From contig QHYH01000158.1 in the NCBI GenBank assembly GCA_003223215.1, forward strand, positions 1-42,048: a DNA stretch of 42,048 nt. Direction: 5' to 3'. The notes under the pieces are model-generated. The model searched no databases, had not been told where the DNA came from, and saw only the letters and a list, made by a program, of their open reading frames with translations. Made by a program: the position numbers and the translations under genes. Positions 1 to 42,048 of this stretch are shown piece by piece; position 1 is the first letter of the stretch, and the number at the start of each line of letters is the position of its first letter. The stretch is from Acidobacteriota bacterium. GTDB taxonomy: Bacteria; Acidobacteriota; Terriglobia; Acidiferrales; UBA7541.

Positions 1-2350
1 CGCGAATGTCGTAGCCGCGGATATCGCTCTCACCGCCCATGTAGAAGCGGCTGAAGGGGGGGACTTCCTGGCCGCCATAGCCGGTGGTGTGCGCCGCGCT
101 GAAGTGCAACCCGATGACATTGCGGTGCTTGTTGATCGAGTGGAAATACTTCGTGTCGAATACATTGGTGATGGTTTTGACATTGCCGCCGAGCCCCGAC
201 AAGCCCACCGAATAGAAAAAGCTTTTGCCGTGGGTCGAATTAATGGGGTTGTCGATGCTGTTATACGAAATCGAAGGCGTGATGGTGCTCGAGAGGATGC
301 CGTTCAGCGCGTTGGGGCCGCTCAAACTGGTGTACTGCAAAGATTCGAAAAGCAGCGTGGACGCGGCGTTGAAGGATTTGATGTTGGTGCGGGTCAAACC
401 GTAATTCAACCCAACGCGCGCGAAAGAAAGCTTGCGCAGCGGATACTGCGCGAAAACGGTGAAGCCCGTGCTGTTTTGCACGTAATTCTGGACGTACTGA
501 GGGTTGATGCTGACTTGCTGCTGGAACAGGATGGCTTCCTGCTTGGCCTGGTCAAAGTTATAGCGCGAAGAGAAAACCGTGAAACCGCTCGAGATGGGGC
601 GGTCAAAAAGATAAGGCTCGGTAAAGCCAAACATAAAGGTGCGCGACAGGCTCCCAAACTGCGCGGAGAACGTTAGCGTTTCGCCGAGGCCCAGGAAATT
701 GTTGGTCTGGTAGGTGAGGCCGATAAAACTGCCGGCCAGGCCGCTGACCCCGCCCTGCAGGCCGATGGATTGCTTGCCTTTTTCCTTGAGCTTGAGGGTG
801 ATGTCGACCGTTCCGGCCTTGTTGTTGCGCTTGATTTCGGCGGCCTTGTCGGCTTCGATTTTGTCGAAGTAATCGAGCTGATTGAGGCGCAAGATGCTCA
901 ACTCCCACAAGCGCTTGTTGAAGAGCTGGCCTTCGTCGATCATCAATTCGCGGCGAATGACCTTGTCGCGCGTGGTGGTGTTACCTTTGAAATCGATGCG
1001 GTGCACGTAATACTGCTTTTGTTCGTCAAAGCGGAGAGTCAAATTGATGATTTTATTGGCATCGTCGACTTCCGTCTCCGGCTCCGGGGTGAAATCAATG
1101 AAGCCGTATTCGCCGTAAATCTTGCCGTAAGTTTCCAGTGCTTTGCGGACCTTTTCGGTCGAGAAGATGTCCCCCTGCTTGAGAGGAAACGCCGTTTTCA
1201 GGGCATCCACTTTGAGCGACAGGGCCTTATCTGGGTCAGAGCTGACGATCTTGAGCGTGCCCATGTGGAAGCGTTCGCCCTCTTCGATGGCGATGGTGAT
1301 GTTGACGGCCTTGCCGTGGCCTTTTCCGGTGACCACGGGAACGCCGAGACGCGCGTGCGTGGTGTCCACATTTTCGAGAAGGGGCTCGCCCACGGAAACT
1401 TTGAAGTAGCCGTTGTCGCGGTAAAGCCCGCGAATGCCGACTTCGAGATCCTCGCTCAATTTCTCGCGGTCGTAGGTTTTGCTGAGCACCGGGATATACC
1501 AGAAATAGAGGGGAATCGCATAGGGCCGGTCGTGGCGCATGGCGCGAATGAGTTTGCGGTCGCTAAAGTGATGATTTCCCGTGAATTTGATTTTGCCGAC
1601 CTTGACCTTGGGGCCTTCGTCGATTTTGAACACCAGGATGACGGCGTTGCTCGAAGCGATGCGCTCATATTCCGGGGTGACCTTCGCGAACTGCCGGCCG
1701 TGTTCACCGAGAAGCTCTTTCAACACCACTTCAGCCTTCTTGATTTTCGTGGGATCGAACTGGCTTTCGACGGTGAGGCCGACCTTGCGCTCTTTGAAGC
1801 GGTCAAGAATGTCCGACTCGGAAATCGAGTGGTTTCCGTCGTATTTAATACGTCGGATCACCGGGCGCTCCTTCACTTCGAAGATGATGATCTTCCCGTT
1901 CCCACGCTTCGGAGAATCTTCCACGCGCAGTTTTACGTCCTCAAAGAATTGCGTGTTCCACAGCGCCTGAAAATCGCGGCGCAGAGTGTCCTCGTTGTAA
2001 GGATCCCCTTCACGGCTAAAAATGCGGGCTTTCAGTGTGTCGGTACGGACACGCCGATTGCCGATGAATTCGATGCGCTCAATGACCCCTTGCTGCGGGA
2101 CAGGTGGTTGTTGAGCCGGCGCGGTCGGAGAAGCCTGCGCATGATCCTTTATTACTTCCTTGCCGGTGAGCAGGTCCAGGGAGGCAGAGAACAGAACCGT
2201 GTCGGAAGACGCCGGGGCCGGAGGGTTGCCGAGCCCGGCAGCAGGCGCGGAGCTCGCAAGAAAAAAAACGAGCGCGACGACCTGTGTCACGCGAGCCGCA
2301 AATACCCCCAACGGCGAACAAACTCTTCTGTGAGCGGCCGAAGAGACCAT
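1..2350 (-). CDS. bamA: Outer membrane protein assembly factor BamA (3' end outside window)
   Basis: Central subunit of the BAM complex, which folds and inserts beta-barrel proteins into the outer membrane. About 783 codons are visible. The frame runs uninterrupted off the left edge, so the last barrel strands are missing. I read an ATG at 2350, an N-terminal export signal (basic start, then VVALVFFLASSAPAAG at about 24-39), a first POTRA repeat from about residue 88 (IERIEFIGNRRVRTDTLKAR), a late POTRA near 1018 (YYVHRIDFKGNTTTRDK), and near the edge the barrel motif FYMGGESDIRGYDIR. That motif holds the conserved (V/I)RG(F/Y) of loop 6. A GTG at about residue 21 is a possible alternative start. 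It lies 79 bases downstream of clpC on the same strand and may be co-transcribed with it. Family assignment is very secure; the start is moderately sure. Confidence 0.93.
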   Translation of the reverse strand, partial: MVSSAAHRRVCSPLGVFAARVTQVVALVFFLASSAPAAGLGNPPAPASSDTVLFSASLDLLTGKEVIKDHAQASPTAPAQQPPVPQQGVIERIEFIGNRRVRTDTLKARIFSREGDPYNEDTLRRDFQALWNTQFFEDVKLRVEDSPKRGNGKIIIFEVKERPVIRRIKYDGNHSISESDILDRFKERKVGLTVESQFDPTKIKKAEVVLKELLGEHGRQFAKVTPEYERIASSNAVILVFKIDEGPKVKVGKIKFTGNHHFSDRKLIRAMRHDRPYAIPLYFWYIPVLSKTYDREKLSEDLEVGIRGLYRDNGYFKVSVGEPLLENVDTTHARLGVPVVTGKGHGKAVNITIAIEEGERFHMGTLKIVSSDPDKALSLKVDALKTAFPLKQGDIFSTEKVRKALETYGKIYGEYGFIDFTPEPETEVDDANKIINLTLRFDEQKQYYVHRIDFKGNTTTRDKVIRRELMIDEGQLFNKRLWELSILRLNQLDYFDKIEADKAAEIKRNNKAGTVDITLKLKEKGKQSIGLQGGVSGLAGSFIGLTYQTNNFLGLGETLTFSAQFGSLSRTFMFGFTEPYLFDRPISSGFTVFSSRYNFDQAKQEAILFQQQVSINPQYVQNYVQNSTGFTVFAQYPLRKLSFARVGLNYGLTRTNIKSFNAASTLLFESLQYTSLSGPNALNGILSSTITPSISYNSIDNPINSTHGKSFFYSVGLSGLGGNVKTITNVFDTKYFHSINKHRNVIGLHFSAAHTTGYGGQEVPPFSRFYMGGESDIRGYDIR

Positions 2351-2429
2351 CAAGGCCGCGCCCCCAAACTCAAGATGTCATTCTCCCGCCGGACCCGGCA
2401 CGGGCCGGCTGTGCGATGGTTCAGATTCG

Positions 2430-4856
2430 CTAGTGGACGACCGGGGTTGCCTCAGCGACCGGACGGAACGACAGGCCCTCCCCGGCGACATAGATCTGGA
2501 GTGTCGCAGGCCTTTGAATTCCACCCTGAATCAGCGCCTCGGAGAGCGGGTCTTCAACATACTTCTGCAAAGCCCTGCGCAACGGACGCGCACCGTAGCT
2601 GCGGTCCGCGCACGTTTTCTCGAGGATCCACTGGCGAGCCTCCGGCGCGAGGACAACCTGCACTTGCCGGTGGATCAGGGTATCGTTCATCTGGCCCACA
2701 AGCAAGTCGATGATGCGGAGCAGGTCTTCGTCGCCGAGCGCGTTGAAGATTATAACCTCATCCAACCGGTTGAGGAATTCCGGGTTGAACGCCCGCTTTA
2801 CTTCGTTCATCACCATTTCTTCCATGGTCCGACGGCCAACTTCGTCGAGGCCGGCCTGGAAACCGAGGCCGGTGCGTTTCTGCAAGTGCCGCGCGCCCAG
2901 GTTCGAGGTCATAATGATGATGGTGTTTCGGAAATCCACGGTGTTGCCGAGCCCGTCGGTCAACTGTCCGTCTTCGAATACTTGCAACAGAATGTTGAAG
3001 ACGTCCGGATGGGCCTTCTCGATTTCATCCAGCAGGATGACGGAGTAAGGCGTCCGGCGGACGCGCTCGGTCAGCTGACCGCCCTCTTCGTAGCCCACAT
3101 ACCCCGGAGGCGCGCCGATGAGCTTCGACACCGAGTGTTTTTCCATGAACTCCGACATGTCGAAGCGAACCAGCGATTTCTCCGACCCAAAAAGGAATTC
3201 GGCCAGGCGGCGGGCGACCTCGGTCTTGCCGACGCCGGTGGGCCCGAGGAAAAAGAAGCAGCCCACGGGGCGCATCGGCGACTTGAGGCCGGCGCGGCTG
3301 CGGCGAATGGCGCGCGCGAGCGCGGTAATGGCCTTGTCCTGGCTGATGACACGCTTGTGCAGCTCCGGCTCGATGCGCAGGAGCTTCTGCTGCTCGTCTT
3401 CCTTGATGGAGGTAACGGCAATGCCGGTCCAGCGGGCGACAACCTCCTCGATATCTTCGCGGGTCACTACCCCGGTCGAGGCATCGTCGAGCTTGTACCG
3501 CTCGCGCAGGTTGCGCAGGTTCTCCTTTTCCTTGCGTTCCTCTTCGGAATAGAAGCGGGCCTTTTCAAATTCGTGATTGGCGATGGCCGTTTCCATGCGG
3601 TGAGTGATGAATTTCACCCTCTTCTGCACTTCGCCGACTTCCTCGGGAACGGTTGCCTGGCGCAGCTTGACGCGCGCGCCCGCCTCGTCGATCAGATCAA
3701 TGGCTTTGTCGGGAAGGAAGCGATCGGGAATGTAGCGGTTGGAAAGGTAGACGGAATAACGAAGGGCCTCATCGGTGTAGCTGACCGCGTGAAATTTTTC
3801 GTAACGCTCGCGCACACCCTGAATGACCTGAACCGCTTCGTCTTCGCTCGGCGCCGGCACTTTCACGGATTGGAAGCGGCGCTCGAGCGAGCGGTCTTTT
3901 TCGACCGATTTGCGGTATTCGCCGGGCGTGGTCGCGCCGATGCATTGAATTTCGCCGCGGGAAAGCGCGGGCTTCAGAATGTTGGCGGCGTCCAGCGAGC
4001 CTTCCGCGGAACCGGCGCCCACCAAGGTGTGCAACTCATCGATGAAGACGATGGCGTTCTGGCTCTCCATCAGTTCTTTCATGATGGTCTTGAGGCGTTC
4101 TTCGAATTGCCCGCGGTACTTGGTTCCGGCAACGATTAAGGACAGATCGAGCGACAGGATGCGCTTGTCCGCGAGAAACGGGGGAACGTCGCCGTCGGCG
4201 ATGCGCTGCGCCAGGCCTTCTACAATTGCCGTCTTGCCAACGCCCGGCTCGCCGATCAGCACCGGATTGTTCTTCGTGCGGCGGCAAAGGATCTGAATCA
4301 CGCGCTCGACTTCGTTCTCTCGTCCAACCAGCGGATCGAGGGAGCCTTCGCCGGCCGCTTGCGTCAGGTCGCGGCTGAATTCCGCGAGCAGAGAAGTTTC
4401 TTTAGGACGCGCTGCAGCCGTTTTTTCACCCGAAGTGCGCGCGAGTTCCTCGCGCAGCGTCGAGAGGCGCAAACCGCGCTCCATCAGGATCTCGGAGCCG
4501 AAGCACTTTTCTTCCCTCAGGATTCCCAGCAGCAAGTGCTCCGTGCCAACGTGCTTGTGACCCAGCCGCTCCGCTTCTTCCGCGGCCATGTTCAGGATGC
4601 GCTTGCACTCCGCGCTCAGGGGCACTTCCACCGACGTGGAAATGCGCTCGCGAATGGTGATGCGCGCCTCAATCTCTTTACGAATGGATTCGATCGAGCC
4701 TTGTTGGCGCAGGAAGCGGTTGGCCAGAGCTTTGTCCTCGCGCATCAGGCCAAGCAACAAATGCTCCGTTTCAATGTAGGGACTGCCATACTGGCTGGCT
4801 TCGTATCGTGCAAAAAAGATGACGCGACGCGCTTTCTCTGTATACCGTTCGAACAC
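2430..4856 (-). CDS. clpC: ATP-dependent Clp protease ATP-binding subunit ClpC
   Basis: Hsp100 unfoldase that feeds substrates to ClpP in the cytoplasm. I take the GTG at 4856 as start because the family N-terminus begins exactly there ([20 protein letters not shown]) and it lies one base after the lolD stop (TAA-c-GTG). This gives 808 residues, a normal length. Visible domains in order: two Clp_N repeats (about 1-145), AAA+ module D1 with Walker A GEPGVGKT, a UVR-type coiled-coil segment ([17 protein letters not shown]), AAA+ module D2 with Walker A GPTGVGKT, and a TGLGFQAG loop at the place of the ClpP-docking VGF loop. No adaptor genes (mcsAB, ctsR) are nearby. It probably sits in a transcript with lolD upstream and bamA downstream. 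Confidence 0.96.
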
Positions 4857-4857
4857 G

Positions 4858-5634
4858 TTAGCTCGCTTCTCCCCCAGGGCCCCCGCCCGCCGTGGCCGCA
4901 GCTTCGCGGGTACGCAGAACTCCATGTTCCAGCCCCAGGATGCGGTTGCAACGCGCAGCGAGCGCGAGGTTATGCGTCGCGATCAGCGACGTCAACTTGT
5001 GCACGCGATGCAGCCGCTCCAGCAACTCGAACATGGCCCAAGCATTCTGCTCGTCCAAATCTCCGGTAGGTTCATCTGCCAGCAGCACCGACGGCCCGGT
5101 GACGAGCGCCCGCGCAATCGCCGCGCGCTGCTGTTCCCCTCCCGAGAGTTCTCCCGCGCGGTGATCAGCCCGGTCTTCCAGTCCGACCTCCGCGAGCCAC
5201 TTCCGCGCCGTGTCCAGCGCCGAAGTGAATTTCTCGCCGCGCAGTAGCAGCGGCATGGCTACATTTTCCGCGGCCGTAAAATCCGGCAACAACTGGTGAC
5301 GCTGCCACAAAAACCCGACCGCGCGATTGCGAAATTCTCCGAGCGCCGCGTCATCATTTGTTTCAAGGGCTTTCGAATCGAAGTATACTGTACCGCTCGT
5401 TGGCGTGTCTAGCGCCGCCAGCAAATGCAACAACGTGCTTTTGCCCGCCCCCGAAGGCGCCACCACCGCCACCATCTCGCCTTCCCGCAAAATTAAATTG
5501 GCATCGAGCAAAACAGGAATGTTTTGCGAACCGCGTCCATACGTTTTTTTCAGGCCCCGTGACTCCAGCACCACGCGCGCCTCGGGCGATGGGCCCGTCG
5601 GTGCTTGGCTTGCGCGTTGTGCCGGAAAATTCAT
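4858..5634 (-). CDS. lolD: Lipoprotein-releasing ABC transporter ATPase LolD
   Basis: ATPase of the inner-membrane system that extracts outer-membrane-destined lipoproteins (LolCDE-type), or of a closely related MacB-type exporter. 258 residues. Seen: Walker A APSGAGKST, Q-loop region LWQRHQLLPDFTAAENV (LolD proteins usually have FQ.H.LLPEFTALENV), signature LSGGEQQR, Walker B VLLADEPTGDLD and the switch histidine in ATHN. The N-terminus has a non-conserved extension of about 20 residues rich in Pro/Ala. A matching permease lies upstream on the same strand, separated by 344 bases. The downstream clpC start is 1 base from the stop, which suggests translational coupling. Function rests on family resemblance and the paired permease. 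Confidence 0.88.
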   Translation of the reverse strand: MNFPAQRASQAPTGPSPEARVVLESRGLKKTYGRGSQNIPVLLDANLILREGEMVAVVAPSGAGKSTLLHLLAALDTPTSGTVYFDSKALETNDDAALGEFRNRAVGFLWQRHQLLPDFTAAENVAMPLLLRGEKFTSALDTARKWLAEVGLEDRADHRAGELSGGEQQRAAIARALVTGPSVLLADEPTGDLDEQNAWAMFELLERLHRVHKLTSLIATHNLALAARCNRILGLEHGVLRTREAAATAGGGPGGEAS

Positions 5635-5978
5635 TTAAGCAGCCGCCTTGCTCGTCCTTTTCGCCGAACCTGCGACCTGATGATTAGATGCTATCCGAAC
5701 ACAGTACGTGAGTCTTTGCGCCAAGCAAAGGAGCGTCCCTTGACCCAAACACTTTCCCTTTTTCGCCCTTCGCTTGCCTGCCGAAAAGACGGCAGCCGGC
5801 TCGCGCCGTGCAACACTTCTAATCTTTCTATTTTCAACACCTTGCGGCAGGCCCTGGAACACCGGGGATGAGGGAAAAATCCCTTAGGCCCGCCCGCCAG
5901 CCTCTTCGAAGCGACTAGGAGCAAATGGCGCGCCAAACCGTGTCCGAATCCGTCCTGCCTTTTGCTTCCATTCAATCG
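5635..5978. other. 344-base spacer between the LolC/E permease and lolD
   Basis: No convincing gene in either strand. Short open frames exist but lack ribosome sites and recognisable sequence. It holds two short hairpins: CTGCCG/CGGCAG around a TCTTTT loop (5780s-5790s) and AGGGA/TCCCT around a four-base loop (5871-5884). Neither is followed by a clear U-run in the minus-strand direction. The length is unusual for a spacer between two subunits of one ABC transporter, so lolD may have its own promoter here, but I see no good one. Confidence 0.5.
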
Positions 5979-7205
5979 TTACTCAAATCGCAGAATCTCG
6001 ACCGGCAGCAGCCGCAGGGCGGCACGCGCGGGAAGAATCGTGGCTCCGACGGAAATTCCCATGGCCACGGCGGTAATCCATAGTCCATCAAAAAGGCTGG
6101 GATGAAATGGGACGTAAGGAACAGCGTAAACCTGCGGGTCTAGGGGAATCAAATGATAGCTGCCGGAGATAAACGAGAACGCATAACCGAGAGTGAGCCC
6201 GGCAAGCGTGCCCACGGCTCCGATGGAGATCCCCTGCCAGAGAAAGACTTTACGAATCTGCTCGCGTCGCGCACCGAGCGAACGGAGCACCGCGATGTCC
6301 CGGGCCTTATCGGTGACGGTCATGGAGAGAACCACCAGAATATTGAGGCCCGCGACAAAGGTGATCAACCCGATGAAAATGGCGGTGACCAATTTTTCCA
6401 AACGTAACGCCCGGAACAAAGCGTGGTTCTCCTCCATCCAGGTGGTGGCCGAAAAACCCGGCCCCGCGGCGCGCTGCACTTCCTCGGCGACCTCCACGGC
6501 GCGCTCCGGCTGGTTCAAGCGGAACTCCAGGACATTGACCAGATCGCCTGCGCCGGCAAGGCCCTCGGCGGCGGCGAGCGTCATGAAACACCAGTTTTCG
6601 TCGTAATCGTAGAAGCCGGAATCAAAGATGCCCGTCACGCGAAATCGGCGGGTGCGCGGAATCAACCCGAAAGGAGTCAGCCTTCCCTGCGGGCTGGTAA
6701 TCGTCACGTAATCACCGGGCGAGATTTTCCACTCCTCCGCAAGCTGTTTGCCGATAAGCAAGGCCTCGATACCGTCTGGATCGGGAGAAAAGTCCAGCTT
6801 GCCCGAGACAACGCGCTCGAGTGCCTCATCGCTTTTTCGTTCGCGCTCGGGATCAATGCCCTTGGTCACTACGCCGCGTGCCTGTCCGGCAAAAGAGAGC
6901 AAGACGGTCTGATAAACGGCCGGTGTGACGGAGCGAACTCCGGGCAGAACGCCCAGTTTCCTGGCCATTTCCTCGTAGTTCTTGATGCCTCCTGAGCCGG
7001 GACGCGTGAGAGAAATATGCGCCGTCACGCCGAGCAGGCGGTCCTGAAGCGTCTCGCGGAATCCCGTGTTCATAGACAACGCGATGACCAGCGTGGCCAC
7101 GCCCGCGGCCACGCCAAGCACGGACAAAAGGGTGACCAGGCGCAGCACCGGGGGGCGGTAAGGCGAGCGCAGGTAGCGCTGGGCGACGAACCATTCGAAT
7201 CGCAT
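5979..7205 (-). CDS. LolC/LolE-family lipoprotein-releasing permease
   Basis: Inner-membrane permease working with a LolD ATPase to release lipoproteins toward the outer membrane. 408 residues, the normal size. It begins MRFEWFVAQRYLRSPYR, typical of the family (E.F.A.RYL). A first membrane helix (VTLLSVLGVAAGVATLVIAL, about 24-43) is followed by a periplasmic MacB-PCD-like domain of about 200 residues. Three further helices lie near the C-terminus (about 275-300, 320-345, 368-390), and it ends PARAALRLLPVEILRFE. Only one such permease is present, so the transporter may be a homodimer of a merged LolC/E type (inference). It starts 18 bases after the lysS stop, so it is probably in the lysS transcript. 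The start ATG has no clear Shine-Dalgarno sequence. Confidence 0.88.
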   Translation of the reverse strand: MRFEWFVAQRYLRSPYRPPVLRLVTLLSVLGVAAGVATLVIALSMNTGFRETLQDRLLGVTAHISLTRPGSGGIKNYEEMARKLGVLPGVRSVTPAVYQTVLLSFAGQARGVVTKGIDPERERKSDEALERVVSGKLDFSPDPDGIEALLIGKQLAEEWKISPGDYVTITSPQGRLTPFGLIPRTRRFRVTGIFDSGFYDYDENWCFMTLAAAEGLAGAGDLVNVLEFRLNQPERAVEVAEEVQRAAGPGFSATTWMEENHALFRALRLEKLVTAIFIGLITFVAGLNILVVLSMTVTDKARDIAVLRSLGARREQIRKVFLWQGISIGAVGTLAGLTLGYAFSFISGSYHLIPLDPQVYAVPYVPFHPSLFDGLWITAVAMGISVGATILPARAALRLLPVEILRFE

Positions 7206-7223
7206 GGTTGATGGAAGAATACG

Positions 7224-8786
<1,563 letters not shown>

Positions 8787-8819
8787 GGAGGATCATCCTT
8801 TCCGCGAAGGCGGAGACCG

Positions 8820-8848
8820 AGTATAGCGGCGCTAACCCCCGGGAGCAA
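8820..8848 (-). promoter_or_regulatory. Sigma70-type promoter for lysS
   Basis: On the minus strand a -35 TTGCTC (8848-8843) and a -10 TATACT (8825-8820) are separated by 17 bases. Transcription would start near 8813, 27 bases before the TTG start of lysS. Seen in sequence; activity is inferred. Confidence 0.55.
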
Positions 8849-8997
8849 GAAACGGACAATGTCAATCCAGTGAATAAGATGGACGGCACCCGCCGGTTAC
8901 GGCGCCGGGTTTGCGCGCGCCAGGCCCCTATCCCTCGATTCGTGGGACCGTACGGCGAGTGATTCATCATCCTTTACCTGCTTGGCACAAAGAAGTA

Positions 8998-9025
8998 GTG
9001 GCAAAGGAAATTCTTTTGATATACT
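8998..9025 (+). promoter_or_regulatory. Sigma70-like promoter for the 9053 gene
   Basis: A good -10 TATACT (9020-9025) is preceded after 16 bases by a weak -35 GTGGCA (8998-9003). Transcription would start near 9032, which fits a translation start at TTG 9053 better than at GTG 9035. It is divergent from the lysS promoter. Confidence 0.45.
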
Positions 9026-9052
9026 CCGCCACCAGTGTCCTGGGAGGCCCTC

Positions 9053-9766
9053 TTGAAAGCCGACAGCCGCCCGCCCTTATCCCGCGGTAGGTGTGTCCAA
9101 CAAGACTGGCGCACAAGCTTGCCGGAGGAGAAGGCTCTGGTATTCCAGGAACACGAACGTCATCTCGAATCGCTGTATAACATGTTCAGTGTTTCGCTGA
9201 ACGAAGCCATCGAGCTCAAACTCGCGGGCTTCTTGCCTACGGCCTTGAGGACCGTGGGCATGAGTTCCGAGCTTTGCGGACGGATGAGCCGCCCACTCGC
9301 CGGGACGCTCCGCGCGCTCGAGGAACACGCCAAGCACTATGGGACGGTTCCCAACGCCGCCCCGCTGAACCCTGACAACTATCATGGGATGAAAGGCCAG
9401 CGTTCCGCGCGCATGAGCGGGCTCCTCGATCGCGTCCTGTTTTCCCAGAGGCTGCAATTCCTGCACAAAGTCAACACGCTTGAGGAAATGGTCGAGGACC
9501 TCGACCGGGACTTTCGGACCGTCGCGACGGACCTCGCCGGGGGCTTATGTCCCGACCCCCAGCGTGGGTGGCATGAAGTAGACGCGGGCCACTACGATCT
9601 CAATACCTGCCTGCGGGAAACCATTGTATTGTTGAAATCCTTCTTCGTCGTGCTTCCCGCCGGGCAGCTTGGCGATTTTGAGAAAACGGTCCACGACCAG
9701 TCGCAATTCCCGGACGGCGACCCCACGCGGCGCCATGGACGAATGGGCGCGTTCGCGGGACAATAA
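9053..9766 (+). CDS. Conserved hypothetical protein upstream of ECF sigma factor
   Basis: Not assigned to a named family. About 237 residues from TTG 9053, chosen because GGGAGG (9042-9047) lies 5 bases before it; GTG 9035 is the alternative. No signal peptide or membrane helix is seen, so it should be cytoplasmic. The middle (about 30-200) looks mainly alpha-helical with charged heptad-like stretches (HERHLESLYNMFSVSLNEAI; QRLQFLHKVNTLEEMVEDL). Codon use matches its neighbours and the frame is clean, which argues that it is real. It lies 150 bases ahead of an ECF sigma/anti-sigma pair on the same strand, but a functional link is only a guess. Confidence 0.7.
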   Translation: MKADSRPPLSRGRCVQQDWRTSLPEEKALVFQEHERHLESLYNMFSVSLNEAIELKLAGFLPTALRTVGMSSELCGRMSRPLAGTLRALEEHAKHYGTVPNAAPLNPDNYHGMKGQRSARMSGLLDRVLFSQRLQFLHKVNTLEEMVEDLDRDFRTVATDLAGGLCPDPQRGWHEVDAGHYDLNTCLRETIVLLKSFFVVLPAGQLGDFEKTVHDQSQFPDGDPTRRHGRMGAFAGQ

Positions 9767-9916
9767 CCCTACCTGCTCGCCCGCAGGAGCCCGAACACCA
9801 TAGTGGACGAAGCGGCCTTTCGAGGGGTGTCTCTTTGACTCCCGCGGGCGAAAGTCAGGACAACTCAAAGGGGGACTCGGTGCATCCGAACGGGTGGATG
9901 CGCCGGAATTGGACCG

Positions 9917-10588
9917 TTGGCCCGAAACCGACCAAGCGCTCCGAATGCGTCGACTTCCCGACAGGCCACCAAACCGGTGACGGAAGCGGAAGCTATTCGG
10001 CTGGCCCAGGCGGGTGACGCCGCCGCATTTGAGTTTCTCTATCAAATGCACGGCCGTCGCGTTTACGCCCTGTGTCTCCGGATGGTGAATAATCCGGCGG
10101 ACGCGGAAGACCTGATGCAGGAAGCCTTTCTTCAGCTCTTCCGGAAAATTGGCACTTTTCGGGGCGAGTCGGCCTTTTCCACCTGGCTGCATCGCATGAC
10201 CGTGAACGTCGTCCTGATGCGGCTCAGGAAGAAGTCGCTGCCGGTGGCCTCACTGGAAGAAACGACGGAGCCCGACGAAGAAACAGGCGGCCCGAGAAAA
10301 GACATTGGTGCACCGGATTTGCGCTTGAGTGGCGCGGTGGACCGGGTGAATTTGGAACGCTCGGTGGAAAAATTGCCGCCGGGTTACCGGACCGTGTTTG
10401 TGCTGCACGATGTGCAGGGTTACGAGCACAACGAGATTGCGGAGATCATGGGTTGCTCAGTCGGAAACTCGAAGTCGCAGCTGCACAAGGCGCGGACTCG
10501 TCTGAGGGATTTGTTGCAGGAAGAACTGCGCGCCCAAGCGCGGCAGGAACGCCACGCCGCAAGATCCCAGACGGCGCACGACGATTGA
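9917..10588 (+). CDS. ECF-type RNA polymerase sigma factor (RpoE-like)
   Basis: Alternative sigma factor that redirects RNA polymerase to stress or envelope promoters. Region 2 is clear ([20 protein letters not shown] ... [20 protein letters not shown] ... [20 protein letters not shown]), then an acidic linker ([12 protein letters not shown]), then region 4 ([20 protein letters not shown] ... [20 protein letters not shown]). The long frame opens at TTG 9917 (223 residues). GTG 9977 ([20 protein letters not shown]) is an equally plausible start and gives about 203 residues; neither has a strong ribosome site. The following gene encodes a membrane anti-sigma factor, so activity is probably controlled by sequestration. 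Family secure, target genes unknown. Confidence 0.93.
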
Positions 10589-10715
10589 GCTACAATGAAC
10601 GCACTTGAAGTGTGTGTGTGCGATCCCGTAACGCCAGGACTTGGGGCCTAGGAAGCAGTTGAGAGAAGCGGACGAAGCCGGCCCACCGGCTGGCACCGGC
10701 TCGGAGTGAAGCACT

Positions 10716-11351
10716 ATGCAGTGCAGGGACATTGCAGAGGTTCTGGAACAGGAAGGCCTTTCGCCGTTACCGGACGCAGCGCGGGCGCACGTGGCTCGCT
10801 GCTCGCATTGTCAGGATTACATCGCCGATCTTGAAACAATCGTTTCAGCCGCCCGTGAATGGCCCACGGAGGTCGAACCACCCCCCCGCGTGTGGATGGC
10901 CCTCCGGGCCCAGCTCGAACAGGAAGGCATCTTCAAGGAGCCCGTGACCGCTCCGAACGAACTGCCTGCTTCCTGGTGGGGCGGTTTCGGCGAGTTCTTC
11001 CGCACCCGCGCCTTGGCTACGGTCGCCGTGGGTGCGCTGATTGCCGCTGCCGCGATTCTCGAACTGCGCCGGCCGGCTGCTCTCCCGCTTCCCCCCGAGG
11101 TCGTGGCCACGGTAAAACAGTTAAACGAGCAAGAGGTCGACCTCAGAAACATGCACCTTGCCAGCACATCCCCCGTGGATCAAGCGTTCGAGCAAAACCT
11201 CAAGGAAATCGATGATTTCATTGCCGACTGCGAGCGCCATCTGAAAGAGGTCCCGCAGGACGAACTGGCGCGCGAGTATCTCTACAGCGCCTATCAGCAA
11301 AAAGCGGAATTACTTGCCGCGATGTTGGATCGCGGGAGGAGCGTTAACTAA
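10716..11351 (+). CDS. Membrane-anchored zinc-finger anti-sigma factor
   Basis: Predicted partner of the ECF sigma factor 127 bases upstream. 211 residues. The N-terminal ZAS/zf-HC2 domain has C3, H25, C29 and C32 (AHVARCSHCQDY), the zinc-binding HxxxCxxC pattern. A single membrane helix follows (about 99-116, ALATVAVGALIAAAAIL), then a periplasmic tail of about 90 residues with helical charged segments (NLKEIDDFIADCERHLKEVP). The tail could sense the envelope signal (inference). The stop codon lies one base from the next start (TAA-c-ATG), so it is likely translationally coupled to the DUF4097-like gene. The start ATG has GGAG about 9 bases upstream. Confidence 0.88.
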   Translation: MQCRDIAEVLEQEGLSPLPDAARAHVARCSHCQDYIADLETIVSAAREWPTEVEPPPRVWMALRAQLEQEGIFKEPVTAPNELPASWWGGFGEFFRTRALATVAVGALIAAAAILELRRPAALPLPPEVVATVKQLNEQEVDLRNMHLASTSPVDQAFEQNLKEIDDFIADCERHLKEVPQDELAREYLYSAYQQKAELLAAMLDRGRSVN

Positions 11352-11352
11352 C

Positions 11353-12234
11353 ATGTGGACCAGGTCGATGGGACGGACGATCACGCTGCTTCTTGGGGCC
11401 GGCGTTGCGGTGGGCTCGGGTGTGCCTGCCGGGGCTACCAGGCAGCGCATCGAACGGCACTTTCCTGTAAACGGACGGCCCGTGGTGGTGATCCAAAATG
11501 TGGCGAACGGCCGGATCGAGGTGAAATCCTCCAAAAATCCCGAGGTTGTCGTTATCGCCAACGAAACCTCCAACAAGGTCGGCTTTGAAATGGAGCAGGC
11601 CGGCGACCGCGTGGACGTCACGGCCAGTATACTGGATGCCTCTGCCCAGCCTCTGGATCTCGAAACCAGCTTGCAATTGACGGTGCCGGAAGAAACCGAG
11701 CTTCAACTCAAAACCGAGAATGGCCTGATTTATGTGGAACAGGTTATGGGTGATATGACTCTCGAGAGCGTGGCCGGGGATGTTCACCTGAAGGAAGTCT
11801 CCGGTTATATCATCGTGAAAACCACCGGTGGTTCGCTGGTCTGCACGCAATGCGCCGGCAAACTCGACTTCAATTCCGTTGGCGGCGGCGCTCAGATCCT
11901 CCAGCCCGCCCTTACGAATGTGAATCTCCGCACCACCACCGGCAATATCCTCTTCGACGGCGACTTCATCCGCACCGGGCTTTACTCCATGAAGAGTGGC
12001 AAGGGCCTGGTGGAAGTGCGCTTCTCGGGCAATGATTCTTTCGATCTCAAGGCGCAGACCGCGACGGGCACGGTAGACAATCAGGCCGCGGCTTTTCTCA
12101 AGCCGGATTCCCACGGCACCGTGGGACGTCTCGGGTCGAAGTTCAAAGGACTGTTCGGCACCTTCGGCGCGGGCCTGGCGAAGGTCGAGCTCTCCACCTA
12201 CAGTGGTACAATTCGAATCTTGCAGCGCGACTAA
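11353..12234 (+). CDS. Exported DUF4097-like beta-repeat protein
   Basis: 293 residues from ATG 11353, which follows the anti-sigma stop by one base. The N-terminus has a signal peptide (MGRTITLLLGAGVAVGSGVP, ending ..AGA). The rest is built of short repeated beta-strand units: NGRIEVKSSKNPEVVV, ENGLIYVEQVMGDMTLESVA, GDVHLKEVSGYIIVKTTGG, TTGNILFDGDF, YSGTIRILQ. This is the pattern of DUF4097 / 'putative adhesin' beta-solenoid proteins. They often sit beside sigma/anti-sigma pairs, but their biochemical role is not established. An open frame reaches 39 bases further upstream but would overlap the anti-sigma gene and spoil the signal peptide. Confidence 0.82.
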   Translation: MWTRSMGRTITLLLGAGVAVGSGVPAGATRQRIERHFPVNGRPVVVIQNVANGRIEVKSSKNPEVVVIANETSNKVGFEMEQAGDRVDVTASILDASAQPLDLETSLQLTVPEETELQLKTENGLIYVEQVMGDMTLESVAGDVHLKEVSGYIIVKTTGGSLVCTQCAGKLDFNSVGGGAQILQPALTNVNLRTTTGNILFDGDFIRTGLYSMKSGKGLVEVRFSGNDSFDLKAQTATGTVDNQAAAFLKPDSHGTVGRLGSKFKGLFGTFGAGLAKVELSTYSGTIRILQRD

Positions 12235-12254
12235 GCCCCTCGCGCTTCTTTCGC

Positions 12255-12851
12255 GTGACAACTACACCTGCTTCGCGCGGCCTTCGACCGCGCGTGTCGA
12301 TTGTTTCGCTCGCCGGCTTCATGGGTTCCGGCAAGACTACCGTTGGTACGCTCCTCGCGCGGCAGCTCGCGTGGCGCTTTGTCGATCTCGACGAGCGCAT
12401 CGAAGAGTCTGGCGGCCTCCCCATCCCGCAAATCTTCGAGCGCTTCGGCGAGGCATTCTTCCGCCAGCTCGAAGCGGACCAGCTTCGCGCGGCAATCGGC
12501 CGCGCTTGCGAGCTTAAGCAGGGAACGGTCCTGGCGCTCGGTGGCGGCACCTACGCGCAACCCGGCTGCCCCGAGTTTCTGCGCTCGGCCGGTGTCCCCG
12601 TTCTTTGGCTCGATGCCCCCATCGAGGTTCTGCTCGCCCGGTGCCTGACCATGACCGGCCGGCCGCTGTTCCGAGACGAGGCCAGTTTCCGCACGCTTCA
12701 CGCCGAGCGCCTGCCCTCCTACCAGCTTGCCGACCATCGGGTGGAAAGCTCCAGTGAACCCGCCGAAATTGTGGCGCAAATCCTGCGCCTCGGCATTGTT
12801 GCTTCTGGAGGAAACCAGACCCATCTAGTGGTTGAGAAACCTCTGTCCTGA
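12255..12851 (+). CDS. aroK: Shikimate kinase
   Basis: Phosphorylates shikimate at O3 with ATP, in the pathway to chorismate and aromatic amino acids. 198 residues from GTG 12255, about 20 beyond the usual size because of N- and C-terminal tails. Seen: P-loop GFMGSGKTTVG, shikimate-binding DLDERIEE, the FRQLE arginine region, LALGGGTYAQPG (GGG motif), the lid TGRPLF and the adenine-side arginine near RLPSYQLADHRV. It starts 20 bases after the DUF4097-like gene on the same strand, so it may be read through from the sigma-factor cluster. No other aro genes are in the window. Confidence 0.92.
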   Translation: MTTTPASRGLRPRVSIVSLAGFMGSGKTTVGTLLARQLAWRFVDLDERIEESGGLPIPQIFERFGEAFFRQLEADQLRAAIGRACELKQGTVLALGGGTYAQPGCPEFLRSAGVPVLWLDAPIEVLLARCLTMTGRPLFRDEASFRTLHAERLPSYQLADHRVESSSEPAEIVAQILRLGIVASGGNQTHLVVEKPLS

Positions 12852-12881
12852 GAGACAATACGGCAGGGGGGTAAGCACACC

Positions 12882-13577
12882 GTGAGCTTCCAAACAGCCT
12901 GCATGGGATTAACCCTTGGACTTGTGGCCTGCGCCACTCTCGCCAGTCAGAAAAAAGCCGCGCCAGGCGTCCTGGTCCAAGACAAAGGAAAGTTCACCAT
13001 TAAACTCGCCGGGCAGACCGTCGGCCACGAAGAGTTCGAGATCGCGCCTGCCGAAGGCGGCTGGCTCGCCAAAGGCTCGTCCGACATCAAGCCGCCCGAA
13101 GGCGCTCCCAGCAGAGTCACCGGATCACTCACCTTGCTGTCCAACGGCTCGCCGATCAGCTACGAATGGAAGGCGCAATCGGAAAAGAACAGCGGCGCGC
13201 ACATCGTCTTTGCCAACGGCGTTGCGCGCATCACTCTTGAGATGCAAGGCGCGCGCCCCTTCCAACAGGATCTCTCTTTTAATTCCCCACTCATCGCCGT
13301 GCTCGACAACAATCTTTATTACCAATATGCCGTCCTCGCCCGCATCTACGACTGGTCCAAGGGCGGCGAGCAAACGTTTCCCGTGCTCATCCCTCAGGAA
13401 TTGACCCCTGGGACGGTAACCGTGCTTTCAACCGGCGCAGCCGCGGCCGATGGCAAGACCTACGAAGGCCTTAAGGTCACTTCTTCGGATCTGGAAATTC
13501 TTCTGTTGCTCGATAACAACCATCGCCTGATTCGCCTCGAGGTCCCCGCAGCCAAGGTCTCGGTCATGCGCGAGTAG
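12882..13577 (+). CDS. Predicted exported lipoprotein-like hypothetical protein
   Basis: 231 residues from GTG 12882, with an AGGGGGG ribosome site 9 bases upstream. The N-terminus is hydrophobic and carries a lipobox-like LVAC at about residues 14-17 (GLTLGLVACATLAS), so it may be a lipoprotein; a plain signal peptide is the alternative. The body is beta-rich (GKFTIKLAGQTVGHEEFEI; GSLTLLSNGSPISYEWKA) and loosely resembles DUF3108/DUF6134-like periplasmic domains, but I cannot assign it. It lies 30 bases after aroK on the same strand and ends 116 bases before a convergent regulator gene. Confidence 0.75.
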   Translation: MSFQTACMGLTLGLVACATLASQKKAAPGVLVQDKGKFTIKLAGQTVGHEEFEIAPAEGGWLAKGSSDIKPPEGAPSRVTGSLTLLSNGSPISYEWKAQSEKNSGAHIVFANGVARITLEMQGARPFQQDLSFNSPLIAVLDNNLYYQYAVLARIYDWSKGGEQTFPVLIPQELTPGTVTVLSTGAAAADGKTYEGLKVTSSDLEILLLLDNNHRLIRLEVPAAKVSVMRE

Positions 13578-13672
13578 TCGGGTGGCCGTTGCATCGAAAT
13601 GCGTCCTTGAAAGCATAACGCGGCGCAACCGGAAGGGTCACGCCGCGGCAAAACTGCTCTGCGTTCGAAGCC

Positions 13673-13686
13673 GGCGCTACCGCGCC
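13673..13686. terminator. Hairpin between convergent genes
   Basis: GGCGC/GCGCC with a four-base loop, next to GCCTT/AAGGC at about 13690-13701, lies between the plus-strand lipoprotein-like gene and the minus-strand XRE gene. There is no long U-run, so a terminator role for either strand is only a guess. Confidence 0.3.
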
Positions 13687-13693
13687 AGCGGCC

Positions 13694-14398
13694 TTAAAAG
13701 GCTAGCTTGCTCTGAGCTGCGAAAGGCCTGCTCGGTGGTGGCCCGAAGGTGGCCGGCTGGCGCAACCGGTAGCCCTGCGGATGCATGTGCGCCGCGCCAT
13801 TCGAATGGCCCGTCCCGACTGGCCCGCTTACTTGGCCATTCGCCGGCACGGTTTGCGGAAGCCGCGCCGGATTACCGATAGGGCGGAGGTTCGCCGGCGC
13901 GGTGTGAACGTGATCGCTGATCGCCTGCAACCTCTTCAGGATCGACTGCCACTGCTCCCAATCCAGTTGCCGCAGGAACGGCCGCAATCCCTGGATGAAC
14001 GAATCCTCGAGCAGCGTTTCGCCATCCGATTCCGGAATGAAGAAACGGTTCAGCCCCACGTTCAGCGCTTCCGAGATTTTCTCGAGAGTGCCGAGGCTGG
14101 GCGTCATTTGCCCGCTTTCGATCCTCGACAGATAGGAGCGCGAGACCTTCGACCGCGACTGCAGTTGGCTCTGGGTCATCGAGCGCGATTCGCGCAATTG
14201 GCGAATCCGCTGCCCGGCTTCCTCGGCCGGCTCGGGCGGAGGAATCAGGAACTCCAGGCGCTGAGGTAACGCGCGCACGCAGCGCCGGCAGTTCCCCGTA
14301 CGCGTTCGGTACTGTACCAGTCCACACGTCTTGCAGCGGATCACTTCCCGGTCCATATCAAGCGTGTTCATCTCGTCTTTGTTTATTTGTGCCGACAC
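13694..14398 (-). CDS. Zinc-ribbon plus XRE-type HTH transcriptional regulator
   Basis: 234 residues from GTG 14398, preceded by AAGGAG at 5 bases. An N-terminal four-cysteine zinc ribbon (C22, C25, C37, C40; CKTCGLVQYRTRTGNCRRC) is followed by a Cro/CI-type helix-turn-helix (about 61-120: IRQLRESRSMTQSQLQSRSK ... YLSRIESGQMTPSLGTLEKI). A shorter helical part comes next and then a Pro/Gly-rich, probably disordered C-terminal tail. The target is unknown. A near-consensus promoter and a leader with GAACGT repeats lie upstream, so autoregulation is plausible (inference). It is convergent with the gene on its 3' side. Confidence 0.85.
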   Translation of the reverse strand: MSAQINKDEMNTLDMDREVIRCKTCGLVQYRTRTGNCRRCVRALPQRLEFLIPPPEPAEEAGQRIRQLRESRSMTQSQLQSRSKVSRSYLSRIESGQMTPSLGTLEKISEALNVGLNRFFIPESDGETLLEDSFIQGLRPFLRQLDWEQWQSILKRLQAISDHVHTAPANLRPIGNPARLPQTVPANGQVSGPVGTGHSNGAAHMHPQGYRLRQPATFGPPPSRPFAAQSKLAF

Positions 14399-14441
14399 CG
14401 GTACTCCTTGCTGACGTTTTTTCCGGCGTGCGGGTAGGAGA

Positions 14442-14458
14442 GGAACGTCGGAACGTTC
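14442..14458. promoter_or_regulatory. GGAACGT direct repeat with GAACGTTC palindrome
   Basis: GGAACGT (14442-14448) is followed directly by CGGAACGTT, ending in the perfect 8-base palindrome GAACGTTC (14451-14458). It lies in the transcribed leader of the XRE gene, about 45 bases upstream of its start. Candidate operator for autoregulation; inferred only from position and symmetry. Confidence 0.35.
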
Positions 14459-14491
14459 TCACAGGGGGAAGACAATTACTGGCGCGATGGG

Positions 14492-14521
14492 AGTATCGTG
14501 TGAACCGCATTTTCTTGTCAA
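14492..14521 (-). promoter_or_regulatory. Near-consensus sigma70 promoter of the XRE regulator
   Basis: On the minus strand a perfect -35 TTGACA (14521-14516) and a -10 GATACT (14497-14492) are spaced by 18 bases. Transcription would begin near 14485, leaving a leader of about 87 bases before GTG 14398. Confidence 0.6.
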
Positions 14522-14891
14522 GAGTATTTTTGTACTTTTTTTGCGCTACTTCCGTTTCTTTTCCCTTTTTACGCCCTTTTTTCGCTGTCCTTTCGCCCAG
14601 TCCCGCCTTCCCCTGTCGCGCTTTCCCGCGCATACTTGCGCGGCTCGTTCCACCCTCCCTTACAGCTTGTGGCTACCTTTTGTGCGGCGCCCCCTCCAGG
14701 AAGACGCCAACGCCCCGACTCTCTACGCCTCCCGCGTGACTCCGTTGCCTTCTGGCCCGCGCGATTTGGCCGCTTGGGGCCGCGGGGGTCCGTTCTTCCC
14801 CGAGTTAGCGGCCTCCCCTGACCTCGCGAGACCTCGCCCGAGGCACGAATCTCGCCTCGCCGCCGATGCGGTACACTGTTTGGGGAACCGC
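14522..14891. other. Gene-free region between divergent XRE and HD-domain genes
   Basis: About 370 bases with no supported gene. A plus-strand frame extends upstream of the HD gene through it, but the translation is Pro/Arg/Phe-rich with no family resemblance. The left part is pyrimidine-rich on the plus strand (14520-14620). Just before the HD gene a TACACT (14872-14877 region) could be a -10 element, giving a very short leader. No repeat or RNA gene is recognised. Confidence 0.45.
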
Positions 14892-15473
14892 ATGCCAACG
14901 CGCAATGACGCCTGGAAACTACTCTGTGAATACACGCAATCGGAATCGCTCCGCAAGCACATGCTCGCCGTGGAAGCCTGCGTTCGCGCCTACGCCCGCA
15001 AAAGCGGTGCCGACGAGAACACCTGGGGCCTGGCCGCGCTGCTCCACGACTTCGACTACGAACGCTGGCCCAACCACGAGCACTCTCCCGACCAGGGCCA
15101 TCCCTCGGAGGGCGCAAAGATCCTGCGCCAGCAGGGCTACCCGGATGAGATTGTCCGCGCCATCCTCTCCCACGCCGATTATTGCAACGTGCCGCGCCAA
15201 TCCGCACTCGAGCACACGCTTTTTGCCTGCGACGAAATTGCCGGTTTCCTGACGGCCTGCGCGTACGTGCGCCCGTCGAAAAGCATTTTGGATCTGGAGG
15301 GCGATTCCGTGAAGCGCCGCATGAAAGACAAGCTCTTTGCCAAGGGCGTCTCCCGTGAGGATGTACGTAAGGGCGCCGAAGAACTCGGCATCCCTCTCGA
15401 AGAACACATCGCTTTCTGCATCGCCGCCATGCGCGAACACGTCGACGCCCTCGGCCTCCGCGGCAGTTTATGA
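14892..15473 (+). CDS. HD-domain protein (predicted metal-dependent phosphohydrolase)
   Basis: 193 residues from ATG 14892 (MPTRNDAWKLLCEYTQSESL). The HD-superfamily metal ligands are visible: H in KHMLAVEA, HD in ALLHDFDYERWP, H in ILSHADYC and D in FACDEIAGF. Such proteins hydrolyse phosphate esters, but the substrate cannot be told from sequence. No signal peptide, so cytoplasmic. The upstream part of the long frame is rejected because conservation-like sequence begins at this ATG. It stands alone between the XRE gene (divergent) and ispG, about 215 bases downstream. Confidence 0.85.
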   Translation: MPTRNDAWKLLCEYTQSESLRKHMLAVEACVRAYARKSGADENTWGLAALLHDFDYERWPNHEHSPDQGHPSEGAKILRQQGYPDEIVRAILSHADYCNVPRQSALEHTLFACDEIAGFLTACAYVRPSKSILDLEGDSVKRRMKDKLFAKGVSREDVRKGAEELGIPLEEHIAFCIAAMREHVDALGLRGSL

Positions 15474-15689
15474 AGCAGTTCCCGCAGATGGTGTTTGCCT
15501 CTTTCAGACAGTTCCGCACCTAAAAAGAGCGTTTCGAGCCAGGTCAACAGGGCGACTTGGCTGGACTTTCTGGAGGGAGACTCCCGAGACGGGCCGGAGG
15601 CGAAAGCGTCTATCAGGCGCCGTCGTCCAAGAACCCTCGCGAACCGGCCGATTCACGCCAAAGCCAAAATCACGTTACAATTGTCGAGA

Positions 15690-16967
15690 ATGCTTACGCA
15701 AATTGCAGGCCATGATCAACCGGCTACCCGGCGTCCGCGCCGCAAGACCTACAGCGTGAAGGTCGGGCACGTCCAGGTGGGCGGCGGCGCGACCATCGTT
15801 GTGCAGTCCATGACCAATACGGACACTGCCGACATCGCATCCACGTTCAAGCAAACCGTCGAACTCGCTGAAGCTGGCTCCGAAATTGTGCGTTGGACGG
15901 TGAATGTGCCTGAAGCGGCGGCGGCGGTGCCGGAGATCAAGAAACGCCTGCTCGACGTCGGCTGCCGCGCCCCCATCATCGGCGATTTCCATTACAACGG
16001 CCACGTCCTGCTGACCAAGCATCCGGAATGCGCCAAGCAACTCGACAAATACCGCATCAATCCGGGCAATGTCGGCGCCGGGCAGCGCCGCGACGAACAG
16101 TTCTCCACCATCTGCAAGGTCGCGCGCGACAACGGCAAACCCGTGCGCATCGGGGTAAACGGCGGCTCGCTCAACCAAGAGCTGGTCATGCGCAAAATGC
16201 AGGAAAACACCGATCACAACCTCGGCAAGGATTCCGAACAGATCATCAACGAGTGCCTGGTGATTTCGGCGCTAGAGTCCACGGAGTTAGCCCTCGAATC
16301 GGGCCTGCGTTCTGACCAAATCATCATTTCGTGCAAGACTTCGCGGCCCCGCGATCTCATCACCGTGTACCGCGATCTCTCCGCGAAGACCGAGCAGCCC
16401 CTGCACCTCGGGCTCACCGAGGCCGGCATGGGCATGAAGGGCCAGATCTGGTCGGCGGCATCGCTGGGCATTTTGCTCTACGAAGGCATCGGCGACACCA
16501 TTCGCATTTCGCTGACGCCCCGCCCCGGCGGCGACCGCCGCGAAGAGGTGTACGCCGCCTGCGAACTGCTTCAGGCGCTGGGGCTGCGTTCCTTCGCGCC
16601 CAGCGTGACCGCCTGCCCGGGTTGCGGCCGCACCACCAGCACCACGTTCCAGGAGCTGGCCGAGCGCATTCAGGGTTACATTCGCGACAGCATGCCCGTC
16701 TGGAAAACACGATACGAAGGCGTCGAGAGCATGACGCTCGCCGTGATGGGCTGCATCGTGAACGGTCCGGGCGAATCGAAAGCCGCCAACATCGGCATCA
16801 GCCTGCCCGGCACCGGCGAAGCGCCGCGCTGCCCCGTGTACATCGACGGCCAAAGGGACGTCACCCTGGAAGGCACCTACGACGAACTGGCCGCCGCCTT
16901 CCAGGCCCTCGTCGACAACTACATCGCCAAAAAGTACCCGCGCAAAACGGTACAAGCCTCGGCTTGA
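15690..16967 (+). CDS. ispG: 4-hydroxy-3-methylbut-2-en-1-yl diphosphate synthase
   Basis: Fe-S enzyme of the MEP isoprenoid pathway: converts MEcPP to HMBPP. 425 residues from ATG 15690 ([20 protein letters not shown]), a normal length for the short IspG form. Seen: [11 protein letters not shown] at the N-terminal TIM barrel, RINPGNVG, and the [4Fe-4S] ligands C309, C312 ([10 protein letters not shown]) and C355 with E362 ([12 protein letters not shown]). A TACAAT at 15676-15681 with TTCACG 18 bases before it would place transcription start almost at the ATG, so a leaderless message is possible. It is convergent with the TetR gene, with only 2 bases between them. Identity very secure. Confidence 0.96.
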
Positions 16968-16969
16968 GC

Positions 16970-17596
16970 TCAAGGGATGCGCGGGCATTGCGGTGTCGAA
17001 ACGCTCCGCAGTTTCTCGAGCAGCGTGGTTCGCGCCCGCGAATAGGCTTGTCGGTCGTCGAGCAGCTGGTAGGCCCAATGCGCGCCCATGGCGATGGCGT
17101 GAACCTCGAACGCCACCCGGGTGGGGTCCGCTTTCCGATCCACATGGCCGGCTTTTTGCGCTTCGTACACCGCGCGAGTGATCACGCCGATCCATTCGTG
17201 CATGATGGCGGCGATGCGATCTCGCACCACCCCGCGCCGGCTATCGAATTCAAACGACGCGGCGCTGAAAAAGCACCCCCCTTTGAAAACGTTTCTCTCC
17301 ACCAGAGCCAGCCAGAGGTCGATGATCTTCCACAGCCGCGGCAGGCCCTTGCGCGCGGCCATCGCCGGCCGCGTGACCTGTCCGATAAACATCTGTCTCG
17401 CTTTTTCGACCGTCGCTAGCTGCAGCTCTTCCTTGGAGCCGAAATGCGCAAACAGCCCGCTTTTGCTCATGCGCAGCTGCTCGGCAAGCGAACCAACGGT
17501 GAGCCCTTCGAGGCCCGCGATCGAGGCAATATCCACGGCACGCGCAAGGATGGCTTCGCGCGTGCGCAAGCCACGCCTTTGCTGGCGCGCCACCAC
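16970..17596 (-). CDS. TetR/AcrR-family transcriptional repressor
   Basis: About 208 residues from GTG 17596, chosen because GGGGA lies 6 bases upstream and the frame above it contains its own promoter. GTG 17629 (near the predicted transcription start) and GTG 17593 are alternatives; the frame is open to 17662. The N-terminal TetR HTH is clear (LRTREAILARAVDIASIAGL ... TVGSLAEQLRMSKSGLFAHF, then GSKEELQLATVEKA). The C-terminal ligand-binding helical domain includes FKGGCFFSAASFEFDSRRG, as in the TetR_C_6-like group. Ligand unknown. It is divergent from the retropepsin-like gene with a perfect palindrome between them, which suggests it represses both (inference). Confidence 0.88.
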   Translation of the reverse strand: MVARQQRRGLRTREAILARAVDIASIAGLEGLTVGSLAEQLRMSKSGLFAHFGSKEELQLATVEKARQMFIGQVTRPAMAARKGLPRLWKIIDLWLALVERNVFKGGCFFSAASFEFDSRRGVVRDRIAAIMHEWIGVITRAVYEAQKAGHVDRKADPTRVAFEVHAIAMGAHWAYQLLDDRQAYSRARTTLLEKLRSVSTPQCPRIP

Positions 17597-17635
17597 TTTT
17601 TTCCCCGAGGGGCGGGCGTTGTTCAGCACCGGGAA

Positions 17636-17665
17636 AATATAACACAGCCAAATAAATAGCACGAA
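17636..17665 (-). promoter_or_regulatory. Promoter of the TetR gene
   Basis: Minus strand: -35 TTCGTG (17665-17660) and -10 TATATT (17641-17636), spacing 18. The -35 overlaps the palindrome at 17661-17672. Confidence 0.4.
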
Positions 17666-17672
17666 CGTTCGT
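17661..17672. promoter_or_regulatory. Perfect 12-base palindrome, candidate TetR operator
   Basis: ACGAACGTTCGT is its own reverse complement. It overlaps the TetR -35 and lies just upstream of a TATGCT (17681-17686) that could be the -10 of the plus-strand gene, so one bound dimer could block both promoters. Position and symmetry are seen; binding is inferred. Confidence 0.5.
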
Positions 17673-17709
17673 TTGTGTGCTATGCTCGCGGACCGGAGAT
17701 CCCAAGGCT

Positions 17710-18582
17710 ATGGGTTATCCTTCCGATCGCCGCTTCGCGCTCTCCTTTTTCCTGCCCTTGCTCGCGTGGGCGATCCCCGGCGCCGCCCTCGCGCAGGAAA
17801 TCCCCCTCGAACATTGCGACACCCTCCCCCTGATCGAGGTGAAGGTCGCCGAACACCCGCGCTGGTTCCTGGTCGACACCGCCGCCACCGCCATGTTGAA
17901 CCTCCAATCGTTTGCCGAAGGCTCCTCGCGCGACATCCGCGTGACCTCCTGGAGCGGTACGCTCTCAACCAACGCTAAGGAAGTCAGCATCGAGGGCCTT
18001 GAAATCGGGCGCACCAAAGTCGCAAAACTTGCTTTGCCCGCGATCGACCTTTCCGCCATTGGGAAGGCCTGCGGACGCAAAATCGATGGCATCCTGGGCG
18101 CCGATCTTCTCGAGAAGATTGGCGCCACCGTGGATCTGAAGCGCCAGATCCTGCATGTCACCACCGCCGACGAAGTGCACGAAGCGCAACTTGCCTCCGA
18201 GATGCAGCGCGACACCGCGCGATGCACCAAAGCGTTCAACGAATCGGACGAAAAGACTTTTTGCGACTGCCTCGATCCCCAAGTCGTTATGTTCACGACC
18301 AAGGAGGAACTGTACGGGCGTGAAAAAGTTTCGAGCTATTTCCGCGAGCGCTATTTTCATCAATCTTCCCCCGCGCGGCTCGTGATTCATGAAAGCGCGT
18401 TCCACGCCATGGGCGACGCGGTGTGGTATGAGTACGAATTCACCATCGATTCGGCACGCGGCAGGCTGCGCGGACGGGGCGTGGCCATGTGCAAGAAAGC
18501 CGCCGGCCGTTGGCGCATGGCAAGCATGCACCATTCCGAAGTGCAGTTCGAGCCGAGCGCGGCTTCCGGAGCAGGCCGCTAA
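17710..18582 (+). CDS. Exported retropepsin-like domain fused to an NTF2/SnoaL-like domain
   Basis: 290 residues from ATG 17710. Signal peptide (RRFALSFFLPLLAWAIPGAA, cut after ALA). Residues about 40-150 look like a retropepsin-type aspartyl-protease fold: FLVDTAATAML at the active-site loop and the later strand KIDGILGADLLEKIGATVDL. The catalytic triplet normally reads DTGA/S; here it is DTAA (D56-A59), so activity is uncertain. Residues about 160-285 look like a DUF4440/SnoaL-type NTF2-like domain (ARCTKAFNESDEKTFCDCLD ... GRGVAMCKKAAGRWRMASMH). The gene is divergent from a TetR regulator. The domain calls are by pattern; the joint function is unknown. Confidence 0.75.
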   Translation: MGYPSDRRFALSFFLPLLAWAIPGAALAQEIPLEHCDTLPLIEVKVAEHPRWFLVDTAATAMLNLQSFAEGSSRDIRVTSWSGTLSTNAKEVSIEGLEIGRTKVAKLALPAIDLSAIGKACGRKIDGILGADLLEKIGATVDLKRQILHVTTADEVHEAQLASEMQRDTARCTKAFNESDEKTFCDCLDPQVVMFTTKEELYGREKVSSYFRERYFHQSSPARLVIHESAFHAMGDAVWYEYEFTIDSARGRLRGRGVAMCKKAAGRWRMASMHHSEVQFEPSAASGAGR

Positions 18583-18699
18583 AGCGTCCCGGGAGGAAGA
18601 CTGGCTCTCGCGTTTGCGGGGACTCTCGTGCGCTTTTCTTACCAGATGCGCCGTGAGGCTCCCTTCTTGAGAACGGGGATATAAGGCGCAGGTTTGGTG

Positions 18700-18873
18700 T
18701 ATAGTTCTTTTGTCGCAAGACCTTAGGGCCGGGCAGGCCCGATGTGAAGCCTGCGGAGATGCGGCGCAGCAAGGCCGATCGATGAAACAGGAACCCGCCG
18801 AAAGTGCTCTGGTTGAAACCAAACCAGGCTTCGTAGGAATCCTCGCCTTTTTTAAGGGCGGGAGGATGTCAAC
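18700..18873 (+). ncRNA. Stand-alone omega-RNA-like element / IS200-IS605-type right end
   Basis: A gene-free stretch of 320 bases before gatC holds a segment that resembles the guide-RNA scaffold of TnpB-type IS elements. It has an internal motif GATGAAACAGGAACCC (18781-18796), a hairpin CTGGTT/AACCAG (about 18809-18827), and a terminal hairpin with ATCCTC (18839-18844) and GAGGAT (18862-18867). It ends in the typical GGAATCC...GGAGGATGTCAA signature. Other stems: GGGCC/GGCCC and GCAGGC/GCCTGC near 18726-18753. A TATAGT (18700-18705) could be a -10 giving an RNA from about 18712. No tnpA, tnpB or iscB remnant is present. Resemblance is from memory of IS605/IS1341 ends. Decayed end versus working RNA cannot be told. 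Confidence 0.55.
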
Positions 18874-18902
18874 AAGAACGTAGAACCTACAACTGGGTAC
18901 AA

Positions 18903-19205
18903 ATGAAAATCAGCCGCGAAGACGTGTTGCGTGTGGCGGAGTTGGCTTATCTGGATTTGAGCGATACCGAGCTCGAGACCTACCGCGCGCAAATTGATGA
19001 AATTCTCGAGTACATCGGCAAGCTGAACGAGCTGGACACTTCGAAGGTCGAGCCCATGGCCCAAGTGTTGGCCGAGGACCAGGCCGCCGACGCCACCCTG
19101 CGTGAGGACTTGCTCGTGCCTTGTGATGTGGCCGAGGACGTTCTTCGTCACGCACCCGACCCCGAGCCGCCCTATTTTCGCGTTCCGAAAGTGATTGAAC
19201 GATAG
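18903..19205 (+). CDS. gatC: Aspartyl/glutamyl-tRNA(Asn/Gln) amidotransferase subunit C
   Basis: Small stabilising subunit of GatCAB, which amidates Glu-tRNA-Gln and Asp-tRNA-Asn. 100 residues, the normal size. It starts MKISREDVLRVAELAYLDLS and contains the family core EILEYIGKLNELDTSKVEPM, ending with PPYFRVPKVIER. The start ATG 18903 has no strong ribosome site. gatA follows on the same strand; gatB is not in the window. Its upstream region carries the omega-RNA-like element, whose 3' boundary lies 30 bases before this start. Confidence 0.95.
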   Translation: MKISREDVLRVAELAYLDLSDTELETYRAQIDEILEYIGKLNELDTSKVEPMAQVLAEDQAADATLREDLLVPCDVAEDVLRHAPDPEPPYFRVPKVIER

Positions 19206-19284
19206 GAGGGGGCGTCGCCTCTTGACTTGGCGCAGCATGCTTCGCCCTTTGCGGCAAAGGTCGGACCTGTACAGGGAGAAACCA

Positions 19285-20724
19285 TTGGCTACCGCTTGGA
19301 CCATCGAGGGCGTCAAAGAAGCCCTCGCGGCGAAGAAAATCTCCGCTCGCGAGCTGCTGGCGGATTTCTACCGGCGCATCGAAGCAAGAAACCCCGAGTT
19401 GAACGCATATTTGGCTCTCACCCCGGAGCGGGCGCGACGCCAAGCCGAGCGAATCGACGCTCTGGTAGCGGCCGGCGGCCCGCTGCCTCCGCTCGCAGGT
19501 GTACCCATGGCCATCAAGGACGTCATCAGCACCCGCGGCACGAAAACCACCTGCGGCTCGAAGATTCTCGAAAATTACATTCCCCCGTACGATGCCACCG
19601 CTGTCGAACGGCTCGAAGCCGCCGGCGCGGTTCTCCTTGGCAAGACCAATTGCGACGAATTCGCCATGGGCAGCTCGAATGAAAACTCCGCCTACGGTCC
19701 GGTCAAAAACCCGCTGGCACCGGACCGAGTACCCGGCGGCTCGAGCGGCGGCTCGGCCGCCGTGGTAGCGGCGGGCCTTGCCGTTGCCTCGCTTGGCACC
19801 GATACCGGAGGCTCCATCCGCCAGCCCGGTTCTTTCTGCGGCATTCCCGCCATGATGGGCAGCTACGGCCGCGTTTCGCGCTATGGTCTGATTGCCTTTG
19901 CGTCCTCGCTTGACCGGATTGGGCCGCTCGCCAGCAAAGTCCGCGACGTCGCTTCCGTCCTCGAAGTCATCGCCGGGCGCGACCCTCTCGATTCCACGTC
20001 GACCACGGCTCCCGTTCCTGACTACGGTGCCGAACTAGGGAAGCCCTTGAAGCGCCCGCGGCTGGGCGTCCCCAAAGAGTACTTCGCCGAAGGCATGGAC
20101 GCTAATGTCCGCAAAAAAATCGAGGCAGGCATCGCGCTGTTCCGGAAACTCGGCTGCGAACTGGTCGACATCCGTATGCCGCATACCGACTTTGCCATCG
20201 CGACCTATTACATCATCGCCACGGCCGAAGCGAGTTCCAACCTGGCACGCTACGACGGCGTACGCTACGGCCTCCGCGTGCCCGACGATTCCCTTCTCGC
20301 CATGTATCGCAAGACGCGCGGCGCCGGCTTCGGGCCGGAAGTGAAACGCCGCATTGTCCTCGGCACCTACGTCCTCTCCGCCGGCTACTACGACGCCTAC
20401 TATTTGAAGGGCCAGAAGGTCCGCACGCTCATCGCCGAGGATTTCCGCGATGCCTTCAGCAAAGCGGACGCGATTCTCACGCCCACTTCGCCCGTACCGC
20501 CCTTCCAATTGGGCGAACGCACGAGCGATCCCCTCCAAATGTATCTTGCTGATATATATACAGTTACCGGATCGCTCGCGGGCGTTCCCGGGATTTCCGT
20601 ACCCTGCGGCAAGATCGACGGCCAATTGCCGGTCGGCCTGCAAATCTTCGGCCCGCCCTTTGGCGAAGCGCGCATCTTGCAACTTGCCCACGCCTTCGAG
20701 CAAGCTGGCGGCGCCGAAGTCTAG
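19285..20724 (+). CDS. gatA: Aspartyl/glutamyl-tRNA(Asn/Gln) amidotransferase subunit A
   Basis: Amidase subunit that releases ammonia from glutamine for GatCAB. I choose TTG 19285 because AGGGAG lies about 6 bases upstream and the family N-terminus starts there (LATAWTIEGVKEALAAKKIS); this gives 479 residues. Further upstream the frame is open but has no conserved sequence. The amidase-signature triad is visible: K78 (MAIKDV), cis-S153 (PGGSSGGSAA) and S177 (GTDTGGSIRQP). A 79-base spacer separates it from gatC. Identity very secure. Confidence 0.96.
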   Translation: MATAWTIEGVKEALAAKKISARELLADFYRRIEARNPELNAYLALTPERARRQAERIDALVAAGGPLPPLAGVPMAIKDVISTRGTKTTCGSKILENYIPPYDATAVERLEAAGAVLLGKTNCDEFAMGSSNENSAYGPVKNPLAPDRVPGGSSGGSAAVVAAGLAVASLGTDTGGSIRQPGSFCGIPAMMGSYGRVSRYGLIAFASSLDRIGPLASKVRDVASVLEVIAGRDPLDSTSTTAPVPDYGAELGKPLKRPRLGVPKEYFAEGMDANVRKKIEAGIALFRKLGCELVDIRMPHTDFAIATYYIIATAEASSNLARYDGVRYGLRVPDDSLLAMYRKTRGAGFGPEVKRRIVLGTYVLSAGYYDAYYLKGQKVRTLIAEDFRDAFSKADAILTPTSPVPPFQLGERTSDPLQMYLADIYTVTGSLAGVPGISVPCGKIDGQLPVGLQIFGPPFGEARILQLAHAFEQAGGAEV

Positions 20725-20872
20725 CTTGGCGAGGGCGGCGCAATTTGTCTTTTCTTCATGCAGAGAAGAACCATGCGCGAATCCCCGTCGAGCGGCTCAT
20801 TATTCACCGCACCAGCAAGCTCTCGAGAACCACCCGACGCCTCGCCCTTGCTTAAAGAGATTTCATCTGCCG

Positions 20873-21172
20873 ATGCTGCTTGTTGAGGCACGCCTCATCC
20901 CGCGCAAAACACCTATCCCGCTCGACCCTAGGTTGATCTGCGAAAAAGATCCAATGCTCGACCAACTCCGCGGAGTCCGCGCCCGTACCCTGGTTTTCAT
21001 GGAAGAAACTCTAGGGAAAGACCTGAAAAAATACCACATGCCCCACCCCTTTCTGGGTACGTTGAACGTGTACGAGTGGTTCCAGATGATCGTCTCTCGC
21101 CAGATTCGGCACACCAAGCAACTGAAGGAAATTGCCGCACTTCTACCGAAAACTGTAGCAACCTTGCATTAA
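20873..21172 (+). pseudogene. DinB-like fragment (C-terminal part only)
   Basis: An open frame of 99 residues from ATG 20873. The part from DPMLDQLRGVRARTLVFMEE through PHPFLGTLNVYEWFQMIVSR to RHTKQLKEIAALL resembles the last two helices of DinB/DinB_2 four-helix proteins, including a metal-ligand-type histidine helix (RQIRHTKQL). The first half of a DinB domain is missing, and the upstream sequence (Pro/Arg-rich) does not supply it. Either a truncated relic or a very diverged small protein. It follows gatA by 148 bases on the same strand. Confidence 0.45.
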
Positions 21173-21243
21173 GTAGAACATTGTTTCCTTCGGGCTTCTT
21201 GCTTCGTCTTTCTACCACTCGAAGTTGCGCCGACAAAGCGTAC

Positions 21244-21259
21244 AAAAATGGCCATTTTT
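21244..21259. terminator. AT-rich perfect palindrome after the DinB fragment
   Basis: AAAAATGGCCATTTTT is a perfect 16-base palindrome followed by C then TGCAG. It could form a hairpin ending in a U-run for plus-strand transcripts, but the stem has no real loop and few GC pairs. It could equally be a protein-binding site. Confidence 0.3.
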
Positions 21260-21344
21260 CTGCAGCTTAGCAGGAAAGTACTAGCCGGAAGGTTTTTGTG
21301 GCCGAAACGGAACGACTATTGCTCTGGTTTCGTAGAAACAAATA

Positions 21345-21361
21345 GGATGCTTATAGCATCC
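21345..21361. promoter_or_regulatory. GGATGCT-tat-AGCATCC inverted repeat
   Basis: A perfect 7-base inverted repeat with a 3-base centre, 46 bases upstream of the small HTH-like gene at 21408. TATAGC (21352-21357) inside it could be a -10 element. Candidate operator or leader hairpin. Confidence 0.35.
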
Positions 21362-21407
21362 AAGGAAATGAGAACGAAAATTGGGACCCGAACCTAGGAG
21401 CAAGGCC

Positions 21408-21626
21408 ATGGTTACCGTGAAGTCGAGCCAGAAGATTTTCACCGATTCGGAAGTTTCCACTCTGACGGGAATTTGCGTCGAGCATGTCCACAATTTCGCC
21501 AAGACGCGCCACTTGGGATTCATTGCCCGGGCCGCCGAAGCCGCCGGGATCAACGCGGATCAGTGGCTCTTTACCCTTTCCGACCTGATGGTCATCGTGA
21601 CTCTATTCCCGAAGTGCACCCACTAA
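21408..21626 (+). CDS. Small HTH-like protein
   Basis: 72 residues from ATG 21408, with AGGAG (21396-21400) 7 bases upstream, a good ribosome site. The sequence KIFTDSEVSTLTGICVEHVH and later NADQWLFTLSDLMVIVTL have the rhythm of a MerR/excisionase-like helix-turn-helix (E/D..LTG.....L...AK...LG). I cannot place it in a named family. No neighbour gives a clue; an inverted repeat lies just upstream and could be its own operator. Confidence 0.6.
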   Translation: MVTVKSSQKIFTDSEVSTLTGICVEHVHNFAKTRHLGFIARAAEAAGINADQWLFTLSDLMVIVTLFPKCTH

Positions 21627-21882
21627 GGCGGCAACCCAGCTCAACAAAGATCGAGATGTTCATGGCTTTCTGACATGTCCGGAGAGCCCATCGAGGTTCT
21701 GCGCCCCACGCTGACCTCCTTCCGAGCGCTGTGCCCCGTTCCCGCTCCTGAGAGCTCTTTTCTTGCGGACGTTGTAGGTTACTTCCTGCCTCCTGGGCCG
21801 CCTTTGGGCTCGCCTTAACCCCGTTGCGCAAAGGAAGCGGAGAGGCGTATTCTGCCTCTAGGGGCAAACCGCGTCCGCTCAA

Positions 21883-23040
21883 ATGCATCGCACCACCAAG
21901 AGATTCCTTATGAGAGTCCGTTCCATCACTCTTGCAGCATCCTTGGGCGTGCTTTGGGCATGGCCGCTCGCCGGATACGTGTCGCCTTGGGGCAACCTCT
22001 CTCCTAAACGGCCATCCGGCACCTCCCTCGAGCCCGAGCCATCCGCTCTCGTTGAAACTCCCGAAATCGATACGCCGCGGATCGAGTCGGCCGATCCGAG
22101 CGATGCTCGGCCAGCCCCGTCCCAGTCTCCTGTGCCGCAGAGCCCTGTCCCAAATCAAGCTTCCCAGAATAAAGGCAAGGCCCAAGAAGACGAACACGTC
22201 CTTCCGCGGGGCAGTAAGCTCATGTTGAAGGACGGTAGCTACCAGTTGGTGCGCAGCTACAAACGCAACGGGGACCGTGTGCGCTATTACAGCGTCGAGC
22301 GAAGCGCCTGGGAAGAGATTCCCGCAGCGATGGTGGATTGGGATGCTACGGCGAAAGCCGCCGCGGCCGAAAAAAGCGCAGAGGAGGCGCTCGCCAAAAA
22401 GGTCCACGTCCAGGAAGAAGCCAATCGGATCGACACGGTCATGGACATTGACGCGAGCCTAGAAGTAGCGCCGGGGGTGTTCCTGCCGCCGGGCGAGGGG
22501 ATGTTCCTGATCGACCGAAAGCGCGTCACGCCACTGGAGCAGGCCGGTGCCGGTATCAGCACGGACAAGAAGCAGTTCCTCAAGCAGGTGCTTTCGCCGA
22601 TTCCGATTGTGCCGAGCAAGCGAAACGTAGAGATTCCGGGGAGCCACGCCAAGATTCGCGTGTCTGACTCGCATCTGGAGTTTTACCTGCGCGAAGCGCC
22701 GCCCGACCCGGATCACACCAGCCCGATCGTGAAGAGCAGCCGGCCGGGAGAGTCCGGGCCGGAAGTCGAGTTGGTGCGCGCCACGGTCAAGGGCAACAAG
22801 CGGCAGTTGGAGTCGATTAAGGCCATTTTTGGCGAGCAGGTGGAAGAGAGCCGCAAGACCATGTCGCTCGAACGGTGGGAGATTGCGCCAACCGTTTACC
22901 GCTTCACGCTGGGCGAACCGCTTCCCCCAGGCGAGTACGTCCTGGCCGAGATTCTGCCCGATGGCATGAACCTCTTCGTCTGGGACTTCGGCGTGGATCC
23001 CGCGTCCGCTGGCAAATCGGCTGCTGCTCCGAACAAGTAA
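21883..23040 (+). CDS. Exported hypothetical protein with Pro-rich linker
   Basis: 385 residues from ATG 21883; ATG 21910 (MRVRSITLAASLGVLWAWPL) gives a cleaner signal peptide and is an alternative. After the signal sequence comes a Pro/Ser-rich linker (about 40-100). A small beta unit follows (KLMLKDGSYQLVRSYKRNGD, VRYYSVERSAWEEIPAAMVD, about 112-155), then an Ala/Lys/Glu helix and a larger beta-rich domain (APGVFLPPGEGMFLIDRKRV ... PLPPGEYVLAEILPDGMNLF). Such LKDGSYQLVR...RYYS..R..WEEIP proteins are, in my recollection, common unknowns in Acidobacteriota. A possible promoter is TTGCGC (21824-21829)/TATTCT (21848-21853). Function unknown. Confidence 0.8.
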   Translation: MHRTTKRFLMRVRSITLAASLGVLWAWPLAGYVSPWGNLSPKRPSGTSLEPEPSALVETPEIDTPRIESADPSDARPAPSQSPVPQSPVPNQASQNKGKAQEDEHVLPRGSKLMLKDGSYQLVRSYKRNGDRVRYYSVERSAWEEIPAAMVDWDATAKAAAAEKSAEEALAKKVHVQEEANRIDTVMDIDASLEVAPGVFLPPGEGMFLIDRKRVTPLEQAGAGISTDKKQFLKQVLSPIPIVPSKRNVEIPGSHAKIRVSDSHLEFYLREAPPDPDHTSPIVKSSRPGESGPEVELVRATVKGNKRQLESIKAIFGEQVEESRKTMSLERWEIAPTVYRFTLGEPLPPGEYVLAEILPDGMNLFVWDFGVDPASAGKSAAAPNK

Positions 23041-23212
23041 AGCCGCTTCCCCGAGGCCTTCGAACCAAAAGGTGCGTTGGGAGTCAAAAAACGCCTGGCT
23101 CGTGGCCCGTGATGGAAGATTCTTGACCCACGCGAAAGAAGAGTCCGCCCGACCGCCGACTGCAACCTGAAGCGTGGCGAGAAAGATAGCGAAACAAAGA
23201 AACACCGCCTGC

Positions 23213-23240
23213 TTGCCAGTGGAAGTAAATTGCTTATGAT
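23213..23240 (+). promoter_or_regulatory. Promoter of the ankyrin-repeat gene
   Basis: -35 TTGCCA (23213-23218) and -10 TATGAT (23235-23240) with a 16-base spacer. Transcription would start near 23247, about 99 bases before ATG 23346. Confidence 0.45.
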
Positions 23241-23345
23241 GGAGTTAGGTTTCCAGGCTGTGGTTCGGCTGGCAGCTTCGTCTTGGAAGACAGCCTACCG
23301 AGGTGAATGACGTCAGAGGCGAGCTGGTTCCTGGAAAGGTCATTT

Positions 23346-25523
23346 ATGGGAAAAGGGGTTAGGGTCCTGACGCTGCTCATGCTAACTAGCACGGGTGGAT
23401 CCGCGTCCGCTCAGGAGCTTAACCTAGGACTGCTGCGAGCCGCCAAGGCCGGAGACAACGCGCAAGTCCAAAAGCTGCTGGGGCAGGGCGCGGACCCGAA
23501 CACGCGGGACAAAGATCGCAGCACGCCGTTGATCTTGATGGCCTCTTTGGGGCTAACCGACGGCGTCGAGGCCTTGCTGAAAAAAGGCGCGTACGTCAAC
23601 GCCAAGGACAAAACAGGATGGACCGCTCTCATGGGCGCGGCAAGGAAGGGGCATTCGGACACCGTGCGCGCGCTGCTGGAAAAAGGCGCCTACGCAAACG
23701 CCAAGGACAACAATGGCTGGACGGCATTAATGAGCGCGGCCGCATCGCCTCGTGCGGAAGCGGTCGAGGCCCTGCTCGAGAAGGGCGCGGAGGTCAACGC
23801 CCAGGACAAAACGGGATGGACCGCGCTGATGGGCGCAGCCGGTTCTGGTCAAGCGGAATCTGTGCGTGCGCTGCTTGGCAAAGGAGCAGACCGCAACGCG
23901 CGAAACAGCGACGGAAACACGGCCCTTACCGTAGCCAGAAGTCACAACTATTCGGAAATCGTTGCCTTGCTCGAGAACCCATCCGCGTCCACGCCGGCCA
24001 GCGCCTCGAAGAGACCAACAGCAGGGCCCGCTTCGCCGGTTGCCACGGCTCCGCGAGAGAGCGCGGCCGGGCATGCACAGCCCGGCACAGCAGTTGCCGT
24101 TCCACAACCCGGCGGCGCTGGTTCCGCCCCAGCTACGCCGCCTGCAGCGGTCCCGGGGAGCGGGTCGAGCCTCTCAGGCCAGTTGCTGGCTGCTGCGCAA
24201 GAGGGAGACACCGCAGATGTGAAGAGTCTTCTTGCCAAGGGCGCGGATATCAACTCGCGGGGTCCCTACGGGAACACACCGCTGATGGCCGCAGCGCTGA
24301 CGGGCCACACGGATACGCTGCGGCTGTTGCTGGCAAGAGGCGCAGATGTAAACGCGCGGGGCAACACCGGGAGGACCGCGCTCATGGAAGCGGCGCTGGA
24401 AGGCTATGCGGATGCGGTAAAAGTCTTGCTCGACAGTGGCGCGGACGTGAACGGCAAAGATGAAGGGAGATGGACAGCGCTGTTTTGGGCGGCCTTTGCA
24501 CAGCGCCGCGCGATCGTGCGCATGCTGCTCGAAAAAGGCGCGGACGCAAACGCGAAGAACAAATATGACGACACCCCTTTGATCCGTGCGGCGTATGCGG
24601 GGGATACGGAAATGGTGAGGACGCTGCTCGAATTTAAGGCGGAGGTGAATGCCAGGGACAACCTGGGCAGGACCGCCTTGATGGAGGCGGCGCGTCAAGG
24701 GCATAGCGATTGCGTTCGTGTGTTGGTAGAAACGGGAGCGGACTCTAAGGCGAAGGATCGCGAGGGGGACACGGCGCTGTCGTTGGCAGAAAAGCAGAAG
24801 CATCCTGACGTCATTGCGCTACTGACGAATCCGCTCCCGCCTCGAGAAAACAAGAGTCAGGAAAAGCCGCCAGCGCCCGCAGCGGAAGCCCCGAAACAGG
24901 GTGACTCGCCGTCGTCGGCTGGCCCAGCGAACGCGGTTGCGGCTGGGGACAGCCGCGCCCTGGCGCAAGCCTATTTCCGGATTGGGCTGACGATGAAGAT
25001 GGTCGAGACGCAGTTGCCGCAGCCGAACGATGCGGCTGCCGGCTGGGCGCAAAACATCCAGCAAGACCTAGCAAAGGTGGGGGCGCCTAATGACTTGATT
25101 CAACTCGTCTCCGCCACCGAGAACCATTTGAAGATGGCTCCGAGAGAAGCCAACGGCTCGGTTGGCGATCCTATTCGCGTTCTCCGCGAGCACTTGGACA
25201 GATTTTGCAACGCCCGCCCACAAGAGAAGTTTTTCTACACCGCGGCGGGGTTTGCGCACCGACTGAACGTGATCGGCGAGAAAATGGGGAAAGCAGAGAA
25301 GATCATCCCAAGCGTCGACTTCAGCCGGCACGAGATTCTCCCGCTTGCTACGGCCATGACCGACCAGTGCCTGCAGACGATAGGTTGCAAAGAACTTGCG
25401 CTGATCTACTTTTCCGATGCCGCCGCCATCCTCAAAAAACCACAACTCACATCCCAAGAAGGAAGCGCACTCTCCAGAGATGCCAAGGAAATTGAGAAGG
25501 CCCTCAGCGGGGAAGCACGCTGA
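23346..25523 (+). CDS. Secreted two-block ankyrin-repeat protein
   Basis: 725 residues from ATG 23346, with GGAAAGG 6 bases upstream. Signal peptide GVRVLTLLMLTSTGGSASAQ. Block 1 has six ankyrin repeats (about 27-215; typical unit GWTALMGAARKGHSDTVRAL then LEKGAYANAKD). Next comes a Pro/Ala/Ser linker of about 80 residues. Block 2 has seven repeats (about 280-505; GRTALMEAALEGYADAVKVL), followed by a second Pro-rich linker and a non-repeat helical C-terminal domain of about 180 residues (ALAQAYFRIGLTMKMVETQL ... CLQTIGCKELALIYFSDAAA) that I do not recognise. Ankyrin arrays bind proteins; the partner and the role outside the cytoplasm are unknown. Confidence 0.9.
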   Translation: MGKGVRVLTLLMLTSTGGSASAQELNLGLLRAAKAGDNAQVQKLLGQGADPNTRDKDRSTPLILMASLGLTDGVEALLKKGAYVNAKDKTGWTALMGAARKGHSDTVRALLEKGAYANAKDNNGWTALMSAAASPRAEAVEALLEKGAEVNAQDKTGWTALMGAAGSGQAESVRALLGKGADRNARNSDGNTALTVARSHNYSEIVALLENPSASTPASASKRPTAGPASPVATAPRESAAGHAQPGTAVAVPQPGGAGSAPATPPAAVPGSGSSLSGQLLAAAQEGDTADVKSLLAKGADINSRGPYGNTPLMAAALTGHTDTLRLLLARGADVNARGNTGRTALMEAALEGYADAVKVLLDSGADVNGKDEGRWTALFWAAFAQRRAIVRMLLEKGADANAKNKYDDTPLIRAAYAGDTEMVRTLLEFKAEVNARDNLGRTALMEAARQGHSDCVRVLVETGADSKAKDREGDTALSLAEKQKHPDVIALLTNPLPPRENKSQEKPPAPAAEAPKQGDSPSSAGPANAVAAGDSRALAQAYFRIGLTMKMVETQLPQPNDAAAGWAQNIQQDLAKVGAPNDLIQLVSATENHLKMAPREANGSVGDPIRVLREHLDRFCNARPQEKFFYTAAGFAHRLNVIGEKMGKAEKIIPSVDFSRHEILPLATAMTDQCLQTIGCKELALIYFSDAAAILKKPQLTSQEGSALSRDAKEIEKALSGEAR

Positions 25524-25981
25524 CGGTACAAAAAAAAATAGCAGGTGGACATGAGCGCTGACTCTGTGTACCGGCGAGCATCCCGCCGGAATTCCTCATG
25601 CAGCCAACAGTCGTATCTTTACCGGCGCGCGGCATTTTCGTACACAGGATCCTCTGTCTTCAGGAGAGCGGTCCCGACGTCCAAGCCTTCGCCTGTCAGT
25701 TCTCGACCGTCTTCCTGCGCGGTGGTGCGCTAAAGGCTCATGCGGTCGCTTAGTAGTTAGGACGACCGCCGCCCCGTCCAAGGTTTCTTCGCCATTCGGC
25801 GAACATCCCGCTCGGCTGACCCCGACCTGGCGGGGACCTTGCATCCCGGATGCACGTGCGGTCGGAGATCTCGATCGGAGAACGATCGGAGACTTCGAGC
25901 TTGCTAGCTTGTCGGAAGGGATGGTTATCTCTTCGGACGGCCGCAGTCGACTGGCCGCGGCTCACTGCCCTGGTCTCCGCC
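25524..25981. other. Gene-free region between convergent ankyrin and kinase genes
   Basis: 458 bases without a supported gene. Right after the ankyrin stop is an A-run (25530-25537) without a strong stem. Near 25862-25892 the unit TCGGAGA recurs three times (GTCGGAGATC, CGATCGGAGA, CGATCGGAGA; the last two exactly 11 bases apart). The region carries short inverted repeats but no clear terminator. No coding-like frame fits either strand. Confidence 0.45.
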
Positions 25982-28756
25982 TTACCTGGCTTGCGGTTCC
26001 GCCGGTGCGAGGACTTCGCGGAACAGGGCGAGGACTTCCGAGATGCGGAAGGGCTTCTGCAACAAGGAGGGTTCCCCTCGGGCCGGAGCTTCCGGCCCGG
26101 AATCGCTCAAGTCGCCGCTCATGTAGACGACAGCGGGCTTCGGCGAACCGGCGGCGGCGAGGATTTGCGCGGCAGCTTCGCGGCCGTCGACAAAAAAGCC
26201 GCCCGCGGAGAGATGCACGTCGCAGAGAAGAATGTCGTAAGAGCGGCGCCGCGCATCGCGACCCGGCGTTTGAGCCTCATGAGGCGGGCGCGGGCGCTGG
26301 GCCTGGTGAGCAGCAGGCTGGCCATCAGGGGGAAAGCGCTGAAGGAGCGCGAGTGCTTCTTCGACGGTGGCGGCGCAGTCCACGCGGAGCCCCTGCGAGG
26401 AGAGGCCTTCGTGCAACAGTTGGCGCAGGCTTTCTTCGTCGTCGAGGACGAGAACGCTGCGGCCTTTGAGGATTTCGACCGAGGGCGCGGCCCCGTTCAG
26501 GGAATCCCGAGAAGCTTCCTCGGGAACAGCCGAAGCCCCAAGAGAAGCGGTCTCGGATGGAGCGGAGGGTATCGGCTGCTCCGCAGGCGCGGCCGGAAGG
26601 AAAACGGTGAAGGCCGAGCCGCCCGCGGGGAGCGCTTCAGCTTCGATGATCCCGCCATGTTCGCGAATAATGGACATGCAGATACTGAGTCCCAGGCCGG
26701 TGCCGCCGCCCGGGCGCTTGGTGGTGTAGAAGGGATCAAAGAGGCGCGGTAGCGATTCGGGGCGGATGCCGACACCGTCATCCTCAAACGCAATGCTGAG
26801 GCGGTTGCCGGCGCGGCCGGGGCGAATCTGGACGCGGCCGGACTCGCGAACTTCGCGGATGGCTTGTTCGGCGTTGGTGACCAGGTTGAGAAAAACCTGG
26901 ATGAGCTGGTTGGCGTCGCCGAGGACGCCGGGAAGGCTGGTATCGGGGCGGAAATCGACTTCGATGTTGTTGCGGCGCAGCGAGTGCTCGTGCAACTGAA
27001 GGGTGCGCTCGATCAGATTGTTGAGGTCGAGTAGCTTCTTCTCGGAGGAACCGGGACGCGAGAACTCAAGAAGGTTCTGGACGATGCGCGCGGCGCGGCG
27101 CGCTTGGCGATGGGTCAGCTCGAGTTGGCGCTTGAAGGATTCGTCGGCCGGGGCGCGCTCGCGCAGGAGTTCCGTGACGCCGAGGACGGCCGTGAGCGGA
27201 TTATTCAGTTCGTGTGCGACGCCCGCGAGCATCTGGCCCATGGCGGCAAGCTTTTCCGCCTGAATCAGCTGCTCTTCGAGGCGCTTGATGTCCGTAACGT
27301 CGCGGCCGGAGAGGACTACGCCTTCGATGTTGCCGGATTCGTCGGAGAGCGGGCTGAAATTGAATAGAATGCGGCGCCAATCCCCTTGCTTGTGGCGCAC
27401 GCGGAGCTCCATGGAAGCAAAGGTCTGCTTCCCGGCAAGAATGTCCTTATAGATGGATAAGGCCGCCGGCAAATCCTCCGGATGGGTACGGCCGCCAAAC
27501 TCCATGTATTGCGCTTCCTCGAGGGAGTAGCCCAGCAGTTCCCTGCATCGTGGGCTGATGAAGGTGTAATGGGAGTCCGCGTCCAGCACGAGGATGAGGT
27601 CGGGAAAGTTGTCGACCAGGCGGCGCGCGAATTCCTGCTGTTGATGGAGCCGATGCTCCATCTCGCGCCGTTCGGTGATATCCATGACCGCGCCCTGGTA
27701 CCGGACGACCTTTCCGCCAGCGTCGCGCACGGCGGTGGCGCTGTTCATGCACACGATCGAGCTTCCATCTTTGCGGAGAAGCGTGATTTCGCGGCCCTGG
27801 ACCATAGGCTGCGTCTCCACTTGCTGCTGCAGGACCTTGCGTTCGGCGGGATCGACAAGAATCTCGGAGACCTGCCTTTTGAGCAGGTCCTCTTTGGATT
27901 CGTAGCCGAGCATGCGGACCAGTGCGGGGTTGGCGTCGAGGATGCGGCCCTCGGGCGTGGTGATGTAGATGCCTTCCCGGAGAGTTTCGAAGAGCTCGGT
28001 GAAGCGGGTTTCATTCCGCCGCAGAGCGGAAACGTCGCGCGCGAGAATGGTGATGCCGCTGACGGTATCGCCGCGCAGCATGGCGTGAGCGACACAATCG
28101 AAATAAAACGGAGACGATTGATTCTTCAGGCGTACCTGAACGACACCGGTCCAATGACGGCGTTCCTCGAAACCGGCCATGGCGCGCCTGGCGAGATTTT
28201 CTTCTTGTTCCGTGCCGGGCTGAACAAATTCGGCGAGCGGACGGCCGATAATCTCCTGGAAAGGCGTCTCGACGAGATCGCAGAACATGCTGTTGACGGC
28301 GCGAATCCGCCCGTCGATGCTAACCGCCATCAGGATGTCATCGAAGGAGTCGATCAAATCGCGGTAGCCCTGCTGAGAACGGGAGACGATGTCAAAGAGC
28401 TGGTCCAACTGTTTGTCGCTGGGGGGCTCGGCGTCGCGCTCCTCGAGGCCGCGCAAGAGACCGCGCAGTTCGGAAATCTCGCCGGTCTTCTTCCGCAGGT
28501 AAGCCGTGAAAAGCACGACCAGCAGAACCAGACCGATGGGCAGCGCCTCAAACCGGAGGGCCAGCGTGCGAATGGTACTCCACGAAGTCCAGGCGTAAGC
28601 GAGAACCAACAGAAACAGAATCAGGAAGGTGAGCCGCCAAAGCTCATTCTGGCGCTTCTCGAAGCGTGCAAAGTTCGAAGCCAGTAGAGAACGGCGGGCG
28701 TTCTCGGAGGGCACTCGAGCCTTACTGCGTTGCATGTTTTGGTCTTGGTCGTTCAT
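25982..28756 (-). CDS. Membrane hybrid histidine kinase with three PAS domains and receiver
   Basis: 924 residues from ATG 28756; TTG 28789 adds 11 residues and is an alternative. Two membrane helices (about 41-58 and 71-87) are followed by three PAS domains (about 130-250, 255-375, 385-500; PAC-type ends such as YQGAVMDITERREME). Then come HisKA with the phospho-acceptor His in GVAHELNNPLTAVLG, HATPase with N box (NLVTNAEQAI), G1 (FEDDGVGI) and G2 (GGGTGLGLSI), and a C-terminal receiver. The receiver has DD (VLVLDDEES), phospho-Asp (DILLCDVHLS), Ser (VYMSGD) and Lys (LLQKPF). It contains an odd Pro/Gln/His/Arg-rich insertion of about 35 residues before the phospho-Asp strand. Signal and output are unknown. 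Confidence 0.92.
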   Translation of the reverse strand: MNDQDQNMQRSKARVPSENARRSLLASNFARFEKRQNELWRLTFLILFLLVLAYAWTSWSTIRTLALRFEALPIGLVLLVVLFTAYLRKKTGEISELRGLLRGLEERDAEPPSDKQLDQLFDIVSRSQQGYRDLIDSFDDILMAVSIDGRIRAVNSMFCDLVETPFQEIIGRPLAEFVQPGTEQEENLARRAMAGFEERRHWTGVVQVRLKNQSSPFYFDCVAHAMLRGDTVSGITILARDVSALRRNETRFTELFETLREGIYITTPEGRILDANPALVRMLGYESKEDLLKRQVSEILVDPAERKVLQQQVETQPMVQGREITLLRKDGSSIVCMNSATAVRDAGGKVVRYQGAVMDITERREMEHRLHQQQEFARRLVDNFPDLILVLDADSHYTFISPRCRELLGYSLEEAQYMEFGGRTHPEDLPAALSIYKDILAGKQTFASMELRVRHKQGDWRRILFNFSPLSDESGNIEGVVLSGRDVTDIKRLEEQLIQAEKLAAMGQMLAGVAHELNNPLTAVLGVTELLRERAPADESFKRQLELTHRQARRAARIVQNLLEFSRPGSSEKKLLDLNNLIERTLQLHEHSLRRNNIEVDFRPDTSLPGVLGDANQLIQVFLNLVTNAEQAIREVRESGRVQIRPGRAGNRLSIAFEDDGVGIRPESLPRLFDPFYTTKRPGGGTGLGLSICMSIIREHGGIIEAEALPAGGSAFTVFLPAAPAEQPIPSAPSETASLGASAVPEEASRDSLNGAAPSVEILKGRSVLVLDDEESLRQLLHEGLSSQGLRVDCAATVEEALALLQRFPPDGQPAAHQAQRPRPPHEAQTPGRDARRRSYDILLCDVHLSAGGFFVDGREAAAQILAAAGSPKPAVVYMSGDLSDSGPEAPARGEPSLLQKPFRISEVLALFREVLAPAEPQAR

Positions 28757-28816
28757 CAAAAAGAGACCGCGGCCGCATGGATCAGCCAAAGCCTGCCGGT
28801 GATGCGCGCCCTGTCC

Positions 28817-28846
28817 ATTGTAGGAACCTCACCTGCAATTCCGCAA
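28817..28846 (-). promoter_or_regulatory. Promoter of the hybrid histidine kinase
   Basis: Minus strand: -35 TTGCGG (28846-28841) and -10 TACAAT (28822-28817), spacing 18. Transcription start near 28810. This makes the kinase independent of the rpoBC transcript, although a GC-rich hairpin upstream (GCCCG/CGGGC, near 28920) has no U-run and may not stop read-through. Confidence 0.5.
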
Positions 28847-28990
28847 TGAGGGCTAAGTGTAGGAGTTCCCGGAAGATAACTGCACCAGGAGACCGAAACA
28901 GCAGCGGAGCCCGGGGTCGGGCCCCGCCTGAATCTAGCCGAACTTTGTTCTGGTCAGGTTTCACGCAAAGCCGCATCGCCAGGGGAGAGG

Positions 28991-31900
28991 CTAGCCCTCG
29001 GTAGCGGCGTCGGCTTCGGCGTCCTTCTGGAGAAAGTCGAGCGCCGCCGCTTCTTCGGCGGTGAGCTCGGCGGCTTCCGGAATTTCCTCGACCGGAGCGG
29101 GAGCGGGCATTTCGGTCAGCAACTGGATGTTGCGGTAATGCTCGAGGCCGGTACCGGCGGGAATGAGGCGGCCCATAATGACGTTTTCCTTGAGACCGCG
29201 GAGATAGTCCACCTTCCCGGCGACGGCAGCTTCGGTAAGCACGCGCGTGGTTTCCTGGAAGCTGGCCGCGGAGATGAACGAATCGGTCGAGAGCGACGCC
29301 TTGGTGATGCCCAAAAGCAGCGGCCTGCCGGTAGCGGGACGGCCGCCGCGCTTGATGGCTTCGTCGTTCTCCTCGCGGAAGCGGAATTTATCCACTTGCT
29401 CTTCGAGGAGGAAGTTGGTATCGCCGACGTCTTCGACCTTGACCCAGCGCATCATCTGGCGTGCGATCACCTCGATGTGCTTGTCGTTGATGTTCACGCC
29501 CTGGAGCCGGTAAACCTCCTGAATAGCGTTGACCAAATAAGCTTGGGTGAACTTCTCGCCAAGAACCGCAAGAAGGTCATGGAGGTTGAGCGGCCCGTCG
29601 ATGAGGGCCTCGCCGGCCTTGACGTGGTCGCCTTCCTGAACGTTGATGTGCACGCCGCGCGGGATGGCGTATTCCTTGGTGGTTTTACCGTCTTCGCTCT
29701 CCACGTGGATCTTGCGCATACCCTTGGCGATCTCGCCGTAACGGACCGAGCCATCGATTTCGCTGATGACCGCGGGGTCCTTCGGTTTGCGGGTCTCGAA
29801 GAGCTCGACAACGCGCGGGAGACCGCCGGTAATGTCCTTGGTCTTGGTGGTTTCGCGCGGAATCTTCGCGAGCACGTCGCCGGCCTGGACATCGTCGCCG
29901 TCCCGGACCATCAAGTGCGCGCGGGAAGGCATGAGGTACTTCTTGCGGACCTTCCCGGACGGGTCACGAATGAGAATCGCCGGCTGATGCTTTTCATCGC
30001 CGGGGGGCAGAGTCACAACGTCCTGCGAGAGACCGGTGACTTCGTCCACCTGCTCTTCGATGGTAACGCCGGTCTTCAGGTCGTCGAACTTCACCGTGCC
30101 GGCGGTCTCCGTCAGAATCGAGAAGGTAAAGGGATCCCACTCGGCGAGAATCTGGCCGTGAGTGACGTGTTCGCCGTCCTGAACGCGGAGGCGCGCGCCG
30201 TAGACAACGTGGTAGCGCTCCTTCTCACGGCTCTTCTCATCGACGATGGCGATGAGGCCGGAACGGTTCATGGCGATGAGCGTGCCGCCACGACCCTCGA
30301 CGTGTTTCAGGTCGACGAATTTGACCACCCCGTTGTTGCGGGCTTCGAGCGTGGAGCGCTCGGAGACGCGCGTGGCGGTTCCGCCGATGTGGAACGTGCG
30401 CATGGTGAGCTGCGTGCCGGGTTCGCCGATGGACTGTGCGGCGATGACGCCGACGGCTTCGCCGAGCTCGACCATGCGGCCGGTGGCCAGGTTGCGGCCA
30501 TAGCACAGCGCGCACACGCCGCGCCGCGATTCGCAAGTGAGCACGGAACGGATGCGCACGCGGTCGATACCGGCGCCCTGGATGGCGTTGGCGAGCTCTT
30601 CGTTGATTTCCTGGTTCACGTCGACGATGACGTTGCCCTCGAAGTCTTTGATTTTGTCCAAGGAAACGCGGCCCACGACGCGGTCACGGAGCGGCTCGAC
30701 TTCCACGCCCGCTTCGACAATGGGCTCGACGTAAATGCCGTCCGTGGTGCCGCAGTCGTATTCGTTGATGATTACATCCTGCGCGACGTCGACGAGGCGG
30801 CGCGTGAGGTAGCCGGAGTCAGCGGTCTTCAGCGCCGTGTCAGCGAGGCCTTTGCGCGCGCCGTGCGTGGAGATGAAGTATTCCAACACGGTCAGGCCTT
30901 CGCGGAAGTTGGAAGTGATGGGCGTCTCGATGACTTCGCCGGAAGGCTTGGCCATCAGACCGCGCATTCCGGACAGCTGGCGAATTTGCTGTTTGGAACC
31001 GCGCGCGCCGGAGTCGGCCATGACGTAAACCGGGTTGATGTTGCCCTCCTTGTCCTGGCCTTCGAGCGCCTTAAACATTTCGTCGGCAACTTTTTCGGTG
31101 ACGTCGCCCCAGATGGCGATGACTTTGTTGTAGCGTTCGCCGTTGGTGATGGCGCCGTCCAGATATTGCTGCTGAACCTTGACGCCTTCCTTTTCCGCGG
31201 TGTCCACGAGCTTGTACTTGTCGCCGGGGATGAACATGTCGTCGATGCCAATGGAGATCCCCGACCGCGTGGCGTAGGTGAAGCCCAGCGCCTTGAGGTG
31301 GTCGAGCAGAACAACCGTGTCGGTCAGGCCAAAGCGCAAGTAGGCGTAATAGACCAACTGCTGAACGCCCTTTTTCTTTAGAAGCCCGTTCACAAACGGG
31401 AATTTCTCGGGCAAATGGGAATTGAAGATGACGCGGCCGACGGTGGTCTGGATGAACTGGCGCTCCATCTTCACCGGCTCGGTGTGCGTCACATCCTGGT
31501 TGTCGTAGGCGGTGGTGAGGTCGATGACTTCACCGGTGTACCGCAAGCGAATCGGCGTAAGCAGCTCGACTTCGCCAGCTTCCAGCGCAAGGATGACGTC
31601 CTCGGTGGAACCGAAAACGCGGCCTTCACCCTTGGCGCCGGGCTTGCTCTTGGTCAGGTAATAGATGCCCAACACCATGTCCTGCGACGGCACGGCCAGA
31701 GGCAAGCCGTGCGCGGGAGAAAGAATGTTGCGCGAGCTGAGCATCAGCACCGACGCTTCGACCTGCGATTCGGGCGACAGCGGAATGTGCACGGCCATCT
31801 GGTCGCCGTCAAAGTCGGCATTGAACGCGGTGCACACCAGCGGGTGAATGCGGATGGCTTTGCCTTCGACGAGCGTCGGCTCGAAGGCCTGAATGCCGAG

Positions 31901-33193
31901 GCGATGCAGCGTCGGAGCGCGGTTCAGCAGAACCGGATGCTCGCGAATGACGTCTTCCAGGATGTCCCAGACCACCGATTCCTGCTGCTCCACCATTTCC
32001 TTGGCTTGCTTGATGGTGGTGCAGTGGCCCTGGGCCTCCAGCTTGTGATAGATGAAGGGTTTGAATAGCTCGAGGGCCATTTTCTTCGGCAAACCGCACT
32101 GATTGAGCTTGAGCTCCGGACCAACCACGATGACCGAGCGGCCGGAATAGTCCACGCGCTTGCCAAGCAGGTTCTGGCGGAAGCGACCCTGCTTGCCCTT
32201 GAGGGTATCCGACAGCGACTTGAGCGGCCGGTTGTTGGTGCCGCGCAGGACGCGGCCGCGGCGGCCATTGTCAAACAGCGCGTCGACGGCTTCCTGGAGC
32301 ATGCGCTTTTCGTTGCGCACAATGACGTCCGGGGCGTGCAACTCCATGAGCTTCTTCAAGCGGTTGTTGCGGTTGATGACACGGCGATACAGATCGTTGA
32401 GGTCGGAAGTGGCGAAGCGTCCGCCGTCCAGAGGCACCAGGGGGCGCAGTTCCGGCGGCAGCACCGGGATGACGTCAAGAATCATCCACTCGGGCTTGTT
32501 GCCGCTCTTGCGGAAAGCTTCGAGCACCTTCAGGCGCTTGGCGTACTTAATGCGCTTCTGGAGCGAGGGGTCGGCCTTCATTTTGTCGCGGAGTTCATCG
32601 GCCAGCTTGTCGACTTCGACGCGGCGGAGCAGTTCCTTGATGGCTTCCGCGCCCATCTTGGCGGTGAACTGGCCGGGATATTCCTTCTGGAGTTCGCGGT
32701 ATTTTTCTTCCGGCAGAACTTCACGCTCGCGAAGAATGGCGACTTCAGCGGGATCCACGACGACGAACGCCTCAAAGTAGAGGATGCGTTCGAGGTCGCG
32801 CATGGAAATGTCCAGCAAGTAGCCGATGCGGCTCGGCAGGCCCTTGAAGAACCACACGTGCGAGCAGGGCGACGCCAGCTCGATGTGGCCGAGGCGCTCA
32901 CGGCGGACCTTGCTGAGCGTGACCTCCACGCCGCACTTGTCGCAAATCACTCCGCGGTGCTTCATGCGCTTGTACTTACCGCACAGACACTCCCAGTCGG
33001 TGACGGGGCCAAAAATCTTCGCGCAAAACAACCCGTCACGCTCGGGCTTAAACGTGCGGTAGTTGATGGTCTCGGGCTTGGTGACTTCGCCGTGGGACCA
33101 CGAGCGAATTTTTTCCGGACTTGCCAGACTGATGCGGATGGAATCGAAATCAGCAATCAGGCTGGCGCGATCATAAGGGCTGCTGCGATACAA
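28991..33193 (-). CDS. rpoC: DNA-directed RNA polymerase subunit beta'
   Basis: Catalytic subunit of RNA polymerase. 1400 residues, the usual size. Start is TTG 33193, supported by GGAGG 8 bases upstream and the typical N-terminus ([20 protein letters not shown]). Zinc site 1: C69, C71, C84, C87 (DWECLCG ... GVICDKCG). Active-centre Mg loop: NADFDGD at 458-464. Bridge/trigger region: [20 protein letters not shown]. Zinc site 2: [13 protein letters not shown]. It follows rpoB after a spacer of about 157 bases with strong palindromes, and is followed by a histidine kinase on the same strand. Confidence 0.98.
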
Positions 33194-33233
33194 GGTTGTT
33201 TCCTCCCTCCCTGACTTTCATCAGGGCCGCGGC

Positions 33234-33261
33234 CGGATGTTCTGAATTCTTGGAACATCCG
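33234..33261. promoter_or_regulatory. rpoB-rpoC spacer hairpin 2
   Basis: CGGATGTTC (33234-33242) and GAACATCCG (33253-33261) form a 9-base stem with a 10-base loop just upstream of the rpoC ribosome site. Possible RNA-processing or attenuation element. Confidence 0.4.
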
Positions 33262-33320
33262 ACCGGCTCCAGAAAGTTGAAAAACCAGAACCACAACATC
33301 GAGACGCTTGGCCGGGCTGC

Positions 33321-33340
33321 GGCAGGAGCATGCTCCTGCC
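33321..33340. promoter_or_regulatory. rpoB-rpoC spacer hairpin 1
   Basis: GGCAGGAGCATGCTCCTGCC is a perfect 20-base palindrome 10 bases after the rpoB stop codon. It can form an 8-base stem with loop CATG. No U-run follows, so it is more likely a processing or stability element than a terminator. Confidence 0.45.
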
Positions 33341-33350
33341 GTCCCAGGCT

Positions 33351-37784
<4,434 letters not shown>

Positions 37785-37891
37785 CTGTGATCTACCTCAT
37801 CCCTTTCGGGCAACGTGCGGAAATACTCGAAGCAGACACGTAGCCGCCGCGCTTGAAGACTTGCCCGAAGTCATCGCGCAGACGGCTACAG

Positions 37892-37909
37892 GCGTTCCCT
37901 TGGGAACGC
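37892..37909. promoter_or_regulatory. rplL-rpoB spacer palindrome
   Basis: GCGTTCCCTTGGGAACGC (minus strand reads GCGTTCCCAAGGGAACGC) forms an 8-base stem. It lies about 110 bases before the rpoB start. In E. coli this spacer holds an attenuator and RNase III site; a similar role is inferred here. Confidence 0.45.
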
Positions 37910-37958
37910 TTGGTGTTGTGAAAATGCCCACCTTCAACGTGCGTAGCTGATGCCCTCT

Positions 37959-37988
37959 GGCGCGGCCCCTCGCCCGAAAAGCCGCGCC
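37959..37988. promoter_or_regulatory. rplL-rpoB spacer hairpin close to rplL
   Basis: GGCGCGGC (37959-37966) and GCCGCGCC (37981-37988) form a perfect 8-base GC stem with a 14-base loop about 35 bases after the rplL stop. No U-run follows on the minus strand, so partial attenuation or processing is more likely than full termination. Confidence 0.45.
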
Positions 37989-38023
37989 GGTCCGGAAACT
38001 CGAATCGAAGGCGAAACCGAAAA

Positions 38024-38407
38024 TTACTTGATCTCCACCTTGGCGCCGGCCTCCTCGAACTTCTTCTTGATCGCCGCGGCTTCGTCCTTGTTCACGCCTT
38101 CCTTGACGGTCTTGGGCGCGCCGTCCACCAAGTCCTTGGCTTCTTTCAGGCCGAGACTGGTGACTTCGCGGACCGCCTTGATGACGTTAATCTTGTTTCC
38201 GCCAACTTCGGTGAGCACGACGGTGAATTCCGTCTTCTCTTCGGCCGGTGCCGCGCCGCCGCCCGCCGCTGCCCCGCCGCCCGCCGCGACTACGGTTGCC
38301 GCCGCCGCGGAGACGCCGAAGGCTTCTTCCATCCTCTTCACCAGTTCGGACGCCTCGAGCAACGTCAGCCCCTTGATTTCCTCCAGGATCGTGTCGACTT
38401 TCGCCAT
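38024..38407 (-). CDS. rplL: 50S ribosomal protein L7/L12
   Basis: Stalk protein that recruits translation factors. 127 residues from ATG 38407 ([20 protein letters not shown]), normal size. N-terminal dimerisation helices, an Ala/Gly hinge ([20 protein letters not shown]) and the C-terminal factor-binding domain ([20 protein letters not shown] ... [20 protein letters not shown]). The frame extends 21 bases upstream but the family start is MAK. It follows rplJ by 40 bases and precedes rpoB by 239 bases. Confidence 0.97.
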
Positions 38408-38447
38408 GACTCTTTTCTCTCCTCTCAAATCTATAAATTGAACTTAC

Positions 38448-39008
38448 TCAGGCCGCGGGGGCAGGCGCCGCGCCGCCTCCGCCGGACCCGAACTTGTTGG
38501 CCTTGATGGCCTCATTGACGGTTACCGCGAGGTTGCGCGGCAACGCGTTGAGCGCCACGGCAATACGCTGGGCCGGAGCGTTCAGCAGGAACATGATCTT
38601 ACTGATGAGCTCGTCCCTCGACGGCAGGTTCGCAAGCTGCTTGATGTCCGCGATGGACACGACGCGACCTTCCACCACGCCAGCCTTGAACTGAAACGCC
38701 GGAACGTCCTTGGCAATCTTGGTGATCGCTTTCGCCAGCGCCACCGGATCGGTTTCGGTGTAAGCGATCGAATTCGTGCCGCGCAAGTTCTTCAGCAGAT
38801 TTTCGGCGGGCGTTCCCGCCCCGGCGCGCTCCGCCAGGGTGTTCTTTACGACTCTGTATTTGCCGCCCGCGGCCTGCACCGCGCGGCGGAGCTTGGTGTC
38901 CTCGTCCACCTTGATACCCTGAAAGGTGGTGAGAATCACGGTCGAGACTTTGGCCAGCTCCGACTTCAGCCTGTCGAGGTCTGCTTGTTTTTCGCTGCGC
39001 TTTTTCAT
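38448..39008 (-). CDS. rplJ: 50S ribosomal protein L10
   Basis: Anchors L7/L12 dimers to the 23S rRNA stalk base. 186 residues from ATG 39008 (MKKRSEKQADLDRLKSELAK). An in-frame ATG 10 codons upstream at 39038 overlaps the rplA stop as TGATG, so coupled initiation there is possible. Seen: ILTTFQGIKVDEDTKLRRAV, YRVVKNTLAERA, and the C-terminal helix for L12 binding (ALNALPRNLAVTVNEAIK). Ends in a Gly/Ala/Pro tail. In other bacteria L10 represses this operon; no leader structure is visible because there is no gap to rplA. Confidence 0.95.
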   Translation of the reverse strand: MKKRSEKQADLDRLKSELAKVSTVILTTFQGIKVDEDTKLRRAVQAAGGKYRVVKNTLAERAGAGTPAENLLKNLRGTNSIAYTETDPVALAKAITKIAKDVPAFQFKAGVVEGRVVSIADIKQLANLPSRDELISKIMFLLNAPAQRIAVALNALPRNLAVTVNEAIKANKFGSGGGGAAPAPAA

Positions 39009-39037
39009 GAATTCGTTCCGCTGCGCTCCGGCGCCCA

Positions 39038-39745
39038 TCAGGCGGCTGCTGCCAGCGCCTCCGCTTCGGCCAAGTCGATGGTGATGCCCGGCCCCATCGT
39101 CGAGGTCAGTGTGATTTTCTTGACGTACTTGCCCTTGGCAGCGGCCGGCTTGGCCTTGACCACGGCTTCGAGAACCGCGTGAGCGTTGCCCACCAGCTTG
39201 GGCGCGTCAAACTGAATCTTGCCGATCGCGCAATGCACGATTCCGGCTTTGTCCACGCGGAACTCCACTTTGCCGGCTTTGACTTCCTTGATGGCCTTGG
39301 CCACTTCAAAAGTGACCGTGCCGGTCTTGGGATTGGGCATCAGGCCGCGTGGTCCGAGCACTTTGCCGAGCTTTCCGGCCGAGCGCATCATGTCCGGTGT
39401 GGCAATCACGGCGTCAAAATCCGTCCAGCCCTCCATGATTTTTTGCACCACGTCTTCGCCGCCAACAAAGTCCGCGCCAGCTTCCTGTGCTTCGCGCACC
39501 TTTTCGCCGCCCGCTATGACCAACACGCGCACGGTCTTGCCGAGCCCGTTTGGCAGGCCCACGGTTCCGCGCACCACCTGGTCGGAATGCTTCGGATCCA
39601 CTCCCAGATTGATGGCCAGTTCCACGGTTTCGTTGAACTTCGTGTGATGCAGCTTCTTCAAAAGTTCGGCGGCTTCGCCGAGCTTGTAGGAACGCGCCTC
39701 CACTTGCTTGCGCGCATTCTCCACGTGCTTCCCTGACTTCCTCAT
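39038..39745 (-). CDS. rplA: 50S ribosomal protein L1
   Basis: L1 stalk protein, also a translational repressor of the L11-L1 operon in many bacteria. 235 residues from ATG 39745 ([20 protein letters not shown]). Family sequence is plain: [58 protein letters not shown] and the near-terminal [14 protein letters not shown]. 37 bases after rplK, and its stop overlaps a possible rplJ start. Confidence 0.97.
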
Positions 39746-39782
39746 TCGCTACCTCGGTCGGCCTCTTGGCGCCCGGAACCTC

Positions 39783-40214
39783 TTAGGCTTCCACAACTTC
39801 CAGACCCATGTTGCGCGCCGTGCCCATCACGGTGCGCATCGCAGATTCCAGATTGGTGGTGTTGAGGTCGACAAGCTTGATCTTGGCAATCTCTTCGACT
39901 TGCTTCCTGGTCACTTTGCCGACTTTGTTGCGGTTCGGCTCCGCGGAACCCTTGGCGATGTTGGCGGCGCGCTTGAGCAGCACGGAGGCCGGCGGGGTCT
40001 TCAAAATGAAAGTAAAGGTGCGGTCGGTGTACACCGTCACCAGCACCGGGAAGATCATCCCGTCCGGCTCTTTGGCGGTCTTGGCGTTGAACTGCTTGCA
40101 GAAATCCATGATGTTCAGACCGTGCGGGCCGAGCGCCGTGCCCACCGGCGGCGCGGGCGTAGCTTTCCCCGCTGGCAGTTGCAACTTGATCGTCGTCTGA
40201 ATCTTCTTTGCCAT
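39783..40214 (-). CDS. rplK: 50S ribosomal protein L11
   Basis: Part of the GTPase-associated centre; binds 23S rRNA and the thiostrepton site region. 143 residues, normal. [20 protein letters not shown] then [40 protein letters not shown] and [20 protein letters not shown]. Follows nusG by 36 bases, precedes rplA by 37 bases. Confidence 0.97.
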
Positions 40215-40250
40215 GTCCCCATCCCTCTTTCGTTTGCTGCTCGCTCGGGC

Positions 40251-40784
40251 TTACCCCAGCTTTTCCACGCTCGCGAAATCCAGTTCCACCGGCGTGGAGC
40301 GGCCAAAAATCGTAACCGAAACTTTCAATCGGCTGTGGTCGTTGTCGATCTCCTCGACGCTGCCGTTGAAATTCGCGAACGGCCCGTCGACGATGCGCAC
40401 TTGCTCGTTGCGCTCGAAGACCACCTTCGGCTTGGGCCGGTCGGTCGGAACGTGGACGCGGTTGATGATGGCGTCGACCTCCGCATCGCTCAGCGGCGAC
40501 GGCGAGATGGCCGACCCGACGAAACCCGTCACGCGTGGCGTCGAGCGCACGATGTGCCAGGTGTTATCGTCGAGGTCCATCTCTACCAGCACGTAGCCGG
40601 GATAGGACATCCGCGGCGAAACCACTTTCTTGCCGCCGCGGACTTCGACGAACTCCTCCATGGGGATCATCACGCGGCCGATCTTGTCCTGGAGGTTGAA
40701 GGCCGCCACGCGGCTCTCCAGGCTCTCTTTGACCTTTCTTTCAAAGCCCGAGTAGGTATGGATGATGTACCACTGCATTCCCAT
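40251..40784 (-). CDS. nusG: Transcription termination/antitermination protein NusG
   Basis: Couples RNA polymerase to ribosomes and Rho. 177 residues from ATG 40784 (MGMQWYIIHTYSGFERKVKE); the longer frame overlaps the secE stop and is rejected. NGN domain (MIPMEEFVEVRGGKKVVSPR, PGYVLVEMDLDD), linker and KOW domain (NEQVRIVDGPFANFNGSVEE). A run GAAGGGG lies about 12 bases upstream of the start. It starts about 16 bases after secE. Confidence 0.96.
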   Translation of the reverse strand: MGMQWYIIHTYSGFERKVKESLESRVAAFNLQDKIGRVMIPMEEFVEVRGGKKVVSPRMSYPGYVLVEMDLDDNTWHIVRSTPRVTGFVGSAISPSPLSDAEVDAIINRVHVPTDRPKPKVVFERNEQVRIVDGPFANFNGSVEEIDNDHSRLKVSVTIFGRSTPVELDFASVEKLG

Positions 40785-40800
40785 CGGTTGCTTTTCCCCT

Positions 40801-41085
40801 TCACACACCGAACTTCTTAAAAATGGCCTGCACCGCGCGGTTCACTCCCAAGTCCACCAACCACAAAAAAACTCCAAAAAAGGCCACGGTAACCAGCACC
40901 ACCCAGGTGGTTGACACCACATCCTCGCGCGTTGGCCAGGTGATCTGCTTCAACTCCAAGCGCGTGTCGTGGAGGAATTCCTTGGTCTCCGCGAGCGTGC
41001 GTGAGATCTTTTCACCAAGGCCCGCCGCCGCTCCGGTGATGGCGTTGCCTTCGCCGTTTTTGACTTTTACTGCCTGCGTAGCCAT
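40801..41085 (-). CDS. secE: Preprotein translocase subunit SecE
   Basis: Small membrane subunit of SecYEG. 94 residues. A cytoplasmic N-terminal part precedes the amphipathic conserved segment ETKEFLHDTRLELKQITWPT (KKITWPT-type motif) and a single membrane helix (TTWVVLVTVAFFGVFLWLVD). Length and order before nusG are typical. Confidence 0.96.
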   Translation of the reverse strand: MATQAVKVKNGEGNAITGAAAGLGEKISRTLAETKEFLHDTRLELKQITWPTREDVVSTTWVVLVTVAFFGVFLWLVDLGVNRAVQAIFKKFGV

Positions 41086-41168
41086 CTTTCCCTCGATTAC
41101 TTCCTGCGGAAGCTCTGGGCTGTCGCTTGTTCCTGCTCGCCCCGTTTCCTACAAGGAACGCTCAACTC

Positions 41169-41243
41169 TGGCAGGGGAGGAGGGATTCGAACCCCCATAC
41201 CCGGTTTTGGAGACCGGAGTCCTGACCGTTGGACGACTCCCCT
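41169..41243 (-). tRNA. tRNA-Trp (anticodon CCA)
   Basis: On the minus strand the acceptor AGGGGAG (from 41243) pairs with CTCCCCT, the anticodon arm CCGGT-CTCCAAA-ACCGG carries CCA, and the T-loop reads TTCGAAT. CCA is encoded at 41171-41169 after discriminator G. About 72 bases plus CCA. It lies between rpmG and secE, as in many bacteria. Confidence 0.95.
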
Positions 41244-41286
41244 AAATTCAAATCCGGTCTGCCCCGGAAACCCTCCCAAACAAAAA

Positions 41287-41436
41287 CTATTTCACTTCCT
41301 TGTGCGCCGTCTGCTTGCGGCACGTATTGCAGAATTTCTTCGTTTCCAGACGCTCGCTGTGCTTCTTCTTGTTTTTGGTCGTGGTGTAGTTGCGGTTCTT
41401 GCATTCCCCGCACTGCAATGTGATGGTTTCGCGCAT
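41287..41436 (-). CDS. rpmG: 50S ribosomal protein L33
   Basis: 49 residues from ATG 41436, with AGGAG 7 bases upstream. [20 protein letters not shown] then [16 protein letters not shown] and [13 protein letters not shown]. Two CxxC pairs (CGEC, CNTC) mark the zinc-binding form. The upstream gene ends inside its ribosome site (TTAGGAG), so translation is coupled. Confidence 0.96.
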
Positions 41437-41445
41437 TTCTTGCTC

Positions 41446-41853
41446 CTAAGCATTCGCCGATTTCGCCTGATCGCTCAGGTCCAGCAACCGGCGCACTACC
41501 GATTCCGTAAAAGGCCACACCTGCGTCTGTTCCCAGCGATGATTCTCCTGGTCATAGCGGCACCATCCGCCCGGCCATCGTCCAAGCCGCTCTTCGGCAT
41601 TGCTGAGCGCTTCCTGTATTTTGACCCCCCATACAAGGTCGCGCTCGGTGTCCGGGCCCAGTTCCTTCGGGCTCGAGATGGTAAACCGGAGAAACCGATG
41701 GCCCTTCCAAACCTGCAGGCCTTCCCCGTGCAACCCCTCCGGCATGATCTTTACTTTCAGCCCCCACGCCTGCCCCCAGCTCTTCAACTGTCCGCCAAGG
41801 GCCTTCAAATCGTCCCGCATTAGCAAATAGTTGTGCTGCTCCTGCTTTTTCAT
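41446..41853 (-). CDS. Conserved-looking hypothetical between tuf and rpmG
   Basis: 135 residues from ATG 41853, with GGGGAG 8 bases upstream. Not recognised. No signal peptide or membrane helix; Trp-rich (SWGQAWGLKVKI, QVWKGHRFLRF, RWPGGWCRYDQENHRWEQTQ), so it may bind ligand or nucleic acid (guess). The stop lies in the rpmG ribosome site, and the tuf stop is 64 bases upstream, so it is embedded in the translation operon and probably co-expressed at high level. Codon use matches its neighbours. Confidence 0.75.
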   Translation of the reverse strand: MKKQEQHNYLLMRDDLKALGGQLKSWGQAWGLKVKIMPEGLHGEGLQVWKGHRFLRFTISSPKELGPDTERDLVWGVKIQEALSNAEERLGRWPGGWCRYDQENHRWEQTQVWPFTESVVRRLLDLSDQAKSANA

Positions 41854-41917
41854 AGCGACTGCTCCCCGTTCTCCGCGACGCTCCCTGGGCTAGGGTAGGG
41901 GCAACCGCTTGACGTTC

Positions 41918-42048
41918 CTACTCGAGGATTTCGGTGACGGCGCCGGCGCCGACGGTGTGGCCGCCTTCGCGTATCGCGAAGCGCAAGCCTTTCTCGAGAG
42001 CCACCGGCGTGATCATGCTGACTTCGCAGCTCACGTTGTCGCCCGGCA
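41918..42048 (-). CDS. tuf: Elongation factor Tu, C-terminal end (5' part outside window)
   Basis: The last 43 codons of EF-Tu: [20 protein letters not shown] then [20 protein letters not shown] and LE-stop at 41918-41920. This is the family C-terminal beta-barrel. The rest lies beyond the right edge. It heads the operon toward rpmG. Confidence 0.96.

Follow-up and report, generated by a model that had tools for sequence, protein, structure and literature searches.

A probable miniature IS200/IS605 element carrying an omega-RNA scaffold upstream of gatC in an Acidobacteriota genome

Analysis of the region directly upstream of gatC in a 42,048-nucleotide stretch of Acidobacteriota DNA (the window, meaning the whole stretch analysed) led us to conclude with considerable confidence that the feature at 18643-18872 is a miniature, gene-less IS200/IS605 element of the IS608 type, derived by internal deletion from an element with the order LE-tnpA-tnpB-RE. 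The basis of this reading is the presence of both ends, the many copies, the conservation of the RNA, its homology to tnpB-linked RNA and, for another copy (C130), a site in relatives that fits precise insertion 3' of TTAC. The deletion would have kept the left end (LE), the omega-RNA-encoding 3' end of tnpB and the right end (RE), and a Y1 transposase supplied in trans would have moved the resulting element as single-stranded DNA.

Limits, parts and copies of the element

The initial annotation had described a stand-alone IS200/IS605 right end with a guide-RNA scaffold starting at 18690. Alignment of the copies revealed that similarity runs upstream as far as a TTAC, and the element begins at 18643, a left-end hairpin behind the TTAC at 18639-18642 having been missed. 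The parts of the element and its surroundings are as follows.

18643..18872, + strand: whole non-autonomous IS200/IS605 element, 230 bp (from copy alignment, left-end search and ends)
18639..18642, + strand: TTAC target tetranucleotide (cleavage site CL; putative TAM), directly 5' of the element
18643..18690, + strand: left end (LE), bipartite hairpin with outer stem TGCGCC/GGCGCA and inner stem CTCCCTTC/GAACGGGG, one pair broken
18700..18705, + strand: TATAGT, a -10-like box of a putative omega-RNA promoter (from the recurrence of TANNNT in spacers)
18713..18871, + strand: tnpB 3'-end remnant, in the frame of the TnpB C-termini of relatives (QEP[AT]E, VGI; judged by eye)
18719..18872, + strand: omega-RNA scaffold (from the score of covariance model R1, tnpB-linked matches and covariation)
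18836..18872, + strand: right end (RE) with guide GAAT at 18837-18840, hairpin, and cleavage site TCAA at 18869-18872
18873..18892, + strand: 20-nt flank, putative guide within the gatC 5' region (placed by analogy with the ISDra2 reRNA, as outlined in PMC8612924)
18903..19205, + strand: gatC, a neighbour outside the element (PF02686, E 2.3e-18)

The signature first noticed, GGAATCC-hairpin-GGAGGATGTCAA with an internal GAAACAGGAACCC, is indeed present in this region (GGAAT at 18836-18840, GAAACAGGAACCC at 18784-18796, TCAA at 18869-18872). By itself, GGAGGATGTCAA proves little, since the window holds one exact occurrence and eight matches with at most two mismatches, against 2.9 expected. The region as a whole is not a product of chance, because a search of the element's own genome (8.8 Mb in 279 contigs, 97.65% complete) with 18690-18890 returned 40 matches, 13 of which, besides the window copy, share 91-99% identity over about half to nearly the whole query. 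The element carries no transposase gene, and its copies are dispersed in the genome. A tnpB remnant, previously thought to be lacking, was recognised in the last tnpB codons, which stay in frame at 18713-18871 and read QEPAES and VGIL. Pfam and PDB searches with this 53-residue remnant gave no match, and a search of 396 genomes of the phylum yielded the own genome plus a single weak match (E 0.009).

Searching the own genome with an RNA model detected 47 loci at E ≤0.01, the last few of them weak or partial, which belong mostly to two families. The window copy is a member of family A, while family B is diverged and has the same plan: a left-end hairpin, a spacer, GACCTA(G/T)GGG, the core (C/G)AGGAACCC(A/G)CCGAA, a stem, and then CGTAGGAATCCTC, a hairpin and GGAGGATGTCAA. 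Outside the own genome, the window element was matched in 8 of 60 relatives at E ≤0.001, in some along short parts only, and similar gene-less elements of the same plan are present in related genomes.

Comparison of the ends with those reported for IS608 (CL = TTAC, CR = TCAA, GR = GAAT, GL = AAAG; PMC5934647) revealed close agreement, as the window element is bordered by TTAC and TCAA and has GAAT right before the RE hairpin, and family B and the tnpB-bearing relatives carry AAAG ahead of the left hairpin. Unlike IS608 as described there, the window element has no genes, and the bases before the hairpin are AAGG in family A, with GAGG in the window copy itself. Of the 35 copies checked for ends, 22 yielded a left end in a pattern search, with lengths of 223-258 bp; it is preceded by TTAC in 20 copies, TTAG in one and TTGC in one, counts that reflect a locating pattern favouring TTAC-like sites and the exclusion of 13 copies that lack a left end or have one the pattern did not recognise. 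TGTCAA closes the right end in 15 of these 22 copies. As in PATEs, the ends are thus fixed, with insertion 3' of a tetranucleotide and no target duplication, and near-terminal hairpins with a 5' guide stand at both ends. The LE hairpin of the window copy is weakened and eroded (-7.8 kcal/mol, z -1.28, compared with -13.0 kcal/mol, z -4.89, for the same stretch of the sister copy L012), and its RE hairpin has a z of -2.28. The early suggestion of a decayed element holds in the sense of an internal-deletion derivative with an eroded left hairpin. The scaffold is largely intact and has a putative RNA function.

Scaffold RNA, cognate tnpB and constraint

Folding of an alignment of 28 gene-less sequences with RNAalifold gave 35 pairs, 14 of them compensatory, arranged in seven helices with changes on both sides in five, so that a conserved secondary structure of the kind looked for in a TnpB omega-RNA was found. 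Paired cells in the consensus amounted to 94.9% (83.4% in shuffled and 33-49% in slid alignments), the covariation score was 0.287 against 0.105 in shuffles (0 of 500 as high), and 14 pairs were changed on both sides against 11.5 (3 of 500), while the number of pair types, one of the five measures, showed no excess (26 against 24.8, 153 of 500 as high). These controls are generous, as one alignment of related sequences supplied both the structure and the counts. The covariation is largely a difference between the two families and may go back to tnpB-bearing ancestors; the single-sequence fold of the RNA was no better than shuffles (z -0.94).

A covariance model built exclusively from the 28 gene-less sequences (R1) was searched in 28 sources. 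It scores the window copy, itself included in the model, at 144.4 bits and gives 54-95 bits at ten tnpB loci of relatives, some of which are fragmentary. It also matches two gene-less copies and one tnpB locus cut by a contig end (21 bits); no other match exceeded 17 bits in these sources, among which are the further TnpB families of the own genome. At the ten tnpB loci of relatives the RNA overlaps the tnpB 3' end and RE, and in L169 and L170 the R1 match overlaps the last tnpB codons. Copies, both ends, covariation and tnpB-linked RNA thus bear out the original assignment to an IS200/IS605 right end with a TnpB omega-RNA scaffold.

The covariance check against Rfam that had been proposed gave no match above threshold in the element region. 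We rejected the HEARO (IscB omega-RNA) reading, as Rfam HEARO found no match there, and the best sub-threshold match was RAGATH-18 (E 0.053), with a similar CCTG/CAGG stem. This match would fit a TnpB-type element of the IS607/RAGATH-18 kind, and the own genome does contain a tnpB behind a recombinase-like frame (C25), a pair that we take to be IS607. Such an origin is nevertheless very unlikely for the window element and was rejected: the RAGATH-18 score of 23.4 bits lies below the gathering score of 44.9, the mobility ends are others and match those given for IS608 (PMC5934647), a Y1_Tnp frame lies between these very ends in the relative G017, and the homologous RNA overlaps tnpB coding sequence, which the IS607 reRNA reportedly does not (PMC11061315).

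Gene-bearing forms of the element occur in two relatives. In G018, a 421-residue TnpB frame with OrfB_IS605, TNB and HTH domains is flanked by the same left end upstream and by the same RNA and right end downstream. In G017, a TnpB with three TnpB Pfam domains lies between the same LE and RE, and a 144-residue Y1_Tnp frame (PF01797, E 3.6e-20, profile positions 19-121) is located between LE and tnpB on the strand opposite to tnpB. A search of the own genome with the G018 TnpB yielded TnpBs of distant similarity (28-34% identity), along with two short pieces at 57-65%. A tnpB with a matching right end was obtained at the ten loci of relatives; in the own assembly fragments and no intact cognate copy were found, although one could be missing because contigs break at repeats. 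The sole RNA locus overlapping a cognate tnpB fragment, C116, resembles by eye an LE fused to a tnpB 3' end. The own genome has 12 Y1_Tnp matches.

A scan for the core pattern across the genome contig collection found 67 stretches. Grouped by record title, 24 of them belong to MAGs of subdivision-2 (gp2) Acidobacteria or to one MAG matching a same-genus genome, and 43 to others. When an upstream TnpB was called by tblastn (E ≤1e-4) at loci with at least 1300 nt upstream, it was found at 2 of 21 loci in the gp2 group, where a left end lies within 260 nt in 17 of 24, compared with 22 of 30 in other taxa, where such a left end was found in none. The motif therefore marks mostly tnpB 3' ends elsewhere and is mostly gene-less here. 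Three copies of the core motif in Thiorhodospira sibirica (L240, L252, L275) gave no upstream TnpB in tblastn with three queries; they are preceded by open frames of 115-138 codons, which may encode divergent TnpBs.

The TATAGT originally placed near 18700 lies at 18700-18705, where a TANNNT stands in most related elements. Of 15 dissimilar spacers, reduced from 38, 12 have TANNNT 8-24 nt ahead of the RNA start (shuffle mean 5.5, 1 of 2000 as high) and five have TTG at -35 spacing (shuffle mean 0.46, 0 of 2000); both tests were devised after the pattern had been noticed, and the spacers belong to related elements. In family A, no -35 TTG at the right spacing was found. Transcription from the spacer would yield a scaffold of about 155 nt, whose guide would be the flanking gatC leader.

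Constraint was measured as mean pairwise difference among 14 copies of family B and eight of family A. In family B, LE (0.155) and spacer (0.176) differ far more than the RNA and RE parts (0.024, 0.067 and 0.041), whereas family A, to which the window copy belongs, differs by 0.054-0.110 all along with the spacer lowest, the RNA being conserved no more than ends or spacer. These values suggest constraint on the RNA for family B and not for family A, and the pattern in B could alternatively stem from gene conversion or a young burst. It is quite possible, if somewhat less than even, that the scaffold is an inert passenger, kept solely because it overlaps the RE needed for transposition, with no RNA function maintained. 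The even divergence along family A, the eroded LE of the window copy, the failure to find an intact cognate TnpB in the own genome, and the description of PATEs derived from IS605 elements as degenerate versions (PMC3119063) all point in this direction; the low divergence of RNA and RE relative to LE and spacer in family B (0.024-0.067 against 0.155-0.176) and the return of promoter-like patterns in otherwise dissimilar spacers argue against an inert passenger.

Insertion at gatC and at stop codons

The element lies 30 bp upstream of gatC and in the same direction. We located gatC (PF02686) in 57 of 61 genomes and took its upstream DNA from 29 relatives, of which one provided 8 nt only and one 402 nt, leaving 28 readable; in none of these was the core motif found in the up to 1400 nt searched upstream of gatC. 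This absence identifies the element as an insertion and not a gatC leader. A leader or riboswitch of non-mobile origin, for which the position alone speaks, has a negligible probability and was rejected, given the copies elsewhere and the absence from gatC in the readable relatives.

The initial annotation had also considered a domesticated guide RNA. In one such reading, the RNA would regulate gatC through a TnpB-like protein. The short distance and common orientation would suit such a role, as would a displacement of the native promoter: 18 of the 28 relatives have a TGCTAGAAT-like box in the 100 nt preceding gatC, at 39-48 nt from the start in 17, and no such box was found in the window upstream of gatC once the element was left out, so that the native gatC promoter may have been replaced or impaired by the insertion. 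The TATAGT of the element may now serve gatC as a promoter. Domestication is nonetheless highly improbable: the element is missing upstream of gatC in all 28 readable relatives, it is merely one of 47 scattered loci, and the occupied site is no target, because the guide is in cis and separated from the TTAC by 230 bp.

An empty gatC site would have TTTCTTAC joined to CAAGAACG. Comparison of the gatC-upstream regions confirmed the absence of the element in the readable relatives. No empty site was found for the window copy: TTAC plus the putative guide flank was absent elsewhere among 36 genus genomes, own included, at up to three mismatches in 29 bases. Joining the flanks of the copies gave no convincing interrupted gene among the open frames, and the long frame across the joined flanks of the window copy is antisense to neighbour genes. 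At the gatC locus of one relative (G011, L129), a different tnpB right end, a hairpin followed by TATGTCAC, lies directly upstream of gatC by eye and reads as an independent insertion.

A further regularity emerged from the sites of the other copies. In 13 of the 37 own-genome copies with flank (out of 47 loci), an opposite-strand frame of 90 or more open codons ends in the TGA of TCAA, as compared with one and zero in the other frames; L016 near 3181, L042 near 1794 and L035 near 3081 are examples with convergent frames. Ten of the 13 frames have a Pfam family, including cytochrome c, HlyD-type adaptor, isopropylmalate-type dehydrogenase, radical SAM, peptidase M24, GNAT and GDSL lipase, and those without one (C37, C104, C99) may be spurious. 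As TTAC is the reverse complement of G-TAA, insertion parts the last codon from TAA, and TCAA gives a TGA back. The copy on C130 illustrates this: its neighbour, a radical SAM gene, has homologues in 32 of 36 genus genomes, own included, and 17 of 19 relatives end one codon past the aligned part, with Leu (CTG, CTC or TTG) and a stop. TTAC stands at the gene end in 7 of the 19, and the own gene ends in CTT TGA, likewise with Leu, which fits a precise insertion 3' of TTAC with an unaltered C-terminus. Outside the own genome, the same count gave a weak bias at 25 related subdivision-2 loci (8, against 5 and 3 in other frames) and none at 41 loci of other taxa (2, against 8 and 5), so the effect is clear only in the own genome. 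GTAG REPs are reported often to provide their neighbours with a TAG stop (PMC3733652), and the present insertions suggest a route by which such elements enter gene-dense DNA at little cost.

Relation to known elements and possible role

The architecture and multi-copy state of gene-less IS605 derivatives are known already from the accounts in PMC3119063 and PMC7290912. Haloquadratum walsbyi is reported to harbour PATEs, numerous transposase-free elements with near-terminal palindromes of IS605 type, some of which arose by core deletion, with some remnants retaining short C-terminal pieces of the transposase (PMC3119063). The window element differs in keeping the whole scaffold, which matches tnpB-linked RNA, an omega-RNA role not being considered in the parts of that account that describe the PATEs. 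Its architecture equals that of a PATE-like IS605 element of Halanaerobium hydrogeniformans, which has about 271 nt, an LE hairpin, no tnpA, the last 58 nt of the tnpB ORF and the whole RE (PMC7290912); that element, unlike the present one, is there as one copy, and the passage on it considers no RNA role. REP elements with RAYT transposases, as outlined in PMC3733652, are likewise short and palindromic, linked to an IS200/IS605-type transposase and able to supply stops, whereas here the stop is the TGA from TCAA and an omega-RNA scaffold is aboard.

The closest model for the RNA is the ISDra2 reRNA, described as made from the tnpB 3' end and RE, about 150 nt long and taking its guide out of the 3' flank (PMC8612924). 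The window element shares the overlapped tnpB 3' codons, the RE and the putative 3'-flank guide position; unlike ISDra2 as presented in that source, it has no tnpB in cis, TTAC in place of TTGAT, and a promoter-like spacer behind LE. Less usual features of the present elements are these spacers, the tie to tnpB-linked RNA, the stop-codon sites and a family B RNA conserved above its left end. Among titles and abstract openings, no description of gene-less IS605 elements as omega-RNA carriers was found, and novelty is thus unproven.

Any cognate TnpB acting in trans would be expected to cleave sister DNA from which the element has gone (TTAC plus flank), whereupon the element would be restored; the window copy is probably idle today, as the search of the own assembly turned up no intact cognate TnpB. 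More speculatively, and in our view doubtful, the mini-elements of the genus may be dispersed omega-RNA genes with their own promoters that serve a shared TnpB in trans. Insertions at stop codons would then alter proteins little or not at all and at the same time provide a guide (the gene 3' end) and a TAM (the stop codon) found in relatives lacking the copy, which could allow homologous DNA to regain or receive each element. Provided that the RNA is transcribed, guide-RNA genes far outnumber their nuclease here (47 RNA loci, no intact cognate tnpB found), and the elements offer a natural set with covarying stems on which TnpB action in trans and guide-aided persistence of gene-less transposons could be tested.

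Several loci show rearranged or partial copies. One family A copy of the own genome is seemingly split by another element (L011/L019, at C88:247-319 on the minus strand and the start of C139), the latter having a terminal repeat CCCCAGTTTACGAG and CTAG at both sides. L072 near 1002, L075 near 968 and C36:4150-4183 of the own genome are left ends with none of this RNA downstream, perhaps other deletion derivatives. Copies of families A and B stand head to head at C104:80816-81308 of the own genome (L018), their left ends about 20-30 bp apart.
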